A stretch of 64,000 nt of DNA, from positions 372,001 to 436,000 of the forward strand of contig NZ_FPAJ01000004.1 of the NCBI RefSeq assembly GCF_900116285.1. Direction: 5' to 3'. Position 1 is the stretch's first letter. Each line of letters begins with the position of its first letter. The translations under genes were made by a program, and so were the position numbers. The notes beneath the pieces were generated by a model. The model made no database searches, had not been told where the DNA came from, and was given only the letters and a program-made list of their open reading frames with translations. Shown one piece after another: positions 1 to 64,000 of this stretch. The DNA comes from Sulfitobacter marinus (lineage in GTDB: Bacteria; Pseudomonadota; Alphaproteobacteria; Rhodobacterales; Rhodobacteraceae).

Positions 1-763
1 CGAGTTCAACGGCTTTTTCTGCAGCTGCATGGCTATGCAGAACGTCGATAATCTCCACACCCGTTAGATCCAGATTGGCAGCATCTGCGACGGCCCGTAT
101 TTTGGTTTCGGGGCCGATCAATATCGGGACGATCATTCCTTGCTCGGCGGCTGCAAGTGCTCCTCCCAGTGATAGGACATCGCAGGGGTGCACGACGGCG
201 GTGGGTACCGGGGCGAGCGACTTCGTTGCCGCGATAAGCTCATTGAACCGTGCGCCGCGTTCATGAAGATGAACTTCCGGTAGCTGGGTCCGTGGCCGGT
301 GTACCTTCACGGTTGGTGCTATAACCAGTGCTTGGCCTTCGATCACGATTCCCCCGTTCTGGTTCAGGCACAGGCAGTCGAGGGTGACGTGATGGTTTTC
401 AGCGGTCTTTTCCGCGACGGTCACGCGAACAGTGACTGTGTCGCCCAAACCAACAGGGCTGCGAAAGCTCAGATTTTGATTGAGGTAGATCGTTCCGGGT
501 CCTGGCAATTCCGTGCCAAGGACCGCTGATATCAACGCGCCGCCCCACATCCCGTGTGCAATTACCTTATGAAAGACATCGGACTTGGCAAACTCTGCAT
601 CGACATGTGCCGGGTTCACATCGCCTGACATGATGGCAAACAACTCTATATCTTCCAGTTTCAGTTTTCGCGTCAGTTCGGCGCTGTCACCAACTTTGAT
701 CTCGTCAAAGGTCTTGTTTTCGATGAATTGCATGGATGCCGGCCTTTCTTCTTCGTCGGACAT
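1..763 (-). CDS. Bifunctional MaoC-like enoyl-CoA hydratase / phosphate acetyltransferase, C-terminus cut off by window start
   Basis: The minus-strand frame is open from the start codon to base 1, so about 250 N-terminal residues are visible. The first ~140 residues form a MaoC hot-dog domain (a GDxNPAHVD-type stretch followed by AHGMWGGALIS). A linker leads into the start of a phosphate acetyl/butyryl-transferase domain (ALAAAEQGMIVPILIGP). In this fusion family the hydratase acts on (R)-3-hydroxyacyl-CoA / enoyl-CoA and the Pta domain exchanges acyl-CoA and acyl-phosphate. It is the last visible gene of the leftward PHA operon. The ATG at 763 overlaps the stop of the preceding small frame as TGATG, which suggests coupling. 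An ATG at 733 has an AGG-rich stretch upstream and gives a start closer to that of homologues I recall, so the start is uncertain. The product call is firm. Confidence 0.88.
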   Translation of the reverse strand, partial: MSDEEERPASMQFIENKTFDEIKVGDSAELTRKLKLEDIELFAIMSGDVNPAHVDAEFAKSDVFHKVIAHGMWGGALISAVLGTELPGPGTIYLNQNLSFRSPVGLGDTVTVRVTVAEKTAENHHVTLDCLCLNQNGGIVIEGQALVIAPTVKVHRPRTQLPEVHLHERGARFNELIAATKSLAPVPTAVVHPCDVLSLGGALAAAEQGMIVPILIGPETKIRAVADAANLDLTGVEIIDVLHSHAAAEKAVEL

Positions 764-1035
764 CAGAACTCACGTGATGCCTGATGGTCTTTTGATTTCT
801 GCGCTTCGACCTTTTCGGCAACGTCCTCGATCTCGCGGAACGCGTCCCCGGCCGAGGTTTTGCCATCGACATGGGTCGTTTGTGTGCCGTTGATTTTCAG
901 ATCGGCTTCGCCCCAGGGATGCGTGACGATTTCCAGATTATTGCCACTCGCCGTTGAGGTGAAGGGCTGCTCAGTCGCTCCTTTGCCAGCGGGGTCAGTG
1001 AGGTCTGGTTTTCATTTGAGTTTCTTATTGGTTAT
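763..1035 (-). pseudogene. Decayed small gene in the PHA operon (ATA in place of ATG, early in-frame TGA)
   Basis: After phaB there is a strong ribosome-binding site (AAGGAG, about 1042-1048) followed six bases later by ATA instead of ATG. The frame reads seven codons to a TGA at 1012-1014, then stays open to a TGA at 763-765. The open part carries plausible protein sequence (for example THPWGEADLKINGTQTTHVD and an acidic, helical C-terminus). There is no ATG, GTG or TTG start downstream of the early stop. The next gene starts inside its stop codon (TGATG), as expected if this was once translated. I do not recognise the ~90-residue product; a small PHA-granule protein is only a guess from position. 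Confidence 0.45.
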
Positions 1036-1066
1036 TTGTAGCTCCTTTGCTTTCTGTGAGGACTGG

Positions 1067-1789
1067 TCACACCATGTATTCGCCGCCATTCACACTGAGG
1101 GTTGAGCCGGTGACAAAATCGGCGTCGTCACTTGCGAGAAACATGATTGCGCGCGCAATGTCCGCGGGCTGTCCAAGGCGGCCTACCGGTGTTGCCGCGA
1201 TGATCTGCTGTATGACGTCAGCAGACACCGCCGCAACCATGTCAGTATCGCAATAGCCTGGTGCCACCGCATTAACTGTAATGCCCTTGGCTGCGTTCTC
1301 TTGCGCGAGAGCCTTTGTGAATCCGACAATGCCAGCTTTGGCGGCCGAATAATTAGTTTGGCCAAATTGACCCTTCTGCCCATTGATCGAAGATACATTA
1401 ATAATGCGCCCGAACCCGCGTTCGCGCATGCCCGGAACAACATTGCGGCACATGTTGAAAACTGATCCCAGATTTGTGTTGATCACATCGACCCATTGTT
1501 CGGGGGCCATGTGATGCAAGGTTGCATCCCTAGTGATGCCTGCATTGTTGACCAGAATGTCAACGGAACCTAGGTCATCTTCGATTTTCTGAAGCCCTGC
1601 TTTGCAGGCAGGAAAATCCGCGACGTCCCATTTATAAACGGCAATCCCGGTTTCATCTTTGAAGGCCTGCGCTGCTGCGTCATTACCATGATAGGTAACA
1701 GCAACGGTGCAGCCTTTTTCTTTCAACGCGATTGCGGCTGCGCGCCCAAGGCCGCGTGTTCCGCCTGTTACAACTGCTATTCGTGTCAT
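1067..1789 (-). CDS. phaB: Acetoacetyl-CoA reductase (NADPH), PHA biosynthesis
   Basis: A short-chain dehydrogenase of 240 residues, the usual PhaB length. The N-terminal Rossmann motif is TGGTRGLGRAAA and an NNAGI motif lies near residue 90. The catalytic Ser and the YxxxK pair are seen in NVSSINGQKGQFGQTNYSAAK. The enzyme reduces acetoacetyl-CoA to (R)-3-hydroxybutyryl-CoA, the monomer used by the PhaC synthase encoded upstream in the same leftward operon. It lies 30 bp after fabI. FabG of fatty-acid synthesis is a close relative; the operon with phaC and the TRDATLHHM-type central region favour PhaB. Confidence 0.9.
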   Translation of the reverse strand: MTRIAVVTGGTRGLGRAAAIALKEKGCTVAVTYHGNDAAAQAFKDETGIAVYKWDVADFPACKAGLQKIEDDLGSVDILVNNAGITRDATLHHMAPEQWVDVINTNLGSVFNMCRNVVPGMRERGFGRIINVSSINGQKGQFGQTNYSAAKAGIVGFTKALAQENAAKGITVNAVAPGYCDTDMVAAVSADVIQQIIAATPVGRLGQPADIARAIMFLASDDADFVTGSTLSVNGGEYMV

Positions 1790-1819
1790 GTTATTTTCCT
1801 TAGATACTAGTGTGCCGCA

Positions 1820-2590
1820 TCATGCGCGCACGTGATAACCGCCATCGACAAAGGCAATGTTGCCAGTCACTTTGCGTGATAGATCGCTCACCAGTCCGAC
1901 AGCCATGTGGCCGACATCTTCGATACTTACGAGACTTTGTTCGGGGGCGCGGAGACGGGCGGATTCTATCAATTCGTCGAAGTGGTCGATACCTGAGCCA
2001 GCGCGGGTTTGCAGAGGCCCGGGCGAGATTGCATTGACCCGGATTTGTTTCGGGCCAAGCTCGGCTGCCAAATAGCGCACCGTCCCCTCAAGCGCGGATT
2101 TGACGGGCCCCATAATATTATAGTGATCGACGACTTTTTCGGCACCATAGTAGCTCATTGTGACGATGCTGCCGCCATGGGTCATCAGTGGGGCCGCAAG
2201 GCGCGTCATTCGGATCAGGGAGTGAACCGAGATATCCATGGCCTGCGCGAAGCCATCCTTGGAGCATTCGCTGACAGGACCATGTAGGTCCTCTTTCGGG
2301 CAGTAGGCGATTGAGTGTAAGACGAAGTCTAGTTGCCCCCATTTCTGGGTAATTTCCTCGAAAACGGCTTCCATCTGGCCTTCCACCTGAACATCTAAGG
2401 GCAGGAAAATAGGTGCTTCCAGCGCGGTGGCCACGGGTTCAATATAGGGCAATGATTTTTCATGGCCATATGTCACGGCAAGGTCAGCCCCTGCGGCCCG
2501 CAAGGCGGCACCGCATCCAGCCGCAATGGAATGCTCATTTGCAATCCCGACAATCAATCCACGTTTGCCTTTTAAAAGGGTTTCCAACAT
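1820..2590 (-). CDS. fabI: Enoyl-ACP reductase (FabI type) in the PHA operon
   Basis: A 256-residue FabI-type SDR starting at the ATG at 2590, eight bases after a clear CAGGAG ribosome-binding site. The N-terminus (KGKRGLIVGIANEHSIAAGC) is the FabI nucleotide-binding signature. The Y-x6-K catalytic pair is seen in HYNIMGPVKSALEG and the NAISPGPLQTRAGSGI loop is diagnostic. It reduces trans-2-enoyl-ACP with NAD(P)H. An in-frame upstream start lies inside the end of phaC and is less likely. Being inside a phaC-phaB operon suggests a second, condition-specific FabI that may help use up reductant or feed acyl chains; that role is inferred. Confidence 0.88.
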   Translation of the reverse strand: MLETLLKGKRGLIVGIANEHSIAAGCGAALRAAGADLAVTYGHEKSLPYIEPVATALEAPIFLPLDVQVEGQMEAVFEEITQKWGQLDFVLHSIAYCPKEDLHGPVSECSKDGFAQAMDISVHSLIRMTRLAAPLMTHGGSIVTMSYYGAEKVVDHYNIMGPVKSALEGTVRYLAAELGPKQIRVNAISPGPLQTRAGSGIDHFDELIESARLRAPEQSLVSIEDVGHMAVGLVSDLSRKVTGNIAFVDGGYHVRA

Positions 2591-2595
2591 ATCGT

Positions 2596-4431
2596 TCACT
2601 CCTGAAAAACATAGGTGCCGGGCGCGTCGCAAACGGGTGCGTATCCCATTGTTGGCGCACCAAGCATTGGTGGTGCCACCGGTTTGCCCGATTTATCCGC
2701 CAGCCATTCCGCAAGAGCGGGCCACCATGACCCGTCAACGGCATTGTTTTCGGCCATCCAGCGATCAGCATCTTGATGTGGGGCATCCTTGGTTTTGGTA
2801 TTGATCCGGTAATGACGCCGCGGGTGCCCAGGTTCCGATATGATGCCCGCATTGTGCCCACCACTGGTCAAGAGGAACGTCACATCGGTGTCAGACAGCA
2901 GGTTAAACTTGAAAACCGAATGCCAAGGCGCAACGTGGTCGCGTTCAGTGCCCACAAGAAAGACAGGGGCGCGGATATCCGAAATTGCAATAGGTCGGTG
3001 ACCAACCTGATAGCGCCCTTCAGCCAGATCGTTGTTTAGAAACAGTTGCCGCAGATATTCCGAGTGCATCCTGTAGGGCATCCGTGTTGCATCTGCATTC
3101 CACGCCATCAGGTCGATCATCGGGGTGCGTTCGCCCATCAGATAATCATGTACGACGCGCGACCAGATAAGGTCATTTGACCGCAACAGTTGAAATGCGC
3201 CGGCCATTTGATTGGTGTCCAGATACCCTTTGTCCCACATCATATCTTCGAGATAGGTAAGCTGACTGTCATTGATAAACAGCATCAATTCACCCGCTTC
3301 AGTAAAGTCGGTCTGGGTCGCAAGAAAAGTCAGGCTCTTGAGCCGTTCATCTTTGTCGCGCGCCATCGCGGCAGCGGCAATTGATAGCAGCGTGCCACCA
3401 ATGCAGTATCCCATCGCGTGAATTTTTTGCCCATCCGTGATGGTGTCGACCGCGTCCAGCGCATCCATGATACCCAGTGACAAGTAGTCGTCCATGCCGA
3501 GATCACGGTCCTCGGCGTCGGGATTTTTCCATGAGACCATGAAAACGGTGAACCCTTGTGCTGTTAGGTATCGCACCAGAGAATTCTGCTCACTCAGATC
3601 TAGGATGTAGTATTTCATGATCCACGCAGGCACGATCAGAATGGGTTCCGGATGAACCTTGCCTGTGGTCGGCGCGTACTGGATTAATTCGATCAATCGG
3701 TTGCGATACACGACCTTGCCCGGCGCAGTTGCCAGGTTGCGTCCGACCTCAAAGTCGTCGAGGCCCGCAGGCTTTTTCCCAGTATTGGCGCGCGATACGT
3801 CTTCGACAAAGTTCTGCCAGCCCCGAAACAGGTTCATTGCGCCTTGGCTAAGAGTTTGTGCCTGCACGTCTGGATTGGTCAGGGCGTAATTCGAGGGAGA
3901 GAAAATATCGAGTATTTGGCGCGCGGTAAATTCCACAACGTTTTCATGCTGCTGGGTTACGCCCTCAACGTCCGTGGTGGCGTTGTGCCACCATTGCTGA
4001 TTCAGCAAGAATGCCTGAGAGATCACATTAAATGGCCATTTTTGCCAACTTTCGTCGCGGAAGCGTTTGTCTTGGGGCAGGGGAGTGATGCAGGTTTCAG
4101 ACGTGCTGGGGTTTCTAGCGCAATGAGCTGCATAGTTTTCCAAGCGCCATGTCTTTTTGCCAGCCTTTTCCACAAGTTCCAGTTGCTTGCCGGGGGCTGA
4201 CGAAAGATGCAGTGCCCAATCTGCATAGGCAGTGGCAAGTGCGATCGGTGACAGCCCACCAGTGAAACGTGACTGGGCGGCTTTCAATCCTTTGTCCAAG
4301 GCTTGTTCCATCGTCGTGTGCGCATGAGATGGCGCGCTTGCGGCGGTGCGGGTAAGCACTGGATCAACAATAGGCGTGGTACCGTTTTTCTTTTGTAATG
4401 TTTCGTCGCGAAGTGGTGTGATGCTCACCAT
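2596..4431 (-). CDS. phaC: Class I poly(3-hydroxyalkanoate) synthase
   Basis: 611 residues from the ATG at 4431; a TTG at 4449 would add six residues and is unlikely. An N-terminal PhaC domain of about 230 residues precedes an alpha/beta-hydrolase core. The lipase-like box GYCIGG carries the nucleophile at about Cys343. The catalytic Asp lies in VGTERDHVAPW and the His in SGGHNAGI. The protein polymerises (R)-3-hydroxyacyl-CoA into granules. Its stop is 5 bp before the fabI start, so this is the first gene of a leftward operon with fabI, phaB and maoC-pta. The FnrL-type box at 4497-4510 lies 66 bp upstream, pointing to induction at low oxygen. Confidence 0.95.
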   Translation of the reverse strand: MVSITPLRDETLQKKNGTTPIVDPVLTRTAASAPSHAHTTMEQALDKGLKAAQSRFTGGLSPIALATAYADWALHLSSAPGKQLELVEKAGKKTWRLENYAAHCARNPSTSETCITPLPQDKRFRDESWQKWPFNVISQAFLLNQQWWHNATTDVEGVTQQHENVVEFTARQILDIFSPSNYALTNPDVQAQTLSQGAMNLFRGWQNFVEDVSRANTGKKPAGLDDFEVGRNLATAPGKVVYRNRLIELIQYAPTTGKVHPEPILIVPAWIMKYYILDLSEQNSLVRYLTAQGFTVFMVSWKNPDAEDRDLGMDDYLSLGIMDALDAVDTITDGQKIHAMGYCIGGTLLSIAAAAMARDKDERLKSLTFLATQTDFTEAGELMLFINDSQLTYLEDMMWDKGYLDTNQMAGAFQLLRSNDLIWSRVVHDYLMGERTPMIDLMAWNADATRMPYRMHSEYLRQLFLNNDLAEGRYQVGHRPIAISDIRAPVFLVGTERDHVAPWHSVFKFNLLSDTDVTFLLTSGGHNAGIISEPGHPRRHYRINTKTKDAPHQDADRWMAENNAVDGSWWPALAEWLADKSGKPVAPPMLGAPTMGYAPVCDAPGTYVFQE

Positions 4432-4496
4432 TGCCCAAGCCTTTCCCAAGCTGACTGAACTTGGGTTCGTGCTATCTGGAATAGTGAGGATGGAAA

Positions 4497-4510
4497 TTGA
4501 TCTTCGTCAA
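4497..4510. promoter_or_regulatory. FnrL/FNR-type operator between phaC and hlyD
   Basis: The sequence is TTGAT-CTTC-GTCAA, which matches the FNR consensus TTGAT-N4-ATCAA at nine of ten defined positions. It sits in the 179-bp divergent gap, 66 bp from the phaC start and 101 bp from the hlyD start, so it could control both operons. The assignment rests on consensus match and position only. Confidence 0.7.
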
Positions 4511-4610
4511 TCTGCGAACGAGTCTTCATGGCAAATGACGTGACAGGTGCAGTTCTGCACAAAGGACGCTGCTTGTCGTCTATTGGCACCACATTGATGG
4601 GTTACAGATT

Positions 4611-5591
4611 ATGAATAAGAAACTGCTGATTTTCGTTTTTGTCCTGTTGGCAGCTGCTGGCGCTGGTGCGCTTTGGTGGCAAAATTCCCTTAGAATGGCG
4701 GTGCCTGATGGCATTAGCTCTTCGAATGGTCGCATTGAAGCTGAACGGATTGAGATTGCCACCAAATTGGCCGGGCGTATCGCCAAAGTGTTTGTGACCG
4801 AAGGAGACTGGGTCGAAGCTGGGCAATTGATTGCAGAGATGGAAACATTCGATCTCGATGCCCAGTTGCACGCGTCGGAAGCAGCAGTACGTCAAGCCGA
4901 ACAGCAGAAGCTGCAGGCAGAGGCCCTTTTACGTCAGCGCAGATCAGAGGTGTTAACGGCCGAGGCAGAGTTCCGCCGCGTCGAGAAGCTCGCGAAGGAC
5001 GGTTTCCACAGTGAGGCACAGTTGGATGCGCAGCGGACCGTGTTGGACACGGCGCGGGCTGCCCTTGCGGCAGCTGAGGCGGGAATTCCTTTGGCAGATG
5101 CAAACATCGCGGCGGCCGAGGCGTCGGTCGAACGTCTCCAAAGTTTGATTGCAGATGCAAAATTGACCGCACCGAGGGCCGGGCGTGTTCAGTATGTTTT
5201 GGCGCATTCAGGTGAAATACTTGGTGCAGGCGGGCGGGTGGTGACGCTCACTGACCTATCTGACATGTACATGTCGATATTCCTGCCATCCGGTGATGCC
5301 GGGCGTCTGGCTATCGGAGCCGAGGCCCGGATTATTCTGGACGCAATTCCCGATTACGTCATTCCCGCCACCGTAACTTTCGTGGCAAGCACTGCTCAGT
5401 TCACGCCTAGATCTGTCGAGACTCAAGAAGAGCGGAACCAGTTGATGTTTCGGGTCAAACTGACTATCGCGCCGGAGCTTCTTGTCGATTATCAGGATCG
5501 GGCGCGTGCCGGGGTTCCGGGCGTTGGATATGTATTGGTCAAAGACGGAGCTGTGTGGCCCGCTAATCTTGCTGTCCGTCTTCCACAATGA
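4611..5591 (+). CDS. HlyD-family periplasmic adaptor (membrane fusion protein) of an ABC exporter
   Basis: 326 residues. An N-terminal anchor (residues ~3-22, LLIFVFVLLAAAGAGALWW) precedes a biotinyl-lipoyl-like half (GRIEAERIEIATKLAGRI). A long alpha-helical hairpin rich in A, E, Q and R follows at about residues 80-175. The second lipoyl half includes APRAGRVQYVLAHSGEIL, and a beta-barrel domain ends the protein. It resembles YhiI-type adaptors that work with RbbA-like ABC proteins. The stop overlaps the next ATG (ATGA), so it is translationally coupled to the ATP-binding subunit. The substrate is unknown. Confidence 0.88.
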   Translation: MNKKLLIFVFVLLAAAGAGALWWQNSLRMAVPDGISSSNGRIEAERIEIATKLAGRIAKVFVTEGDWVEAGQLIAEMETFDLDAQLHASEAAVRQAEQQKLQAEALLRQRRSEVLTAEAEFRRVEKLAKDGFHSEAQLDAQRTVLDTARAALAAAEAGIPLADANIAAAEASVERLQSLIADAKLTAPRAGRVQYVLAHSGEILGAGGRVVTLTDLSDMYMSIFLPSGDAGRLAIGAEARIILDAIPDYVIPATVTFVASTAQFTPRSVETQEERNQLMFRVKLTIAPELLVDYQDRARAGVPGVGYVLVKDGAVWPANLAVRLPQ

Positions 5592-8323
5592 CCGATGCAC
5601 CCATCGTCCAACTGTCCAACGTGATCCATCGTTATGGTGCGACGGCGGCGCTGGACGACATTAGCCTGGATATTCCTGCGGGCTGTATGGCTGGTTTGAT
5701 CGGACCAGACGGTGTTGGTAAATCGACATTGCTGGCGCTTGCTGCGGGTGTGCGCAAGGTGCAGACGGGGCAAGTGCAGGTCTTGGGGGGCGATATTCGT
5801 GACCGCCACCATCTGAGGGACTGCAACACCCGTATTGCCTATATGCCGCAGGGCCTTGGTCGTAACCTGTACCCGACGTTGACGGTGACGGAGAACCTCG
5901 ATTTCTTTGGTAGACTTTTCGGGCAATCCATCGCGGAACGGCGCGCGCGTATCGCTGATCTGTTGAAAGCCACTGGCCTTGACCCGTTTCCGAACCGTCC
6001 CGCGGGCAAGCTGTCAGGCGGGATGAAGCAAAAGCTATCGCTGTGTTCGGCGCTTATTCACGACCCCGATCTGTTGATCCTTGACGAACCCACAACTGGC
6101 GTTGATCCATTGTCGCGCCAGCAGTTCTGGGATTTGATCGACCGCATTCGGGGGCAGCGCCCAACGATGAGCGTCATTGTCGCGACGGCCTATATGGAAG
6201 AGGCCGAACGTTTCGATTGGCTGGCCGCCATGTCTGATGGCAAGGTTATCGCGACCGGAACACCAGAAGATGTGCGCATAAAAACGGGTCAACCCACGCT
6301 AGAGAAAGCGTTCATCGCTTTGCTGCCCGAAGCCGTACGGCAGGGCCATCGTGAAGTAATCGTGCCACCGCGCGAAACCCAAGGCGGCACACCTGCGGTT
6401 CAAGCGGTATCACTAACCTGTCGGTTTGGCGATTTTGTTGCCGTGGACAGTGTCGATTTTGAAATCGAGCGGGGCGAGATATTCGGCTTCCTGGGGTCCA
6501 ACGGATGCGGCAAGACCACCACGATGAAGATGCTGACGGGACTGTTGCCTGCCAGCGATGGCAAAGCGCTTTTGTTCGGGGAAAGTCTGGATGCAAATGA
6601 CATGCGTACGCGTCAGCGCGTCGGGTACATGTCGCAATCGTTTTCTCTATACAGTGAATTGACCGTGCGCCAAAACCTCGACCTGCATGCGGAATTGTAT
6701 CAAATCCCCAAGACCGGACGGGCTGCGCGGGTGTCCGAGATGCTCGATACATTCACGTTGCAAGACGAGGCGGATCAGAAACCGGACGCGCTTCCGCTTG
6801 GTATTAGGCAGCGCCTCCAACTTGCTGTGGCAGTCATTCATGCGCCTGAAATTCTGATCCTTGATGAACCGACATCGGGCGTGGATCCGATCGCGCGTGA
6901 TGAGTTTTGGCAGCATTTGATAGGGTTATCGCGAAATGACGGTGTGACAATTTTTGTCTCTACTCATTTTATGAACGAAGCGGAGCGCTGTGATCGGATA
7001 TCACTGATGCATGCGGGGCGCGTTCTGACCGTCGGGACACCTGCCGCAATTGTGAGGTCCAAGAATGCCGAGACGCTGAATGACGCTTTTGTAAGTTATC
7101 TGCAGGAGGCCGCTGGCGAAGATACTCAGGCAAGGGGATCAAGCGGGCCGCAACCCTCTTCTTACGCGGCAGCCCCAGCACCTGTGCAGCGGCGCGGTTT
7201 TGCATTGGCGCGTCTTTGGGCCTTTGCTTTGCGCGAAACGATGGAAATTTTGCGGGACCCGATGCGATTGACTTTTGCTTTTTTGGGGCCGGTTATTTTG
7301 ATGCTGACTTTCGGTTATGGCATCAGTTTTGATGTAACAGACCTGCCCTATGCTGTGCATGATCAAGACCAGACCGCAGAGAGCCGTGGGCTTCTTGAAG
7401 CGTTCTCGGGCTCGGAGTATTTCGAAGAACAGGCACCGGCCTCAACGGCGGTGGAATTGGACGCGCGACTCAAGAGCGGAGAGATAGCCATAGCCATTGA
7501 GATACCTCCTGATTTTGGCCGATTGCTTTTGCGAAGCGAACAACCCGAAGTGCGGGTTGCCATAGACGCTGCAATGCCCTTTCGTGCTCAGACTGCGCGC
7601 GGTTATCTGCAAGGCTTGGCCCTGTCCTATATGGAGGACCAAATCGAACGCACCTACGGCGAAGCGATTGATACCAGCGGTGCCGAGATCGAGACTCGTT
7701 TTCGGTATAATCAGGCATTCAAGAGCGTGTATGCAATTGTGCCATCGGTCATCATGCTGATGCTGGTCCTGATCCCGTCGATGATGGCAGCGATGGGCGT
7801 CGTGCGGGAAAAAGAAACCGGATCGATTGCCAATTTCCGATCTACCCCCGTCACTAAAACCGAATTCGTTCTGGGTAAGCAGCTTCCCTATGTGGTCATT
7901 GCCTTTTTAAGTTTTCTAACCCTGTTGGTGATGTCTTATGGCGTATTCCATGTGCCGATCCGGGGATCCGGTATCGCATTGCTGGGCGGAACACTAATTT
8001 ATGTTTTAGCGACGACTGGTTTTGGTATCTTGATTTCGACCTTTACCAAAACCCAAGTCGCGGCGACCTTTGCGGCTGCCGTGATTGCTATTATTCCTGC
8101 GGTGAATTTCTCGGGCCTGCTGGTGCCGGTTTCCTCGTTGTCCGGAAGCGGCCGTATGATTGGTCTGGGATTTCCGGCTGCGTGGTATCAACAGATCAGC
8201 GTTGGCACTTTCACTAAGGGCCTCGGGTTTGCAGAACTTTGGCAAAACCATGTTGTGCTGCTTGGCTTTGCCTTTTTCTTTATTGGGGCGTCGATCCTAA
8301 TGCTCCGCAAGCAGGAGAAATAA
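5588..8323 (+). CDS. RbbA-like ABC transporter: two ATP-binding domains fused to an ABC-2 permease
   Basis: 911 residues in three parts. NBD1 has Walker A GPDGVGKST (~38-46), signature LSGGMKQKL and Walker B LLILDEPTTGVDP. NBD2 has Walker A GSNGCGKTTT (~300), a degenerate signature LPLGIRQRL and Walker B ILILDEPTSGVDP. From about residue 535 an ABC-2 membrane domain begins, with one segment near 560 and a cluster of five near 720-900. The same architecture is seen in E. coli RbbA (YhiH), which is encoded beside a HlyD protein and a second permease, as here. It probably exports an unknown envelope or lipid-like substrate. The name RbbA reflects a ribosome-associated ATPase activity reported for the E. 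coli protein and is not evidence of that role here. Confidence 0.88.
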   Translation: MTDAPIVQLSNVIHRYGATAALDDISLDIPAGCMAGLIGPDGVGKSTLLALAAGVRKVQTGQVQVLGGDIRDRHHLRDCNTRIAYMPQGLGRNLYPTLTVTENLDFFGRLFGQSIAERRARIADLLKATGLDPFPNRPAGKLSGGMKQKLSLCSALIHDPDLLILDEPTTGVDPLSRQQFWDLIDRIRGQRPTMSVIVATAYMEEAERFDWLAAMSDGKVIATGTPEDVRIKTGQPTLEKAFIALLPEAVRQGHREVIVPPRETQGGTPAVQAVSLTCRFGDFVAVDSVDFEIERGEIFGFLGSNGCGKTTTMKMLTGLLPASDGKALLFGESLDANDMRTRQRVGYMSQSFSLYSELTVRQNLDLHAELYQIPKTGRAARVSEMLDTFTLQDEADQKPDALPLGIRQRLQLAVAVIHAPEILILDEPTSGVDPIARDEFWQHLIGLSRNDGVTIFVSTHFMNEAERCDRISLMHAGRVLTVGTPAAIVRSKNAETLNDAFVSYLQEAAGEDTQARGSSGPQPSSYAAAPAPVQRRGFALARLWAFALRETMEILRDPMRLTFAFLGPVILMLTFGYGISFDVTDLPYAVHDQDQTAESRGLLEAFSGSEYFEEQAPASTAVELDARLKSGEIAIAIEIPPDFGRLLLRSEQPEVRVAIDAAMPFRAQTARGYLQGLALSYMEDQIERTYGEAIDTSGAEIETRFRYNQAFKSVYAIVPSVIMLMLVLIPSMMAAMGVVREKETGSIANFRSTPVTKTEFVLGKQLPYVVIAFLSFLTLLVMSYGVFHVPIRGSGIALLGGTLIYVLATTGFGILISTFTKTQVAATFAAAVIAIIPAVNFSGLLVPVSSLSGSGRMIGLGFPAAWYQQISVGTFTKGLGFAELWQNHVVLLGFAFFFIGASILMLRKQEK

Positions 8324-8324
8324 G

Positions 8325-9452
8325 ATGATGCAGTGGCTATCTAACATCTTCCGGCTTGGGCTAAAGGAGCTGCGCAGCCTCTACGCTGATCCGGTTCTGA
8401 TCCTGTTGATCGCGTATGTTTTTAGTTTTGCGGTCTATGCTGTTGCAACCGGTGCGAAACTGGAAGTGATCAACGCCTCGGTTGCCTATGTTGATCTGGA
8501 CCGATCCGATTTGACGGGGCGAATCATTGGGGCAATCCTGCCACCTGAATTTGACACCCCACAAGAAATTGCGGCCTCTGATCTCGACCGCGTGATGGAC
8601 AACGGCGATTATGTCTTTGTCTTGTCTTTTCCTCCAAGGTTTGAGGCGGATGTAATTTCGGGGATGCTCCCGGAAGTTCAGTTGAATGTGGACGCGACGG
8701 CGATGGTGCAGGCGGGGAACGGATCGGTTTTTCTTCAAGAGATTATCACAGCTGAAATCACCAAGTTCGTCGCGCGCGACGATACATCGACCTCTCTGCC
8801 CATTGATCTGGTTGTGACGGCGCAGTTCAATCCAAACCTGCAATCGACATGGTTTTCATCGGTTATGCAGGTGATCAATAACATTACCATCCTCTCGGTA
8901 CTGTTGACGGGTGCGGCCCTGATCCGTGAACGCGAACACGGCACGATCGAACACCTTCTGGTCATGCCAGTCTCGCCCTCCGAGATCATGCTGGCCAAGA
9001 TTTGGGCAAACGGCCTTGCAATCATCCTTGCCGCAGTGCTGTCGCTGTGGTTGGTGGTCCAGGGTATTTTGGCGGTTCCCGTTGCCGGGTCCATTCCGCT
9101 ATTTGTGGCGGGTACGGTTTTGTATCTCGTGTCGGTCACCGGCCTTGGTATCCTACTGGCAACCTTCACCACGTCGATGCCGCAGTTTGGTCTTTTGGCA
9201 TTGCCCGTTCTTGTCATCATGAACCTTTTGTCGGGCAGCACCACACCGATGGAGAGTATCCCAAATTGGCTTCAAACTGCCATGCAGGTTTCGCCCTCCA
9301 CGCATTTCGTCGCGTTTTCCCAAGCGATTTTGTATCGTGGTGCCGGATTTGAAACGGTTTGGTCCAATATGCTTGTCATGGTGGGGTTAAGTGCCGTTTT
9401 CTTTATCATCGCCCTTATCCGCTTTCGCCAGACTATGGCTGCTGACCACTGA
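8325..9452 (+). CDS. ABC-2 family permease (YhhJ-like), partner of the RbbA-like protein
   Basis: 375 residues, starting one base after the previous stop. One N-terminal membrane segment (~20-45) is followed by an extracytoplasmic domain of about 130 residues. Five C-terminal segments lie at about 180-370, including the ABC-2 signature region ALIREREHGTIEHLLVMPVSP. It probably pairs with the membrane half of the preceding gene to form the export channel. It ends the hlyD-rbbA-permease operon and is followed by a 125-bp gap with an FnrL box for gadB. Confidence 0.88.
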   Translation: MMQWLSNIFRLGLKELRSLYADPVLILLIAYVFSFAVYAVATGAKLEVINASVAYVDLDRSDLTGRIIGAILPPEFDTPQEIAASDLDRVMDNGDYVFVLSFPPRFEADVISGMLPEVQLNVDATAMVQAGNGSVFLQEIITAEITKFVARDDTSTSLPIDLVVTAQFNPNLQSTWFSSVMQVINNITILSVLLTGAALIREREHGTIEHLLVMPVSPSEIMLAKIWANGLAIILAAVLSLWLVVQGILAVPVAGSIPLFVAGTVLYLVSVTGLGILLATFTTSMPQFGLLALPVLVIMNLLSGSTTPMESIPNWLQTAMQVSPSTHFVAFSQAILYRGAGFETVWSNMLVMVGLSAVFFIIALIRFRQTMAADH

Positions 9453-9476
9453 ATTTTGTAACGGGTTGCTTGCTGA

Positions 9477-9490
9477 TTGACGCATGTCAA
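9477..9490 (+). promoter_or_regulatory. FnrL/FNR-type operator upstream of gadB
   Basis: TTGAC-GCAT-GTCAA is a perfect inverted repeat whose half-sites differ from TTGAT/ATCAA only at the innermost position. It lies 87 bp upstream of the gadB start and after the end of the permease gene, so gadB and the exchanger probably have their own low-oxygen promoter. Confidence 0.7.
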
Positions 9491-9577
9491 TACTGCAGAT
9501 GCTGACCCTGCCAAAGGTGTCTCAATGCCCAAATTATCACTGGGCGGTTGAGATAGTTTTTCAAAAGGACACAAGGC

Positions 9578-10960
9578 ATGCCGATCCACGCAGTAGAAGA
9601 TCACGAGCACAACGAAATTGAAGATATCTATTCGACAGCCTCGTCAGAGCGTCGCTTGCCGAAATATCGGATGCCAGATGGATTAACAGAACCACACGCA
9701 GCTTATGCGCTTGTTCGTGACGAACTGCTACTGGACGGTAACGCGCGTCAAAATCTCGCGACGTTTTGCACAACATGGGTTGAGGATGAAGTTAAACAGT
9801 TGATGACTGATGCTGTCGACAAGAACATGATCGACAAAGACGAATACCCTCAGACCGCCGAGATCGAAAATCGTTGCGTCCACATTCTTGCGGACCTGTG
9901 GCACGCTGAAAAATCATGGGAGACTGTCGGGTGCTCGACCACAGGCTCAAGCGAAGCGGCCATGTTAGGTGGCTTGGCCTTCAAATGGAAATGGCGTGCG
10001 CGGCGCGAGGCCGAGGGTAAGGACGCAAGCAAACCCAATATCGTCACCGGCCCAGTGCAGATTTGTTGGAAAAAATTCGCACGATATTTCGACGTCGAAA
10101 TCCGTGAGGTGCCGCTTGAAGGCGATGCGCTTGGCATACAGCCCGAAGACCTACGCAAATATTGCGATGAAAACACCATCGGCGTGGTTGCTACATTGGG
10201 TGTTACCTTTACTGGCATCTACGAGCCGGTCGAAGCCTTGGCACGCGAATTGGACGCAATGGAGCGTGATCTTGGGCTTGATATTCCGATCCACGTCGAT
10301 GCGGCATCGGGCGGTTTCATCGCACCGTTCATTCAGCGCGACCTCGTGTGGGATTTCCAGATCCCTCGCGTCCGGTCGATCAATGCCTCAGGGCACAAAT
10401 ACGGGCTGGCTCCGTTGGGTGTTGGCTGGGTCATCTGGGCGTCACAAGAAGATCTGCCTGAAGATCTAATCTTCTACGTGGATTACTTGGGCGGCAACAT
10501 GCCGACATTCGCGCTGAACTTCTCCCGTCCGGGCGGTGAGATTATTGCGCAATATTACAATTTTCTACGGTTGGGCCGCGACGGCTATACTGCAATTCAA
10601 CAGGCATGCTCTGATACAGCGCAATGGTTGGGGGCAGAACTGGCCAAGATCGGGCCATTCGAAATGGTTTATGACGGTCATGGCGGCCTACCAGCTGTTG
10701 CTTACAAACTGACTGACGCAGATCATGGCTTCACACTTTACGATCTATCAGAACGGGTACGGATGCGCGGATGGCAGATCGCGTCCTATCCGCTGCCATC
10801 GAACCGTCAGGAAACTGTGGTTCAGCGCATTCTGATCCGGCACGGGGTCACCCGTGACCTAGCCAGCCTTCTTCTGGAGGATATGAAGCGCGCGATCGAG
10901 CACCTGTCAAAGAACCCGATCCCGAATTCCACAGCGAAACCGGGATTCCATCATGGCTGA
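9578..10960 (+). CDS. gadB: Glutamate decarboxylase (PLP-dependent)
   Basis: 460 residues, close to the usual ~466. Family features in order: an N-terminal segment with LPKYRMPDGLTEPHAAYALV, the substrate/PLP region STTGSSEAAMLGG, HVDAASGGF with the PLP-contacting Asp, and the Schiff-base lysine in ASGHKYG (about Lys274). The enzyme converts L-glutamate and a proton to GABA and CO2 in the cytoplasm. The last eight bases overlap the start of the AspT-like exchanger, so the two proteins are probably made together as a decarboxylase/antiporter pair. The FnrL box at 9477-9490 suggests induction by oxygen limitation. This is a confident call. Confidence 0.96.
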   Translation: MPIHAVEDHEHNEIEDIYSTASSERRLPKYRMPDGLTEPHAAYALVRDELLLDGNARQNLATFCTTWVEDEVKQLMTDAVDKNMIDKDEYPQTAEIENRCVHILADLWHAEKSWETVGCSTTGSSEAAMLGGLAFKWKWRARREAEGKDASKPNIVTGPVQICWKKFARYFDVEIREVPLEGDALGIQPEDLRKYCDENTIGVVATLGVTFTGIYEPVEALARELDAMERDLGLDIPIHVDAASGGFIAPFIQRDLVWDFQIPRVRSINASGHKYGLAPLGVGWVIWASQEDLPEDLIFYVDYLGGNMPTFALNFSRPGGEIIAQYYNFLRLGRDGYTAIQQACSDTAQWLGAELAKIGPFEMVYDGHGGLPAVAYKLTDADHGFTLYDLSERVRMRGWQIASYPLPSNRQETVVQRILIRHGVTRDLASLLLEDMKRAIEHLSKNPIPNSTAKPGFHHG

Positions 10961-12851
10961 AATATCTCGCAGATTTGGCACAATTGCGAGGCCCGCCAGC
11001 TATTTTCTTCTCGTGCCACTGATTTTGCTTGGTGGGTCGGCTGTCGCCCAAAGTGACCGACCCTCACCCTCAAAGACTGTGGTGGGGCAGGTATTCGACA
11101 GGATCGAACCAGGGTCCGAGGCAAGCCTTCATGATTTCTTTCAGCTTTTGGGAAACCAACCTATTGCTTTCGTCCTTCTGGCACTTGCGATAGGGTCATT
11201 GATCGGAAAATTCAGCCTGAAAGGCATTTCACTTGGGTCAACTGCGGGCACCTTGCTTGTCGGAGTGATCCTCTCAATGACCGCTGAAGCGGCTTATGGC
11301 ATAACCTATTCCATCCCCGGCATTCTATCGTCCTTCATGTTGCTGCTGTTCATGTATGCGCTTGGCCTTAAAGTCGGGCCGCAGTTCTTTTCAGGTTTGC
11401 GCAAAGGTGGTTTGGCTTTTGTCGGTGTCGGCCTGATCGTTTTCGTCCTGAACTGGGTGATCTGCTATTTTGGGGCGGCATGGGCCGGGCTCGCACCGGG
11501 GTATGCGACGGGGCTCATTTCCGGCAGTTACACCATCACCGCGATCTTAGGTGTGGGGCAGAACGCGCTTGATAGTGGCGCTTATGTCCCGCCAGCGGGG
11601 ATGACCATTGAAGAAGTCGGGGCAAATATGGCGGCGGCCTATGCGATTAGCTACGTTCTATCCAGCGTGGGCATTATCCTGCTGATCCGCTACCTGCCGC
11701 GCATCTTTGGCTTTGATGCTGTTGCAGATGCAAAGCGGGCGGAGGCCGATTTTAGCGGTGGCGCCACGCACCCTGTTCCAGGCGCGCCGGGTGCGCTGAC
11801 AATGGGGTTCTCTCCCTATGATCTTCGCGCTTTCGAGGTCGCACATGAGAGCTTTGTTGGCCGTACAATAACACAGTTGGCAAGTGACTTTCCGCAAGTC
11901 CCGATCCTGCGTGTCGTGCGCGGTGGTGTCGTGTTGGATCAGACAAAAAACCCCACTATTTTGAAAGGCGACATCGTGACTGTGCGCGCAAATGTGCATG
12001 ATCTGATATTGGAGGAAGGGGAGTTAATTGGCCCCGAATCCGATAACCTGCTGGCCCGGAACATACCGATGGAGGTTGCTGACGTTCACTTGGGTTCGCA
12101 CGCCATTTCGGGTAAGACGCTGGAAGACTTAGAGCGCCATGGCACAGGCGGTGTCGCGGTGCAGGCTCTGTTCCGGGCAGGCAACGAACTCCCACTTGGA
12201 CCCAAAAGCGACGTGCGCTTTGGCGATGTGCTGCGCTTGAGCGGACCCGATGGGGCGCTTAAGGCTGCAGCCCGCCAACTCGGCGGCCATGCAATTCTAC
12301 CGACCTTAAAGTCCGAAGTGCTCTACCTCTCACTTGCCATGTTGGTTGGATATTTAGTCGGTATCGCAACTGTACATATTTCCGGCATCCCCTTCGCCTT
12401 GGGAACGTCCGCCGGGTGCATACTCGCAGGCGTCGGTGTCAGTTACTTTCGCAGCCGTAACCCTGAATTTGGTGGTCCGGTGCATGAAGGTGCGCGCAGC
12501 TTCCTTCAGGATTTTGGGTTGAATGCATTCGTCGCCGTTCTGTCAGCGAACGTGGGTCCAAAGGTGATTTCAGCTCTCGGGGGCGACACAGTTTTCTGGT
12601 TGGCACTTATCGGGACCGCTGGTGCGCTGATCCCGCCACTGATCGCCTTTTGGGTAGGGGTTAAACTCTTCGGGCTTAATTCGATCATTGCCGACGGTGC
12701 CACCACCGGCGGACGTAATAGCACACCGGGCCTGAATGCGATCATAGAAGAAACGGGCAGCTCTATCGCCGCGGTTCCCTATCCGGTGAGTTATGCCCTA
12801 ACAACCGTACTGGCACTCATTGGCGGCTACTTTTCTATGATCTTGTCGTGA
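10953..12851 (+). CDS. AspT/YidE-type (AAEx family) amino-acid exchanger, probable glutamate/GABA antiporter
   Basis: 632 residues. A hydrophobic N-terminus leads to five or six membrane segments (residues ~50-260). Two TrkA-C (RCK_C) domains follow at about 285-450 (for example SFVGRTITQLASDFPQVPIL and GDVLRLSGPDGALKAAARQLG). A second membrane half ends with GATTGGRNSTPGLNAI. This is the layout of the aspartate:alanine exchanger AspT. The overlap with gadB (ATGGCTGA) implies translational coupling, and from that I infer glutamate/GABA exchange in place of the APC-family GadC used in enterobacteria. Each turnover would consume a cytoplasmic proton. The family call is firm; the substrate is inferred. 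Confidence 0.8.
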   Translation: MAEISRRFGTIARPASYFLLVPLILLGGSAVAQSDRPSPSKTVVGQVFDRIEPGSEASLHDFFQLLGNQPIAFVLLALAIGSLIGKFSLKGISLGSTAGTLLVGVILSMTAEAAYGITYSIPGILSSFMLLLFMYALGLKVGPQFFSGLRKGGLAFVGVGLIVFVLNWVICYFGAAWAGLAPGYATGLISGSYTITAILGVGQNALDSGAYVPPAGMTIEEVGANMAAAYAISYVLSSVGIILLIRYLPRIFGFDAVADAKRAEADFSGGATHPVPGAPGALTMGFSPYDLRAFEVAHESFVGRTITQLASDFPQVPILRVVRGGVVLDQTKNPTILKGDIVTVRANVHDLILEEGELIGPESDNLLARNIPMEVADVHLGSHAISGKTLEDLERHGTGGVAVQALFRAGNELPLGPKSDVRFGDVLRLSGPDGALKAAARQLGGHAILPTLKSEVLYLSLAMLVGYLVGIATVHISGIPFALGTSAGCILAGVGVSYFRSRNPEFGGPVHEGARSFLQDFGLNAFVAVLSANVGPKVISALGGDTVFWLALIGTAGALIPPLIAFWVGVKLFGLNSIIADGATTGGRNSTPGLNAIIEETGSSIAAVPYPVSYALTTVLALIGGYFSMILS

Positions 12852-12877
12852 TCGAAAGCCGCTAACCTCAATTGTGT

Positions 12878-13039
12878 TTATTCGAAACGGATCACCCTGC
12901 CTGTCAATGGGCGAAGGTTACGGTCGATCCTGACCAACTTGACTACTGCAGGCACTCCATCGACTCGGTCATAATCGATCATATTGGTCTTGAGGTTGCT
13001 GATAAACAGCGTCCCGTTGTCTCTGTACAGCCTTCGCAT
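12878..13039 (-). CDS. Small unrecognised ORF in the 12852-13186 gap (53 aa, doubtful)
   Basis: The gap between the exchanger and the acyltransferase is 335 bp. The only coding-like sequence I see is this minus-strand frame, starting MRRLYRDNGTLFISN and ending LRPLTGRVIRFE. It lacks a clear ribosome-binding site. It could be the tail of a decayed beta-propeller-like gene, but I do not recognise it. I see no FNR palindrome in the rest of the gap. Confidence 0.25.
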   Translation of the reverse strand: MRRLYRDNGTLFISNLKTNMIDYDRVDGVPAVVKLVRIDRNLRPLTGRVIRFE

Positions 13040-13186
13040 TTCACTGAACACATAAATTAACGGAACATAAGGCCACGTGAAGGGTTAGGTACGCTATTGG
13101 CCGTATTGGCGTGGATGGGATCAATTTTCTGTGGATAGTTATGAAAGAATTGAAACCAAACGTATACGGTCAGGGCACATATTTAG

Positions 13187-15133
13187 ATGAAATATCGCGG
13201 TGAAATTGACGGGTTACGTGCTGTTGCAGTTGTACCTGTAATCTTCTTCCATGCTGGCGTTGATGCCTTTAGCGGTGGGTATATCGGGGTAGATGTATTC
13301 TTTGTCATCAGTGGCTACCTGATCACCAGTATCTTGTTGCACGATCTGCAAGAACAGCAGTTTTCATTACTCACTTTCTACGAACGCAGGGCGCGCCGAA
13401 TTCTTCCAGCCCTCTGCTTTGTCGTACTTTGCTGTATCCCATTCGCTTGGTTGTGGATGATGCCATCCGAGTTAGAAGATTTCGGGCTAAGCTTGGTCGG
13501 TGTCGCCACATTCACATCCAATATCTTGTTTTGGCAACAGTCTGGCTACTTTGCGGCGTCCGCAGAACTAAAACCGTTGCTGCACACTTGGAGCCTTGCG
13601 GTCGAAGAACAATATTACATCTTCTTCCCTATATTTCTGGCCTTTGTTTGGAGGGTTCGACGTAGTTTGATCCTTGCCAGCTTTATTGTTCTGGGTGCGG
13701 CCAGTTTGGCGTTGACGCAGTGGGCCACGCAGAACCTGCCAACTGCGAACTACTATCTTGCACCCATGCGATTTTGGGAAATTGTTGCGGGGTCAATTTG
13801 CGCTGTGTTGCTTTGGCGCGACGTCGTGCGGCCAAATGTAGCCGCCGCTGCCGTGGGGGTAGCACTTGTTGTGTTCGCAATGCTCAGTTTTACGGCAGCC
13901 ACACCGACACCAAGCATTTGGACGGTCATCCCCGTTTTTGGTACCGCGTTGATTATTCTGTTTGCCAGGGACGGCAATCGTATCGCAGCCATTCTGGACA
14001 ACCCTGTCTTCGTATTCATCGGGCTTATCAGTTACAGTGCGTATTTGTGGCACCAGCCGCTTATTGCATTTTTTCGGTTGCGCACTTCGGACGACCCGCA
14101 AGGTGCATCATTGGTTGCGTTGGTTATGGCAACCTTCACCTTAGCTTGGTTCAGTTGGCGGTATGTAGAAAGACCTTTTCGCGCGTCTCCTCAGAATCCG
14201 CTTTCCCGAGGTAATGTTCTTTGGTTGGGATCGGGGGCGCTTGTAGCAGTTGCGAGTTTGGGGGTTTTCCTTTCGGCGTTCGACGGGCACCCTTCAAGAC
14301 AGACTCCAGCGGGTGAAAGCTTTGCCGAGATCGCACTCGTTCACGACAATTTACGTCCTAATGTTGGTTTGCATTCTGACTGTGATACCAAACACTTTGC
14401 CCTTCCATCCAATTGTCGCACCTCACCTCATCCCCAGACAGTTCTTTGGGGTGATAGCTATGCGATGCAATTGGCACCAGCGCTTGTTGCAAGTGAGACA
14501 AGGGTCGACTTTGTCCAAGTGACTAAGAGCTCTTGCGGCCCGTTTCCCGGCATCTCTGCTCATTTTGGCAAAGCGCGCTGGTGGCAGTGCACGGACTTCA
14601 ATGACCAAGCTTTGGGCTGGATATCAAACACGGACGAAATTCGAACGGTTATTGTCAGTTCGGCATTTTCACAGCTGCTTTATCCAACTTACGAAAGAGA
14701 TGGCACAGTTGTTGATCCTGCAGAGGTCGAGGAAAGATTAATCAAGAATATCGTGAGTACACAAAGCTATCTCAATGGTCGCGGCAAGTTGATGATATTT
14801 GTCTCTCCGCCACCACAAAACGGCAGATCCCTCGGCCTTTGCTATATTAGAAAACGCATTTTTGGTCAGCCGTACGAAGATTGCAATTTCGATCCTGACG
14901 AAATGACAGCCAGAAATACGGCAATCACCCGGATTCTAAAGCGCGTAGAGGTAAGTATCCCTGTGATTTGGTTTGACGACTTTCTATGCGATCAGGCGAC
15001 CTGTAAAACGAACTTTGATCAAATCAGCATCTATCGCGACACTGGTCACTTGTCGATTTCTGGTGCCGCAGAGCTTGGGCGGCGTGTTAATCTAACGGGG
15101 CTCATACAACAAAAAATATCTGGGCCGCGTTAG
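13187..15133 (+). CDS. Acyltransferase-3 / SGNH two-domain O-acetylase (OafA-like)
   Basis: 648 residues. The N-terminal ~350 residues form an acyltransferase-3 membrane domain of about ten segments. It begins with the hallmark YRGEIDGLRAVAVVPVIFFHAG and includes the GYIGVDVFFVISGYLI motif. The C-terminal ~280 residues form a periplasmic SGNH hydrolase-like domain with WGDSYAMQLAP (GDS nucleophile) and a late D..H pair in DTGHLSISGAAELG. Such proteins O-acetylate lipopolysaccharide, exopolysaccharide or peptidoglycan. It stands alone and runs convergently into the ABC-type gene at 15153 with 19 bp between. Codon use is AT-richer than in the flanking PHA operon. No glycan locus is adjacent, so the acceptor is unknown. 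Confidence 0.9.
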   Translation: MKYRGEIDGLRAVAVVPVIFFHAGVDAFSGGYIGVDVFFVISGYLITSILLHDLQEQQFSLLTFYERRARRILPALCFVVLCCIPFAWLWMMPSELEDFGLSLVGVATFTSNILFWQQSGYFAASAELKPLLHTWSLAVEEQYYIFFPIFLAFVWRVRRSLILASFIVLGAASLALTQWATQNLPTANYYLAPMRFWEIVAGSICAVLLWRDVVRPNVAAAAVGVALVVFAMLSFTAATPTPSIWTVIPVFGTALIILFARDGNRIAAILDNPVFVFIGLISYSAYLWHQPLIAFFRLRTSDDPQGASLVALVMATFTLAWFSWRYVERPFRASPQNPLSRGNVLWLGSGALVAVASLGVFLSAFDGHPSRQTPAGESFAEIALVHDNLRPNVGLHSDCDTKHFALPSNCRTSPHPQTVLWGDSYAMQLAPALVASETRVDFVQVTKSSCGPFPGISAHFGKARWWQCTDFNDQALGWISNTDEIRTVIVSSAFSQLLYPTYERDGTVVDPAEVEERLIKNIVSTQSYLNGRGKLMIFVSPPPQNGRSLGLCYIRKRIFGQPYEDCNFDPDEMTARNTAITRILKRVEVSIPVIWFDDFLCDQATCKTNFDQISIYRDTGHLSISGAAELGRRVNLTGLIQQKISGPR

Positions 15134-15152
15134 AATGAATGCGCAGAGGTTT

Positions 15153-16220
15153 CTATTGTGGATCAGCGGGCGCAATTATTTCTTGCTGAGAAGCGGAACC
15201 CTGACGCATCCAATCAACAATTTTGTCAAAGCGTTGAACCTTCATGGATGTAGTGCGGTAAAAAGTGGCCAGAGCACTGATTGGATCAGCCAGCTTTTGA
15301 AACGCCACGGTAAACGCCACAATGACCCCGACTGTCGTCTGCCCTTGAAAGTAAAGATAGCTACCAACCGCGAGAACATTGAGCACGGCCAGAGAGTTGA
15401 CCAGGTTAACGATCGCTTTTCCGAGTAGCTTCCAAGCGGCTATGTGCAGACGGTTCCAGTAGATACCTATCAATTGCATACGAAACCCGTCAGCATCGTG
15501 ATGATCTAAATCAGTTAGGTTCACCACTGATTGTGAAAGCGCTCGCGTCTGCTCGGTTTGTTCTCTGACCAATCTGTTCAATGGCTTTTGGACAAGCGGT
15601 ACGGAAAAAAGTTGAGGGATGAGTAAGAGCGACGATATCAAAGCGATCTTAGGCTCGACGTACGTCATATACGCCAAAGCAAATACAAGGCTGGCCACGT
15701 TCGCAACGAGTTCTGAAATTCCGGACCCAACAAAATCACAAACCTCACTGATTTCTGTGCCCAGAACAGACGCAGTCGTTCCCACTTGTCGATCTGGATG
15801 GTTATCTACGATTTCGTCGTCAGAACGACCATTGTTAGATCCATGGGTTGTGCTCTGGCACGCCCGGCGTTCGAGTTCCGTTTGAACCAACGTTTTTCGG
15901 CAATAGACCAACGCACTTTGCGACAGCCAACTTTGATACAGACCAATGCCGATTTTGGTCACCGCATTGATGAGTGTAACGATCAACAGTACCGCAACCA
16001 GCGCCAGGACCAATTGCTGGTTTTTCTGGTCGATCATACCGTCGATGATGCGTCGGTTAATCTCGACCGGGACCACGGCCAACGCGCCGACAAACAGCGA
16101 CCCGGCTGAGACCACAATTTGATGATAGCCGCCCATTTCCCACACGAAGCCAAAGAAGGTCGTTTCAGTACGATCAAAACATTTGGCCGAAACGGGTCTG
16201 GGCTGGGGTCGCATTCTCAA
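15153..16220 (-). CDS. ABC-exporter-type transmembrane protein without an ATPase domain
   Basis: 355 residues with six predicted membrane segments of the type-1 exporter fold (for example IVVSAGSLFVGALAVVPVEI, LVLALVAVLLIVTLINAV, ALISSLLLIPQLFSVPLV). The usual ~230-residue nucleotide-binding domain is absent: the frame stops soon after the last helix at ADPQ. A Ser/Asp/Asn-rich insert lies near residues 115-145. It may be a natural transmembrane-only protein that borrows an ATPase, or a gene whose 3' half was lost next to the acyltransferase. Two FnrL-type boxes lie upstream in the divergent gap with torF. The start is uncertain; the ATG at 16136 is an alternative. Confidence 0.65.
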   Translation of the reverse strand: MRMRPQPRPVSAKCFDRTETTFFGFVWEMGGYHQIVVSAGSLFVGALAVVPVEINRRIIDGMIDQKNQQLVLALVAVLLIVTLINAVTKIGIGLYQSWLSQSALVYCRKTLVQTELERRACQSTTHGSNNGRSDDEIVDNHPDRQVGTTASVLGTEISEVCDFVGSGISELVANVASLVFALAYMTYVEPKIALISSLLLIPQLFSVPLVQKPLNRLVREQTEQTRALSQSVVNLTDLDHHDADGFRMQLIGIYWNRLHIAAWKLLGKAIVNLVNSLAVLNVLAVGSYLYFQGQTTVGVIVAFTVAFQKLADPISALATFYRTTSMKVQRFDKIVDWMRQGSASQQEIIAPADPQ

Positions 16221-16396
16221 TATTCAGTGGTCAAAGTTTGGAAGTGTGCAGTCCATACTGGTATGGCGTTGCTGTCGGCTAGACCGACAATCAAAACGGG
16301 CAGAGCTGCGGGTGTGTTTGTTATGGTCTGGGCACCTTTGATCATCACGACGTCCTTTTGGGTTGGTCGTAGATACCGTTCCTTGGGTCACAGCGA

Positions 16397-16410
16397 TTGA
16401 CAGACATCAA
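16397..16410. promoter_or_regulatory. FnrL/FNR-type operator, distal box
   Basis: TTGAC-AGAC-ATCAA matches the FNR consensus at nine of ten positions. It is 177 bp upstream of the ABC-type protein start and 357 bp upstream of the porin, so it more likely serves the leftward gene. Confidence 0.6.
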
Positions 16411-16602
16411 TCATCCTAAACAAGCCGCGACTTATTCACGTGATTTGCAACGTGGTGCCGTCGCCAGATCATGGGCCCAAGAGTAATGTTGCACCTAATG
16501 CGCGGCTGACCTGATGATCGACGCAGAATGACAATGTTTCGGATTTGGTTATCTAAATTTTAAAGATAGCAACCATCAGAACGCTTGAGCCATGTTCGAG
16601 AA

Positions 16603-16616
16603 TTGATGCGCATCAA
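16603..16616 (+). promoter_or_regulatory. Perfect FNR consensus box upstream of the TorF porin
   Basis: TTGAT-GCGC-ATCAA is an exact FNR/FnrL consensus palindrome and the best of the four boxes in this window. It ends 150 bp upstream of the TorF-family gene, which would leave a long leader. Confidence 0.78.
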
Positions 16617-16766
16617 TTCGGCAGGTGTCGGATTGGCTAGTGTGCAGGGGCATACCGCTAGGAAACCTCTGGCATAAGTCCTCGCAAAAAACACAACGAA
16701 TAGTTCTGAAGCAGATGGGGCCTCGGCCTTCGTTGCGATGCAGATCAGCGATAAGGAAACCGCGCA

Positions 16767-17477
16767 ATGAACTTTACTGAACAACCTGAATTCTTAACGG
16801 CACAGCCTAAAAGCAGCCAATGCGGTCTGCGCACGCGCTCCGTTGTGGCTGGTATGATCACGGTTTGTCTTTCAGCAACGGGTGCTTTGGCACAAGACCT
16901 AGCACTCAGCTACGGTGTCGACGTGACATCTAACTATATCTCCAAAGGCAGTACACAAACCGAAGATCACCCCGCCGTCCAGCCTTACGTTGAAGCCGCA
17001 TACGGTCTGTTTTACGGGGGACTGTGGGCGTCCAATGTTAAATTTGGTGGTGCGACAGATATGGAGTACGACGTCTATGCAGGCATCACACCGAGCTGGC
17101 GCAATGTCGATTTTGACATGGGTTTTGCGCGTTACTTCTATCGCGATGACAATACAAATTACGGCGAAGCTTACATCAAGACCGATTGGGCGGTTTCTGA
17201 TCGCGTCACGCTTGGACTAGACTACTACCGCGAAGTATATGCAGACCAAAATTGGGTGTATCTCGGTGCCGAGCTGGCTGCACTTCCATGGGATCTCACG
17301 CTTTCGGGTGGGGCAGGCACCGACCTTGGGTCTCGTGACGACCTGTCCAGCGACAAATACGCTATGGATATCGGCCTTTCGCGGGATCTTGGTGATAATG
17401 TTTCGGCTGATCTGCGCGTGTATGGTGGCAATTATGATGATGAACTAGTTGTCTTTACTGTATCTTTGTTCAACTGA
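16767..17477 (+). CDS. TorF-family putative outer-membrane porin
   Basis: 236 residues. After a ~42-residue N-terminal region ending in a signal-peptide-like stretch (VAGMITVCLSATGALAQ), the mature part begins LALSYGVDVTSNYISKGSTQ, the diagnostic TorF opening. Alternating amphipathic strands (VEAAYGLFYGGLWASNVKFG, YYREVYADQNWVYLGAELA) run to a C-terminal FTVSLFN ending in an aromatic then Asn. Expected in the outer membrane as a small beta-barrel. The perfect FNR box upstream suggests it is made under oxygen limitation, perhaps for an anaerobic electron acceptor or product. The permeant is unknown. Confidence 0.85.
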   Translation: MNFTEQPEFLTAQPKSSQCGLRTRSVVAGMITVCLSATGALAQDLALSYGVDVTSNYISKGSTQTEDHPAVQPYVEAAYGLFYGGLWASNVKFGGATDMEYDVYAGITPSWRNVDFDMGFARYFYRDDNTNYGEAYIKTDWAVSDRVTLGLDYYREVYADQNWVYLGAELAALPWDLTLSGGAGTDLGSRDDLSSDKYAMDIGLSRDLGDNVSADLRVYGGNYDDELVVFTVSLFN

Positions 17478-17950
17478 TTATTGGCACCTTGCTCATCATC
17501 TGCGGCTTGCCGTGATTTGTGATGGCCTTTGTTAAGTTGAAAAGACCAAAGCCGGCCTTACGTGCGTCAGGGAATCCCCTCGACCTCTTATGGGCCAGCT
17601 TGAAGTGTTGACTGCCGGTAGAATAACCTGGCCAAAGGATCGACCTTTAACAGTAAAAACTGGGTAACGGTTCATCATACCTCCAACAAATACTAGCGAA
17701 CAGCTGAAGAGCCTTGACTTATCAGGCTGCCAAATTGACTGACTTTCACTTTTGCAAAGACAATGGCAGAAAAGTTCCATCAACCAACCTAGTCTTTGTC
17801 CAAAGCCCTGCAGAAAAGCGAAGGTCCGCAATACGAAAGCTGCACTGCAAAAACCTGACAATGAATGAACGGCAGGTAATGGGATGTACCGGCTGCTTCA
17901 CCCAGCAGGTTAGACTGAGCTTAGTTTCACCTGCATATAGGAGAAGTAGC
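17478..17950. other. 473-bp gap before the IS110 transposase; no gene supported
   Basis: A plus-strand frame from 17714 runs into the transposase, but its first 79 codons look unlike protein and the transposase has its own ribosome-binding site at ~17940. The left end of the insertion sequence must lie in this gap, but I cannot fix it. A short motif, CGAAGGTCCGCAAT (17819-17832), recurs near 23120. Confidence 0.4.
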
Positions 17951-19009
17951 ATGGCGAAGGTTGAGTTTGATGATCTGAAGTCGGTCGGCATCGATATTGG
18001 TAAAGACACATTTCACATTGTTGGGTTTAATCACGAAGGGCAGCGCGTTCTGCGTAAGCAGATCAAACGTCTTGCATTGGTCACGACGTTCGAAAAGTTG
18101 CAGCGTTGTATTGTTGGCATGGAGGCGTGTCTGAGTGCCCACTTTGTCAGTCGCACGCTGCGCAAGATGGGCTTTGAGCCTCGGATTATTCCAGCGATCT
18201 ACGTAAAGCCATTTAATAAGGGCCAGAAGAACGACTACAATGATGCGGAAGCCATTGCTGAGGCGGCGCTACGTCCGAACTTGAATACAGTCTCTGAGAA
18301 GAGCCAAGATCAGCTCGATTTACAAGCGTTGCACCGTGTCAGGTCGCGCTTGGTGTCGCGACGGACGGCAACGATCAATCAGATCCGTGCGTTTTTGATT
18401 GAACAGGGCATCACTGTCCGCAAAGGTTTGCGTGCGTTGAAAAATTCCTTTGAGGCCATCCTTGAAGACCGCAAAGATGAGATATCGCCGCGGATGCGCA
18501 AGATACTCATCGGGCTCTATGGCGATTGGATGTGGATGGATGATCGGATCAATGCAGTCTCAAAAGAGATCGAGGACATCAGTCGAACGGAAGAGAACTG
18601 CGTCAACGTGATGACGGTGCCTGGGATTGGCCCGATGATCTCGACGGCGATGGTGGCCGCTATCGGTGAAGGTGAGGCCTTCGATCGAGGTCGTGACTTT
18701 GCGGCCTGGGTGGGATTGGTCCCCCGACAATACAGCACGGGCGGCCGAACTATATTGGGACGGATCACGAAACGTGGAAGCAGGTATTTGCGCATGCTGT
18801 TCGTTCAGGCGGCCAAGGTCATCCTGATGCGGCCGCACCGATGGCCGGACTTCAGCTTCGGTGCATGGCTCACCCGCGCATCAGAGCGCATGCATCGCAA
18901 TAAGCTGGCAATCGCTTTGGCGAATAAATTGGCCCGGATGGCGTGGAGCATATTGAGACATAAAACGGCGTTTGATGCGCCCAGAGATGAGATCATGGCT
19001 GGCGTCTAA
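17951..19009 (+). mobile_element. IS110-family (IS110/IS1111 type) insertion sequence transposase
   Basis: 352 residues from the ATG at 17951, preceded by TAGGAGAAGTAGC. The N-terminal DEDD domain has VGIDIGKDTFHIVGF (first Asp), VGMEACLSAHFVSR (Glu region) and KNDYNDAEAIAEAALRP (Asp pair). The C-terminal transposase_20 domain has TVPGIGPMISTAMVAAIGE and a likely catalytic Ser in RQYSTGGRTILGRITKRG. The open reading frame is full length and intact, so the element may be active. This family recombines through a circular intermediate and usually leaves no target duplication, so the ends cannot be set from direct repeats. It marks the left side of the accessory island. Confidence 0.92.
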
Positions 19010-19339
19010 AGCACCACCACGGTCCAAAGGAGTTCGCGATAGATAGAAAGCATGGAACGGAAATATTACGTCCCCAGAGTCTGACGGCCCAAATGGTCAT
19101 AATCGACCTTGCAGCTAATGAGATCACGGTGCGAGCGTAACCCCAACAAGGCCACGACCCGCGTGTCGATCAACAGGCCGGATACATATGAGCGACTTCC
19201 GAGAACATGTCAGAAATCATTTGCGAACAGCAGCCGGTACATACATTGGGCCGTTCGTGTAGGTCGGCACAAGGGCGGAAAGCGGTCATTCGCTGCTGGT
19301 GCGAGTTAAGCGACTTCAAGGACAGTAAGCCGACTTTGG
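19010..19339. other. 330-bp gap, right flank of the IS110 element
   Basis: Contains the unmapped right end of the IS and AT/GC-mixed non-coding sequence. I see no gene, tRNA or strong hairpin. The stretch around 19265-19330 (GGCGGAAAGCGGTCATTCGC) resembles intergenic spacers common in roseobacters. Confidence 0.35.
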
Positions 19340-20191
19340 TTACTCTTCTAACTTTGAGACGAGCGCCGACCACTTCGGTAGATTTGAATTTCGGGGTTTA
19401 TCGTAAAGACTTGGATTGCAGATCACCGACCAGAGTTCCGCTAGGTCGTGATCGTGACTTAAATTGTCCAAGAACGTCGGGTTAAACAACGATACGAGTT
19501 TAACCTCGAGTTCCCTGACTTCGAAATACCCATTTGATAGGTCCGCATTTACTGAGGGTGCGCTGACCTCTGAGTTCCAATATTTGGCGAGCTTTAAGAC
19601 GGCTTTTTTAATCGCCGGAACACCAGACACATCAATGTCATACAATCGGTTTCGGTAAGCATGTTTGAGGGAACGCAATTCGAGAAGAGCCTCTTTATCA
19701 GAGGCGGAAACATCCGCGCACTTCGAGGTCCAGTTGATTAGCCGGTCATAGTCGAACTCGGGTTCACCATAAGTCGCGCGATGGAAGACACATGCATTTC
19801 GCACCGCGACAAACATGATGTCTGCTTGTAGGAGGCGGTTCCAATACTGTACGTCAAGTTCACTTAAGCGGAAAATCGGTTGGATTGCTGACTTAAGTTG
19901 TCCGATATAGTTCTTTTTAGGTTTGCTACGCGCGAGCAGAGAACCGACATACCCGCCATCATCCCTGATCGCAACTCCATCCTGTTTTACATGCTGTACG
20001 AACAATGACTGGGCCGCCGTCATCGCTTCAAATTCGGCTCGAGTATAGCGTGATACATTCCAGCCTTCGTCAACAAACCGGTCAACTGTAGCACTATTTC
20101 GACTAGGTCCGTCGACAACTAGCAGGTCCTTGTCACTAAGATAGTCGTCTTCATTTCTAGCAACAGATCCAATAATGTATATCGATACCAT
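19340..20191 (-). CDS. Nucleotidyltransferase-fold protein (pol-beta/MNT type), second gene of a channel-NTase pair
   Basis: 283 residues. The very N-terminus carries the nucleotidyltransferase motif: Gly8-Ser9 in YIIGSVARNEDD and the metal-binding pair Asp20 and Asp22 in LSDKDLLVVDG. The third carboxylate is not obvious. A region SLFVQHVKQDGVAI near residues 60-75 is like that seen in stand-alone NTases. The remaining ~190 residues are helical and may be a HEPN-like or substrate-recognition domain. It lies 8 bp after the pentapeptide/channel gene and is surely co-transcribed with it. It could be an antitoxin that modifies the channel or RNA, or a signal-making enzyme that gates it; both are inferences. 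Codon use is AT-rich, as expected for acquired DNA. Confidence 0.7.
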   Translation of the reverse strand: MVSIYIIGSVARNEDDYLSDKDLLVVDGPSRNSATVDRFVDEGWNVSRYTRAEFEAMTAAQSLFVQHVKQDGVAIRDDGGYVGSLLARSKPKKNYIGQLKSAIQPIFRLSELDVQYWNRLLQADIMFVAVRNACVFHRATYGEPEFDYDRLINWTSKCADVSASDKEALLELRSLKHAYRNRLYDIDVSGVPAIKKAVLKLAKYWNSEVSAPSVNADLSNGYFEVRELEVKLVSLFNPTFLDNLSHDHDLAELWSVICNPSLYDKPRNSNLPKWSALVSKLEE

Positions 20192-20199
20192 CCTTAACC

Positions 20200-21108
20200 T
20201 CAGCTTGTTATTTTTCGAAAGAGCATTGAGACTAGTGTCGCGAGAGTGACGAAACCAACAATTGCTTCAAATGCAATGACTACATGGCCGGACACCGTTG
20301 TCGGAGTAATGTCTCCAAAACCGAGAGAAGTAACGACGATTGTTGAAAAGTAAAATGCCTCTGACCAGTCCACAACTGGCTCTTTATCAATCATCAGTCC
20401 AAAACACTGGGCAAACGTGTGGTTTATCACAGTAAGAAAGATTAGGAGCGACGCCGCAGTCACCGAAAAGTTAAAAAGGCGTGTACCAGAACCGGTCGTA
20501 ATTTCCAGTATCTTCGCCTTCATGATTGCCGCAAGCAGTAAGCCCCGTTTCAAAAAACCAGCGTCAGAATCCTTTAGCTGTTCCCACTTTAGGTATCTTT
20601 GCCATCGTTTAAACTGATACTGTGCCTCAAGTGCAAAGTCTGGCTGACCTTCTTGACGACTATTATTCAGAAGCTCTTGGTACAAACTCATACCGACATT
20701 GGGGTGCTTGACGCTATCGTTACACCTCTCAAAAACCTTGGGGTCTACGTAACAATTTTTGAACTCGGCTCGGAAAAAGTTGCACCAATCAAATTCGCAA
20801 TTGTTGAAACGGCAATCCGTAATTATTGAACCAATGAATAAACAGTCTTCGAAATTGCAATCCGTAAACTCAATGTACTGAATTTGAGTTTTGGAAAATG
20901 AGACATTAATGAAAGTCTTGTTTCGTACCATCCACTTTGCAGGTGGTTTCGGGCTGACAAGCTTTTCAGGCCGATACAATAAATCTTTGAGCGTAGCTTT
21001 GTCGCGCGTCGCGGCTAGTGCCCAAAAGGCATCTGGGCTAGCTATTTCTAAGTATGGTTCATTAAGCTCAAAAAATTCGTCCGGATCACGTTTCATTTTT
21101 TCTTTCAT
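20200..21108 (-). CDS. Pentapeptide-repeat protein fused to a two-helix K+-channel-like domain
   Basis: 302 residues. Residues ~65-130 form pentapeptide repeats (FINVSFSKTQIQYIEFTDCN, then RFNNCEFDWCNFFRAEF). A helical linker follows to ~205. The C-terminus is a two-transmembrane channel module: helix one FSVTAASLLIFLTVI (~208-230), a pore loop and filter TSLGFGDITPTT (~262-273), then helix two VVIAFEAIVGFVTLATLVSM. The filter is close to the TVGYGD signature of potassium channels. Pentapeptide-channel fusions occur in bacterial genomes with uncertain roles. Here the partner NTase and the divergent reverse transcriptase suggest a membrane-depolarising effector, which is inferred. The start ATG at 21108 is the only good one. 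Confidence 0.75.
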   Translation of the reverse strand: MKEKMKRDPDEFFELNEPYLEIASPDAFWALAATRDKATLKDLLYRPEKLVSPKPPAKWMVRNKTFINVSFSKTQIQYIEFTDCNFEDCLFIGSIITDCRFNNCEFDWCNFFRAEFKNCYVDPKVFERCNDSVKHPNVGMSLYQELLNNSRQEGQPDFALEAQYQFKRWQRYLKWEQLKDSDAGFLKRGLLLAAIMKAKILEITTGSGTRLFNFSVTAASLLIFLTVINHTFAQCFGLMIDKEPVVDWSEAFYFSTIVVTSLGFGDITPTTVSGHVVIAFEAIVGFVTLATLVSMLFRKITS

Positions 21109-21608
21109 GCAGTGGTCAATCGTTTGGGCAATACCGGCGACCTGAGTATTCTGACTCTATATGAAACCAGTCTACAAGCATTGACAACCATTATAGTCAG
21201 TTTGCATTACTCATCCAATCAACACGGTGTTTACCTAGACACGCTACCGTGCAGCATTGAAACACCAATAGTCATAGTCTGTCGATTGGCTGCAGATCCG
21301 TCAAACGACGGCTAGAGGAAAAGAAAGTGCGCGAGGCTGTGAAGGCCTTGTGGCGGAAGGTTGAGGATGATTAGGTTCACTTGCATTTTTTCGAAAAAAA
21401 TCAACCTGTAGCTTGCTTTCGCGCTGGCACGCCCTTAATTATACTACATCTAGTTTCGTTGTCGCGCCCGAAGTGACGTTGGAGTTCTCTCTGCGCATCA
21501 CGGCAAGATACGGACCAGCCAAGGTGGACAATTCTGCCGAGGTTGCTGTTGTCACGGCATGCTCGTGCTCAGTAGATGGACAGAAGTCAACGGTCGGGAG
21601 GATATGAG
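21109..21608. other. 500-bp divergent gap between the channel gene and the reverse transcriptase
   Basis: Holds a probable gene relic at 21291-21374, a 5-bp hairpin CCGTC-AAAC-GACGG (21298-21311) and a TTTTTTCGAAAAAA palindrome near 21385-21400. No retron msr/msd fold or group II intron domain could be recognised by eye, although a structured RNA here cannot be excluded. Confidence 0.4.
21291..21374 (+). pseudogene. C-terminal relic of an unknown gene
   Basis: The frame ending at TAG 21372 reads RRLEEKKVREAVKALWRKVE before the stop, a charged amphipathic helix with normal codon use. It has no start: the frame closes at 21258. This suggests a 3' gene end left behind when the flanking RT/channel module was inserted or rearranged. 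I do not recognise the parent gene. Confidence 0.35.
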
Positions 21609-22958
21609 TTGGGGACCCGAGCGAAGACATCAAAAACCCTCTTTGATGAAGTTAAAAGTGAGGCAAATCTTTTCGCCGCATGGAGGCATGTAAAGAAGAG
21701 CGCATTGTCGTCAAGTAATGGCGAAATCCGGGGTAACGCATCTAAGTTTGAGCATGCCCATCAAACACATCTGCGCAAAATTGGGCGACAATTGCGAGAA
21801 CATAGGTTTCAATTTGATCCGGCCAAGGGAGTCCTTAAAGATAAAAGGGCACGCCTAGCACTCAACAAAGACCCACGACCAATTGCCATTGCAAGCGTTA
21901 AGAACAGAGTTGTTCAACGTGCAATTCTACAAGTGTTGCAGCCCCGCCGCATAACTGACCTTTCCAATCTAAATTCTAAGTCGATCCAAACGACTGATCC
22001 TAGACTAGGAGCAATCAACAACGTTAACCAGTCGAAGTATGGTGTCGGAGGTTTATTAGGGGAATTTGGAGGAGTAAAGCCTGCGGTCAATCTGTTGCTG
22101 GATGAAATGAACGACGGGAAAAAATACTATTATAAGTCGGATATTAAATCTTTTTTTACAGACATCCCAACTGCCAGCGTAGTCGACATTGTAAGAAAGG
22201 AAACTAATGACAACCTTCTTGCCGACTTACTTGAGGAAGCTCTGAGAGTGGATTTATCCAACCCAGAAGAACTGGGTAGATTTACTGAGCTTTTCCCAAA
22301 ACTAGGGATTGGAGTGGCTCAAGGCTCTTCTCTATCGGCGTTTGCTGGCAATTTGCTACTTTACGACTTTGATCATCAATTGAATTCTCCAGATACAACC
22401 GCCGTGCGCTACATTGATGATTTACTTGTGATCTGTAAGTCTGAGGCGGCGCGAGATTGGGCGATCAAGACTGCGACGAAGGGAATGAAAGACTTTGGCT
22501 TCTCATTGTATCCAGTCGGTTCTCCCAAATCAGCGGCAGGGAAAATTGAAGATTCTTTCGATTTTCTTGGCTGCACATTTCAAAGAAACCGTTGCGTGCC
22601 AAGCAGTGATTCAGTCAGTAAATTACTCGCAGGAATTGAAGAGCATATTATTTCGTCGAAGCAAGAAATTACTGAGAGCATTCAACAGAACAAATTAGTT
22701 CCTCCAAAACTTTCATCCACTCAAATAACTAGGACTATTGCTGACAAAATGTATGGTTGGCAAAAGTCTTTTGACTTCGTCACTGACTCAAACGCGTTTG
22801 GGAAAATCGATTTGAAAGCGGCTAAGAAACTTCTGGATTTCGATAGGTGGTTACGCCGAAAGCTATTGAACGCTTCTGACGAAACCCGCCTAAGCGTAAT
22901 GGGAATTCCCAAACTTGCAGCTATGCACTCTAGCTCTTCTACGGAAACAAAACCCTAA
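21609..22958 (+). CDS. Reverse transcriptase with YIDD active site (group II-intron-like / DRT-like), no intron RNA seen
   Basis: 449 residues from a TTG at 21609, placed seven bases after GGGAGG. An ATG at 21576 in the same frame has no ribosome-binding site. RT motifs in order: RPIAIASVKNRVVQRAIL (RT1), KSDIKSFFTDIP (RT3, first catalytic Asp), GVAQGSSLSAFAGNLLLYDFD (RT4), AVRYIDDLLVI (RT5, about residues 265-275) and FDFLGCTF (RT7). The retron-specific VTG region is absent, and I find no group II intron domain V or HNH endonuclease. YIDD in place of YADD is reported for group II-like G2L4 enzymes with DNA-repair roles. The ~100-residue C-terminus is helical. Divergent from the NTase/channel pair; a defence or repair role is inferred. 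Confidence 0.85.
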   Translation: MGTRAKTSKTLFDEVKSEANLFAAWRHVKKSALSSSNGEIRGNASKFEHAHQTHLRKIGRQLREHRFQFDPAKGVLKDKRARLALNKDPRPIAIASVKNRVVQRAILQVLQPRRITDLSNLNSKSIQTTDPRLGAINNVNQSKYGVGGLLGEFGGVKPAVNLLLDEMNDGKKYYYKSDIKSFFTDIPTASVVDIVRKETNDNLLADLLEEALRVDLSNPEELGRFTELFPKLGIGVAQGSSLSAFAGNLLLYDFDHQLNSPDTTAVRYIDDLLVICKSEAARDWAIKTATKGMKDFGFSLYPVGSPKSAAGKIEDSFDFLGCTFQRNRCVPSSDSVSKLLAGIEEHIISSKQEITESIQQNKLVPPKLSSTQITRTIADKMYGWQKSFDFVTDSNAFGKIDLKAAKKLLDFDRWLRRKLLNASDETRLSVMGIPKLAAMHSSSSTETKP

Positions 22959-23385
22959 ACCTCGACCTTCTCTTGCTCGCCCACCCTAAACACCCGCTTG
23001 TACCGCGCTATGTCTGTGACTCCTTCGTCCTCAAGCTGTTAATTCGCTGTGCTTCATATTTCGCGCCCGCAGCGAATGTCTCCTTCAACGGGCCGCGCCG
23101 CAGCATGGCCGAGGGGCGACGAAGGTCCGCAATGGGCCGATGGAGTTCCTGACAATAGAGGCGCTCGAGATGGCGGCCAAATCCCAAGAACACTTACTCC
23201 GAACCGCACTCCTCAAAAGTAGTGAGTTGAGAAGCGTTTAAACCAATTATTGCATCTGAAGCTGCGCGATCTGGCTGGTCAGCAAAGCAATTAGTGTCAT
23301 GGCAATGCCAGCGTTGGCGGAAGTGTCCCTTAAAAGAACCCAGGTCGGTAGTTGGGCTTCGAAAGCAATCTAAACTAGTCCGATT
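22959..23385. other. 427-bp gap downstream of the reverse transcriptase
   Basis: No gene supported. Contains a second copy of the CGAAGGTCCGCAAT motif (23120-23133), followed about 20 bases later by CCTGACAAT as in the copy at 17819. The two copies are probably a short dispersed intergenic repeat. Confidence 0.35.
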
Positions 23386-23685
23386 TCATAATTTATCTGG
23401 TGAAGCTTCGAATAGATTCTCAAAGAATAGTTTCGGATCAGCGCTGACTATTCTTAAAATAACGCAAAGTTCCACTGCATCGAGACGCCGCTCGCCGAGT
23501 TCGTACTTCGCAACATAAGATGCCGGTTTGCCAAGAATTTCCGCAAGTTTAGCTTGCGACATTCCTGCGGCTAGTCGCAACCTTGCTAGTTCTTGCCGTA
23601 GCAAACGGTATGCATCTGTGTGAACTGCGCCTGCCAATGTGCTTGCCCCAAAATTCTTCTCGACAAGAACTCCTAACTCAGTCAC
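23386..23685 (-). CDS. XRE-family helix-turn-helix regulator
   Basis: 99 residues from a GTG at 23685. Residues ~28-85 are an XRE/Cro HTH: LRQELARLRLAAGMSQAKLA, then EILGKPASYVAKYELGERRL. A short N-terminal extension precedes it. Probably a self-regulating repressor in an immunity or toxin-antitoxin setting. Its first codons and promoter are duplicated, with divergence, at 26106-26290, where the matching gene has been destroyed. The gene to its right (plus strand) is poorly defined, so the target is unknown. Confidence 0.8.
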   Translation of the reverse strand: MTELGVLVEKNFGASTLAGAVHTDAYRLLRQELARLRLAAGMSQAKLAEILGKPASYVAKYELGERRLDAVELCVILRIVSADPKLFFENLFEASPDKL

Positions 23686-23712
23686 AAAATACTCCCAAAA
23701 TGGGAGTGATTC

Positions 23713-24069
23713 GTGTACAATTCAACTATTTTTCTGACGCGGAAAAGCTTGCGCCCGAGCGTCGTTCTGCCATTTCACCTTGTTTGGTTCGGCAGATTGT
23801 CAAAAAAACAGGGTGCCATAGCGTTGCAGAAGGGGTTGATCGTCGTCCTTCGCTCATCAAGCAAGTCCGAACGCTCCGGTCGGACGGTTCAGATGACGAA
23901 AAGAGGACGACGCGGCATAGAAGACATTTTGGGTTCAGAAGAGTCCAATATTCCACGCGTCTTTGCACATCTTCTGAGCAAATCAGGTCACGTCACCGAA
24001 GATCAATTCTACATCTACGCGAATGCCCCATTGCTAGAGTCTTGGAGGCACAAGAAGAACGAAGAGTGA
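23713..24069 (+). CDS. Small divergent ORF with a conserved N-terminal segment; unknown function
   Basis: 118 residues from a GTG at 23713. Residues ~8-42 (TRKSLRPSVVLPFHLVWFGR, then LSKKQGAIALQKGLI) are matched by a diverged copy near 26190-26285. The differences between the copies fall mostly in third positions of this frame, which argues that the segment was under protein-level selection. An internal ATG at 23893 gives a 58-residue C-terminal part (MTKRGRRGIEDILGSEESN onward) that could be a separate protein. A frame beginning GTG at 24067 (VRRAEWYHEQVNAKTF) could follow. I do not recognise any of these. Confidence 0.4.
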   Translation: MYNSTIFLTRKSLRPSVVLPFHLVWFGRLSKKQGAIALQKGLIVVLRSSSKSERSGRTVQMTKRGRRGIEDILGSEESNIPRVFAHLLSKSGHVTEDQFYIYANAPLLESWRHKKNEE

Positions 24070-24180
24070 TCGTGCGGCGGGCAGAGTGGTATCACGAGCA
24101 AGTCAATGCCAAGACCTTTAACGACCGGTATCGGGTTGGTTATAAGTGCAGGCTTTTCGCAGTCAGAGGCTGCTAATACA

Positions 24181-24232
24181 GTTCTCAAAATCACGCTTCG
24201 TTCCTAATGCAACAGAGCGTGATTTTGAGAAC
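24181..24232. repeat. Perfect 17-bp inverted repeat upstream of the MbcA-like gene
   Basis: GTTCTCAAAATCACGCT at 24181-24197 is exactly inverted at 24216-24232 around an 18-base spacer. It ends 13 bp before the GTG start of the next gene. It could be an operator for a dimeric regulator or a leader hairpin. There is no U-run on the plus strand, so a simple terminator is unlikely. Confidence 0.85.
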
Positions 24233-24245
24233 CTAAGGTGAGACG

Positions 24246-24620
24246 GTGGCGAATATGATGACTTCGGATGAAAAACAGGCAATTTTGTGCGCCATTCCCA
24301 AACTCTTTACCCGCTGGGAGCTCACCGAGCAGCAGTCGTTTGAGCTCCTCGGCGTCTCTCGCGAAAAGTGGAATAGAATCCAAGCGGGACACTGTGAGGA
24401 GCCGCTAACTGAAGACCAAAGTATGCGAGCAGGTACGCTAATAGGGATCCACGTCGCACTCGGCACGATCTTCACCAAGCCACGGTGCTATAATTGGCTC
24501 CGGCTACCGAACCGCGCTGCGTTTTTTGCGGGTCAACCGGCAATAACGGTGATGATTGCAGGCGGACTACCTACGATCATCCGTGTCCGTCAATATCTCG
24601 AAGCTGAACTAGCAATGTGA
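24246..24620 (+). CDS. MbcA/ParS/Xre-type antitoxin-like protein without its toxin
   Basis: 124 residues. The N-terminal ~60 residues are an Xre-like HTH (LFTRWELTEQQSFELLGVSR). The C-terminal ~50 residues match the MbcA/ParS toxin-binding domain (NWLRLPNRAAFFAGQPAITV, then MIAGGLPTIIRVRQYLEAEL). Such proteins normally neutralise an adjacent RES-domain toxin, but none follows: the next 500 bp hold IS relics and a tRNA-like gene. The start is GTG at 24246 after AAGGTGA; the ATGs at 24255 and 24258 are alternatives. The inverted repeat just upstream is a likely autoregulatory site. It may be an orphan antitoxin. Confidence 0.72.
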   Translation: MANMMTSDEKQAILCAIPKLFTRWELTEQQSFELLGVSREKWNRIQAGHCEEPLTEDQSMRAGTLIGIHVALGTIFTKPRCYNWLRLPNRAAFFAGQPAITVMIAGGLPTIIRVRQYLEAELAM

Positions 24621-24731
24621 CATGGAGGGTCTCACACTGTCCCAGAACGTTTAGTTTACTGAGCGGGTAGGGCGGGACCATGAAAGGCGGACTGTCCGTC
24701 GCTAGGGCTTCTACATGCTCCAGCTGTCTGT

Positions 24732-24821
24732 TCATCTTCCACTACTCAGTGGTTAAGATGTTCCAAGAACACTCTCTTATCATGTATCGCTATTTGGACC
24801 CATAGAAGCTGACGTCAGACA
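24732..24821 (-). repeat. End of a lost IS3-family element (inverted partner of 26932-27021)
   Basis: Read on the minus strand, this starts TGTCTGACGTCAGC, contains TATGGGTCCAAATA and AACCACTGAG, and aligns along its ~90 bases with 26932-27021. Its tip points right, toward the facing copy. The transposase body is missing: similarity ends at the ATG. Confidence 0.65.
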
Positions 24822-24908
24822 ATTTACAATAATGCTTTTTCGTTATTCAGTGCCAGCCCGATATCGACGAAAGGGTGCCCATAAAAGACGTCGAAGAAAA
24901 CCAAGAGA

Positions 24909-25001
24909 TGGTAGGAAGGGAGGGACTCGAACCCTCGCAGATACGCTAATCTGGCGCAAAAAAAGGGTTTATAAGTCCCATCGCCACACCTGTGCCCTCC
25001 C
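24909..25001 (-). tRNA. tRNA-like gene with long variable arm and encoded CCA; anticodon loop suggests UAU; D arm reduced
   Basis: On the minus strand the 93-nt sequence begins GGGAGGG and ends CCTTCCT-A-CCA; these pair over seven positions with two G-U pairs. The T arm is perfect (GAGGG-TTCGAGT-CCCTC). A class II variable arm hairpin is present (CAGAT-TAGCGT-ATCTG), preceded by a run of seven T. The anticodon region GGG-ACTTATAAA-CCC would place UAU at positions 34-36 if the A-A pair at the stem base is open. Only about 12 nt are available for the D arm, so it is degenerate. It may be an unusual mobile-element tRNA or a pseudo-tRNA. It lies between two facing IS ends. Confidence 0.55.
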
Positions 25002-25141
25002 ACGCGATTTAACGAGGGAAATCCCGAATTCAGGATATTCGGTACGAGGTATGTGGGGTCAAAGTCATAGGCTAAAGATGGGACATTCTGAAGTAGCGGT
25101 CAAGAGTGAAGTGGTCCGGCAAATTCGGACAGCGTGCGAAG

Positions 25142-26059
25142 TGACCTGCTCCCCATTGAGTCCGCTAATTTGGGTTAGCTCTGTTCAGGTTTTGGTTTTT
25201 CTTTGACCGGTTAGCATATTCTGCTGGTGTCAAGCCAGGGAGGCTTGTGTGTGGGCGGTGGTCGTTGAAGTCGGTACGCCATGCGGCGATGAAGTCTACG
25301 GGCATGACGCAGGCTGTCAGACACAAAGTCTAAGCTCCGCCGTTGGTTCGGTCCCTGCGGGATCGCCATCGGCGTTCTGGTACCCACGGCACGCTTGCGC
25401 CCGCCGCGTTTACATACTGTTAACCCTTCTTCGCGGTAGATCCGATACAGTTTTTTCACCCTCTCGTGCATTGCTGCGCGATACCCTGCCGGGCAATGGT
25501 TCATCTGCCGGCCTTCCCGCTTCAGCAATATGTGCAAACGACGATAGCCAAACCGCCGCGTTCAGACGACAGTTTCTTCAGCAGCCCTCGCAACTCGGTA
25601 TCGGCTGGGCGGTTTGATACACGTCGATAAACACGTGGATCGATGCCAGCCAAGGCGCAGGCCCGCTTTTGATTGTATCGTTTCTCAGTCATGGCCCAAT
25701 CCACAGCGCGTCGCCTTGAACCGTGCCCCCAAAAAAAATTTCCAGCATTTCATTGAGGGTTGAGACATCCGTCATCTGTTCAGCCAATAGCTTCTTAGGT
25801 TTGGCATTCTCAGCCTCAAGCGCCTTCAACTTTTTCGCATCAGATACTTCCATGCCGCCATACTTGGACCGCTACTTATAAAACGTCGCATCACTGACCC
25901 CATGTTTGCGGCACAGCTCTTTCGTACCAAGCCCCGCCTGATGCTCTTTCAATATCCCAATGATCGGCTCTTCGCTAAAACGGCTTCTTTTCATCGTCTG
26001 TCTCCTCAGTTGGAGAACAGGCTAACCCCAAACGACGGTCATTTCAGGGTAGCAGGTCA
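25142..26059 (-). mobile_element. Degenerate IS3-family (IS407-like) insertion sequence with 3-bp target duplication
   Basis: Terminal repeats are TGACCTGCTCCCC at 25142 and, inverted, TGACCTGCTACCC ending at 26059. AAG flanks both sides (25139-25141 and 26060-26062), a typical IS3 duplication. At 918 bp it is shorter than the ~1.2 kb expected, so about 300 bp have been lost. The transposase frames are broken (see separate entry). The element cannot move on its own. Confidence 0.75.
25211..25994 (-). pseudogene. Broken orfA/orfB transposase of the IS3-family element
   Basis: orfA starts at ATG 25994 with KRSRFSEEPIIGILKEHQAG and KELCRKHGVSDATFYK. The Trp codon expected next is TAG (25872-25874), a nonsense mutation. 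orfB begins near 25704 with KRYNQKRACALAGIDPRVYR, shifts frame near 25525-25535 into KLYRIYREEGLTVCKRGGRK, and keeps PMAIPQGPNQRRSLDFVSDS. It then jumps to the very C-terminal RPHTSLPGLTPAEYA region in another frame. Most of the DDE catalytic core is deleted. Confidence 0.8.
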
Positions 26060-26105
26060 AAGCCGCAAAACTGTCCTAAAAAGCAGGACCACTTCACAAA
26101 CGTCC

Positions 26106-26290
26106 TAGACAAGCACGCTTAGCTCAGCCACAAAATACTCCCAAAATAGGATTGATTCGTGCCCGTGCCTTAAATTTTACTAACTCGTAAGAGTACCCGT
26201 CCGAGCGTCTTGCTGCCGTTCCACCTTATGTGGTTCGGTAGGTTGTCGACGAGGCAGGGATTGTTGGCTCTGCAAAAGGGATTGATAATT
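26106..26290. repeat. Diverged second copy of the XRE promoter/leader region at 23664-23840
   Basis: Both copies contain CACAAAATACTCCCAAAAT, ATTGATTCGTG-like and GAGCGTC-TCTGCC-type blocks in the same order, at roughly 70 percent identity. On the minus strand the copy still encodes GTG GCT GAG CTA AGC GTG CTT GTC (compare the XRE N-terminus) but reaches TAG after eight codons, at the edge of the palindromic element. On the plus strand it preserves RPSVLLPFHLMWFGRLS in the same frame as 23713-24069. No intact gene could be confirmed from 26098 to 26566. Confidence 0.6.
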
Positions 26291-26566
26291 TCAAACTCGG
26301 AGAATGTTTCGACGCAATTAAATATCAGAATGCGACCGTTCACTATCAAAAGTTTCGGTCCGCTCGATAGATATAAAATGAGTGGAAGATCAAAAAAAAT
26401 TATTAAATATTTCGCCCAGTTAATTTTTTTCCATGATGACAGTTGCCATGCAGGGTGCAGTTCGAGCTTAGCAACGAAATTCTATACTAATTTTAGTCTT
26501 ATTAGCTACTCAAGATTCCTAAACAGAAAAGCTTAGTAGCATGAGAACCACATCGGAGACAATATT

Positions 26567-26857
26567 ATGCCCCGCCAAAAGACGGTACCAAAGGACATCA
26601 TTCGCGAACGTCGAACGAAGTTGCACATAAGAGCTTGCGAAGGGGAGCTATTCCTGCCGGATGCAGTCAAAGAGATGCGTAATGCAATTGCTATGACCCA
26701 GGTAGACTTCGCTTACCATTTTGGATTGACACGAAAACAAGTTATCGAGCTCGAGAACGGTAGGGCAAACCCAACATTAGAAACACTTGTAAAGGTCTGT
26801 CGACCATTTGGCTTTAAGGTAGGTTTTGTGTTCCCAGGAAAACCTCCTGGGTGGTAG
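26567..26857 (+). CDS. HipB-like XRE helix-turn-helix protein
   Basis: 96 residues from ATG 26567. The HTH spans ~37-90: VKEMRNAIAMTQVDFAYHFG, LTRKQVIELENGRANPTLET, then LVKVCRPFGFKVGFV. The ending resembles HipB-type antitoxins whose C-terminal strand follows the HTH directly. No HipA kinase or other toxin follows; the next sequence is an IS3 relic. It lies inside the interval flanked by two facing IS ends. Probably an orphan antitoxin or repressor. Confidence 0.75.
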   Translation: MPRQKTVPKDIIRERRTKLHIRACEGELFLPDAVKEMRNAIAMTQVDFAYHFGLTRKQVIELENGRANPTLETLVKVCRPFGFKVGFVFPGKPPGW

Positions 26858-26931
26858 ATTGCGTAATATTCATACACTCTTCTGTCATTAAGGCATGGGA
26901 TGGCCGTTGTTGATGACGTTTGTTGGAAAAG

Positions 26932-27080
26932 TGTGTGACGTCAGCGCTTATGGGTCCAAATAAGGCGATTTGCTAAGAGAGGGTTTGTTGCCCATCGTAA
27001 CCACTGAGGAGTGGACGATGAGAAAGACAACGAAGAGCCCTGGCGGGAAGATCGTCAAAAATATCAAACGCGCCACGTCC
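26932..27080 (+). pseudogene. 5' end of an IS3-family element with truncated orfA
   Basis: The IS tip TGTGTGACGTCAGC (26932) leads through TATGGGTCCAAATA to an ATG at 27018 reading MRKTTKSPGGKIVKNIKRAT. That is the start of an IS3-type OrfA whose family normally continues with RKQYS and EEKIRIVLDGLR. Here similarity ends after about 20 codons and the frame degrades. The same ~90-bp end occurs inverted at 24732-24821. I see no further gene from 27080 to 27333. Confidence 0.65.
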
Positions 27081-27333
27081 CAAGGCGCGCTAACAATTGG
27101 CCGACTTTTGCTCCGCCCCAGTGGTAGGACATCACGCTGCTGTTGAAAGGATATCCACGTACCGCGATCTCATACACAGCATCACGCTTGAAGCCTTTAC
27201 TGAAATTTGGCTTCCCCATAATCGCCTTCTTGCCTTAATTTTATGGAAGAAAGCGTCTATAATACTAGGGGCACTTCACCTCATCTTTTCGAAAGGGTGT
27301 AAACTTTAAATTTATTGAAAACTTTATCTATTA

Positions 27334-27840
27334 TTGGAGAGATCGCAGAACGCGGTTATTTCCAACCTGCCTTCTGCACAAGAAACAACTGCAGAAGGTA
27401 TAAATGTTCTTCAAATACATATTAGGCATATCGCCGAAATTAACTACGGTCGATGGCACTGGAAGCCAATGCTGACGGTCGAACAGGTTTCAAAGCACTT
27501 TAATTTGAGTTGCGCGACAATTCGCAGGAAAGCCGCTGAGAAAGATATCAACGCCATTCGGATTGGAAGGGAATACCGATTTGAATGGGTCGACCTATGG
27601 TCTTGCGAAAGCGCCAAAATGCCGCGCGCCTCCAATAGCACACGCTACAAAGAAAATCTTCTTACCAAGTCTGAAATCGCCACTAACTTTCAGGTCAGTG
27701 TTCGAACTGTAGAGCGCTGGATCGTAAACGGCATGCCTACGCGTAACGTTTTCAGTAACGTGCGCTGCAACCCGCACGACGTTACTGAATGGCACCTCGG
27801 GCGCGGTGTGGCTGTTAGAGACAGTTGGTGGCAGCAATGA
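27334..27840 (+). CDS. Double helix-turn-helix (MerR/excisionase-like) protein of the recombination cassette
   Basis: 168 residues if started at the TTG at 27334; the true start may be internal, such as the ATG at 27469 before LTVEQVSKHFNLS. Two winged-HTH/excisionase-like segments are visible: LTVEQVSKHFNLSCATIRRK with AIRIGREYRFEWVDL, and LLTKSEIATNFQVSVRTVER with a following NPHDVTEWH. These are typical of recombination directionality factors or element regulators. It lies upstream of three tyrosine recombinases on the same strand and probably regulates or directs them. Confidence 0.65.
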   Translation: MERSQNAVISNLPSAQETTAEGINVLQIHIRHIAEINYGRWHWKPMLTVEQVSKHFNLSCATIRRKAAEKDINAIRIGREYRFEWVDLWSCESAKMPRASNSTRYKENLLTKSEIATNFQVSVRTVERWIVNGMPTRNVFSNVRCNPHDVTEWHLGRGVAVRDSWWQQ

Positions 27841-28025
27841 TCGCCAAGCTTCGCACAACCAAAAAAGCCAAACCTCGACACGGGCCACCATCTTCCGACA
27901 GTCGCACAAACGGGACCAAATATCTATTGGCGTTATGTTTTGGACCGCTTGTGCGAAATTCGGAAGAATCCCGTCAGAATGTGCGAAACGCCGACAGCTT
28001 TCCGCCTCTCTCCAAACTTTTTTAA
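27837..28025 (+). CDS. Small ORF overlapping the HTH gene end (62 aa), unknown
   Basis: Starts at ATG 27837 within the stop of the previous gene (ATGA), an overlap common in operons. The protein begins MIAKLRTTKKAKPRHGPPSS, is basic at its N-terminus and matches no family I know. An alternative frame continuous with the next recombinase is also open here. Weak evidence for a real product. Confidence 0.3.
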   Translation: MIAKLRTTKKAKPRHGPPSSDSRTNGTKYLLALCFGPLVRNSEESRQNVRNADSFPPLSKLF

Positions 28026-28099
28026 TGCCACTCAATAGTGCTTCTCAGCCGTCGCCGCACAGCGCGGCGACGCCTAAGCAGCACCAAAAAGGAGAACAA

Positions 28100-30022
28100 A
28101 TGCTTAACAAGACCTCTGAACTTAATACCAACAGCGCGACCATCGCAGATGTAGTCGTTTGGGCCACTGATGCTAACTTGCATCGCGACACCATCTACGA
28201 ACTGCGAAAGATCGCAGCTCGTCTTGGGATTACCGAAGAAGACCTTTCAGCGATACCAGCGGATTTATTTTACTTTGAAACGAGCATCGCGCCTACACCC
28301 TATGGAAGTGTGTCGAATGCGTCGAACATTGAAGCTGCGCGGAAACGCGGTAATTCTCGACTGCGGAGCTGCCTCAAAAAGTTCGGCGGATCGAAGCCGA
28401 ATCTTTGCAGCGACGTCTCAGAATCATTCCTGAAACTAATTGAAGCGGTCAAAGATCGCGAGGGTTTTTCAGCATGTGGTGCCGATCTGCCAACGTGCCA
28501 ACATCTGCCCATCTATACATTGCGTCGCCTGTCCCGAGTGCCACTTGCTAACCTTGATCAGGCCGAGGTCAACCAGATGGTCGAGGGGAGCACTCCTGAA
28601 ACCCGCAGATCATTGGTGAAGGGGATCAAGGCTCTGAACATGCTCCGTGATGGGCAAAGCAAGTGGCCGGAGATCGGGTGTCTTCTACCGCCTACCGAGT
28701 TGCAAGTCCCTTCTGGTCGCGAACGCGCATATCGCTTGAAGTGGAGCGAATTCACGCCCGAATTCCGCGAGAAAGTGGATGCGTTATTTGCAGAAACCCT
28801 GGTGACCCCAGAAAGTCTTGCACAAAGGGCGAAGCAGATGATGACCGACGGAGTATCATCTGAGGCAATCAACAAGTTCGTCACCGACCGCACTATGGGT
28901 CGCAAGCATATTTCGAAGAACCACGAAGCGGCGAAAGCAACCTATCGCGCAGCGATCACTTGGGTTGCCCGAGCCTATGCAACTCTCCACCCACTCACAG
29001 AACTTGTAGATCCACAGCAGCTATTTGATCGAGATATCATCCGGCGCGCGATTGACGACCAAATTACCCGGTCAAACACGTCGTTAAAACTTAAAGATGC
29101 TAACAAGAGCTGCACGTTGGCCAATCGCCTAGTCAGCCTTAAAACACTAGCTCTGTATGGCCTCCGCTCCGAAGCGGTGGTGCTTGACATCGAAGTCCTT
29201 TCTGCAGCCTACAAAGATTATATTATAAAACAACGCGAAATGACCGACAATGCCGATGCCATTTGCACAGCACTTCAGCACAATCCACATTTGGCTGCGC
29301 GATTTGTTAACGCACCTACCGCACTTACTCACCTAGCCGGCGAAGTCTTAAGAGCGGCGCAAGAGACAAATAATAAGCTCCACGAACTTTACGCTCTGCG
29401 TCTTTATGCTGTCGCCGCGCTCTATGCGATCCAACTATCCCGCCCGTTGCGTACGCGCAATCTGATTACCTTGCGCCATCGTTTATCCCCGCACCTGGGC
29501 AAGAACCTCCGCTGGCTCAAGGACGGCGAACATGCCGAAATTCGTTTCAACTCTCTCGAAACGAAAAATGAACGGACGATTAGGGTCGCTGTAGTCGGAA
29601 AAGATGCCCAGATCCTGTGGAATTGGCAGAATATCTACCGCCCGCGACTTATCGAGCTGTCAGGCTGTAATGACAGCCCCTATCTGTTTCCCGGCGCGGC
29701 CACGCCGCGGCTTGTTAAGAACGGCCTCACTCTACCCGACGGAACTATGTCGCCGTCTTCTTTCGCCGAATTGTGGGCGAAGGGCGATCAGGTTATTGGG
29801 CTTGGACTTACACCTCATTCCTGCCGACATGCGATAGCCACTCTGGTGCTCGCCAAAGAGCCCGGAAACTTCGCCAAAGCTGCTGCGGTCCTTGCAGACT
29901 CCGAAGCAACTGTACGCAAACATTATGGCAAGGATAGCGGCGAGAGCGCTTCAAGTGCGGTCCGTAGTGTGCTGCTGGCGCAATACCCCAGTTTGTTCAA
30001 AAATACCGGAGGCCAGTATTGA
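28100..30022 (+). CDS. Large tyrosine recombinase (first of three)
   Basis: 640 residues from ATG 28100, after a good AAAAGGAGAACAA ribosome-binding site; the open frame extends further upstream but without such a signal. The C-terminal catalytic domain has the first Arg in SRPLRTRNLITL (about 451-453), HSCRHAIATL (His573, Arg576) and the nucleophile in VRKHYGKDSG (Tyr609). The long N-terminal ~400 residues are helical. It is about twice the size of standard integrases, like those of site-specific transposons and large-element recombinases. The stop overlaps the next start (TGATG). Confidence 0.88.
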   Translation: MLNKTSELNTNSATIADVVVWATDANLHRDTIYELRKIAARLGITEEDLSAIPADLFYFETSIAPTPYGSVSNASNIEAARKRGNSRLRSCLKKFGGSKPNLCSDVSESFLKLIEAVKDREGFSACGADLPTCQHLPIYTLRRLSRVPLANLDQAEVNQMVEGSTPETRRSLVKGIKALNMLRDGQSKWPEIGCLLPPTELQVPSGRERAYRLKWSEFTPEFREKVDALFAETLVTPESLAQRAKQMMTDGVSSEAINKFVTDRTMGRKHISKNHEAAKATYRAAITWVARAYATLHPLTELVDPQQLFDRDIIRRAIDDQITRSNTSLKLKDANKSCTLANRLVSLKTLALYGLRSEAVVLDIEVLSAAYKDYIIKQREMTDNADAICTALQHNPHLAARFVNAPTALTHLAGEVLRAAQETNNKLHELYALRLYAVAALYAIQLSRPLRTRNLITLRHRLSPHLGKNLRWLKDGEHAEIRFNSLETKNERTIRVAVVGKDAQILWNWQNIYRPRLIELSGCNDSPYLFPGAATPRLVKNGLTLPDGTMSPSSFAELWAKGDQVIGLGLTPHSCRHAIATLVLAKEPGNFAKAAAVLADSEATVRKHYGKDSGESASSAVRSVLLAQYPSLFKNTGGQY

Positions 30023-31362
30023 TGAAGAAATCTATCCTAGAAGCTCGCCTCTCATCGACGCCAGCTCCAATCCGCAAATCGCTTTTGGAAGCCCATGACA
30101 GCTTACCAGCTGGGGCCGCTACGGTTATCAACCGTTTCTTCGTTATTGCAGCATCTAGAGGGGAACCACTGGACGCACCATCTGCGAGCAGCTTCCACTA
30201 CGCATGCGCGTCAGAATCGACATTCAGGCTCCTGCTGCGCACTCTCGCAGCACATGCGCCACAGGTTTCGACAGCGGCGGCGCTTAGCGTGAAGGCCGAC
30301 TGGGTATCCAAACGCCCTAAGGGCAGTGCAGCGCGCAATAAGACTGCCAACAGACGGCCTCACGTAGAGTTCGACATCACGCACTGGCCAGCCTCCTGGC
30401 AAGTTTTTTTAGTCGGTTTACGTAGTGCGGATATTACACCCAAAACGTTAAAGCGCTATGTCGCTTCGATTAGCCGATGCGCAGATGTCGTTTCTGAAAA
30501 TGGGCTGTCAGATGATCTGTCGTTCCTTACCGGCTACGAAATCGCGAAAGTCCTGACTGCGCAGAAAAAGCGTCTTTCACCGATAACTATTGCAAATTAC
30601 CTGAATGCTCTTGGTATGCTAGGACGGCATGGAGGCGCTGATCCCGATGGTCTGACTGGCCTCGCGTTCGTCAGTCAGAACCAGCTCTGCCTTTCCAAAG
30701 GTCAAGAAAAGAAGAAGTTTTCCCGCATAGACGGTCTCATGGCGCGCGGCGCTTACACTCACATCGGTCGTGTGATCGCCCAACTGCGCGAAGTAGCAGC
30801 CCACGCGCCCGGTCATTCATTTGAGCGCACAAAAGCACTCCAATCCGCTGCCATTTGCGCCGTGGCATTGAATATGCCTGCACGTACAGGTGACATGTCA
30901 CGGTGGGTCATCGGCAAAGAACTCACCAGATCAATTACTGGCGAATGGTCCCTGAATTGGTTTCAAGAAAAAACCAAGAAATCGACGGGAGCCGGAAAGC
31001 TTTGGCAAGAGGTCGCGGAATCCCTTGATGAGCACATTCTGGGTGGTCGACCGCAGCGCCTCACATCCCTGCGATACAATGAGTGTATTGGAACGAACTG
31101 GCTATCGCTAACCAACAAAGCATACCAATCCAAATGGCCTTCGCTGAGGTTCAAAGAGGCGGTTGGCATTCCACTACACGACCTTCGCACGCTACTTGCT
31201 GACCACATGCGCCGGCATACCCCCGAGACCGCAGCAAACGTCATTCAAACAATGCTTGGCCACTCTTCAACAGGATCTGGAGAAGCTTACCGTAGCGATT
31301 GCGAGCAGGACTATGCATCTCATGCTTGGGCCAAAATCCGAAAGGAAGTTGGAAAATGCTGA
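30022..31362 (+). CDS. Second tyrosine-recombinase-like protein
   Basis: 446 residues from ATG 30022, overlapping the previous stop. Recombinase elements are the Arg in MPARTGDMSRWV (about Arg288), HDLRTLLADHM (His386, Arg389), LGHSSTGSGEAY and a candidate nucleophile Tyr423. An N-terminal helical arm-binding-like domain precedes them. Spacing and motifs are more divergent than in the first and third recombinases, so it may be a non-catalytic partner. The translational overlap suggests that proteins one and two act as a complex. Confidence 0.78.
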   Translation: MKKSILEARLSSTPAPIRKSLLEAHDSLPAGAATVINRFFVIAASRGEPLDAPSASSFHYACASESTFRLLLRTLAAHAPQVSTAAALSVKADWVSKRPKGSAARNKTANRRPHVEFDITHWPASWQVFLVGLRSADITPKTLKRYVASISRCADVVSENGLSDDLSFLTGYEIAKVLTAQKKRLSPITIANYLNALGMLGRHGGADPDGLTGLAFVSQNQLCLSKGQEKKKFSRIDGLMARGAYTHIGRVIAQLREVAAHAPGHSFERTKALQSAAICAVALNMPARTGDMSRWVIGKELTRSITGEWSLNWFQEKTKKSTGAGKLWQEVAESLDEHILGGRPQRLTSLRYNECIGTNWLSLTNKAYQSKWPSLRFKEAVGIPLHDLRTLLADHMRRHTPETAANVIQTMLGHSSTGSGEAYRSDCEQDYASHAWAKIRKEVGKC

Positions 31363-31471
31363 TTAATACATCTGACCTGTCCCATCGCATAGGGCAGAGC
31401 ACGCACCAGTCTCATTCCGACGCGCGCAATTTTGCTGGCGCAATTCGTTCGCAAACCGACAGGTGTTCAGA

Positions 31472-31732
31472 ATGAACGCTCAGACACTGCACCAGCATAT
31501 TCACAATACACGACATGCGGTACCAACCCCGACCAAGCGCGGGCTCTCTCGCGAAGAGTCAGCCGGATACATCGGTGTCAGCACGTCAAAATTCGACCAG
31601 ATGGTCCTGGATGGTCGCATGCCGCCCGCAAGGCGCATCGACGGTCGTCGAATCTGGGACATTCGTCAGCTCGATAGCTATTTTGATCGGCTCCCCGGTT
31701 GCAACACAATTTCTGACAACCCTTGGGACTGA
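31472..31732 (+). CDS. AlpA/excisionase-like small HTH protein
   Basis: 86 residues from ATG 31472; GTG 31463 is an alternative. The segment RGLSREESAGYIGVSTSKFD then QMVLDGRMPPARRIDGRRIW is a typical AlpA/HTH_17 DNA-binding fold that ends with DIRQLDSYFDRLP. Such proteins act as excisionases or integrase regulators. It lies 9 bp before the third recombinase, an arrangement common at integrative elements. Confidence 0.78.
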   Translation: MNAQTLHQHIHNTRHAVPTPTKRGLSREESAGYIGVSTSKFDQMVLDGRMPPARRIDGRRIWDIRQLDSYFDRLPGCNTISDNPWD

Positions 31733-31741
31733 TCCGCGCTG

Positions 31742-32794
31742 ATGACACGTCGCCTTAAATATCTTGCGATCGACACGGATCGTCATGGGAACGAGCGGAT
31801 CTATTTCCGTCGTCATGGTGTGAAAACGCGCCTACGCGGCCCTTACGGCTCGGATGAATTTCTTACAGACTATCAGAAAGCTTTGGCTGTCGATGGTCGA
31901 AAGCCTGTACAAAAGAAGGTTTGTAAGGAGCCGGAGAGAACGAGTATTCGCTGGCTTTGCGTACAATATTTCAAGAGTTCTATGTTCACCAGCCTAGATC
32001 CGCGAACACAGAAAGTTCGCCGCGCGATCTTGGAAAAATTTTGCCTGAACAACAACAACGACGGCACTAAGCCGTTTGCCATGCTTCTACCCAAACATAT
32101 ACGCGCACGCCGAGACGATATGTCTGAATTTCCAGAGGCAGCAAATGGGATGATCAAAGCGGTCAGGCAGCTTTATCGCTTTGCGATCAACTATGATCAT
32201 CACGACGGCAATCCCGCTGAAAAGGTCGAATACCTCAGAGGAAACCCTGAAGGACTTCACACATGGACCATAGCTGAAGTGGCAAAATACGAAGCCACCC
32301 ATCCGGTCGGTACGATGGCACGCCTCGCGCTTGGCCTCGCCCTTTACACTGGACAGCGCCGGTCCGATCTTGTCAATTTCGGTCCCAATCACGTCCAAGA
32401 CGGCTGGCTGGTCTTTCGACAGCACAAGGGACGCAAAACAAAGCCAGTTCACCTCGAAATACCTATAATCCAAGAACTACAAAGATTGATCGACGTCACA
32501 CCCTCGGCCGGAACAACCTTCATTTCGACGGCCTTCAATAAGCCTTTCACATCTAACGGCTTTGGCAACCGTTTCCGCAAATGGTGTGATGAAGCTGGCT
32601 TGTTCCATTGCTCGGTCCACGGCCTGCGTAAAGCCGCAGCATCGCGCTTGGCCGAACTTGGCTGCACTGAACAAGAGATTATGGCGATTACAGGTCATCG
32701 CACGAGCAAAGAGGTTGTACGATATACGCGGGCGGCATCTCAAAAGCTGCGCGCCAAAAGCGCTTTGAGCCGTATGAGTAGTGAGGCAGAATAA
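31742..32794 (+). CDS. Phage-type tyrosine integrase next to tRNA-Phe
   Basis: 350 residues. An N-terminal SAM-like core-binding domain spans ~60-175. The catalytic domain follows with Arg206/207 in YTGQRRSDLVNF, HGLRKAAASRLAE (His293, Arg296), TGHRTSKEVVRY and nucleophile Tyr328. It ends 90 bp from the 3' end of tRNA-Phe, the classic position of an integrase that uses a tRNA 3' end as attachment site. It probably integrated the 17.5-32.8 kb island or part of it. Gene and motifs look intact. Confidence 0.92.
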   Translation: MTRRLKYLAIDTDRHGNERIYFRRHGVKTRLRGPYGSDEFLTDYQKALAVDGRKPVQKKVCKEPERTSIRWLCVQYFKSSMFTSLDPRTQKVRRAILEKFCLNNNNDGTKPFAMLLPKHIRARRDDMSEFPEAANGMIKAVRQLYRFAINYDHHDGNPAEKVEYLRGNPEGLHTWTIAEVAKYEATHPVGTMARLALGLALYTGQRRSDLVNFGPNHVQDGWLVFRQHKGRKTKPVHLEIPIIQELQRLIDVTPSAGTTFISTAFNKPFTSNGFGNRFRKWCDEAGLFHCSVHGLRKAAASRLAELGCTEQEIMAITGHRTSKEVVRYTRAASQKLRAKSALSRMSSEAE

Positions 32795-32883
32795 CAAAAG
32801 TGTCCCACCGAAATTCAGAGGTCGAAAAAGTGGGACAAATTCAAGCACTATGTCTTTGGAATTAAATGGTTTTCTAAATAAAA

Positions 32884-32958
32884 TGGTGCCCAGGGGCGGA
32901 ATCGAACCACCGACACGAGGATTTTCAATCCACTGCTCTACCCCTGAGCTACCCGGGC
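32884..32958 (-). tRNA. tRNA-Phe (GAA), probable island attachment site
   Basis: 75 nt with CCA encoded, minus strand. The acceptor stem GCCCGGG pairs with CCTGGGC, the D arm is AGCTCAGGGGTAGAGC, the anticodon stem-loop is TGGAT-TGAAAAT-CC with GAA in place, and the T arm carries GGTTCGATTCC. The 3' end faces the integrase gene 90 bp away. No second copy of the tRNA 3' end was found by eye on the island's far side. Confidence 0.93.
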
Positions 32959-33416
32959 ACGCCAATGAAACCAAAGGCTTCTAAGTTAAACTTAATGAAG
33001 TGACGTCAAGCTATCTAGATAGCCTTATGCCGCTGCATGTTGTGGTCGGGGTGTGACCATCAAACGTCGTTCAACTCAGTCGCAGCTAATCTTACATACA
33101 AGGGATGGTGTCAAGGGGACCCAGGCCAGTTTTTCCATGAAGCGGGAAACATTTAGGAACCACGCTTAATGAACCTGTTCCCCGTTGGTCCCGCGCCAGT
33201 TTTGGCGGGTTGGGCTTGTCGCTTTGATATCCCCTTGTGATCGACAAGGCGCTTGGACCCGTCACAGCTGAAAGAGTAGTCAAGAGCAGGTCCAGCCCGC
33301 TGCGGAATTCTTGGTAATCACAAGCAGATCGCCACTGGGCATTGTCCGTTTTGCTGAATACTGTAGCGCAAATATGGGGCCTTTGCGCCGCCGCGAGAAT
33401 TGCTAAGGAACATCAA
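32959..33416. other. 458-bp gap between tRNA-Phe and the crotonase; no gene supported
   Basis: Contains a perfect 14-bp palindrome GCTATCTAGATAGC at 33010-33023, just upstream of the tRNA 5' end. The minus-strand frame 33092-33283 lacks coding character. Nothing else is recognised. Confidence 0.4.
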
Positions 33417-34223
33417 ATGCCTCTTTCCATCGATACCGCCCGCTTTATCAATCTCAAAGTTGAAGACCTTGGTGATGGTGTGTGGGGCGTCGCCTTGAAC
33501 CGGGCGGCTAAGCGCAACGCATTGGATATCGAGACCATCGAAGAACTGGTCGATTTCTTTTCGATCGCACCGCGTGCGGATGTGCGGGCGGTCGTGCTGG
33601 CCGGCGCGGGGGATCATTTTTGTGCCGGGCTTGATCTGATCGAACACCATGACGAAGATCGCAGCCCCGCCGATTTCATGCATGTTTGTCTGCGCTGGCA
33701 CGAGGCGTTCAATAAGATGGAATACGGCGGCGTGCCGATCATTGCGGCCTTGCAAGGTGCCGTTGTGGGCGGCGGGCTGGAACTGGCCAGCTCGGCACAT
33801 GTGCGGGTCATGAATGAGACGACCTATTTCGCATTGCCAGAAGGGCAGCGGGGATTGTTCACCGGCGGCGGTGCGACAATCCGTGTGACCGACCTGGTCG
33901 GCAAGTCACGGATGATCGATATGATGCTCACTGGACGTGTTTATCAGGGGGATGAGGCGATGGATGTTGGGCTTGCGCAATATATCGTCAAAGGGTCCAG
34001 CTATGATGCGGCGCTTGAGCTGGCGCGAAAAGCGGCGCAGAACCTGCCGCTGTCCAATTTTGCGATCTGTTCGGCTGTCAGCCACATGCAGAATATGTCG
34101 GCGATGGATGCGGCCTATGCCGAGGCCGTGGTAGCGGGGGTTGTGAACACGCAACCAGACGCCCGTGCACGGCTTGCTGCCTTTGCCGATAAAACGGCTG
34201 CCCGTGTTAGGCGCAACGACTAG
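33417..34223 (+). CDS. Crotonase / enoyl-CoA hydratase-isomerase family protein
   Basis: 268 residues from ATG 33417, preceded by AAGGAACATCAA; an upstream in-frame start adds 25 implausible residues. Crotonase features: [17 protein letters not shown] at ~28, the CoA and oxyanion-hole loop [19 protein letters not shown] near residue 65, the second oxyanion motif [19 protein letters not shown] near 115, and [20 protein letters not shown] with the region that usually carries the catalytic Glu. It acts on a CoA thioester, likely hydration or isomerisation. It stands alone with a hairpin terminator after it. The exact substrate is unknown. Confidence 0.88.
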
Positions 34224-34272
34224 AACCCTTTGCGAGGCAACTTTGCCCGCACCCCTACAATGCATTGTACAG

Positions 34273-34307
34273 AATGCCGCGCGCTTAATGCCTAAGTGCG
34301 CGGCATT
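34273..34307 (+). terminator. Intrinsic-terminator-like hairpin after the crotonase
   Basis: AATGCCGCGC (34273-34282) is inverted as GCGCGGCATT (34298-34307), and the stem can be extended by GCTTA/TAAG. It is followed by TTCGCG, so the T-run is weak. Confidence 0.65.
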
Positions 34308-34702
34308 TCGCGATTCTATCACCCTAGAACCTGCGTAAAAATGCAGCGCGGGCGGATTTGAACACCGTGTCGCGGCACATGTGGCTGGAAACTATCTATC
34401 TATACGCTTAGCGGAGCGGCGCAAAAATAGGCGCTCGTGTTTACCTGTGCTGGAATTATAGGCGGATCACCCGAGCATATCAGCGGAAGGCCGCATTATA
34501 TCTGGCAACTGCACGAAATGCAGACACATCTTGTCGTCATGCCGTAAAGGCAGCTTCGCCGCACAGAGGGCTATCCTGGCAGATTTCTCCCCCGTGCGAC
34601 GACCACAACAATATTGCTGCGGCCCCTAGTTATCTTGTTCAGGGCTCTTGCGAAAGTGTGTTTTCCGCACTCAAGCGCGTAGCAAGTAACAGGGGATACG
34701 AT
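34308..34702. other. 395-bp leader region upstream of urtA
   Basis: No gene seen. It contains CTGCACGAAATGCAG near 34510-34525, a palindrome resembling an NtrC-type half-site pair (TGCAC-N-GTGCA). That would fit nitrogen control of urea uptake, but the match is partial. The urtA ribosome-binding site is AGGGGA at ~34691. Confidence 0.35.
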
Positions 34703-35989
34703 ATGAAATACTCAACGAAACTAGCTGCTTGCGCAATGACGGCCCTGCTGGGCACCACGTCAATGGGCTTGGCCTGTACCGCACCAATCAAGGTCGGCGT
34801 TCTGCATTCGCTGTCCGGTACAATGGCAATTTCCGAGACGACATTGAAAGACACCATGCTGATGCTGGTGGATGCGCAAAACAAAAAAGGTGGTGTTCTG
34901 GGCTGTGATCTCGAAGCGGTCGTTGTTGATCCGGCATCCGATTGGCCGCTGTTTGCTGAAAAAGGCCGCGAGCTTTTGACCGTGAACGAAGTTGACGTGA
35001 TCTTTGGGGCCTGGACGTCCGTGTCGCGCAAATCTGTGTTGCCCGTGCTGGAAGAGCTGAATGGCTTGATGTTCTATCCGGTTCAGTACGAGGGCGAGGA
35101 ATCCTCCAAGAACGTGTTTTACACCGGTGCCGCACCAAACCAGCAGGCGATCCCTGCGGTTGACTATTATCTCGAGGAACTGGGCGTTGAGAAATTCGCG
35201 TTGCTGGGCACCGACTATGTGTATCCGCGCACGACAAACAACATCCTGAAATCCTACCTCATGTCCAAGGGCATCGCCGAGGAAGACATCTTTGTGAACT
35301 ACACGCCTTTTGGTCACTCTGACTGGGCGACGATTGTGGGCGATGTTGTAGCACTTGGCGAAGATGGCAAACAGGTTGGTGTGGTCTCGACCATCAACGG
35401 CGACGCAAATATCGGCTTCTACAAAGAACTGGCAGCGGCGGATGTCTCTGCCGATGACATTCCTGTCGTCGCATTCTCGGTTGGCGAGGAAGAACTGTCC
35501 GGTCTCGATACAACGAACCTTGTCGGTCACCTGGCCGCGTGGAACTATTTCATGTCCGCAGACACAGCTGCCAACGCCGAGTTCATCAAGACATGGCAAG
35601 ACTTCATTGGCAGCACGGACCGCGTGACCAACGACCCGATGGAAGCGCATTACATCGGCTTTAACATGTGGGTGAACGCGGTCGAACAGGCCGGCACCAC
35701 AGATGTCGACGCGGTGCGCACCGCGATGTACGGCCAAACTTTCCCGAACCTGACCGGTGGCATGGCTGAAATGCTGCCAAACCACCACCTGACCAAGCCG
35801 GTCCTGATCGGTGAAATCACAGCAGACGGACAGTTTGACATCATCAGCCAAACCGATCCGGTTCCGGGCGACGCATGGACAGATTTCCTGCCCGAAAGCG
35901 CTGTTCTGACCTCTGATTGGAAAGAGCTGGAATGCGGGATGTACAACACTGAAACCAAGACCTGCGTTCAGCTGACATCCAACTACTAA
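34703..35989 (+). CDS. urtA: Urea ABC transporter substrate-binding protein
   Basis: 428 residues from ATG 34703. The signal peptide KLAACAMTALLGTTSMGLA is followed by the type-I periplasmic binding fold starting CTAPIKVGVLHSLSGTMAIS, typical of UrtA. NNxGG-like NKKGGVLGCDLEAVVVDPASDW and the MFYPVQYEGEESSKNVFYTGAAPNQ region are UrtA hallmarks. It captures urea (and short amides) in the periplasm for UrtBC. It is first of five urt genes, with a strong hairpin between it and urtB that probably raises its relative expression. Confidence 0.95.
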   Translation: MKYSTKLAACAMTALLGTTSMGLACTAPIKVGVLHSLSGTMAISETTLKDTMLMLVDAQNKKGGVLGCDLEAVVVDPASDWPLFAEKGRELLTVNEVDVIFGAWTSVSRKSVLPVLEELNGLMFYPVQYEGEESSKNVFYTGAAPNQQAIPAVDYYLEELGVEKFALLGTDYVYPRTTNNILKSYLMSKGIAEEDIFVNYTPFGHSDWATIVGDVVALGEDGKQVGVVSTINGDANIGFYKELAAADVSADDIPVVAFSVGEEELSGLDTTNLVGHLAAWNYFMSADTAANAEFIKTWQDFIGSTDRVTNDPMEAHYIGFNMWVNAVEQAGTTDVDAVRTAMYGQTFPNLTGGMAEMLPNHHLTKPVLIGEITADGQFDIISQTDPVPGDAWTDFLPESAVLTSDWKELECGMYNTETKTCVQLTSNY

Positions 35990-35997
35990 AATCGATG

Positions 35998-36026
35998 ACG
36001 GGCGCGGGGTTTTCCTGCGCCCGTCT
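35998..36026 (+). terminator. Hairpin between urtA and urtB (partial terminator or mRNA stabiliser)
   Basis: GACGGGCGC (35998-36006) is inverted as GCGCCCGTC (36018-36026), with TTTTCC in the loop. Such intercistronic hairpins after a binding-protein gene usually lower downstream expression. Confidence 0.65.
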
Positions 36027-36049
36027 GACTTCTTGATCAAGGGTATCCC

Positions 36050-37984
36050 ATGCTGCGCCAATTTTTGACTATCTTTATTTGGCTCGGGTTTGCGGGAATG
36101 GCCTTTGCCCAAGACCTGCAGCCGGTGTTGCAAACACACGCTGATGAAATTGCCAAACCGTCGCGCAGCAGCGTATCTGCCGTGCTGGACGATATTGTTG
36201 CGTCGGGTGCCCCACAGGTTGGTGATTTTCTTGAACATTGGCAGGATAAAACGGTTTGGCAACGCGACGCCGATGGGGTTTTCTTTTTCGCGGTTGAAGG
36301 TGGCGATGATCTGACCTTGCGCGATATTGATACGGGTACTGAGATCACCGCGCCCAAAGCAGGCTTTTCTCAGATAAAACCAAACGGCGGGGTGCGCCGC
36401 CTGATCGGTACCGCTTTGGTGCAGTTCCAACTGACCGATCCGGACCTGTCGCGCCGCCAATCGGCAATTGAATCAATCGCCCGCAGGCCGAATGCCAGCC
36501 AGCTTGAACCACTGTTGAAATCCATTGATCCTGAAACCGATGCCACGCTGAAAGCGCGCAAAATCCAGTTGGCTAATTTTCTATCTGCCAGCTTTGCACC
36601 CGATACGGACGACAAAGTTGCAGCGATCAATTCGCTGTCCAGCGACACCTCGATCGAGGCACGGGCGGTGCTAAACCAGCTGTTGTCGGCCAAGCAGGCG
36701 GTGTCTGCCGATGCTCCAACAGGCAATGTTGCCCGCGTTCTAAAAGTGGGTAGCGACCTAAGCCAAGATGACGCCTATGCCCAGTTGGTTGCTGCAAAAT
36801 TGGCACCACCCACGGTCTCACCATCAGCCATTCGCGATGCGCTGGCGGCCAATATCGAGGGCGGTCGTGTCGGTGGCATTCCCACTGCGCAGCTTGGCAC
36901 CCAACCCATGCGCGAGGCCGCCTATGCCGTGCTTGCAGACCAAGGGATCGTGCCGCCGCTGGTAACGCTGGACGAGCAGATCAGCGCCGTCGCTGCCCAT
37001 TCGTTTTACGAAGTGTATGAGGAAAACGATCCCGCTATCACAGACGCCGCACGCGCGGCCCTTGATAGCATCGAAACCCGTGTCGGTGCCGCGCAGGCCG
37101 TTGACCTGACGCTGGATGCGCTGTCGCTTGCGTCGATCTACTTTCTGGCTGCGATCGGTTTGGCGATCACCTTTGGTGTGATGGGGGTCATCAACATGGC
37201 CCATGGCGAATTCATCATGATGGGGGCCTATACCGGCTATGTCGTGCAGCAATTCGTGCCCGATTATACCCTGTCGATCATTGTCGCGCTGCCGCTTGCC
37301 TTTGCGGTGACATTTGCCGCTGGTGTGGTGATGGAACGCTTGGTGATCCGCCATCTGTATCACCGCCCCCTTGAAACGCTGTTGGCGACATTCGGGATTT
37401 CCGTCGCCCTGCAACAACTGGCCAAAAACATCTTTGGCACCCAAGCACGCCCCCTCACGTCACCCGGCTGGCTGGATGGCGCATGGGTCGTGTCGGACGT
37501 GATCCAGATCAGCTATATCCGCATCGCTATTTTCGTGATGGCCCTGATGTTTCTGGCATTGATCCTGTTCGTTCTCAAACGCACGCGGCTGGGGCTTGAG
37601 GTCCGTGCCGTCACGCAAAACCCCGGCATGGCGGCCAGCATGGGCATCAATCCCGACCGCATCAACATGATGACCTTTGGCCTTGGGTCCGGCATTGCGG
37701 GGATCGCGGGCGTTGCCATCGGCCTATACGCCAAAGTGACATCCGAAATGGGGGCCGATTACATCGTGCAATCGTTTATGACCGTGGTCGTGGGCGGGGT
37801 TGGCAACGTCTGGGGCACGCTTGCAGGTGCATCGCTGATCGGCTTCCTGCAAAAAGGCATCGAATGGTTCAACCCGTCTAACACGCTGGCGGCGCAAACC
37901 TATATGGTGCTGTTCATCATCCTGTTCATTCAATTCCGGCCCAAGGGCATCGTCGCCCAAAAAGGCCGGGCGGCGGCGGACTGA
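36050..37984 (+). CDS. urtB: Urea ABC transporter permease with N-terminal periplasmic extension
   Basis: 644 residues. A signal-like N-terminus (LRQFLTIFIWLGFAGMAFA) precedes a ~340-residue soluble helical domain typical of long alphaproteobacterial UrtB. A LivH-type permease domain begins near residue 360 (SLASIYFLAAIGLAITFGVM, then NMAHGEFIMMGAYTGY) with about eight segments. The conserved loop GLEVRAVTQNPGMAASMGIN lies near 525. It forms the membrane channel with UrtC. The stop is 3 bp before the GNAT gene. Confidence 0.94.
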   Translation: MLRQFLTIFIWLGFAGMAFAQDLQPVLQTHADEIAKPSRSSVSAVLDDIVASGAPQVGDFLEHWQDKTVWQRDADGVFFFAVEGGDDLTLRDIDTGTEITAPKAGFSQIKPNGGVRRLIGTALVQFQLTDPDLSRRQSAIESIARRPNASQLEPLLKSIDPETDATLKARKIQLANFLSASFAPDTDDKVAAINSLSSDTSIEARAVLNQLLSAKQAVSADAPTGNVARVLKVGSDLSQDDAYAQLVAAKLAPPTVSPSAIRDALAANIEGGRVGGIPTAQLGTQPMREAAYAVLADQGIVPPLVTLDEQISAVAAHSFYEVYEENDPAITDAARAALDSIETRVGAAQAVDLTLDALSLASIYFLAAIGLAITFGVMGVINMAHGEFIMMGAYTGYVVQQFVPDYTLSIIVALPLAFAVTFAAGVVMERLVIRHLYHRPLETLLATFGISVALQQLAKNIFGTQARPLTSPGWLDGAWVVSDVIQISYIRIAIFVMALMFLALILFVLKRTRLGLEVRAVTQNPGMAASMGINPDRINMMTFGLGSGIAGIAGVAIGLYAKVTSEMGADYIVQSFMTVVVGGVGNVWGTLAGASLIGFLQKGIEWFNPSNTLAAQTYMVLFIILFIQFRPKGIVAQKGRAAAD

Positions 37985-37987
37985 CCC

Positions 37988-38467
37988 ATGATCACCATCT
38001 CAAAGGCTGATCACGCCGCGCAGGACATACAGGATCTCGCTATCGCCCACGCCAGTTTCTGCGACGGGACATCCCCGTCCGAAAGCTGCCACCGCCTGCC
38101 GATCGAATGCCTGCGCACGCCAGACCTGATCGTTTGGGCGGCGTATGAGGGCGACGTTTTGCTGGGCATAGGCGCGCTAAAAACTCTCTCCGACGGTGGA
38201 GGTGAGATCAAATCCATGCACACCACAGAGCAAGCCAGAGGCCGCGGCGTCGCCAAAGCCATGCTGCTACATCTTATCAAAGAGGCCGAGAGCGCAAATA
38301 TGACGGTGCTTTCGTTGGAAACCGGGACGCACCCGGCCTTCGCACCCGCGCGCGCCCTATATACCCGTTTCGAATTTAACGAATGCCCGCCGTTTGGCGA
38401 TTATGTTGTCGATCCGCACAGCGTCTTCATGACCCGCAAGCTATCTGTATTGGAGATCGCAGAATGA
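37988..38467 (+). CDS. GNAT-family N-acetyltransferase embedded in the urt operon
   Basis: 159 residues. The acetyl-CoA-binding motif is EIKSMHTTEQARGRGVAKAM (R/Q-x-x-G-x-G/A as RGRGVA), with HLIKEAESANMTVLSLETGT and YTRFEFNECPPFGDYV at the C-terminus, similar to YsnE/PhnO-like small-molecule acetyltransferases. It is inserted between urtB and urtC: 3 bp after urtB, and its stop overlaps the urtC start (ATGA). Co-expression with urea uptake is certain from the layout. The acceptor substrate is unknown; I would not assume a link to urea. Confidence 0.85.
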   Translation: MITISKADHAAQDIQDLAIAHASFCDGTSPSESCHRLPIECLRTPDLIVWAAYEGDVLLGIGALKTLSDGGGEIKSMHTTEQARGRGVAKAMLLHLIKEAESANMTVLSLETGTHPAFAPARALYTRFEFNECPPFGDYVVDPHSVFMTRKLSVLEIAE

Positions 38468-39630
38468 ACCGCTCATTCATCGCACAAAACCCGTCTGTTC
38501 TTTGGTTCATCGCCCTGTTGGGGCTGTTTACCCTAGCCGTCACCGTCGGGTCCGAAGCATTTGGCACCGGGTTGATCTCGACCTCGATGGTCAAGACTTT
38601 GGGCAAGACGCTTTGCCTGTGCCTGATCGCCATCGCGATGGATGTGGTCTGGGGCTATTGCGGTATCCTGTCGCTGGGCCATTTCGCGTTCTTTGGCATT
38701 GGTGGCTATGCCATCGGCATGTGGCTGATGTATGCCCGTACCGAAGGCATCGTATTAAGCAGCTTGTCGGGTCAGGCAATCCCGTCGACGGCCCAAGAGA
38801 TTTCGGATGCCATCGGCAACCAGATATTCGGCGTGGTGGGCAGCTCTGATTTTCCATGGCTCTGGGCCTTTGCCGACAATCTGTTCCTCCAGCTTTTGAT
38901 GGTTGTCCTTGTGCCCGGCCTGTTGGCGTTGGTGTTCGGCTGGCTTGCGTTTCGCAGCCGTGTGACGGGCGTTTACCTGTCTATCCTGACCCAAGCGATG
39001 ACCCTCGCGCTGTCGCTATGGTTGTTCCAGAATGATAGCGGCTTACGCGGCAACAACGGCCTGTCCGGCTTGCAAAATATACCGGGCTTCGAAACGGCTT
39101 CCCAAGCGGATATCAGCCTCGCTTTCTTCCTAGGCTCGGCTCTTGCCTTGGCGCTTGGCTATCTTTTGTTTGCTTGGATTGTCTCGGGCAAGATGGGCAG
39201 CGTCATCCAAGGCATTCGCGACAACGAGGCGCGCGTGCGTTTCTTGGGCTACCGGGTTGAGGGCTACAAACTGTTCATCTTTACGCTGACGGCTGTGATA
39301 TCAGGCATCGCGGGGGCGCTGTATTATCCGCAGGCGGGCATCATCAATCCGGCCGAGCTTGCCCCCATCGCATCGATTTATCTGGCGGTCTGGGTCGCCA
39401 TTGGCGGGCGCGGACGGCTATACGGCGCGGTCATTGGCGCGGCGTTCGTATCGCTGCTGTCCAGCTGGTTCACGGGGGGCGGTGCGCCTGCCATTGATCT
39501 GGGGTTCTATACGATCCTGTGGACCGATTGGTGGTTGGTTTTGCTGGGCGTGTCATTTGTTTGCGTCACGCTGTTTTTCCCCAAGGGCATCGGGGGTCTG
39601 TTCGACTATCTGGTAAGGAAACCGTCATGA
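38464..39630 (+). CDS. urtC: Urea ABC transporter permease
   Basis: 388 residues from ATG 38464. A LivM-type permease with about ten membrane segments; the UrtC region CLIAIAMDVVWGYCGILSLG and GHFAFFGIGGYAIGMWLMYA lies near residues 55-90. The cytoplasmic coupling loop is IRDNEARVRFLGYRVEGYKL. It pairs with UrtB. An upstream open extension overlaps the GNAT gene in another frame and is not part of it. The 3' end overlaps urtD by four bases. Confidence 0.94.
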   Translation: MNRSFIAQNPSVLWFIALLGLFTLAVTVGSEAFGTGLISTSMVKTLGKTLCLCLIAIAMDVVWGYCGILSLGHFAFFGIGGYAIGMWLMYARTEGIVLSSLSGQAIPSTAQEISDAIGNQIFGVVGSSDFPWLWAFADNLFLQLLMVVLVPGLLALVFGWLAFRSRVTGVYLSILTQAMTLALSLWLFQNDSGLRGNNGLSGLQNIPGFETASQADISLAFFLGSALALALGYLLFAWIVSGKMGSVIQGIRDNEARVRFLGYRVEGYKLFIFTLTAVISGIAGALYYPQAGIINPAELAPIASIYLAVWVAIGGRGRLYGAVIGAAFVSLLSSWFTGGGAPAIDLGFYTILWTDWWLVLLGVSFVCVTLFFPKGIGGLFDYLVRKPS

Positions 39631-40379
39631 ACAACACCTTGCTAGAAGTGTCGGGCGTGTCGGTGTCCTTTGACGGGTTCAAGGCGATCAACAGCCTGTC
39701 GATCCAGATTGCAGAGCCGGAATTGCGCGCCATTATCGGGCCGAATGGTGCGGGAAAAACCACCTTTATGGACATCATCACCGGCAAGACCAAACCTGAT
39801 GAAGGTACGGTGATCTGGGGAGAACGCAATATTTCGCTGTTAGGGATGTCCGAGGCTGACATCGCCAATGCAGGTATCGGGCGCAAGTTTCAAAAGCCTA
39901 CAGTGTTCGAGGCGCAAACCGTGCGGCAGAACCTTGCCATGGCTTTGAAAAATCCACGTAGTCCGCTGGCCGTTTTGCTGCATCGCAAGACGTCGCGAAA
40001 TGCCGCGCGGATCGAAGCGATTGCCGAAGAAATTGGCCTGTCCGACAGCTTGCCCCGCATCGCGGGCGAACTTAGCCACGGTCAAAAACAATGGTTGGAG
40101 ATCGGTATGTTGTTGGCCCAAGAACCGCGGCTTTTGCTGGTCGATGAACCTGCCGCTGGCATGACGGTCGAGGAACGCGAGAAAACCACGGACATTCTGA
40201 AACGTGCGGCGCAGACCCGTGCCGTTGTTGTGGTCGAACATGACATGGAATTCGTACGCCGCCTGAACTGCAAGGTAACGGTGTTGCACGAGGGGTCGGT
40301 GCTGGCCGAGGGCAGCTTGGATCACGTGACATCTAACCCGACTGTGATCGAAGTTTATTTGGGGCGTGGTCATGCTTGA
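39627..40379 (+). CDS. urtD: Urea ABC transporter ATP-binding protein
   Basis: 250 residues from ATG 39627. Walker A GPNGAGKTTFMD, Q-loop region GIGRKFQKPTVFEAQTVRQN, signature LSHGQKQWLEIGMLLAQEP and Walker B LLLVDEPAAGMTVEE are all present; LSHGQ is normal for UrtD. It energises urea import with UrtE. Its stop overlaps the urtE start region by eight bases. Confidence 0.95.
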   Translation: MNNTLLEVSGVSVSFDGFKAINSLSIQIAEPELRAIIGPNGAGKTTFMDIITGKTKPDEGTVIWGERNISLLGMSEADIANAGIGRKFQKPTVFEAQTVRQNLAMALKNPRSPLAVLLHRKTSRNAARIEAIAEEIGLSDSLPRIAGELSHGQKQWLEIGMLLAQEPRLLLVDEPAAGMTVEEREKTTDILKRAAQTRAVVVVEHDMEFVRRLNCKVTVLHEGSVLAEGSLDHVTSNPTVIEVYLGRGHA

Positions 40380-41067
40380 AGTCGAAAACCTTGACCTGCA
40401 CTACGGCCAAAGCCGCATCCTGTACGAGGTGTCATTCACCGCGCCGCAGGGCCAGATCACTACGATGGTGGGCAACAACGGCGTGGGAAAGACCAGTACC
40501 CTCAAGGCGATTGCAGGGCGGCATGCCGCGTCCGGTGGGACGATCAAAATCGATGGCAAGCCCGTGCTTTTGAATACTGCGTTTCAGGCGGCCCAAGCGG
40601 GCATAGCCTATGTGCCACAGGGGCGCGAAGTGTTCCCGATGATGACCGTGCACGAAAACCTTGAGACCGGATTTGCCTGCCTGCCCAAGGCCGAACATTT
40701 CATTCCAGACGAGGTGTTTGATCTGTTTCCGGTCCTGCGCGACATGCAATCGCGGCGCGGCGGCGATTTGTCGGGCGGCCAGCAACAACAGTTGGCAATT
40801 GCCCGTGCGCTGATCACCAAGCCCCGCGTGCTTTTGCTGGATGAACCGACCGAAGGCATTCAGCCCAACGTGATCGAACAGATCGGCGACGCCTTGCGAT
40901 TGCTGCGCAGCAAGGGCGAGATGGCGATCCTGCTGGTCGAACAAAACGCGGATTTCGCCTATGCGCTGGGGGATAGCTTTATCGTGGTCGAAGGAGGGCG
41001 GACCAGCCCACGTAAACTCAAGGCCGATTACACAAAGGCTGATTTGATCGCAGACCTCTCGCTGTGA
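40372..41067 (+). CDS. urtE: Urea ABC transporter ATP-binding protein
   Basis: 231 residues from ATG 40372; GTG 40366 would add two residues. Walker A GNNGVGKTSTLKAI, PQGREVFPMMTVHENL, signature LSGGQQQQLAIARALITKP and Walker B VLLLDEPTEGIQPN are all intact. It ends the urt operon, and no urease genes follow. The convergent operon stops 10 bp beyond, with no terminator visible between them. Confidence 0.95.
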   Translation: MLEVENLDLHYGQSRILYEVSFTAPQGQITTMVGNNGVGKTSTLKAIAGRHAASGGTIKIDGKPVLLNTAFQAAQAGIAYVPQGREVFPMMTVHENLETGFACLPKAEHFIPDEVFDLFPVLRDMQSRRGGDLSGGQQQQLAIARALITKPRVLLLDEPTEGIQPNVIEQIGDALRLLRSKGEMAILLVEQNADFAYALGDSFIVVEGGRTSPRKLKADYTKADLIADLSL

Positions 41068-41077
41068 AAATCACCAA

Positions 41078-41722
41078 CTAGTCATCATCAGCGCCGGCCC
41101 CTTTGGCCGATGTTGCCGATGACGGCACCGTCATTTTCAACGCCAATTCGTCCAGACGAGATAAGTGGTGGCGAGATATGGTCGCGCTTTGCAAAGCTGC
41201 TTGTGTGGGAGGCGTGGGATCGAGAGGGGCAGGGGTCACAGACACCTCTGCAATCCTTGTTTCCATCAATCCGATGCCCTGAATTCGAAGGTTATCACCC
41301 GACAGATGCAGCCACGGCGCACCGTCCAAGGTGATCTCTAGGGCTGTACCCAGCACCGCCGATGCCCGTGCCGCGAACGGCACTATCATCAAGGGCCCGC
41401 TTACCTGCCCGACGCATACGCCATCAGATCCCGGCCCCTCTGGCAATGTTGCAAAATCCGAAAACGCCACGCCAACGTGCAACGCGCAGGCGGGGGTAAC
41501 TGTATCCCATCGGCGCACCTTGGGCGTAAACTGCCGCCCACCTGATGTTTCAAGCTGATACAAAACGGTGTCTGCCCAATCAAAATCACGTGCAGCTAAC
41601 CAGGTCGCGGCATGAGCGCAGTCTTCGGCCATGCCCCAACCCAGCCCCGCACCGCGCGCGGCCCGCAGACACAAGGCGTTGATCTCGGGCATCGTCAACT
41701 GCGTTTGATCCGCCTTGGTCAA
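41078..41722 (-). CDS. DUF3726-like protein, last gene of a four-gene catabolic-looking operon
   Basis: 214 residues. The N-terminus (TMPEINALCLRAARGAGLGW, then GMAEDCAHAATWLAARDFDW) is the DUF3726 pattern. The family has no proven function that I know. There are no membrane segments or signal. Its start overlaps the stop of the upstream 559-residue gene by four bases, so the two are probably translated together and may form a complex. Last of the leftward operon with an M19-type protein and an Ldh-family dehydrogenase. Confidence 0.7.
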   Translation of the reverse strand: MTKADQTQLTMPEINALCLRAARGAGLGWGMAEDCAHAATWLAARDFDWADTVLYQLETSGGRQFTPKVRRWDTVTPACALHVGVAFSDFATLPEGPGSDGVCVGQVSGPLMIVPFAARASAVLGTALEITLDGAPWLHLSGDNLRIQGIGLMETRIAEVSVTPAPLDPTPPTQAALQSATISRHHLSRLDELALKMTVPSSATSAKGAGADDD

Positions 41723-43398
41723 AGGTCAGGCCCCACATGCAGATCATCGGGGTAGGGCGCGTTTTGAAACAGGCTGATACGCACCCAACGGTCGGATCTG
41801 GGGTCAAAGCGTGACGCGCCGAAACAGGCCAGCTTGCAACGCAGCATATCGATGGGCAGCATGTTCGCATCAATCAGGTTGTCGCGGATTTCGGCGAAGG
41901 GGCGCGCGGCTGTCAACTGCACCCGGCGCACTATGGACCGGTGTTCGGGATGCGCCAACAGCAGCTCGGCGATAGGGGCCGTAGCGGGGAAACTCTCTAG
42001 CGTTTCGTGCAGCGCTGCCGCTTGCCGCCCGATATCAAGCGGTAGCTCGCGGTCGTTGCCCGGTTCATCGAACCGCTCACCCAACCGGGGTTCAAGCTTG
42101 TCTTCGGACACGTACCAAAACCGCCCAGATGCCTTGTGGTCAGTATAATCGACCTCAAGCGCCCAATCATAGTTTCTCGCCAACATCGTTTTCAACGCGC
42201 CAATCTGTTGGCTTCCGTCAATCGCAAATGCTGCCGCTTCATCCTCGCTCAGACAATCTTCGAGCCCGTCGATCAGATGGCCATGCGGCTCAAGCATAAG
42301 CGACAAAAGCGCTTCCTGCGCCTCCGTTTCCAGATGCGTTTGGCCCCAATGCCACAGCGCGTCCCACGGATACTCTGCCCGCCGATCCCAGCCGGTTTCG
42401 GCGTAGGCCGCGATCTGGTCAAGCCCCGAACGCAAGGTCGTCAGTCGGTCTTGTTGAAGCGGGTGCGCACTTGTCCAGACAGCCGCGTTTTCTTGCGCGG
42501 CCATCAGCGCCAGACCAAAGCGTTCAACCGTGTCGGACATCGCCGCTTGTTGCGCCCGCACGCGGGCAAGGGCCTCTTCGCGCACCATCATCCAATTGTT
42601 TAGCAATATCGGGTGGCGCACAAGAAACGGTGCCATGCCAAGGCCGGTTGAATTCCCCACCCCAAGGATGCGCCGCAGGCCGTCAGCAAGCGGAACAGCC
42701 ATCGCCCCGCCGCGATCCCGCGCCATGTGGTTGACCAAATCAACGGTAAAGGCGCGGATCAGCCAGACCGTTAGCATTTCCGCTTGGAATGGCGCGGCAG
42801 TTTCGGCTCGCTCACTCAGGCTGCGATGGGTAGCTGCTCCGAATTTCCCCGAACCGTAAACCGCTGTGGTTCGCATCAGATAGCCCGTCGCGGCCAAATC
42901 ATCTGAATCAGGCTGGCGACCCTCGGACAGACATTGGACGACGTGATCGAACAACCGCACCGACCGGTTTGCCCGGCTTAGGGTCAGCTCTTTTTGCGTC
43001 ACGCGCCCGGCCTCTTGCAGCGGTACATTTGCCGCCAGCCGGCCTAGGTCAGCCGCATCGGGTGTCCCGTCATGCAAGGCAAAGGTCGCATCCCATGCGG
43101 TGGCAATCACCCGGTCCGAGCGTAGATCGGCAGGCAGATCATGGGCAAAGGCAACCAGACTATAGGTGCGCTCGGAGCCGATGGCGCGGTAAACCGCACG
43201 GCCCACACCATTCGCGTCAATATCAAATAGGGGTCGATCAAAGCGCCAGTTTTCGCGTTGCATCCGGCGCAGCAGGATACGCAGAAATGACAGCCGCGTC
43301 GGATGGGCAAGACCGAGGCGCGCCAACTGCATGACCTGCACCGGATCACGGCGGAACATCGCCGCCGTCCGGGCAGGGGACAGCGGCGCGCGGGTCAT
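41719..43398 (-). CDS. Conserved protein of unknown function, 559 aa
   Basis: A soluble, mostly helical protein with no signal peptide or known catalytic motif. Notable segments are PARTAAMFRRDPVQVMQLAR at the start, VYRAIGSERTYSLVAFAHDL, RTTAVYGSGKFGAATHRSLS near 205 and VGNSTGLGMAPFLVRHPILL near 280. It overlaps the dipeptidase-like gene (ATGA) and the DUF3726 gene. I do not recognise the family. Constant pairing with DUF3726 and M19 genes would support an enzyme complex. Confidence 0.6.
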   Translation of the reverse strand: MTRAPLSPARTAAMFRRDPVQVMQLARLGLAHPTRLSFLRILLRRMQRENWRFDRPLFDIDANGVGRAVYRAIGSERTYSLVAFAHDLPADLRSDRVIATAWDATFALHDGTPDAADLGRLAANVPLQEAGRVTQKELTLSRANRSVRLFDHVVQCLSEGRQPDSDDLAATGYLMRTTAVYGSGKFGAATHRSLSERAETAAPFQAEMLTVWLIRAFTVDLVNHMARDRGGAMAVPLADGLRRILGVGNSTGLGMAPFLVRHPILLNNWMMVREEALARVRAQQAAMSDTVERFGLALMAAQENAAVWTSAHPLQQDRLTTLRSGLDQIAAYAETGWDRRAEYPWDALWHWGQTHLETEAQEALLSLMLEPHGHLIDGLEDCLSEDEAAAFAIDGSQQIGALKTMLARNYDWALEVDYTDHKASGRFWYVSEDKLEPRLGERFDEPGNDRELPLDIGRQAAALHETLESFPATAPIAELLLAHPEHRSIVRRVQLTAARPFAEIRDNLIDANMLPIDMLRCKLACFGASRFDPRSDRWVRISLFQNAPYPDDLHVGPDL

Positions 43399-44375
43399 AC
43401 AGCCCTGCCAAAACTATCGCGGAAAAACCTTGCCCAGTTGCCGCCCATCAGCGCGGCGGTGTCATCCTTGGAAAAACCGATATCGCGCAGGCCAGTGGTC
43501 AGGTTGGCCATATCGGCGTTGCCATTGAACCAGTCCGGCATGGGCGGAAACCCCGGCGCATCCGCGCTGCCCTCGCCATAGTCGATACGTTTGGTCCAGC
43601 GCCCCGTGCGCATCCATTCAACGATGCTGTCGGGTTGATCCTGACATAGATCAGACCCGATCCCCAAACTCTCGACGCCATAGCGATCTGCGGCGCGTGC
43701 GATCATTTCGCAAAATTCATTCAGCGTGCAGGCACCACCATTTTTCAGGTGATGCGGGTAGATCGAAAAGCCCAACATGCCCCCTGTGCCCGTCAAGGCC
43801 CGCAAGACGGTATCGGACTTGTTGCGCAACGCCGCGTGCCACGCGGCTGGGTTGGCGTGGGTGATGGCAATAGGGCGGGTGGAATGGTCAATCGCCTCGA
43901 GCGTAGATCGCTCGCCAGAATGGCTCATGTCGACGACCAGCCCGACGCGGTTCATTTCCGCAACGACTTCACGGCCCATGCGGGTCAGCCCTGTATCGTC
44001 ATCCTCATAACAACCGGTCGCCAGCAGGGATTGGTTGTTATAGGTCAGTTGCATAAAGCGCAGGCCAAGACGGTGCAGCACCTCGACCAGTCCAATGTCG
44101 TCTTCGATGCAGGACGGGTTTTGCGACCCAAAGAATATCGCGGTACGCCCGGTTCCACGCGCCAAAGTGATATCGTCGGCAGTAAATCCCTGAAAGATCA
44201 GATCGGGATGGCGTTCAAAATGCCGGTTCCACGCTTCGATATTCAGCACCGTTTCGCGAAAATTCTCGTGATAGGTGATCGTGGCATGCACAGCATCAAC
44301 ACCGCCCGCGCGCATTTCGCGGAATATCTTTTCCGACCAGTTCGCATATTGCAGCCCGTCAATGACCGGGCTCAT
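43395..44375 (-). CDS. M19 (renal dipeptidase-like) amidohydrolase lacking the usual N-terminal HxD
   Basis: 326 residues. The M19 core is clear: LGLRFMQLTYNNQSLLATGC, VAEMNRVGLVVDMSHSGERS with a zinc-ligand His, RPIAITHANPAAW with the second His, and the C-terminal GGNWARFFRDSF. The usual first metal ligands (HxD) are absent: the start reads VIDGLQYANWSEK. It may bind one metal or act on a different substrate. It overlaps its neighbours on both sides by four bases (ATGA). The partner Ldh-family reductase suggests a pathway for a cyclic or modified amino acid; that is inference. Confidence 0.78.
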   Translation of the reverse strand: MSPVIDGLQYANWSEKIFREMRAGGVDAVHATITYHENFRETVLNIEAWNRHFERHPDLIFQGFTADDITLARGTGRTAIFFGSQNPSCIEDDIGLVEVLHRLGLRFMQLTYNNQSLLATGCYEDDDTGLTRMGREVVAEMNRVGLVVDMSHSGERSTLEAIDHSTRPIAITHANPAAWHAALRNKSDTVLRALTGTGGMLGFSIYPHHLKNGGACTLNEFCEMIARAADRYGVESLGIGSDLCQDQPDSIVEWMRTGRWTKRIDYGEGSADAPGFPPMPDWFNGNADMANLTTGLRDIGFSKDDTAALMGGNWARFFRDSFGRAV

Positions 44376-45385
44376 GTGGCGGGCGCTCCGGCGGCTTTGA
44401 TCCGCGCCAGCAAGGCATCATCAACGCTGACCCCTTCGATCTCAATCCGGGTGCGGTTGTCGGCGCGGCGTTGGCCGGGCAGGCGGGCACCGTCCTGATC
44501 CGTGATCGACGTCGCTAGACGCAGCATTGATGCGTGAAACCCGTCCCCGCCAAAGCTTGTCGGATCAATCGCGATAAAGAACTGTCCTGTGCCGGGCGGC
44601 CCGCCTTGTGTGCCGGAAAAGGGGCTGGCCTCGGCGCTTAGGTTCGCACCTGATAACGCTGCGGCCAGAATTTCGACCAATAGACCGACACCGAACCCCT
44701 TGTACCCGCCCGAGGGCATCATGGAACCGGCAAGGGCGGCATCCGCATCCAATGTTTCGTTGCCATCGGAATCCAGCGCCCAACCGGGTTCAATCGCTTT
44801 ACCCTCGCGGCTGCGCAGCAGAATCTCGGATTTGGCGATAGCACTCGCGGATTGGTCAATCACCAGCATCGCACCGCCAGCGCCATCGGGCACTGCGATA
44901 GAAAAAGGATTGGTCCCCACAACGGGCTTGCTGCCGCCGGGCGGGGCAATCGACGCCGGCGCATGGGTAAAGCAAAGCCCGATCAACCCGTCTTGGGCAA
45001 GGCGTTCCGCGTGATGTCCCAACACACCGCAATTATACGAATTGTGAATGCTCATCGCCGCGATGCCATTCGTCCTTGCGGCTGCTGTAAAGCCGTCCCA
45101 ACCCGCATCGATCGCAGCATGGGCAAACCCGTGATCCGCATCCACCCGCACGGCACCGGGGCGCGGGGTGGTCACGCTGGGACTGGCGGTTATCGATACC
45201 TTGCCGCACCGCAGATGCTCGGCGTAGATCGGCAGATACAGTAAGCCGTGGCTGCGTATGCCGTCACGCTCGGCAAGGCGGGTGGACCGCGCAACCGAAC
45301 CCGCAGCGGCATCCGTTGCCCCCGCTGCGATCAATGTGTCATGGGCCAGGGTTTCTACGGCGTCGAGCGTCAGTGGATGCGGCAT
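44372..45385 (-). CDS. Ldh-family (malate/L-lactate/ureidoglycolate-type) NAD(P)-dependent oxidoreductase
   Basis: 337 residues. Family hallmarks: RDGIRSHGLLYLPIYAEHLR (active-site Arg/His region near 35-55), MSIHNSYNCGVLGHHAERLA (~115-135), GGSKPVVGTNPFSIAVP (~160) and GYKGFGVGLLVEILAAALSG (~230). It reduces a 2-keto acid or cyclic imine such as piperideine-2-carboxylate, or oxidises the hydroxy acid. First gene of the leftward four-gene operon. A 15-bp palindrome 58 bp upstream is a likely operator. Confidence 0.85.
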   Translation of the reverse strand: MPHPLTLDAVETLAHDTLIAAGATDAAAGSVARSTRLAERDGIRSHGLLYLPIYAEHLRCGKVSITASPSVTTPRPGAVRVDADHGFAHAAIDAGWDGFTAAARTNGIAAMSIHNSYNCGVLGHHAERLAQDGLIGLCFTHAPASIAPPGGSKPVVGTNPFSIAVPDGAGGAMLVIDQSASAIAKSEILLRSREGKAIEPGWALDSDGNETLDADAALAGSMMPSGGYKGFGVGLLVEILAAALSGANLSAEASPFSGTQGGPPGTGQFFIAIDPTSFGGDGFHASMLRLATSITDQDGARLPGQRRADNRTRIEIEGVSVDDALLARIKAAGAPAT

Positions 45386-45442
45386 GGTTTCTCCTCGTTA
45401 AAAGGATAATGACGGCATATCGGCATGGATCAATAAAATTTT

Positions 45443-45457
45443 GTGCAGGGCCTGCAC
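45443..45457 (-). promoter_or_regulatory. Candidate operator GTGCAGG-G-CCTGCAC upstream of the Ldh-M19 operon
   Basis: A perfect 7+1+7 palindrome in the 266-bp gap between the operon start (45385) and tRNA-Thr. Its position fits a repressor site for a dimeric regulator. No regulator gene is adjacent, so the protein is unknown. The rest of the gap holds nothing that I recognise. Confidence 0.5.
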
Positions 45458-45651
45458 GTGCTGCCCGCATTGGGCACCAAATCTATCGGTGGTGGCAGTT
45501 TAATGCATCCATGAGATACGCACCCCCGCGCAGATTCGCTTGGGCCATATTATTGAAATGCGGCCCATCCAACGATGGCTAAATGGCACTAAAGGCTCGA
45601 GATACCCATAAATTCAAAGGTATAAGAGGGAAACAGCCGATGTTGGGGAAA

Positions 45652-45728
45652 TGGTGCTGAAGGGGAGGATTGAACTCCCGACCTCGTCATTACCAATGAC
45701 GCGCTCTACCACTGAGCTACTCCAGCAC
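45652..45728 (-). tRNA. tRNA-Thr (GGT)
   Basis: 77 nt including CCA, minus strand. The acceptor stem GTGCTGG pairs with TCAGCAC allowing a G-U pair, the D arm is TAGCTCAGTGGTAGAGC, and the anticodon stem-loop GTCAT-TGGTAAT-GAC carries GGT. The T arm is GGGAG-TTCAATC-CTCCC. All arms are intact. Confidence 0.94.
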
Positions 45729-45810
45729 GAATGGCGGCTGATTAGACGCATTCGCAATATGGTGCAAGGGCTATCTAGACCCTGACTGCCCGCTGCGCTA
45801 GACAATCGAC

Positions 45811-45981
45811 ATGTCACAAGGTACCGCCCCTCAAAAGCCCAAGAACGCCAAAGCCATCCGCGAAGATCGGCTTAAGGCGGCGCTGAAGGCAAATATGGGC
45901 CGGCGCAAGGCGCAAGCACGCGCACGCAAGGCAGAGACCAAGACAGGCAACGGCCAACCTGGCCAAGACACGGAAGGCTGA
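45811..45981 (+). CDS. Small basic protein upstream of murA (56 aa)
   Basis: ATG 45811 to TGA 45979-45981, ending 3 bp before murA. The sequence is Lys/Arg/Ala-rich (KPKNAKAIREDRLKAALKAN, then GRRKAQARARKAETKTG), strongly basic and probably helical. The codon use and tight spacing to murA are those of a real gene, and small frames like this precede murA in other Rhodobacterales as I recall. Function unknown. Confidence 0.7.
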   Translation: MSQGTAPQKPKNAKAIREDRLKAALKANMGRRKAQARARKAETKTGNGQPGQDTEG

Positions 45982-45984
45982 ACG

Positions 45985-47253
45985 ATGGATTCGATTGTGG
46001 TCAAAGGCGGCGGTGCGCTGTCGGGACAAATTCCAATCGCAGGGGCCAAAAACGCGTGTCTGACGTTGATGCCTGCCTGTCTTTTGTCAGAAGAACCCCT
46101 GACGCTGACCAATGCGCCCCGCCTGTCCGACATTCGCACCATGACCGAATTGTTGCGCTCGCTTGGGGCCGAAGTCACGTCGATGCAAGATGGCCGCGTG
46201 CTGGCGATGTCGTGCCACGGCGACATCAACACCCGCGCCGAATATGATATCGTGCGCAAAATGCGGGCATCCAACCTTGTGCTTGGTCCGTTGCTTGCAC
46301 GCGAAGGCCATGCGGAAGTATCGTTGCCCGGCGGTTGCGCCATTGGTGCCCGCCCGATGGATATTCACACCGACGGCCTGATGCTGATGGGCGCGCAGAT
46401 CGATCTGCGTGACGGCTATCTGCATGCCAAGGCCGAGGGTGGTAAACTCAAAGGCGCAGTGATCGATTTCCCGTTTGCATCCGTGGGCGCGACAGAGAAC
46501 ATCATGATGGCCGCGACGTTGGCCAAAGGCACAACCGTCATCAACAACGCTGCCCGCGAGCCCGAGATTGTCGATCTTGCCGATTGCCTGCGTGCCATGG
46601 GCGCACAAATCGAAGGTGACGGCACCAGCCGCATCGAAATTCAGGGCGTTGAGCGCCTGCACGCCGCCACACACCGCGTCGTGACCGACCGGATCGAGCT
46701 GGGCACGTATATGCTGGCCCCTGCCATTTGTGGTGGCGAGGTTGAATTGCTGGGCGGTCGCATCAACCTGCTGCAGGCGTTTTGTGAAAAACTGGACGCC
46801 GCGGGGATCGACGTGACAGAGACTGACAAGGGCCTGAAAGTGGCGCGCCGCAACGGCAGGATACAGGCGGTTGATGTGACGACCGAACCGTTCCCCGGTT
46901 TTCCCACCGATCTGCAGGCGCAGATGATGGCACTGCTTTGTACAGCCGAAGGCACCTCAGTGCTGGAAGAAAAGATTTTCGAGAACCGCTTTATGCACGC
47001 GCCCGAACTGATCCGCATGGGGGCCGATATCGAGGTCCACGGCGGCACGGCAACTGTAAACGGTGTCAAGAAATTGAAAGGCGCGCCTGTCATGGCGACA
47101 GATTTGCGCGCCTCTGTATCGCTGATCCTTGCGGCGATGGCGGCCGAGGGCGAAACCAAAGTCAGCCGGGTCTATCATCTGGATCGCGGATACGAACATG
47201 TGGTGACCAAACTGCGCGGCGTGGGCGCAAATATTGAACGGATCAAAGAATAA
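45985..47253 (+). CDS. murA: UDP-N-acetylglucosamine 1-carboxyvinyltransferase
   Basis: 422 residues, the normal length. The start [20 protein letters not shown] and [12 protein letters not shown] match the MurA fold. The catalytic cysteine lies in [15 protein letters not shown] (~117), so the enzyme should be fosfomycin sensitive. [20 protein letters not shown] and [18 protein letters not shown] are conserved. It transfers enolpyruvate from PEP to UDP-GlcNAc, the first committed step of peptidoglycan synthesis. The last base is shared with the next ATG (TAATG). Confidence 0.97.
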
Positions 47254-47723
47254 TGACCCAGGACGCACGTTTCGAAGACGGCCGCGAGGCACCGTTGAAC
47301 CTTGGCGTTTTGGATGCCGATGATCTCAAGGTGATCTCCTCCTTGACCCAAGACGCGGTTTTTCCGGCTTCCGAAATGCGCTGGCATCAAAAAGGCGCGC
47401 GGTTCGCGCTGCTTTTGAACCGTGTTCGCTGGGAAGACGAAGGTAAAACACGCCATGCACCTGAACGTGTTCAATCGGTCTTGATGTTCAACAATGTTCA
47501 GCGCGTATCGACCCAAGGTGTGACCAAGGGCGACAGTGATATGATCCTGTCGTTGCTCGATATCGAATTCAATGAAACCGATGCGCCGTCGGGCGACGTG
47601 CTTTTGACCCTTGCCGGTGATGGCGCGATCCGGCTTCGCGTCGAAGCGCTCGAGGTCACCCTAAAAGACGTGACCAAGCCCTATGTCGCACCTTCACGTA
47701 AGTTGCCGGAACATCCGGTCTGA
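47253..47723 (+). CDS. DUF2948 family protein
   Basis: 156 residues. The pattern LGVLDADDLKVISSLTQDAV, FPASEMRWHQKGARFALLLNR and VRWEDEG is typical of DUF2948, an alphaproteobacterial family of unknown function found between murA and hisD. No signal peptide or membrane segment. It starts at the final base of murA and is surely in the same transcript. Confidence 0.88.
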   Translation: MTQDARFEDGREAPLNLGVLDADDLKVISSLTQDAVFPASEMRWHQKGARFALLLNRVRWEDEGKTRHAPERVQSVLMFNNVQRVSTQGVTKGDSDMILSLLDIEFNETDAPSGDVLLTLAGDGAIRLRVEALEVTLKDVTKPYVAPSRKLPEHPV

Positions 47724-47812
47724 TCCGCTTCTCTGGCTCTTAAATATCCAAATTCAACATCACCTTGCATCGCCCCGCCCATAATAGGGCACATGGCTGA
47801 AAGGGATCTTAA

Positions 47813-49114
47813 ATGCCCCAGTTTCTAGACTATTCACAGCCTGATTTCGAAGCGGCGTTTACAGCCCTGCTATCTGCCAAGCGCGAAGAAAGCACGGATG
47901 TTGACGATACCGTTGCAGATATCATCGCGCAGGTTCGCGAGAACGGGGATGCGGCGGTGATCGCGTTGACCCAGAAATTCGACCGCATCGCGCCGACGCC
48001 CGAAACCCTTCGCATCACAACCGCCGAAGTTGATGCCGCCGTGGCGCAGGTATCACAGGAAGACCGCGCTGCGTTGGAAATGGCCGCCACCCGCATTCGT
48101 GATTATCACGCCCGCCAACTGCCTGAAGATGCTGAATGGACGGATGAGGCTGGCGCGACTTTGGGATGGCGCTGGACAGCGGTTTCTGCGGCCGGGCTTT
48201 ATGTGCCGGGTGGGCTTGCCAGTTATCCGTCGTCGGTGTTGATGAACGCGATCCCGGCCAAGGTTGCTGGGGTAGAACGTCTGGCCATGGTGGTGCCGAC
48301 ACCTGATGGCGTCCTTAACCCGCTTGTGTTGCTTGCCGCTCGTATCGCTGGTGTCGATGAAATCTACCGCATTGGCGGGGCTCAGGCGGTCGCCGCCTTG
48401 GCATACGGCACCGCAACCATTCCGCCGGTGGATAAAATCACCGGTCCGGGTAACGCGTTTGTCGCAGCGGCCAAGCGCCGTGTATTCGGTAAGGTCGGCA
48501 TCGACATGATCGCAGGACCTTCGGAGATCCTTGTGATTGCGGACGCCGATAATGACCCCGACTGGATCGCCCTTGATCTGTTGTCGCAGGCCGAACATGA
48601 CGAAAGCGCGCAGTCCATTCTCGTCACCACCGACGCCGCCTTTGGTCAGGCTGTTGCAGTGGCTGTCGAAAAACGTCTCGAAACGCTTGAGCGGCGCAAG
48701 ATCGCCGGGGCAAGCTGGCGCGATAACGGCGCGATCATCACGGTACCTGATGTTGCGGTCGCTGCCGCGCTTAGCAATCGGATCGCCCCTGAACACCTTG
48801 AGCTATGCGTCGCGGATGTGGATGCGCTGAGCGCGCAGATTACCCATGCTGGCGCGATTTTCCTTGGCCAATGGACGCCCGAAGCTATCGGTGATTATAT
48901 CGGCGGTCCGAACCACGTTCTGCCCACCGCACGTTCGGCGCGGTTTTCATCAGGTCTGTCCGTGCTTGATTTCATGAAACGCACGACCCTTGCCCGCATG
49001 TCCCCCCAAGCATTGCGTGCAATCGGGCCGTCAGCGGAGCGGCTCGCGCGCTCTGAAAGCCTTGAGGCGCATGGCCTGTCCGTCACGGCCCGTTTGGCTA
49101 AGCTGAACGAGTGA
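47813..49114 (+). CDS. hisD: Histidinol dehydrogenase
   Basis: 433 residues. Conserved blocks: AAGLYVPGGLASYPSSVLMN (~115-135), GGAQAVAALAYGTATIPPVD, KITGPGNAFVAAAKR, IDMIAGPSEILVIAD (~235), LLSQAEHDESAQSIL with zinc/catalytic residues, NRIAPEHLEL (catalytic Glu-His) and YIGGPNHVLPT. It oxidises histidinol to histidine in two NAD-dependent steps. It follows DUF2948 by 89 bp in the conserved murA-hisD neighbourhood. Confidence 0.97.
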   Translation: MPQFLDYSQPDFEAAFTALLSAKREESTDVDDTVADIIAQVRENGDAAVIALTQKFDRIAPTPETLRITTAEVDAAVAQVSQEDRAALEMAATRIRDYHARQLPEDAEWTDEAGATLGWRWTAVSAAGLYVPGGLASYPSSVLMNAIPAKVAGVERLAMVVPTPDGVLNPLVLLAARIAGVDEIYRIGGAQAVAALAYGTATIPPVDKITGPGNAFVAAAKRRVFGKVGIDMIAGPSEILVIADADNDPDWIALDLLSQAEHDESAQSILVTTDAAFGQAVAVAVEKRLETLERRKIAGASWRDNGAIITVPDVAVAAALSNRIAPEHLELCVADVDALSAQITHAGAIFLGQWTPEAIGDYIGGPNHVLPTARSARFSSGLSVLDFMKRTTLARMSPQALRAIGPSAERLARSESLEAHGLSVTARLAKLNE

Positions 49115-49188
49115 CGCGGCGACCAAGATTGAACAACCTTATCGCGCGGCCTATGGTCGCCCGAACCAAAGAATGAATTGAGAAGCCC

Positions 49189-49668
49189 ATGTCTCGGATT
49201 ACGCATATCGCGCTTGACGACGCAAACCTGCCACCGCCCACGCCTGAGATCGAACAAGAACGCAAGGTCGCGATGTTTGATCTGCTTGAGGACAACGTGT
49301 TCACCCTGCCCAACAGGGGTGACCGGGATGTGCCGCAAGGGCCGTATCATCTAGGGTTGTCCATCCGCGATAAGCGGCTGGTGTTTGATGTGAACACGGA
49401 ACAAGATGAAAAGGCGGCCGAGTTTCATCTGTCGCTGGGGCCGTTCCGTCAGGTCGTTAAAGACTATTTCCAGATTTGCGAATCCTATTTCGAGGCGGTC
49501 AAAAAATCCGCCCCCGCGCAGATCGAGACGATTGATATGGCCCGCCGCGGTATCCACAATGAAGGTTCGCGGGTATTACAGGAACGTCTTGAAGGCAAAG
49601 CCGAGATTGACACAGACACGGCGCGGCGTCTTTTCACCCTGATCTGCGTCTTGCATTACGGCGGATAA
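49189..49668 (+). CDS. UPF0262 family protein
   Basis: 159 residues. The family pattern is seen in ITHIALDDANLPPPTPEIEQ, ERKVAMFDLLEDNVFTL, GPYHLGLSIRDKRLVFDV and FQICESYFEAVKKSAPAQIE. An alphaproteobacterial family of unknown function, conserved next to hisD. It ends directly against the phosphatase gene (TAA then ATG). Confidence 0.9.
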   Translation: MSRITHIALDDANLPPPTPEIEQERKVAMFDLLEDNVFTLPNRGDRDVPQGPYHLGLSIRDKRLVFDVNTEQDEKAAEFHLSLGPFRQVVKDYFQICESYFEAVKKSAPAQIETIDMARRGIHNEGSRVLQERLEGKAEIDTDTARRLFTLICVLHYGG

Positions 49669-50133
49669 ATGGACGAAAAACTGCCCCAATCGGTGCTGTT
49701 TTGCTGCGATCACAACGCAGTGCGGTCCCCCATGGCCGAAGGATTGATGAAAAAGTTTTACGGCACGGGCACCTATGTCCAGTCCGTTGGCGTCATGAAT
49801 GATCTTGAGATTGACGGCTTTTCCATCGCCGTTTGTCAGGAACTGGACGTGGAGCTATCGCGCCACCGGTCGCGCAGTTTTGACGAAATGGAAAATTGGG
49901 GTGACGACCTTAGTTCCTTTGATCTGGTCATTGCTCTCAGCCCAGCCAGCCAGCGCCGCGCGTTGGAACTGACGCGGTATTATCATTTGACCGTTGAATA
50001 CTGGCCCATCCTTGACCCCACCGGACTGGGCGAAACCCGCGAGGCCAAGATGGTGCAATACCGCGCCGCCCGCGATCAGATCAAAGAACGGCTGATCGAG
50101 CGTTTCGGAGAACCGACCCGCCCGCAAATCTGA
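49669..50133 (+). CDS. Low-molecular-weight phosphotyrosine phosphatase / arsenate-reductase-like protein
   Basis: 154 residues. The active-site P-loop reads VLFCCDHNAVRSPMAEGLMK: Cys, then HNAVRS in place of the common xNxxRS. DPTGLGETREAKMVQYRAAR near residue 120 supplies the Asp acid. Members near hisD/UPF0262 are annotated as low-molecular-weight phosphatases; a true arsenate reductase is less likely without ars genes. Its start abuts the UPF0262 stop. Confidence 0.85.
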   Translation: MDEKLPQSVLFCCDHNAVRSPMAEGLMKKFYGTGTYVQSVGVMNDLEIDGFSIAVCQELDVELSRHRSRSFDEMENWGDDLSSFDLVIALSPASQRRALELTRYYHLTVEYWPILDPTGLGETREAKMVQYRAARDQIKERLIERFGEPTRPQI

Positions 50134-50164
50134 ACATTTTTGTAGGATCGTCTCTGCCGGGATG

Positions 50165-50524
50165 TCAGGCGGCGCTGCACAAGGTCTCGGCGGTGTTTCC
50201 AAACGCTTTCCATGTACTCCAGAACGCGTTGTCACTTGCGCTGTCCGACTGGCGGGCCTCTTGCAGGGTGTGGGGGTCTTTGAATACCTGAACGCCGCGC
50301 CGTTGCTCGGACGGGGAAAGCGAACGATCTGCAACGGCTTGGATGCAGCCACAGCGCGACCGGCTGGCCTGTTTACGCCCCGCAGACATACAGGCCGATT
50401 GGATCGGACCCGTCGCGAATAAAACAGGTGCGCTGCGATAGCCGCCACCGGGGTTATAGCCGCGCCCCCCGCCACAAGCGGCCAATGCGGATAACGCGCA
50501 AATCATCGTAAAAATTCGTAACAT
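50165..50524 (-). CDS. Small putative lipoprotein of unknown function
   Basis: 119 residues. The signal peptide LRIFTMICALSALAAC ends in a lipobox (LSALAAC) followed by Gly-Gly-Gly, so the product is probably lipidated at that Cys. The mature part has several further cysteines (SACMSAGRK, SRCGCIQAVADRSLSPSEQR) and ends SWKAFGNTAETLCSAA-like. The QAVADRSLSPSEQRR segment is reminiscent of small secreted arginine-transporter-like proteins of this group, but I cannot assign it. Confidence 0.75.
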   Translation of the reverse strand: MLRIFTMICALSALAACGGGRGYNPGGGYRSAPVLFATGPIQSACMSAGRKQASRSRCGCIQAVADRSLSPSEQRRGVQVFKDPHTLQEARQSDSASDNAFWSTWKAFGNTAETLCSAA

Positions 50525-50637
50525 CTATCGCCTCGTCTTCGGCGCGCCGGGTTGATCCCGTTTGCTGCGCCATCTGCTTGGGCGAACTATGCCGCATAAT
50601 CTGCGGTTGGGCAATTCACGATAACGCAAATTGAGCT

Positions 50638-50666
50638 GCCTTTGCCCATTGGTATCGGGCAAAGGC
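50638..50666 (-). terminator. Hairpin terminator after the porin gene
   Basis: GCCTTTGCCC (50638-50647) is perfectly inverted as GGGCAAAGGC (50657-50666), 18 bp past the porin stop. A T-run is weak in the minus-strand direction. Confidence 0.65.
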
Positions 50667-50683
50667 GTTGATATGGCTGCCGT

Positions 50684-51781
50684 TTAGAACTTCCAGCGGG
50701 CACCGACGAATGTGACATCCATGTCTTGGTAAGACGCAGAAGCACTGTCGAATTCATAGGTGCGGTAAGTCGCGTAAAGTTCAGTATTGTATTCATCAAG
50801 ACGCTGAACAACCGCAACACCCACAGACGAGGTGTCGGACCCTGCGACGGTAAAGTCGTTGCCGTCGTAGTAATCGATCGACAATGATGTCGAGCCGATG
50901 GCCCAGTAATCGCGTGTCAGACCTGCTTTGATATAGGCATAATCAGCGTCACCCGCGACTTGACGGCCCGCTGACACAGCAAGGTTCAGACCGGTTGGCG
51001 CGTGCAGAACAGCGGCAGAGCCCATGACTAGATCATTGGTGCTGTCGCGGAAGGAGTAGCCCAAACGCGTGTCGATCTTATAATCACCATAATCCGTAGC
51101 ATAGCGTGTGCCCACATCGTAGTAATCGTTATCGTCACCCGATTTCAGGACTTCTTGGCCAGCGGATACCGACGCCGAGAAGCCGCTATAGACGGGTGTG
51201 TCATACCGAACGCGCAGGCGGCGGCTGCCGTCGAAAGAGCCGTTCGTGTTACCAATGTTTACGGTCGAAAGCGTGCCATCGGCAAAACGTAAGGATTGGC
51301 TGCCTGCGATGTCGCTGATGCCAACATATGCGGCCACACCAGTGCCCGAGAAATCAGCCTCAGCGGAGCCGTCAGTTGACGTGCTGCCCTGACCCAAGGA
51401 GAACGTCCCCATGGTTGGTGTCTTATACGCCAGATCAAATTTGCGCAGTTCAGTCCGGTGGTATTCGGCGTCAAAGTCGTCATCGGTGCCGTTTATGCTG
51501 GACGAACCCGTCAGACCCAAGCCGGTCTCAAAGGTCAGCTTAAGCTCGGATCCGTTTTGCATGGCCTGCGTCATAGACAGGCCGATGCGGCTGTTGGAAT
51601 TGTCGTTGTCCGTGAAGGCAGAATTACTGTCTACACCGTCATCAACGCTGACAACGCCCATGTTCAATTGCCCGTAAAAGTCCCAAACGGGCCCTGCGGA
51701 TTGGGCCTGTGCCAGCGCAGGTACAAACGATAGGCCGAAGGCAGCGGCCGCGACAGGTGCAAGCTGTTGTTTGATCTTCAT
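50684..51781 (-). CDS. General porin (Gram-negative porin family)
   Basis: 365 residues. The signal peptide is QQLAPVAAAAFGLSFVPALA then QAQSAG, and the mature part starts VWDFYGQLNMGVVSVDDGVD. Alternating beta strands and an acidic constriction-like loop lead to the C-terminal VTFVGARWKF, ending in Phe as required for outer-membrane insertion. Likely a trimeric 16-strand porin for small solutes. It stands alone with a ribosome-binding site (AGGAAC) and a 357-bp upstream gap shared divergently with lepA. Confidence 0.92.
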   Translation of the reverse strand: MKIKQQLAPVAAAAFGLSFVPALAQAQSAGPVWDFYGQLNMGVVSVDDGVDSNSAFTDNDNSNSRIGLSMTQAMQNGSELKLTFETGLGLTGSSSINGTDDDFDAEYHRTELRKFDLAYKTPTMGTFSLGQGSTSTDGSAEADFSGTGVAAYVGISDIAGSQSLRFADGTLSTVNIGNTNGSFDGSRRLRVRYDTPVYSGFSASVSAGQEVLKSGDDNDYYDVGTRYATDYGDYKIDTRLGYSFRDSTNDLVMGSAAVLHAPTGLNLAVSAGRQVAGDADYAYIKAGLTRDYWAIGSTSLSIDYYDGNDFTVAGSDTSSVGVAVVQRLDEYNTELYATYRTYEFDSASASYQDMDVTFVGARWKF

Positions 51782-52138
51782 CTCTGAGTTCCTTTTTCAC
51801 CCGGCCCACGCCGTCGCGGGCCATTAGAGAACTCAAATCTAGGAAGGAGATGTGGCGCTTAAAACCATAAGGTAGGCGAACTAAATCCGACTGTTGCACG
51901 AAGGCTCTACTCAAGCAAAAGTGAGAACGCGTGCAGCCTATGTTTTTAAAGCATTTTTTGGGTGATATGCGGAATTTGCATGGGTGCTTCCCGATCCGGG
52001 CACTTGAATTCAGCAGGCCGCAACCAAGCATATTGCGCGGCAAATGGCCCATGCTCCCTGAAATAGCGCTTATTCATCATGGACAACAGGCAATCGGACC
52101 CATTGACCAGCGCTTAAAACCGCACCATATCCCTATCC
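51782..52138. other. 357-bp divergent gap between the porin and lepA
   Basis: No gene supported. Short frames on both strands lack ribosome-binding sites and protein-like composition. An AT-rich stretch near 51935-51965 (TTTTTAAAGCATTTTTTGGG) may hold promoter elements. Confidence 0.35.
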
Positions 52139-53938
52139 ATGACAGCACTTTCACACATCCGCAATTTCTCCATCGTCGCGCATATCGACCATGGTAAGTC
52201 CACGCTCGCTGATCGTCTTATCCAAGAGACGAACACAGTCGCCTTGCGCGATATGAAAGAGCAAATGCTAGACAGCATGGACATCGAACGCGAACGCGGC
52301 ATCACGATCAAAGCACAAACCGTGCGGATCGATTACACTGCGTTGAATGGCGAGAATTACGTTCTCAACCTGATCGACACCCCCGGCCACGTGGATTTCG
52401 CCTATGAGGTGTCACGGTCCATGCGCGCGGTTGAGGGATCGCTGTTGGTTGTCGACAGCACCCAAGGCGTTGAAGCGCAGACATTGGCCAATGTCTATCA
52501 CGCGCTGGACGCGGATCACGAGATCGTGCCGGTCCTGAACAAGATCGACCTGCCCGCCACCGATTGCGACCGCGTCGCCGAACAGATCGAAGACGTGATC
52601 GGCATTGATGCGTCCGAGGCGATCCGCGTATCGGCCAAAACCGGCGAAGGGATCATCGACACGCTTGAAGCCGTCGTGCACCGTTTGCCTGCCCCCAAGG
52701 GCACGCTGGATGCGCCGCTCAAGGCGATGCTGGTGGACAGTTGGTACGACAGCTATTTGGGCGTGATCGTTCTGGTCCGGATCATGGACGGTCAGCTGAA
52801 AAAGGGCGACCGCATTCGGATGATGCAAAACGGGTCCGTGCATCACGTTGACCGCATTGGCGTATTCCGCCCCGCGATGACGACAATTGATGTGCTAGGG
52901 CCAGGGGATATCGGGTTCCTGACCGCGTCGATCAAACAGGTCCGCGACACGCGGGTCGGCGACACCATCACCCACGAGAAAAAGGGCTGCGAGACCCCGC
53001 TGCCGGGCTTTAAGCCGTCGCAGCCGGTTGTTTTCTGTGGCCTGTTCCCTGTGGACGCCGCACTGTTCGAAGATCTGCGCGACAGCATTGAAAAGCTGGC
53101 GTTGAACGACGCGAGCTTTAGTTTCGAGATGGAAACCTCCGCGGCACTTGGCTTTGGCTTTCGCTGCGGTTTCTTGGGGCTGCTGCACCTCGAAGTCATC
53201 CGCGACCGGATCGAGCGCGAATATGACATTGACCTGATCACTACGGCCCCGTCGGTGATCTATGACATCCACATGAAAGACGGCACCGTTACGCAGTTGC
53301 ACAACCCTGCGGACATGGTCGACCTGACGTTCGTGGACCACATTGAGGAACCGCGCATCAAGGCGACGATCCTTGTGCCCGATGACTATCTGGGTGACGT
53401 TTTGAAACTGTGTCAGGACCGCCGTGGTATCCAGCTGGACCTGACCTATGCGGGCAGCCGCGCGATGGTGGTCTATGACCTGCCACTGAACGAAGTGGTG
53501 TTTGACTTCTATGACCGTCTGAAATCGGTGACCAAGGGCTATGCGTCCTTTGATTATCAGATGATTGGCTACCGCGAAGACGCGCTGGTGAAAATGTCGA
53601 TCCTTGTTAACGACGAACCGGTTGATGCACTGTCAACGATGGTGCACCGCGACCGCGCCGAAATGCGCGGCCGTGCGATGGTCGAAAAGCTGAAAGACCT
53701 GATCCCGCGCCACATGTTCAAAATCCCGATCCAAGCGGCCATCGGTGGCAAAGTCATAGCCCGCGAGACCCTGAGCGCGATGCGCAAGGACGTGACGGCG
53801 AAATGTTACGGCGGGGATGCGTCTCGGAAACGGAAGCTGCTGGACAAGCAGAAAGCCGGTAAAAAGAAGATGCGCCAGTTTGGTAAGGTGGATATCCCGC
53901 AGGAAGCGTTTATTAGCGCCTTGAAGATGGACGGCTAG
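52139..53938 (+). CDS. lepA: Elongation factor 4 (LepA), translational GTPase
   Basis: 599 residues, standard length. G1 [13 protein letters not shown], the [12 protein letters not shown] switch, G3 DTPGHVDF, G4 NKIDLPA and the LepA-specific C-terminal domain ([20 protein letters not shown]) are all intact. It binds ribosomes and remodels stalled or mistranslocated complexes. It stands alone on the plus strand, followed by a REP palindrome. Confidence 0.98.
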
Positions 53939-53957
53939 AACGGATTATTTGGTACCC

Positions 53958-54027
53958 GTAGGGTGGGTAAAACCCACGCGTCACTCCCCCTCAACCGTGC
54001 GCAACGCGTGGGTTTCACCCACCCTAC
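53958..54027. repeat. REP-type palindromic element adjacent to its RAYT gene
   Basis: GTAGGGTGGGTAAAACCCAC at 53958-53977 is matched by an inverted GTGGGTTTCACCCACCCTAC at 54008-54027. Each arm contains its own GTGGGT/ACCCAC mini-hairpin and an ACGCGT core. The right arm contains the stop codon of the RAYT transposase. This layout is typical of a REPtron: an unit of REP plus cognate Y1 transposase. Confidence 0.85.
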
Positions 54028-54509
54028 GTTATATACTCGCCACGCCTGATTTCCCGATGGACCGTTGAATATGGCCATTCTTCCGGTCGCTCGACAAGCC
54101 CGTGTTTCACGGGGTTCCAATGGCAATATTCGACATGGGCGGCGAAATCTGCTTCGTCCCGGATGCAATGCTCCCAAAACCGCCGCTGCCAGATGCCGCA
54201 CTCCCCTTTGCGCTGCTTGCTGGCGCTGACATATTCAGGTTGTGGGCAGTGCCGCGAAAAGGTCGATTTGATCTTCTTCCAGCGAACAGAGAAATCAGCG
54301 TCTCCGTCAGGCAATGTCCACACTGCATGTATGTGGTCCGGCAGCACGACCAGTGCGTCGCAGGTCAGGGGGTATTCCGCCACGACCGACGCATAGGCGG
54401 AGCGTAAAAGGTCAATTTCGCGGACCAGCAGGTCTGATCCGCGGTCGGACAAGTTAACGGTGAAGAAATAGGTGCCTCCCGGCACGTACATCCGGCGGTA
54501 TTTGCTCAT
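54024..54509 (-). CDS. REP-associated tyrosine transposase (RAYT, Y1/IS200-like)
   Basis: 161 residues from ATG 54509; a TTG at 54539 is open but less likely. The family opening is SKYRRMYVPGGTYFFTVNLS. The HUH metal motif lies in VVLPDHIHAVWTLPDGD (~65) and the nucleophile Tyr in FAAHVEYCHWNPVKHGLVER (~130), with RFWEHCIRDEADF before it. RAYTs bind and cleave REP hairpins as single strands and are domesticated more often than mobile. The neighbouring REP supports activity at this locus. Confidence 0.92.
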   Translation of the reverse strand: MSKYRRMYVPGGTYFFTVNLSDRGSDLLVREIDLLRSAYASVVAEYPLTCDALVVLPDHIHAVWTLPDGDADFSVRWKKIKSTFSRHCPQPEYVSASKQRKGECGIWQRRFWEHCIRDEADFAAHVEYCHWNPVKHGLVERPEEWPYSTVHREIRRGEYIT

Positions 54510-54536
54510 GTTTTGATATTGTTTGATCTTGGTAAA

Positions 54537-54570
54537 CAAAGGATTGCACGTGGGCTGCTCCCATCCTTTG
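54537..54570. repeat. Short inverted repeat flanking the 5' side of the RAYT gene
   Basis: CAAAGGAT (54537-54544) is inverted as ATCCTTTG (54563-54570). It sits between the RAYT start and the deacetylase gene and might be the other boundary of the REPtron or a weak terminator. Confidence 0.4.
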
Positions 54571-54580
54571 CCCCGTCACG

Positions 54581-55333
54581 CTAGGCCAACACCGTCCTTA
54601 GATCCGCCGCCATCGCACCGCCGTCCAACAATGTGGCAAGGCAGCTTTGCGTGAAATCCCAGATATCTTGATCGTGCACCAGATGATGGGTGAGAAACCC
54701 CATGGGTTCGCTCGCATCGGTGATCCCCTGTCTACGGTCCTGCAACAGCTGCACGATATGCGCGATCATGTCGTCTGGCGGCACAAGGCCGCGCCCGCCG
54801 CGCCAGAATATCGGATCAATATGGGTGTTGATCTGCGCAAGGCCGGGCGCTGCCCATTGAGATTGGCGCGGCAGATACGTGGACAGTGCAGTATACCCTA
54901 AGGGCGCGAGCTCGGGCAGCAAGGATGCGCCCACACGGTTCCAAGGCGGGACAAACATCGGCAGGAAATCTTTGCCAAAAAGCGCGTTCATCCGGGTCAG
55001 TGCACGTTCCGCGTCGGCTAGGGCGGTGTCGCGAGGATGGCCAAACTCGGCTTTCTTCTGCCCGTCGGGGGCGTGGCTGATGTGCTGCCAGCCATGGACA
55101 AGCGGCACGACAGTTTCATGATTGGCGCAGAACGTTGGCAAGGTGTCTTGCGCGTGTTTTGGGATCACCGCCAGATGGACAGGCAGGTGCAGTGTTTCGG
55201 CCATTTTGGTCAGTCGATCCAGCGCCGGGGTCGGTTCAATTGCATCGTCATCGCGCCACCATATCGGCAGTTGGCGTTGCTCTGCACGCCATATGGACAG
55301 CTCAGCCATCAGAGGGGCCCAATCTATCCGCAT
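54581..55333 (-). CDS. Polysaccharide-deacetylase-like protein, last gene of the glycan operon
   Basis: 250 residues. A divergent NodB-type carbohydrate esterase fold: the metal-binding Asp pair in LPIWWRDDDAIEPTPALDRL, HLAVIPKH, and GWQHISHAP (His ligands). MFVPPWNRVG matches the RxPW-like segment and GFLTHHLVHDQDIWDF the C-terminal motif. No signal peptide, so a cytoplasmic substrate is suggested. It overlaps the upstream glycosyltransferase by ten bases. It probably removes acyl groups from a lipid- or nucleotide-linked sugar. Confidence 0.8.
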   Translation of the reverse strand: MRIDWAPLMAELSIWRAEQRQLPIWWRDDDAIEPTPALDRLTKMAETLHLPVHLAVIPKHAQDTLPTFCANHETVVPLVHGWQHISHAPDGQKKAEFGHPRDTALADAERALTRMNALFGKDFLPMFVPPWNRVGASLLPELAPLGYTALSTYLPRQSQWAAPGLAQINTHIDPIFWRGGRGLVPPDDMIAHIVQLLQDRRQGITDASEPMGFLTHHLVHDQDIWDFTQSCLATLLDGGAMAADLRTVLA

Positions 55334-56472
55334 GTTTGGGTCTCGCGCATGTCACGGGTGATTTGCACGGTTTGAGCTGCGCCATCAAAACCCTTTGTTC
55401 GCGGTGCCCGTCGCGGGGCGTTCAGCACGGCAGTCACGTCATTCAGCAATGTATCCGCAGACAGGTCCGCGTTCCTCAGAACCGCAATACCATCCATCTG
55501 TGCCAATGCATCCGCGCGCAGCCCTTGTTCCACCTCGCTGCCCGCATCAAAGGGGATGAACACTGCATGCGTACCGCTTTGCAGGATGTCCAAAGCGGTG
55601 TTGTACCCGCACAACGATACAGACGCGGCGGCGTGATAGAGCATCTGCCGGAACTCGGGCCGTGCGGGCTCAACGGTGACATTTGCGGGCGCGCTGCGCA
55701 TCAGATCGGCGCTGCGCTCTGCGGCATCTTGGCCGCCCAGCAAAAACCGCCATTGCCGTTTTTCGGGGTCCAATTTTGCCGCCGTAAGGGCGGTATCAAA
55801 CACATGCTGGCCGACGTCGCCGCCGCCTGCGCTGACGAGGATTTCGCCGCTGCCCAACCCATCCACATGCGGTGCGGCGGCGGGGGGGGCCACATATCCG
55901 GTATAGCGCAGCTTGCCTGCCAAGGCGTCCGACACCGGCCAGCTAAGCGACAGGGGGGCGAGCTCCGCATCCGAATGGACCAGCACGGCGTTATAGAACT
56001 GAGCGATCAGATCATCGGCAAGGGCCGCTTTGGCGGGTTTGGAGGGGGGCGCGAGGATGTCGCGCACTGACGCACAGATCAGGGGACGGCGCGGCAGGTC
56101 CTGCGCCGCATTCAATAGGGCGGTGAATTCGGCCCTTAGGATACGTCTGCCAAAGGGGAACAGTTCGGTGATCAGAACGTCAGGTTCCTGCGATTGCACC
56201 GTGTCGATTAGCATCCTTGTTCGGGTGTCAAACAGGGCGGCATCAGCCTCCGTACCATCGCCATCCAGCAGACGCGCAAAGTTCACCCCATCGGACCGAA
56301 GCGGCGGAAGCTGGACAACTTCTACATCATCGCGGCGCAGTTGCGGCGCGGGCATCCCCCCCGAGACCACAATAGTTTCGTGGCCAGCGTCGCGATAGGC
56401 ACGACCCAGTGTCAGGGCGCGGGCAAGATGGCCTGTGCCCAGCAGATGCGTGACGACGATGCAAACTTTCAT
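55324..56472 (-). CDS. MurG/GT28-like glycosyltransferase
   Basis: 382 residues from ATG 56472; the open frame continues upstream inside the histidine phosphatase gene but that part is not this protein. The N-terminal donor/acceptor fold begins KVCIVVTHLLGTGHLARALT, with a GxGH-like loop. The C-terminal half carries GEILVSAGGGDVGQHVFDTA and SVSLCGYNTALDILQSGTHA (the GT28 UDP-sugar region), then VFIPFDAGSEVEQGLRA. It overlaps both neighbours. Acceptor and donor are unknown. Confidence 0.82.
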   Translation of the reverse strand: MKVCIVVTHLLGTGHLARALTLGRAYRDAGHETIVVSGGMPAPQLRRDDVEVVQLPPLRSDGVNFARLLDGDGTEADAALFDTRTRMLIDTVQSQEPDVLITELFPFGRRILRAEFTALLNAAQDLPRRPLICASVRDILAPPSKPAKAALADDLIAQFYNAVLVHSDAELAPLSLSWPVSDALAGKLRYTGYVAPPAAAPHVDGLGSGEILVSAGGGDVGQHVFDTALTAAKLDPEKRQWRFLLGGQDAAERSADLMRSAPANVTVEPARPEFRQMLYHAAASVSLCGYNTALDILQSGTHAVFIPFDAGSEVEQGLRADALAQMDGIAVLRNADLSADTLLNDVTAVLNAPRRAPRTKGFDGAAQTVQITRDMRETQTCG

Positions 56473-57050
56473 ACGCGGGGTTCCAGTCGGATTTGGTCGG
56501 GAGATGCCTGCCATCCGGCGGGGTCGATCTGGACTAGATATAGGCGGTTCCGTTTGACCTGAAAGGGGGGATCGCCCTTGAAATCCCATCCCATCGCATG
56601 GGCGAGCAACACCCGCATGACGCCAATATGGCACACGGCAACCGTATCACGGGGCAGGCCATTGGCCCACGGGATCAACCGGACGCGCAGATCGGCCGGG
56701 CTTTCACCGCCGGGCGGCGTGAAATCCCAGCCCCAATATTCGATGTCCCGAAACCCGCTCGACGGGTCCGCTTTCAGGTCAACGCCGCGGAGGCCTTCCC
56801 AGCGACCCCAGTCCATTTCCATCAAGGAGGCGCTGGTTTGAGGCGGTTTGTCTGCGACCAATTCGGCGGTTTGAACAGCACGGGACAGTGGGCTGGACAG
56901 CAGATCGGCACCGTTCCAAGGCGCTGGCAGGCCCAGCCCCGCCAGTTGCGCGCGCGCATCATCATCCAGCGGAATATCGGTCCGCCCTTGGATGCGCCCT
57001 GCGCGGTTCCAGTCCGTATGGCCATGACGCAAAAGGGCAAGCTGGATCAT
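56469..57050 (-). CDS. Histidine phosphatase (phosphoglycerate-mutase-like) family protein
   Basis: 193 residues from ATG 57050, which overlaps the upstream stop (ATGA) and follows GGAG by seven bases. The phosphohistidine motif is LALLRHGHTDWNRAGRIQGR (~3-22), with LSSPLSRAVQTAELVA and the second His in VAVCHIGVMRVLLAHAM (~150). Such enzymes dephosphorylate small sugar or nucleotide phosphates. In this operon it may release a phosphorylated glycan precursor. Confidence 0.87.
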   Translation of the reverse strand: MIQLALLRHGHTDWNRAGRIQGRTDIPLDDDARAQLAGLGLPAPWNGADLLSSPLSRAVQTAELVADKPPQTSASLMEMDWGRWEGLRGVDLKADPSSGFRDIEYWGWDFTPPGGESPADLRVRLIPWANGLPRDTVAVCHIGVMRVLLAHAMGWDFKGDPPFQVKRNRLYLVQIDPAGWQASPDQIRLEPRV

Positions 57051-58123
57051 CGGTATACTCCGCATTTCGCGAGGCCCGAAAACAGCGTGGCCGAGGCCGC
57101 AGGCAAAAGGTGATGGGCGGCTACATGGTCTTGGGCTTTACGCCCCAGACGATGTCTTAGCTCCGAGTCAGATAGCAACTTCTGCAAACGAGCGGCGAGG
57201 GGCGGGATGCCTCCTGCGGGATCGGGATAGTCACCGGGGGCCAGCACGTCACGCACACCGGGCCGGTCTTGCGCCACCACGGGCAAGCCCGCGGCCTGCC
57301 CCTCAAGATAGGCCAGACCAAAGGCTTCGTTCACGCCGGGCCAGAACAACAGCGACGAGGTGCGGTAGACATCGGCCAATGCGTCGGCGTCTAACTGACC
57401 CAAGAACTGCACCGCAGGACCAAAGGGGGCCATCAACGCTTCGACGCGCGCGCGCGCGGCTCCGTCGCCCGCAATGCGTAGCGACCAGCCGGTGTCAGGC
57501 AGTTGCGCCAATGTATCGGCGATGATTTTATACGAGGCGAGCTTGTCGCCCTCCCGCAGCATCCCAACAGCAAGCATGTGGCCGTCTGGCGCTGCCGCCG
57601 CATCCACGCTGCTGCGCATCAAGAACGGAGGCAGGTGAATTAACTGCTGGGCACCGGCGCGGTCGCGTTCCAGCGTTTCGGCGTCACGATGGGTGAAATA
57701 AAATATCACATCAGCGGCGTCGCTGGCGGTTTCAGTAGCTTTGGCAAAACGCGCCCACGGGCCGATCAGACGTTTGCGCGCGCGGGATGCTTCGATCAGC
57801 AGATAGGGAATGCCCAAATGGCGCGCGACGGATGGCCCGATCAGATCAGGTGCTTTGTAGTAGTTGTGATATGTAACCCACGCCTGCCAGCCCTCGGCCC
57901 GCCCAAGCTGGGAAAAGCGGGCAATTTCACCCTGCGCCTGATCGAGAAGCCGGGTCTGTAATGCACTATCCCCCGTTCCGTCGCGGGATCGTAGGGTGCT
58001 GGCCAAAGTGACAGTCGCTCCGCCATATTCTAACGCTGCAATCAACGCCCGTGCCATCGCGCGATCCCCTGACGGGGTGGGATGATCTGGTGCCTTCAGG
58101 GGCGCGTAAAACCCAAGATGCAT
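57047..58123 (-). CDS. GT4-family glycosyltransferase
   Basis: 358 residues from ATG 58123, overlapping the previous stop as TGATG. A longer open frame upstream reads through another gene and is a shadow. The GT-B fold begins HLGFYAPLKAPDHPTPSGDR. The C-terminal nucleotide-sugar region has GVNEAFGLAYLEGQAAGLPV (EX7E-type) and VAQDRPGVRDVLAPGDYPD. It transfers a sugar in the cytoplasm. Third gene of the leftward six-gene operon. Confidence 0.87.
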   Translation of the reverse strand: MHLGFYAPLKAPDHPTPSGDRAMARALIAALEYGGATVTLASTLRSRDGTGDSALQTRLLDQAQGEIARFSQLGRAEGWQAWVTYHNYYKAPDLIGPSVARHLGIPYLLIEASRARKRLIGPWARFAKATETASDAADVIFYFTHRDAETLERDRAGAQQLIHLPPFLMRSSVDAAAAPDGHMLAVGMLREGDKLASYKIIADTLAQLPDTGWSLRIAGDGAARARVEALMAPFGPAVQFLGQLDADALADVYRTSSLLFWPGVNEAFGLAYLEGQAAGLPVVAQDRPGVRDVLAPGDYPDPAGGIPPLAARLQKLLSDSELRHRLGRKAQDHVAAHHLLPAASATLFSGLAKCGVYR

Positions 58124-59364
58124 CAGACCGAGCGCGCCAGCATCGCCCCAAGCCGCTTGTGAAGCTGGCGAATGCCGGGGGCCATGGTGAATTCGGCATG
58201 CAGACGCTTGTGCCCGGCTTCGGCAAGGCGCGGGCCCAGTTCTGGATCGGCGGCGAAATCTTGCATCGCTTGCGCTAATGCGGCGGGGGCATCGTCGCTT
58301 AGAATACCGCTGGTGCCGCTGTCGATAAATTCGGGGATCGCTGACACAGGCGTGCTCAGGATGGGCAGCTTTTGGCTTGCGGCTTCCATCAACACATTGG
58401 GCAAACCGTCGCGATCGCCGTCCTTGGCGATCCGCGAGGGCAGCACAAAAAGATCGGCCTTGCGCATTTCGGCAATCACTTCGGGCTGGTCGCAAGCACC
58501 GCGCCATGTCATCCGGTCGTTGATGCCGTGGTCTTGGGCGCGGGCTTTCATCGCGTCCGACAATGTGCCGCCGCCGATATGGGTCCAGTGCCAATCCAGC
58601 GTTTTGGGCAAAAGCGCGAGCGCATCGATCAGGTTATCGAACCCCTTCTTTTCAACCATGCGGCCGACAGACATCATTTGGAAGGTGTCTGTTGTGCCGC
58701 GCTGTTCGCGGGCGGGCGCGTCGGGAAAACGCGACAGATCAAGGCCGTGATACACCAGATCAATCCGGCTAGGATCGGCGGCCAGATCGCGCAGATGTTC
58801 CGCCCCGAACGCTGTGCATGTGGCCCCAAATGCGGCACCATACGTCGCCGGGTTCAGCTTTTCGCGCAATTCCCACTCGGGCGATGTCCAGATATCCTTG
58901 GCATGGGCGGAAAAGCTCCACGGTAGGCCGCGCAGGATCGCGGCATAGCGGGCGACCGAGGATGGCGTGTGCAGAAAATGGGCATAGATGCCGCGGGTGT
59001 CTGCGGGAAGCTCATGCGCCATGACACAGGCCTGACCAAAACGGCGGCGACGGTTGGGCGTGTCGTCGCGGGCCAGATCCCGTTCAAAGGCGTCAAGTGC
59101 TTCGCCGTAGCCCGGCATAGATTGTGCGGCTTCGCGGCCCGCTGAAACGCGGGCCGGATCGTCGCGGAGATATTCGGGCAGATACCGAACCTTGGCGTTT
59201 AGACGGTCATGCAGCGGGTGGGTTTTCGTGTCTGTCGGGTGGCGCAGCGACCAGATGTCAAAGCGCAGGCCAGCTTCCTCAAGTGCGACAAGCTCTTGCG
59301 CGATAAAGGTCTCTGACAGGCGCGGCCAGCCTTTGACAACAATGGCAAGGGGCGCGTCGGTCAT
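58123..59364 (-). CDS. GT4-family glycosyltransferase
   Basis: 413 residues. GT-B fold: N-terminal AIVVKGWPRLSETFIAQELV (with the SETF motif common in colanic-acid-type transferases), a HAKDIW motif, LVYHGLDLSRFPDAP and MSVGRMVEKKGFDNLIDALA, with SRIAKDGDRDGLPNVLMEAA as the C-terminal donor site. It overlaps the start of the next gene and the stop of the MurG-like gene upstream. Donor and acceptor are not known. Confidence 0.88.
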   Translation of the reverse strand: MTDAPLAIVVKGWPRLSETFIAQELVALEEAGLRFDIWSLRHPTDTKTHPLHDRLNAKVRYLPEYLRDDPARVSAGREAAQSMPGYGEALDAFERDLARDDTPNRRRRFGQACVMAHELPADTRGIYAHFLHTPSSVARYAAILRGLPWSFSAHAKDIWTSPEWELREKLNPATYGAAFGATCTAFGAEHLRDLAADPSRIDLVYHGLDLSRFPDAPAREQRGTTDTFQMMSVGRMVEKKGFDNLIDALALLPKTLDWHWTHIGGGTLSDAMKARAQDHGINDRMTWRGACDQPEVIAEMRKADLFVLPSRIAKDGDRDGLPNVLMEAASQKLPILSTPVSAIPEFIDSGTSGILSDDAPAALAQAMQDFAADPELGPRLAEAGHKRLHAEFTMAPGIRQLHKRLGAMLARSV

Positions 59365-60566
59365 TTCGCGGCATCCATCAGCGCGGTGCCACGTTCAATG
59401 ACCACTTTCAGCCCGTCCAGAATACCGTCTGATCCGGCTTGCGACGGTTTGTTTTGATGCGGCAGGTGTCGTATCGCGGCGATCATCGCATCCGCGGTCA
59501 TGCCGTCGCGGTTTTCATCCAGCATCCGCACAAGGCCCAATTCTTCGGCGCGGCTGGCCCGGATCCATTGCTCAAGCCGGGGCACGGTGCGCGGTACGAT
59601 CACGGCACGTTTGTCAAAGGACAGCACCTCGCAAAAGGTGTTGTAGCCGCCCATACAAACGACGCCCTCTGCACCGACGAACAGCGCCTCGATCCGGCTG
59701 TCAAACCCGACGGCAGTGACCCGTCCGTTCAGTTTCTCCACTCGTGCGTCAAACGCCTCGCGGGTGTCGCCGGACAGGAAGGGGCCATAGATTAGAACGG
59801 CATTCGGGGCCAGATCTGGGTCTTTTTCATAGGCCTCAAGCACCAGCGATACCATCGCGGCACCATCGCCGCCGCCACCGGGCGTGATCAAAACATAAGG
59901 GTGTTCCGGCAGGTCAACCTCGTCGGTGGTTTCGCGGCGCAGGTATCCGGTCCAGTGCATCCGGCTGCGGGTTTCATCCGATAGGGCCAAACCCTTGGTC
60001 GGATCATAGATGTCATGATCCCCATAGACCCAGATTTCATCATAGAATTCTTCCGTCGCCTCAACGGCGTTTTTGCGCGACCATTCGGCGGCCAGCACCG
60101 TAGGTTCGTCCAAGACATCGCGCAGGCCCAGAACGGTTTTTGTCGTGCCGTGGTCACGCAGCCATTCAAGGCTGGGCAGCAGCTCGCCGCGAAAGCCTGA
60201 TGGCTCTTTATCGACGATCAACAGATCGGGTTCGTATTTCTCGATCGCGGTTTTGATCAGCCCGGACCGCAGCGCTGTGATTTCGTCAATATCCAGCCCC
60301 AAGGTTTGCGACACATAGCTGCCATCGGCCAGCTTGGTCACACCAGGAAGGCGGATGTGGTCAACGCGTTCGGGAAAGGTAAAGCGCCCGGCAACGGGCG
60401 ATCCTGTCAGAATAATCGCTGATGCGGTTTCATCACCTTGGGTCAGCGCCGTCGCCAAAGCCCGGGACCTGCGTAAATGGCCCAGCCCGAACGTATCATG
60501 GCTGTAGAACATGATGCGGTGCGAAGACTGCCCGTTGCGGCTTGGTCTGGTGGGCGATTGGTTCAT
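59361..60566 (-). CDS. MurG-like glycosyltransferase, first gene of the glycan operon
   Basis: 401 residues. RIMFYSHDTFGLGHLRRSRA carries the GxGH-type loop of GT28 enzymes; the C-terminal half has VLITPGGGGDGAAMVSLVLE and GVVCMGGYNTFCEVLSFDKR (the sugar-nucleotide region), then AVIVPRTVPRLEQWIRA. A prokaryote-wide family often called glycosyltransferase family 28 C-terminal protein. It heads a run of six genes that overlap or nearly abut, so all are likely made as one message. Confidence 0.83.
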   Translation of the reverse strand: MNQSPTRPSRNGQSSHRIMFYSHDTFGLGHLRRSRALATALTQGDETASAIILTGSPVAGRFTFPERVDHIRLPGVTKLADGSYVSQTLGLDIDEITALRSGLIKTAIEKYEPDLLIVDKEPSGFRGELLPSLEWLRDHGTTKTVLGLRDVLDEPTVLAAEWSRKNAVEATEEFYDEIWVYGDHDIYDPTKGLALSDETRSRMHWTGYLRRETTDEVDLPEHPYVLITPGGGGDGAAMVSLVLEAYEKDPDLAPNAVLIYGPFLSGDTREAFDARVEKLNGRVTAVGFDSRIEALFVGAEGVVCMGGYNTFCEVLSFDKRAVIVPRTVPRLEQWIRASRAEELGLVRMLDENRDGMTADAMIAAIRHLPHQNKPSQAGSDGILDGLKVVIERGTALMDAAK

Positions 60567-60958
60567 GCGCCGGTCCTAACTTGGTCTGGAAGCCTTGCGG
60601 CACAGGTCACGTCCTGTGTTGCGAAAGACCCCGGAAATGTCAAAAACAACTTTGCCGATGGGGGCAAAACTGCTCGGGTTTATGCTCAACTTTTCAGCGG
60701 ATGCAGCCTGCAGAGGTATGTGCCGGGATCACGGCGGCAAACAGGGCTGATCATATGGGTTCCTTTGTCAGGGTCTGTGACGCCAACGCGTTAAGAATAG
60801 TTAACATTACTTTGCGCGATTGGCACGTTTGAATGCGTTCGGGCACGCGAACAGGCCATCCGGGCCCGAGACCGCGAGTTAGTTCCATATGGCGCAATTG
60901 CAATGGCCGCGGCGCTGGCTTAGCGTCGTTTGAGGTATTTTAGCGACAGCGAGGCAAT
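60567..60958. other. 392-bp divergent promoter region between the glycan operon and the MscS gene
   Basis: No gene supported. TTAAGAATAGTTAACATTA near 60790-60808 is AT-rich and may be promoter sequence. Short frames on the plus strand have no ribosome-binding site. Confidence 0.35.
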
Positions 60959-63403
60959 ATGCGGCACATTATTTCAGTATTTTTGCTGTCATTATTTTTG
61001 ATCCCTTTTGCTGGTCAGGGGGATGCGCAAGGGCTGCAAACCCTGTTCCCCACAGTAAAATCTGACACGAACGACGACGATGCCCGCGTGGCAGAGATCA
61101 TGAAGCAGGCCGCTGAAAATGGCGTTGGCGTGGTGGTCATCGACGCCAACGGCAACCTGCTGAACCAGTCAAATGCCATGCCCACATCACCTGATGCGGC
61201 GGCGGATGGTGAAATCGACGTTGAGCAGCAGCATTCCGCGCTCATGGCGCTCCAAGAGCGCACGAACGGTTTTCGCAATGCCCTGATCCAACGTATCATT
61301 CAATTGCCGGATGCGATTAACGAAGTTCTTTATATCTTGCGTGCGGCCAGCCCCGACGGAACCTTGTGGGCCTTTGGCAAGGCGTTGCTGTATTCGCTGG
61401 GGCTGTTTGCCGTTGGCGCGATTGTCGAACTACAGGTTTTCGCCAGATATTTTGCACGGCAATTTGTCACCTCGCGCGTTATGGAAAACCCGGTCGGCTA
61501 TGGCGAGAAAATGCCATTTCTGGTGTTCCGCTTTCTCATGGGCATTCTGGGTATTCTGGTATCGATGGTCGTGGCCTATCTGTTGGGCGCGCTTTTGTTT
61601 GGTGCCCTCGAAGATACGGCGATGCAATTCACCGTCACGCTGATTAATATCGGCTATTTCGTGTGCCGGTTCTTTGCGGTGCTGTGGCGGATGATCCTGT
61701 CCCCCTTCCTGTCGCAATATCGCATCCCGGTGTTTAGTGACAAAGATGCAAGACGGCTGCACCGCTGGCTGTGGATTTTGGCCAGCTTCGATACATGCGC
61801 CATTCTTTTTGGCCTGTGGATCGGCGAATTGGGCCTGAACTACGACGTTTATGCATTTATATCCTCGCTGCTTTCCGCGGCAATCGTATTGGCCAATATC
61901 CTGATGGTGTTGGTGAACAGGCGGGCGATCTCGAACGCGCTGCGCCACGGCAGACCGGTGGAAGAAGTCAGTTTTGTCGCACGGATCCTGTCGAAGGTTT
62001 GGGCCCCTGTCGTTATCGTCTATGTCCTGTTCGCATGGGTCGAGCTGACCTATGATTTGGTGCTGGCCAACCCTAGCTCCATCCCGCTGATTGCGGGTGC
62101 CTACGGCATTCTGGTCTCGATTATTGTGGTCTACGGGGTCATCAACTTTGCCATTGAACGCGGTTTCGCAAGGGCGAGGCACATGCGGCGGCTGAACGAG
62201 ATCCGCAGCGAACAAGCACGTATCAATGACGCTGCGGACAGCGCGGGGCCTGGCACTGAAACGGGTGATGGCGCGCCGGATATAACAGAAGAAGAACGTT
62301 TGTTTGCTGCTGAAGAAGAGGCCCGCGCACAGATCGCGCCGCGCCGGACGCTGAACACCTTTGAGGCGCTGGCCAGACGGGTCGCGGCCATTTTGGCATT
62401 TGTGGCCGGGGCCTATGCGTTCTTTTTCATCTGGGATAATGAAAGCGCGCAGATCGTGGAAAGCGTTGCCGATCGGCTGCTGGATGTCATGGTCATCATC
62501 TTTATCGGCTATATCATCTACCACGCGTTCCGGATCTGGATTGATACCAAAATCGAAGCCGAAGCAGGCGATCAGCCCGAAGCGGAGCTGGGCGATGAAG
62601 GTAGCGGCGCATCCTCGGCCAGCCGCCTTGCCACGCTGCTTCCTTTGTTTCGGAACTTTATCCTGATTGTGGTCGTCGTCACCATCGTGCTGATTGTTCT
62701 GATGGAATTCGGCATCAACGTCGGCCCCCTGTTTGCGGGTGCCGGTATTGTGGGCGTCGCGGTTGGGTTTGGGTCTCAGGCGCTGGTGCGCGACATCTTT
62801 GCGGGCGCGTTCTTCCTATTCGATGATGCGTTCCGCAAGGGGGAATATCTGGACGTTGGCGGGGTCAAAGGCACCGTTGAAAAAATTTCGGTCCGGTCCT
62901 TTCAACTGCGCCACCATCTGGGGCCACTGCATACTATTCCGTTCGGCGAGTTGCAGGTGATGACCAACTATTCCCGCGACTGGGTGATTATGAAACTGCC
63001 CCTGCGCGTGACCTATGACACCGATGTGGAGAAGGTGCGTAAGCTAATCAAGAAGCTTGGTGTGGAACTGCTGGATGATCCGGTGATTGGCGACAACTTT
63101 ATCCAACCGTTGAAATCACAAGGCGTGATTGAAATGCAGGATTCCGCGATGATCATCCGGGTGAAGTTTATGACCAAACCGGGGGATCAATGGCTGATCC
63201 GCAAACGCGTCTACGAAGAAATCCGATCCCTGTTTGAGCGCGAAGGCATACGTTTTGCCCACCGCGAGGTCACCGTGCGTTTGGCCGACGGCAAGGTGGA
63301 TGATCTAAGCGATCAGGAACGCAAAGCCGTCACCGCTGCCGCGCAAGCATCCCTCGAGGAAGATCCGTTAGACGCGCCTGAAACAAACGGGGACGACCGA
63401 TAG
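60959..63403 (+). CDS. Large mechanosensitive ion channel (MscS superfamily)
   Basis: 814 residues. A signal peptide (SVFLLSLFLIPFAGQ then GDAQ) is followed by a periplasmic domain to ~105. Many membrane segments occupy ~125-590, with a charged cytoplasmic loop near 415-460. The MscS core near ~585-700 carries GPLFAGAGIVGVAVGFGSQA (pore helix TM3), LVRDIFAGAFFLFDDAFRKG and EYLDVGGVKGTVEKISVR, and ends with a cytoplasmic vestibule. It is in the class of large MscK/YbdG-type relatives and would release solutes on osmotic down-shock. It stands alone. Confidence 0.92.
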   Translation: MRHIISVFLLSLFLIPFAGQGDAQGLQTLFPTVKSDTNDDDARVAEIMKQAAENGVGVVVIDANGNLLNQSNAMPTSPDAAADGEIDVEQQHSALMALQERTNGFRNALIQRIIQLPDAINEVLYILRAASPDGTLWAFGKALLYSLGLFAVGAIVELQVFARYFARQFVTSRVMENPVGYGEKMPFLVFRFLMGILGILVSMVVAYLLGALLFGALEDTAMQFTVTLINIGYFVCRFFAVLWRMILSPFLSQYRIPVFSDKDARRLHRWLWILASFDTCAILFGLWIGELGLNYDVYAFISSLLSAAIVLANILMVLVNRRAISNALRHGRPVEEVSFVARILSKVWAPVVIVYVLFAWVELTYDLVLANPSSIPLIAGAYGILVSIIVVYGVINFAIERGFARARHMRRLNEIRSEQARINDAADSAGPGTETGDGAPDITEEERLFAAEEEARAQIAPRRTLNTFEALARRVAAILAFVAGAYAFFFIWDNESAQIVESVADRLLDVMVIIFIGYIIYHAFRIWIDTKIEAEAGDQPEAELGDEGSGASSASRLATLLPLFRNFILIVVVVTIVLIVLMEFGINVGPLFAGAGIVGVAVGFGSQALVRDIFAGAFFLFDDAFRKGEYLDVGGVKGTVEKISVRSFQLRHHLGPLHTIPFGELQVMTNYSRDWVIMKLPLRVTYDTDVEKVRKLIKKLGVELLDDPVIGDNFIQPLKSQGVIEMQDSAMIIRVKFMTKPGDQWLIRKRVYEEIRSLFEREGIRFAHREVTVRLADGKVDDLSDQERKAVTAAAQASLEEDPLDAPETNGDDR

Positions 63404-63480
63404 CGGCGGTGTGATTGATTTCGAAATTGAAATGGATGCGGCGCGGGCTATCTGAGGTTGTAGTTTAACAGGAGGTTCCA

Positions 63481-64000
63481 ATGACACAGTCCAGACGTAC
63501 ATTTCTAACCACTTCTGCCGCCACCGTTGGTGTGATTACCATGCTGCCCTATGCCGCGCAGGCCGCCGCCCATGGCGGCAACACCTTTCCGACTCAGGGT
63601 GGCGATATCACAGTGCACCCGGTCGATCACGCGTCCTTTGTGATGGAGACGCCGATTGGCGTGATCTATAATGATCCGGTAGGCGACGCCGCAAACTATG
63701 CCGATTTTGCGACCCCCGATCTGGTTTTGATCACCCATGAACACGGGGACCATTACAACGCAGATACGCTTGCCGCTGTGGTGGGTGAAAACACACAGAT
63801 CATCACGAATCCCGCCGTTTACGAGATGTTGCCCGAGGCGTTGAAAGCCAAGGCAAGCATGGTCGCCAATGGCGAAGCCGCGATGTTCAAGGAGCTGAGC
63901 ATCGAGGCGATTCCGGCCTATAACACCACGCCAGAGCGCATGAAGTTCCACCCGATGGGGCGCGACAACGGCTATATCCTGAACCTGCCAGACTTCAGGG
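63481..64000 (+). CDS. Tat-exported metallo-beta-lactamase-fold hydrolase, C-terminus cut by window end
   Basis: Starts at ATG 63481 after a strong AGGAGG. The signal peptide TQSRRTFLTTSAATVGVITM has a twin-arginine motif (SRRTFL), so export is folded. The mature part has the MBL motif LVLITHEHGDHYNADTLAAV (HxHxDH) near residue 98. The visible 173 residues resemble UlaG/YfiQ-type MBL proteins annotated as L-ascorbate-6-phosphate lactonase-like, but the Tat signal points to a periplasmic substrate. The rest lies beyond the window. Confidence 0.87.
   Translation, partial: MTQSRRTFLTTSAATVGVITMLPYAAQAAAHGGNTFPTQGGDITVHPVDHASFVMETPIGVIYNDPVGDAANYADFATPDLVLITHEHGDHYNADTLAAVVGENTQIITNPAVYEMLPEALKAKASMVANGEAAMFKELSIEAIPAYNTTPERMKFHPMGRDNGYILNLPDFR

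Follow-up and report, generated by a model that had tools for sequence, protein, structure and literature searches.

A conserved repeat-interval-repeat RNA upstream of G2L4-clade reverse transcriptases and a tentative model of gene assembly

The reverse transcriptase (RT) of the Sulfitobacter marinus window, i.e., the whole 64,000-nt stretch of DNA that was analysed, is a divergent G2L4 RT, monophyletic with the crystallised Pseudomonas G2L4 RT, and most RT genes of this clade are preceded by a structured RNA element in which a repeat (R1), an interval (I), a second repeat (R2), and a hairpin follow each other in this order before the RT. The two repeats are nearly identical within each locus, the element shows covariation, and the RNA evolves slowly. 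By analogy with DRT2, the RT could copy this upstream RNA, jump between the repeats, and assemble a gene, a reading that is put forward tentatively and that falls slightly short of being probable.

The window RT and its place in the G2L4 clade

The initial annotation had described an RT ORF with a YIDD box and with neither an intron domain V nor an endonuclease, and these observations hold: the gene is one ORF that matches RVT_1 (E=6.6e-15), the sole Pfam family found in it at E<=1, and Rfam at gathering thresholds detects across the window two tRNAs only and no intron or retron RNA (Table 1). The excerpts of PMC4244168 describe YIDD in RT5 as a feature unique to the G2L4 group, and the G2L4 link that had been drawn from this box is further backed by a structural match and a shared clade. 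Specifically, the best solved-structure match of the window RT is the G2L4 RT of P. aeruginosa (9d5x, E 2.4e-43; 9d4s, E 3.2e-43), with which it has in common the clade, the YIDD box (also present in most rows of the G2L4 clade, the exceptions being FIDD in G268 and YLDD in L075), the AQG motif, and, tentatively, the RT3a insertion with the equivalents of D182 and R191. In the RT0 loop (KKSALSSSN), three of the four serines are kept, those equivalent to S24, S28, and S29, the S30 equivalent being N; fewer of these serines are kept in the relatives of the window RT. Conversely, the window RT differs from 9d4s in a plug that is 2 aa shorter, in a G at the R190 position, and in about 35 aa that are inserted between RT2 and RT3, common to the aligned rows of sub-clade A (defined below) and absent in the P. 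aeruginosa RT P0001. The RT3-to-RT4 distance is 60 in the window RT and 62 in 9d4s, and among the 23 other RTs compared it has a mode of 53 (12/23) and is at least 59 in 6/23, with 16 others and seven sister-clade rows not measurable. The AlphaFold monomer model of the window RT has a mean pLDDT of 51, too low for use.

Table 1. Coordinates of the RT gene and of the RNA features that precede it in the window
Feature	Position	Strand	Remark
R domain, single copy	21448-21579	+	closing stem 21448-21451 with 21574-21577
G2L4-clade RT ORF	21576-22958	+	460 aa, single ORF as listed
Conserved 3' RNA element: GTCAACGG and hairpin TCGGG (21594-21598)/CCCGA (21616-21620)	21586-21628	+	
Insertion of ~35 aa between RT2 and RT3	21945-22073	+	from alignment
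RT3a region: G2L4-like plug insertion (DLSNPEELGRFTELFPKLGIGVAQG) and AQG of RT4	22251-22325	+	
YIDD catalytic box	22410-22421	+	within RYIDD, from translation

In an IQ-TREE tree of 60 rows, 35 of which are unclassified, the window RT belongs to a 10-row sub-clade A (support 100/100) nested inside an 18-row clade 1 that holds 9d4s (100/99), and the seven-row clade 2 (L022, L024, L094 Acetobacter, L095-L098 Acinetobacter plasmids) is the sister of clade 1, with a joint support of 98/95. The RTs of clade 2, which derive mostly from Acinetobacter plasmids, carry YADD. The phylogenetic placement suggested by the initial annotation was therefore obtained in part: the window RT forms one clade with the G2L4 RT 9d4s, whereas its relation to the retron, DRT, and group II intron classes is judged by model scores only, because the tree holds no labelled rows of these classes. 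On these scores, membership in group II introns is rejected (group_II_RT_mat 124 bits, cut-off 300; no Rfam match), as is membership in retrons (NCBIfam retron_St85 33 bits, cut-off 235; no Rfam match). Membership in DRT2 is rejected on the NCBIfam Drt2 score (38 bits, cut-off 390), on the repeat spacing of clade 1, and on the lack of a repeat unit in the window. The top PADLOC model for the window RT is RT_UG17 (1.1e-39), and the same two leading models, in swapped order, are retrieved by P0001; the UG17 match is limited to residues 177-427, and five window neighbours scanned contain no SLATT domain, so that membership in DRT10/UG17 is rejected as well.

The genome of the window encodes a second G2L4-clade RT (own2; C1:160295; L068 around 10293) that is 47% identical to the window RT and has a MobA/MobL protein gene 2 kb downstream. 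Among the other loci, G268, G317, and G827 come from the same class as this genome, and L013 from an Alphaproteobacteria MAG. No conserved partner gene was found across the 19 loci compared, in which the only links between neighbours are those of L046/L047/L048, Pa1-Pa2, G765-Pa1/Pa2, and L095-L097; the G765-Pa1/Pa2 link is recombinase-like (35-37%), and a second G765-Pa2 pair reaches 41% over 359 aa. Ten neighbours were scanned and include a phage/GTA tail protein, DUF2793, a terminase, MobA/MobL, a metabolic enzyme, and five proteins with no Pfam hit, with no PADLOC hit at 1e-10 among the ten; several loci adjoin phage or mobile-element genes. Since no gene is common to the loci, the RT plus its RNA may be self-contained, as far as gene content indicates. 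The locus of the crystallised RT was not found in viral contigs, nor did blastn find the L048 RT region in plasmids.

Several other features of the window are recorded here in their own right. A divergent Hailong-like pair (19340-21108, minus strand) lies beside the RT and comprises a HalB-like nucleotidyltransferase, scored by NF051895 at 58 bits (E 7.8e-16) against a cut-off of 190, and a pentapeptide-repeat/ion-channel protein that matches HalA in part, at 33 bits against a cut-off of 250. An IS110-like transposase was recognised by eye at 17714-19009 (plus strand), and a weak match to an Xre/MbcA/ParS toxin-binding domain, below cut-off (E 0.0019), lies at 24246-24620 (plus strand). Three consecutive recombinase-like ORFs (27806-32958), of the tyrosine type by eye, stand beside the tRNA-Phe at 32884, which suggests an integrated island. 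Elsewhere, two two-repeat loci lie near a tRNA or tRNA-like 3' end (L015, 5021-5107, Rfam; L048, 60-123, by eye), perhaps marking the edge of an island.

Direct repeats and structured RNA upstream of the RT genes

The stretch that precedes the RT in the window and in two relatives is conserved without regard to reading frame, and in one relative 133 nt of it are present twice. Repeats were scanned in up to 1200-1500 nt upstream of the RTs, with four controls offering only 538-871 nt and with the RT starts of the controls, L082, L097, and L098 taken as the starts of tblastn hits. A direct-repeat pair is present in 12 of the 15 assessable loci of clade 1, two Pseudomonas loci included, with repeats of 120-138 nt that are 95-100% identical within the locus, an interval of 218-262 nt, and 39-68 nt between the end of R2 and the RT start as taken in the scan (Table 2); the window, own2, and G230 have a single R only. 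In clade 2, a pair occurs in five of the seven loci, two of these five being near-identical (L095 and L096), and none is found in L094 or L022. Uncounted are L046, L047, and L075, with contig edges too near the RT, and the fragmented L079/L080 (G910). Conversely, a pair of at least 100 nt and at least 94% identity occurs in 0/38 other RT loci scanned (27 + 11), the nearest of which resemble the pairs of DGRs, with mismatches at A (102/115 in L091 and 104/123 in L088), so that the scan can detect repeat pairs of this kind. L097 and L098 share just 63% of R, yet inside each of the two loci its copies are identical.

Table 2. Direct-repeat pairs upstream of the RT genes
Locus	Clade	Repeat (nt)	Identical (nt)	Spacing (nt)
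L013	1	133	126	355
L048	1	133	133	355
L049	1	133	133	361
L055	1	136	135	355
G317	1	128	124	346
G268	1	120	119	382
G763	1	131	131	352
G765	1	121	121	358
G827	1	136	134	356
Pa1	1	132	132	376
Pa2	1	138	137	376
L082	1	133	133	353
L024	2	119	118	375
L095 and L096	2	126	122	399
L097	2	129	129	387
L098	2	123	123	378

In all five two-repeat pairs compared, conservation is higher in R and I than in the RT gene. Between Pa1 and Pa2, R1 and R2 (132/132 each), I (230/238), and the 3' element (62/63) are identical or nearly so, at an identity of 968/1236 (78%) in the RT gene and of 99/138 in the 5' flank. In steps of 50 nt, these two loci agree at 90-100% of positions ahead of the RT gene (about -600 to 0), at 88-90% in its first 200 nt, and at 66-88% from there to its end, a slow fading for which recombinational exchange may be part of the cause. 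Likewise, L048 and L049 are 67% identical in the RT, 87% in R, and 83% in the interval, and own2 and G763 are 95% identical in R plus hairpin (183 nt) and 72% in their RT genes.

Covariation accompanies this conservation: 15 of 55 pairs are changed on both sides in the alignment of the interval (6 sequences), and 9 of 37 in that of R2 and the 3' element (10 sequences, window included). None of 500 shuffles reaches any of the five measures and every slid version is lower, with the proviso that the structures derive from the same alignments, which favours mostly the share of paired cells, and that kinship may also beat shuffles. R forms a closed multi-stem domain whose closing stem pairs in every alignment row with letters; in the window, one pair of this stem has changed in both letters without losing its pairing. 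Within the interval, a hairpin behind AAAAAC has 3 of its 6 pairs changed on both sides. The final hairpin (TCGGG/CCCGA) pairs in 91% of the cells of the 10-locus alignment and, as two-sided changes are absent from its pairs, its support is conservation and not covariation. Codon periodicity is weak in R and flat in the interval. Rfam at E<=0.5 on L053, L015, and L072 returns one tRNA and, near it, three weak hits, overlapping or adjacent, with nothing inside the element. The initial annotation had held that a matching ncRNA would speak against its reading of the RT: a conserved structured RNA does lie in and just past 21109-21608, and it matches no intron or retron RNA of Rfam. By term search, PMC12337344 and PMC13015716 make no mention of an ncRNA or of repeats at the locus, and none were found at G2L4 loci in the literature by title and start of abstract, a scope outside which the 2022 Cell G2L4 paper lies.

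The RNA element also bears on the start of the RT, which comes after the 3' element in the relatives: in eight members of sub-clade A, an ATG follows the hairpin arm at a distance of 6-13 nt, and in L013 the ATG in the RT frame is the second after the arm, 11 nt away. At this place, the window has no in-frame ATG, GTG, or TTG. The ATG at 21576 coincides in part with the 3' strand of the stem that closes R and is probably not the true start. The TTG at 21609, which the initial annotation had preferred on account of a GGGAGG ribosome-binding site, is not upheld either: GGGAGG (21596-21601) overlaps the 5' arm of the hairpin, and the TTG lies in its loop.

With about 60% identity to its relatives (74 differences over 184 columns against L013 and 72 over 187 against G230), the window's R may, judging from this divergence, be decaying. 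One R+I unit is missing, through either a real collapse between the repeats or a collapse in the assembly, and the window copy may therefore be inactive or keep the RNA-binding or regulatory part only. Assembly collapse of an R-I-R, an explanation that adds to the readings discussed below and excludes none of them, is somewhat less likely than not. The 12-contig genome of the window has a single R at each of its two RT loci where the single-contig relative G763 has a pair, and a search of the window's own genome with the G763 element retrieved no interval, a result that a diverged copy could escape; however, G230, a two-contig genome, likewise has a single R, and draft or metagenome loci such as L013 and L048 resolve the pair.

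Reading frames formed by joining units

Joined through R, the units give a sense-strand open run of 110-199 codons over I3'-R-I5' in 12/12 two-repeat loci of clade 1, and the most hydrophobic 19-mer of this assembled frame begins 6-15 residues ahead of R. Close to the start of the frame, Pa1, Pa2, G268, and G827 have ATGCAAAAACGTGCC (MQKRA), and G317 has TTGCAAAAACGTGCC at that place, with TTG replacing ATG. A second frame is open through R in G763, Pa1, Pa2, and G268. The genomic frame after R2 stops at -5 to 94 nt in 10 of the 12 loci, and at 136 in G827 and 201 in L048. Taken singly, the assembled ORFs of clade 1 are unremarkable: against 1000 dinucleotide shuffles, the 11 loci included (Pa2 was left out) give p values of 0.489, 0.04, 0.01, 0.008, 0.057, 0.327, 0.309, 0.444, 0.281, 0.007, and 0.102, pooled to a Fisher value of 9.4e-5 (0.019 for the reverse strand), and as the loci are related, Fisher values here and below are guides only.

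On division by three, the unit spacing leaves a remainder of 1 or 2 throughout clade 1 and of 0 throughout clade 2, where each of the five loci with a pair has an endless frame, at 125-133 codons per unit. The shuffle p values of the four clade 2 loci included are 0.008, 0.008, 0.001, and 0/1000 (Fisher 1.6e-7, with 0.001 for zero). An endless ORF as a rule for every locus thus fails in clade 1. In clade 2, the genome itself carries one open frame over R1-I-R2 in 5/5 loci with a pair, so that an ordinary repeat-containing gene is possible there. The assembled frame has the lowest pN/pS of the three frames in R in 5/5 sub-clade A pairs (0.32, 0.58, 0.47, 0.49, and 0.73), in I5' in 3/5, and in I3' in 2/5, and the pairs of clade 2 (0.55-1.98) give no consistent signal; this pattern suggests protein-level selection only for the R of sub-clade A. 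A promoter at R1 was also considered and rejected, being good by eye in four loci and reaching a shuffle p<0.1 in just 2/16 two-repeat loci (G268, 0.008; L098, 0.096), with own2 at 0.050 among the three single-R loci.

A possible gene-assembly mechanism and its alternatives

DRT2 copies a 120-nt template in an RNA beside the RT, jumps back, and makes Neo, whose units are divisible by three and stop-free (PMC12039810 and PMC11100668, excerpts). As in these descriptions, the RNA studied here lies upstream of the RT, the concatenated unit is an ORF with hydrophobic stretches, and the units of clade 2 are divisible by three without stops. Unlike DRT2 as described in the same excerpts, the repeats measure 119-138 nt instead of being ACA trinucleotides, the units measure 346-399 nt instead of 111-129, and the ORF has the sense of the RNA whereas Neo is encoded on the complement; moreover, the ORFs of clade 1 are bounded and the RT scores far below the Drt2 cut-off. 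DRT10 makes RNA-templated tandem-repeat DNA (PMC12632851, excerpts; for the UG17 context, PMC8934634, excerpts), and the likeness to it resides in the UG17 model being the best PADLOC match, the differences in the long repeats and in YIDD here as opposed to YVDD in Eco3DRT10.

The steps that we infer, namely RNA binding, template use, jumping, gene assembly, and an effector role, would run as follows. The RT would bind the upstream RNA and copy R2-I-R1; at R1, the cDNA complementary to R would re-anneal to R2 of the same or of another RNA and copying would continue, a strand transfer that would fit the published strand-annealing activity of the G2L4 RT. The product would be a concatemer of the R+I unit, and the two halves of the small ORF would be joined only in this concatemer or in a circle, the N-terminal half, with its hydrophobic stretch, lying before R2 and the C-terminal half after R1. 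The effector step would consist of the expression of the joined protein, probably leading to anti-phage growth arrest in the manner of DRT2 Neo. With somewhat more reserve, the G2L4 RTs and their sister clade might be regarded as gene-assembling RTs that use long-repeat strand transfer on R-I-R RNA and, on an equally tentative footing, might thereby make a membrane-protein gene of which the genome holds just the two halves or which, in the sister clade, turns endless.

Gene assembly is the likeliest of the readings and is preferred over a regulatory role of an RT-binding RNA, which is rather unlikely. In favour of gene assembly stand the clade, the distribution of the repeat pairs, the slow evolution and covariation of the RNA, the sense ORF with its hydrophobic stretch, the endless frame of clade 2, the pN/pS of R in sub-clade A, and the DRT2 precedent. 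Against it count the individually unremarkable ORFs and the spacing of clade 1, the second open frame in four loci, the genomic frame of clade 2, the uneven pN/pS outside R and in clade 2, the flat codon-position pattern of the interval, the published assignment to break repair, the loci with no pair, an ORF sense opposite to that of Neo, the mostly negative promoter result, and the fading of the Pa1-Pa2 identity. According to the regulatory reading, R would be a domain bound by the RT, with one copy placed in the leader of the mRNA, where it would serve autoregulation, and the other in a scaffold RNA, the RT would act in end joining as published, gene conversion would keep the copies alike, and single-R loci would be functional. 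Binding close to the start of their own gene is a trait of group II intron RTs, and the closed multi-stem fold of R, together with the retention of R plus hairpin in the single-R own2 at 95% identity to G763 against 72% in the RT genes, would suit such a domain. The published role of the G2L4 RT in double-strand-break repair (PMC12337344, excerpts) is also in its favour, but this reading would not account for the frame that stays open through the unit and has no end in the sister clade, nor for the contrast between the 63% likeness of R in L097 and L098 and its 100% duplication within each.

Considerably less probable is the reading that two ordinary small membrane-protein genes, or a single one with an internal repeat, lie beside the RT and that recombination keeps the repeats alike. 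The genomic ORF over R1-I-R2 in the five clade 2 loci with a pair agrees with such a gene, as does the 64-aa hypothetical protein annotated over nearly all of R2 in a Pseudomonas record; however, that genomic frame has a stop immediately before R1 in L098, covariation and a flat codon-position pattern in the interval speak against this reading, and R (132/132) and the interval (230/238) stay near-identical where the RT gene has 22% changes, so that synonymous sites are held too. Lastly, DGR-like retrocopying, by which the RT would copy one genomic repeat over the other and keep both identical, is very improbable: a repeat pair beside the RT with the lengths of DGR template and variable repeats, sharp edges, and near-identity within each locus would be in keeping with it, but the few differences have no A-directed mismatch pattern by eye, no separate variable target gene was seen, and the true-DGR-looking pairs L088 and L091 have 85-89% identity, mismatches at A, and another spacing.

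G2L4 RTs have been studied as domesticated repair enzymes, and a conserved repeat RNA would change what is taken as their natural template. If the gene-assembly reading is true, the assembly of genes by reverse transcription would extend beyond DRT2 to group-II-like RTs, and the published DNA-end-joining would be the in-vitro face of a strand-transfer chemistry. This reading is testable at once in the existing G2L4 systems.
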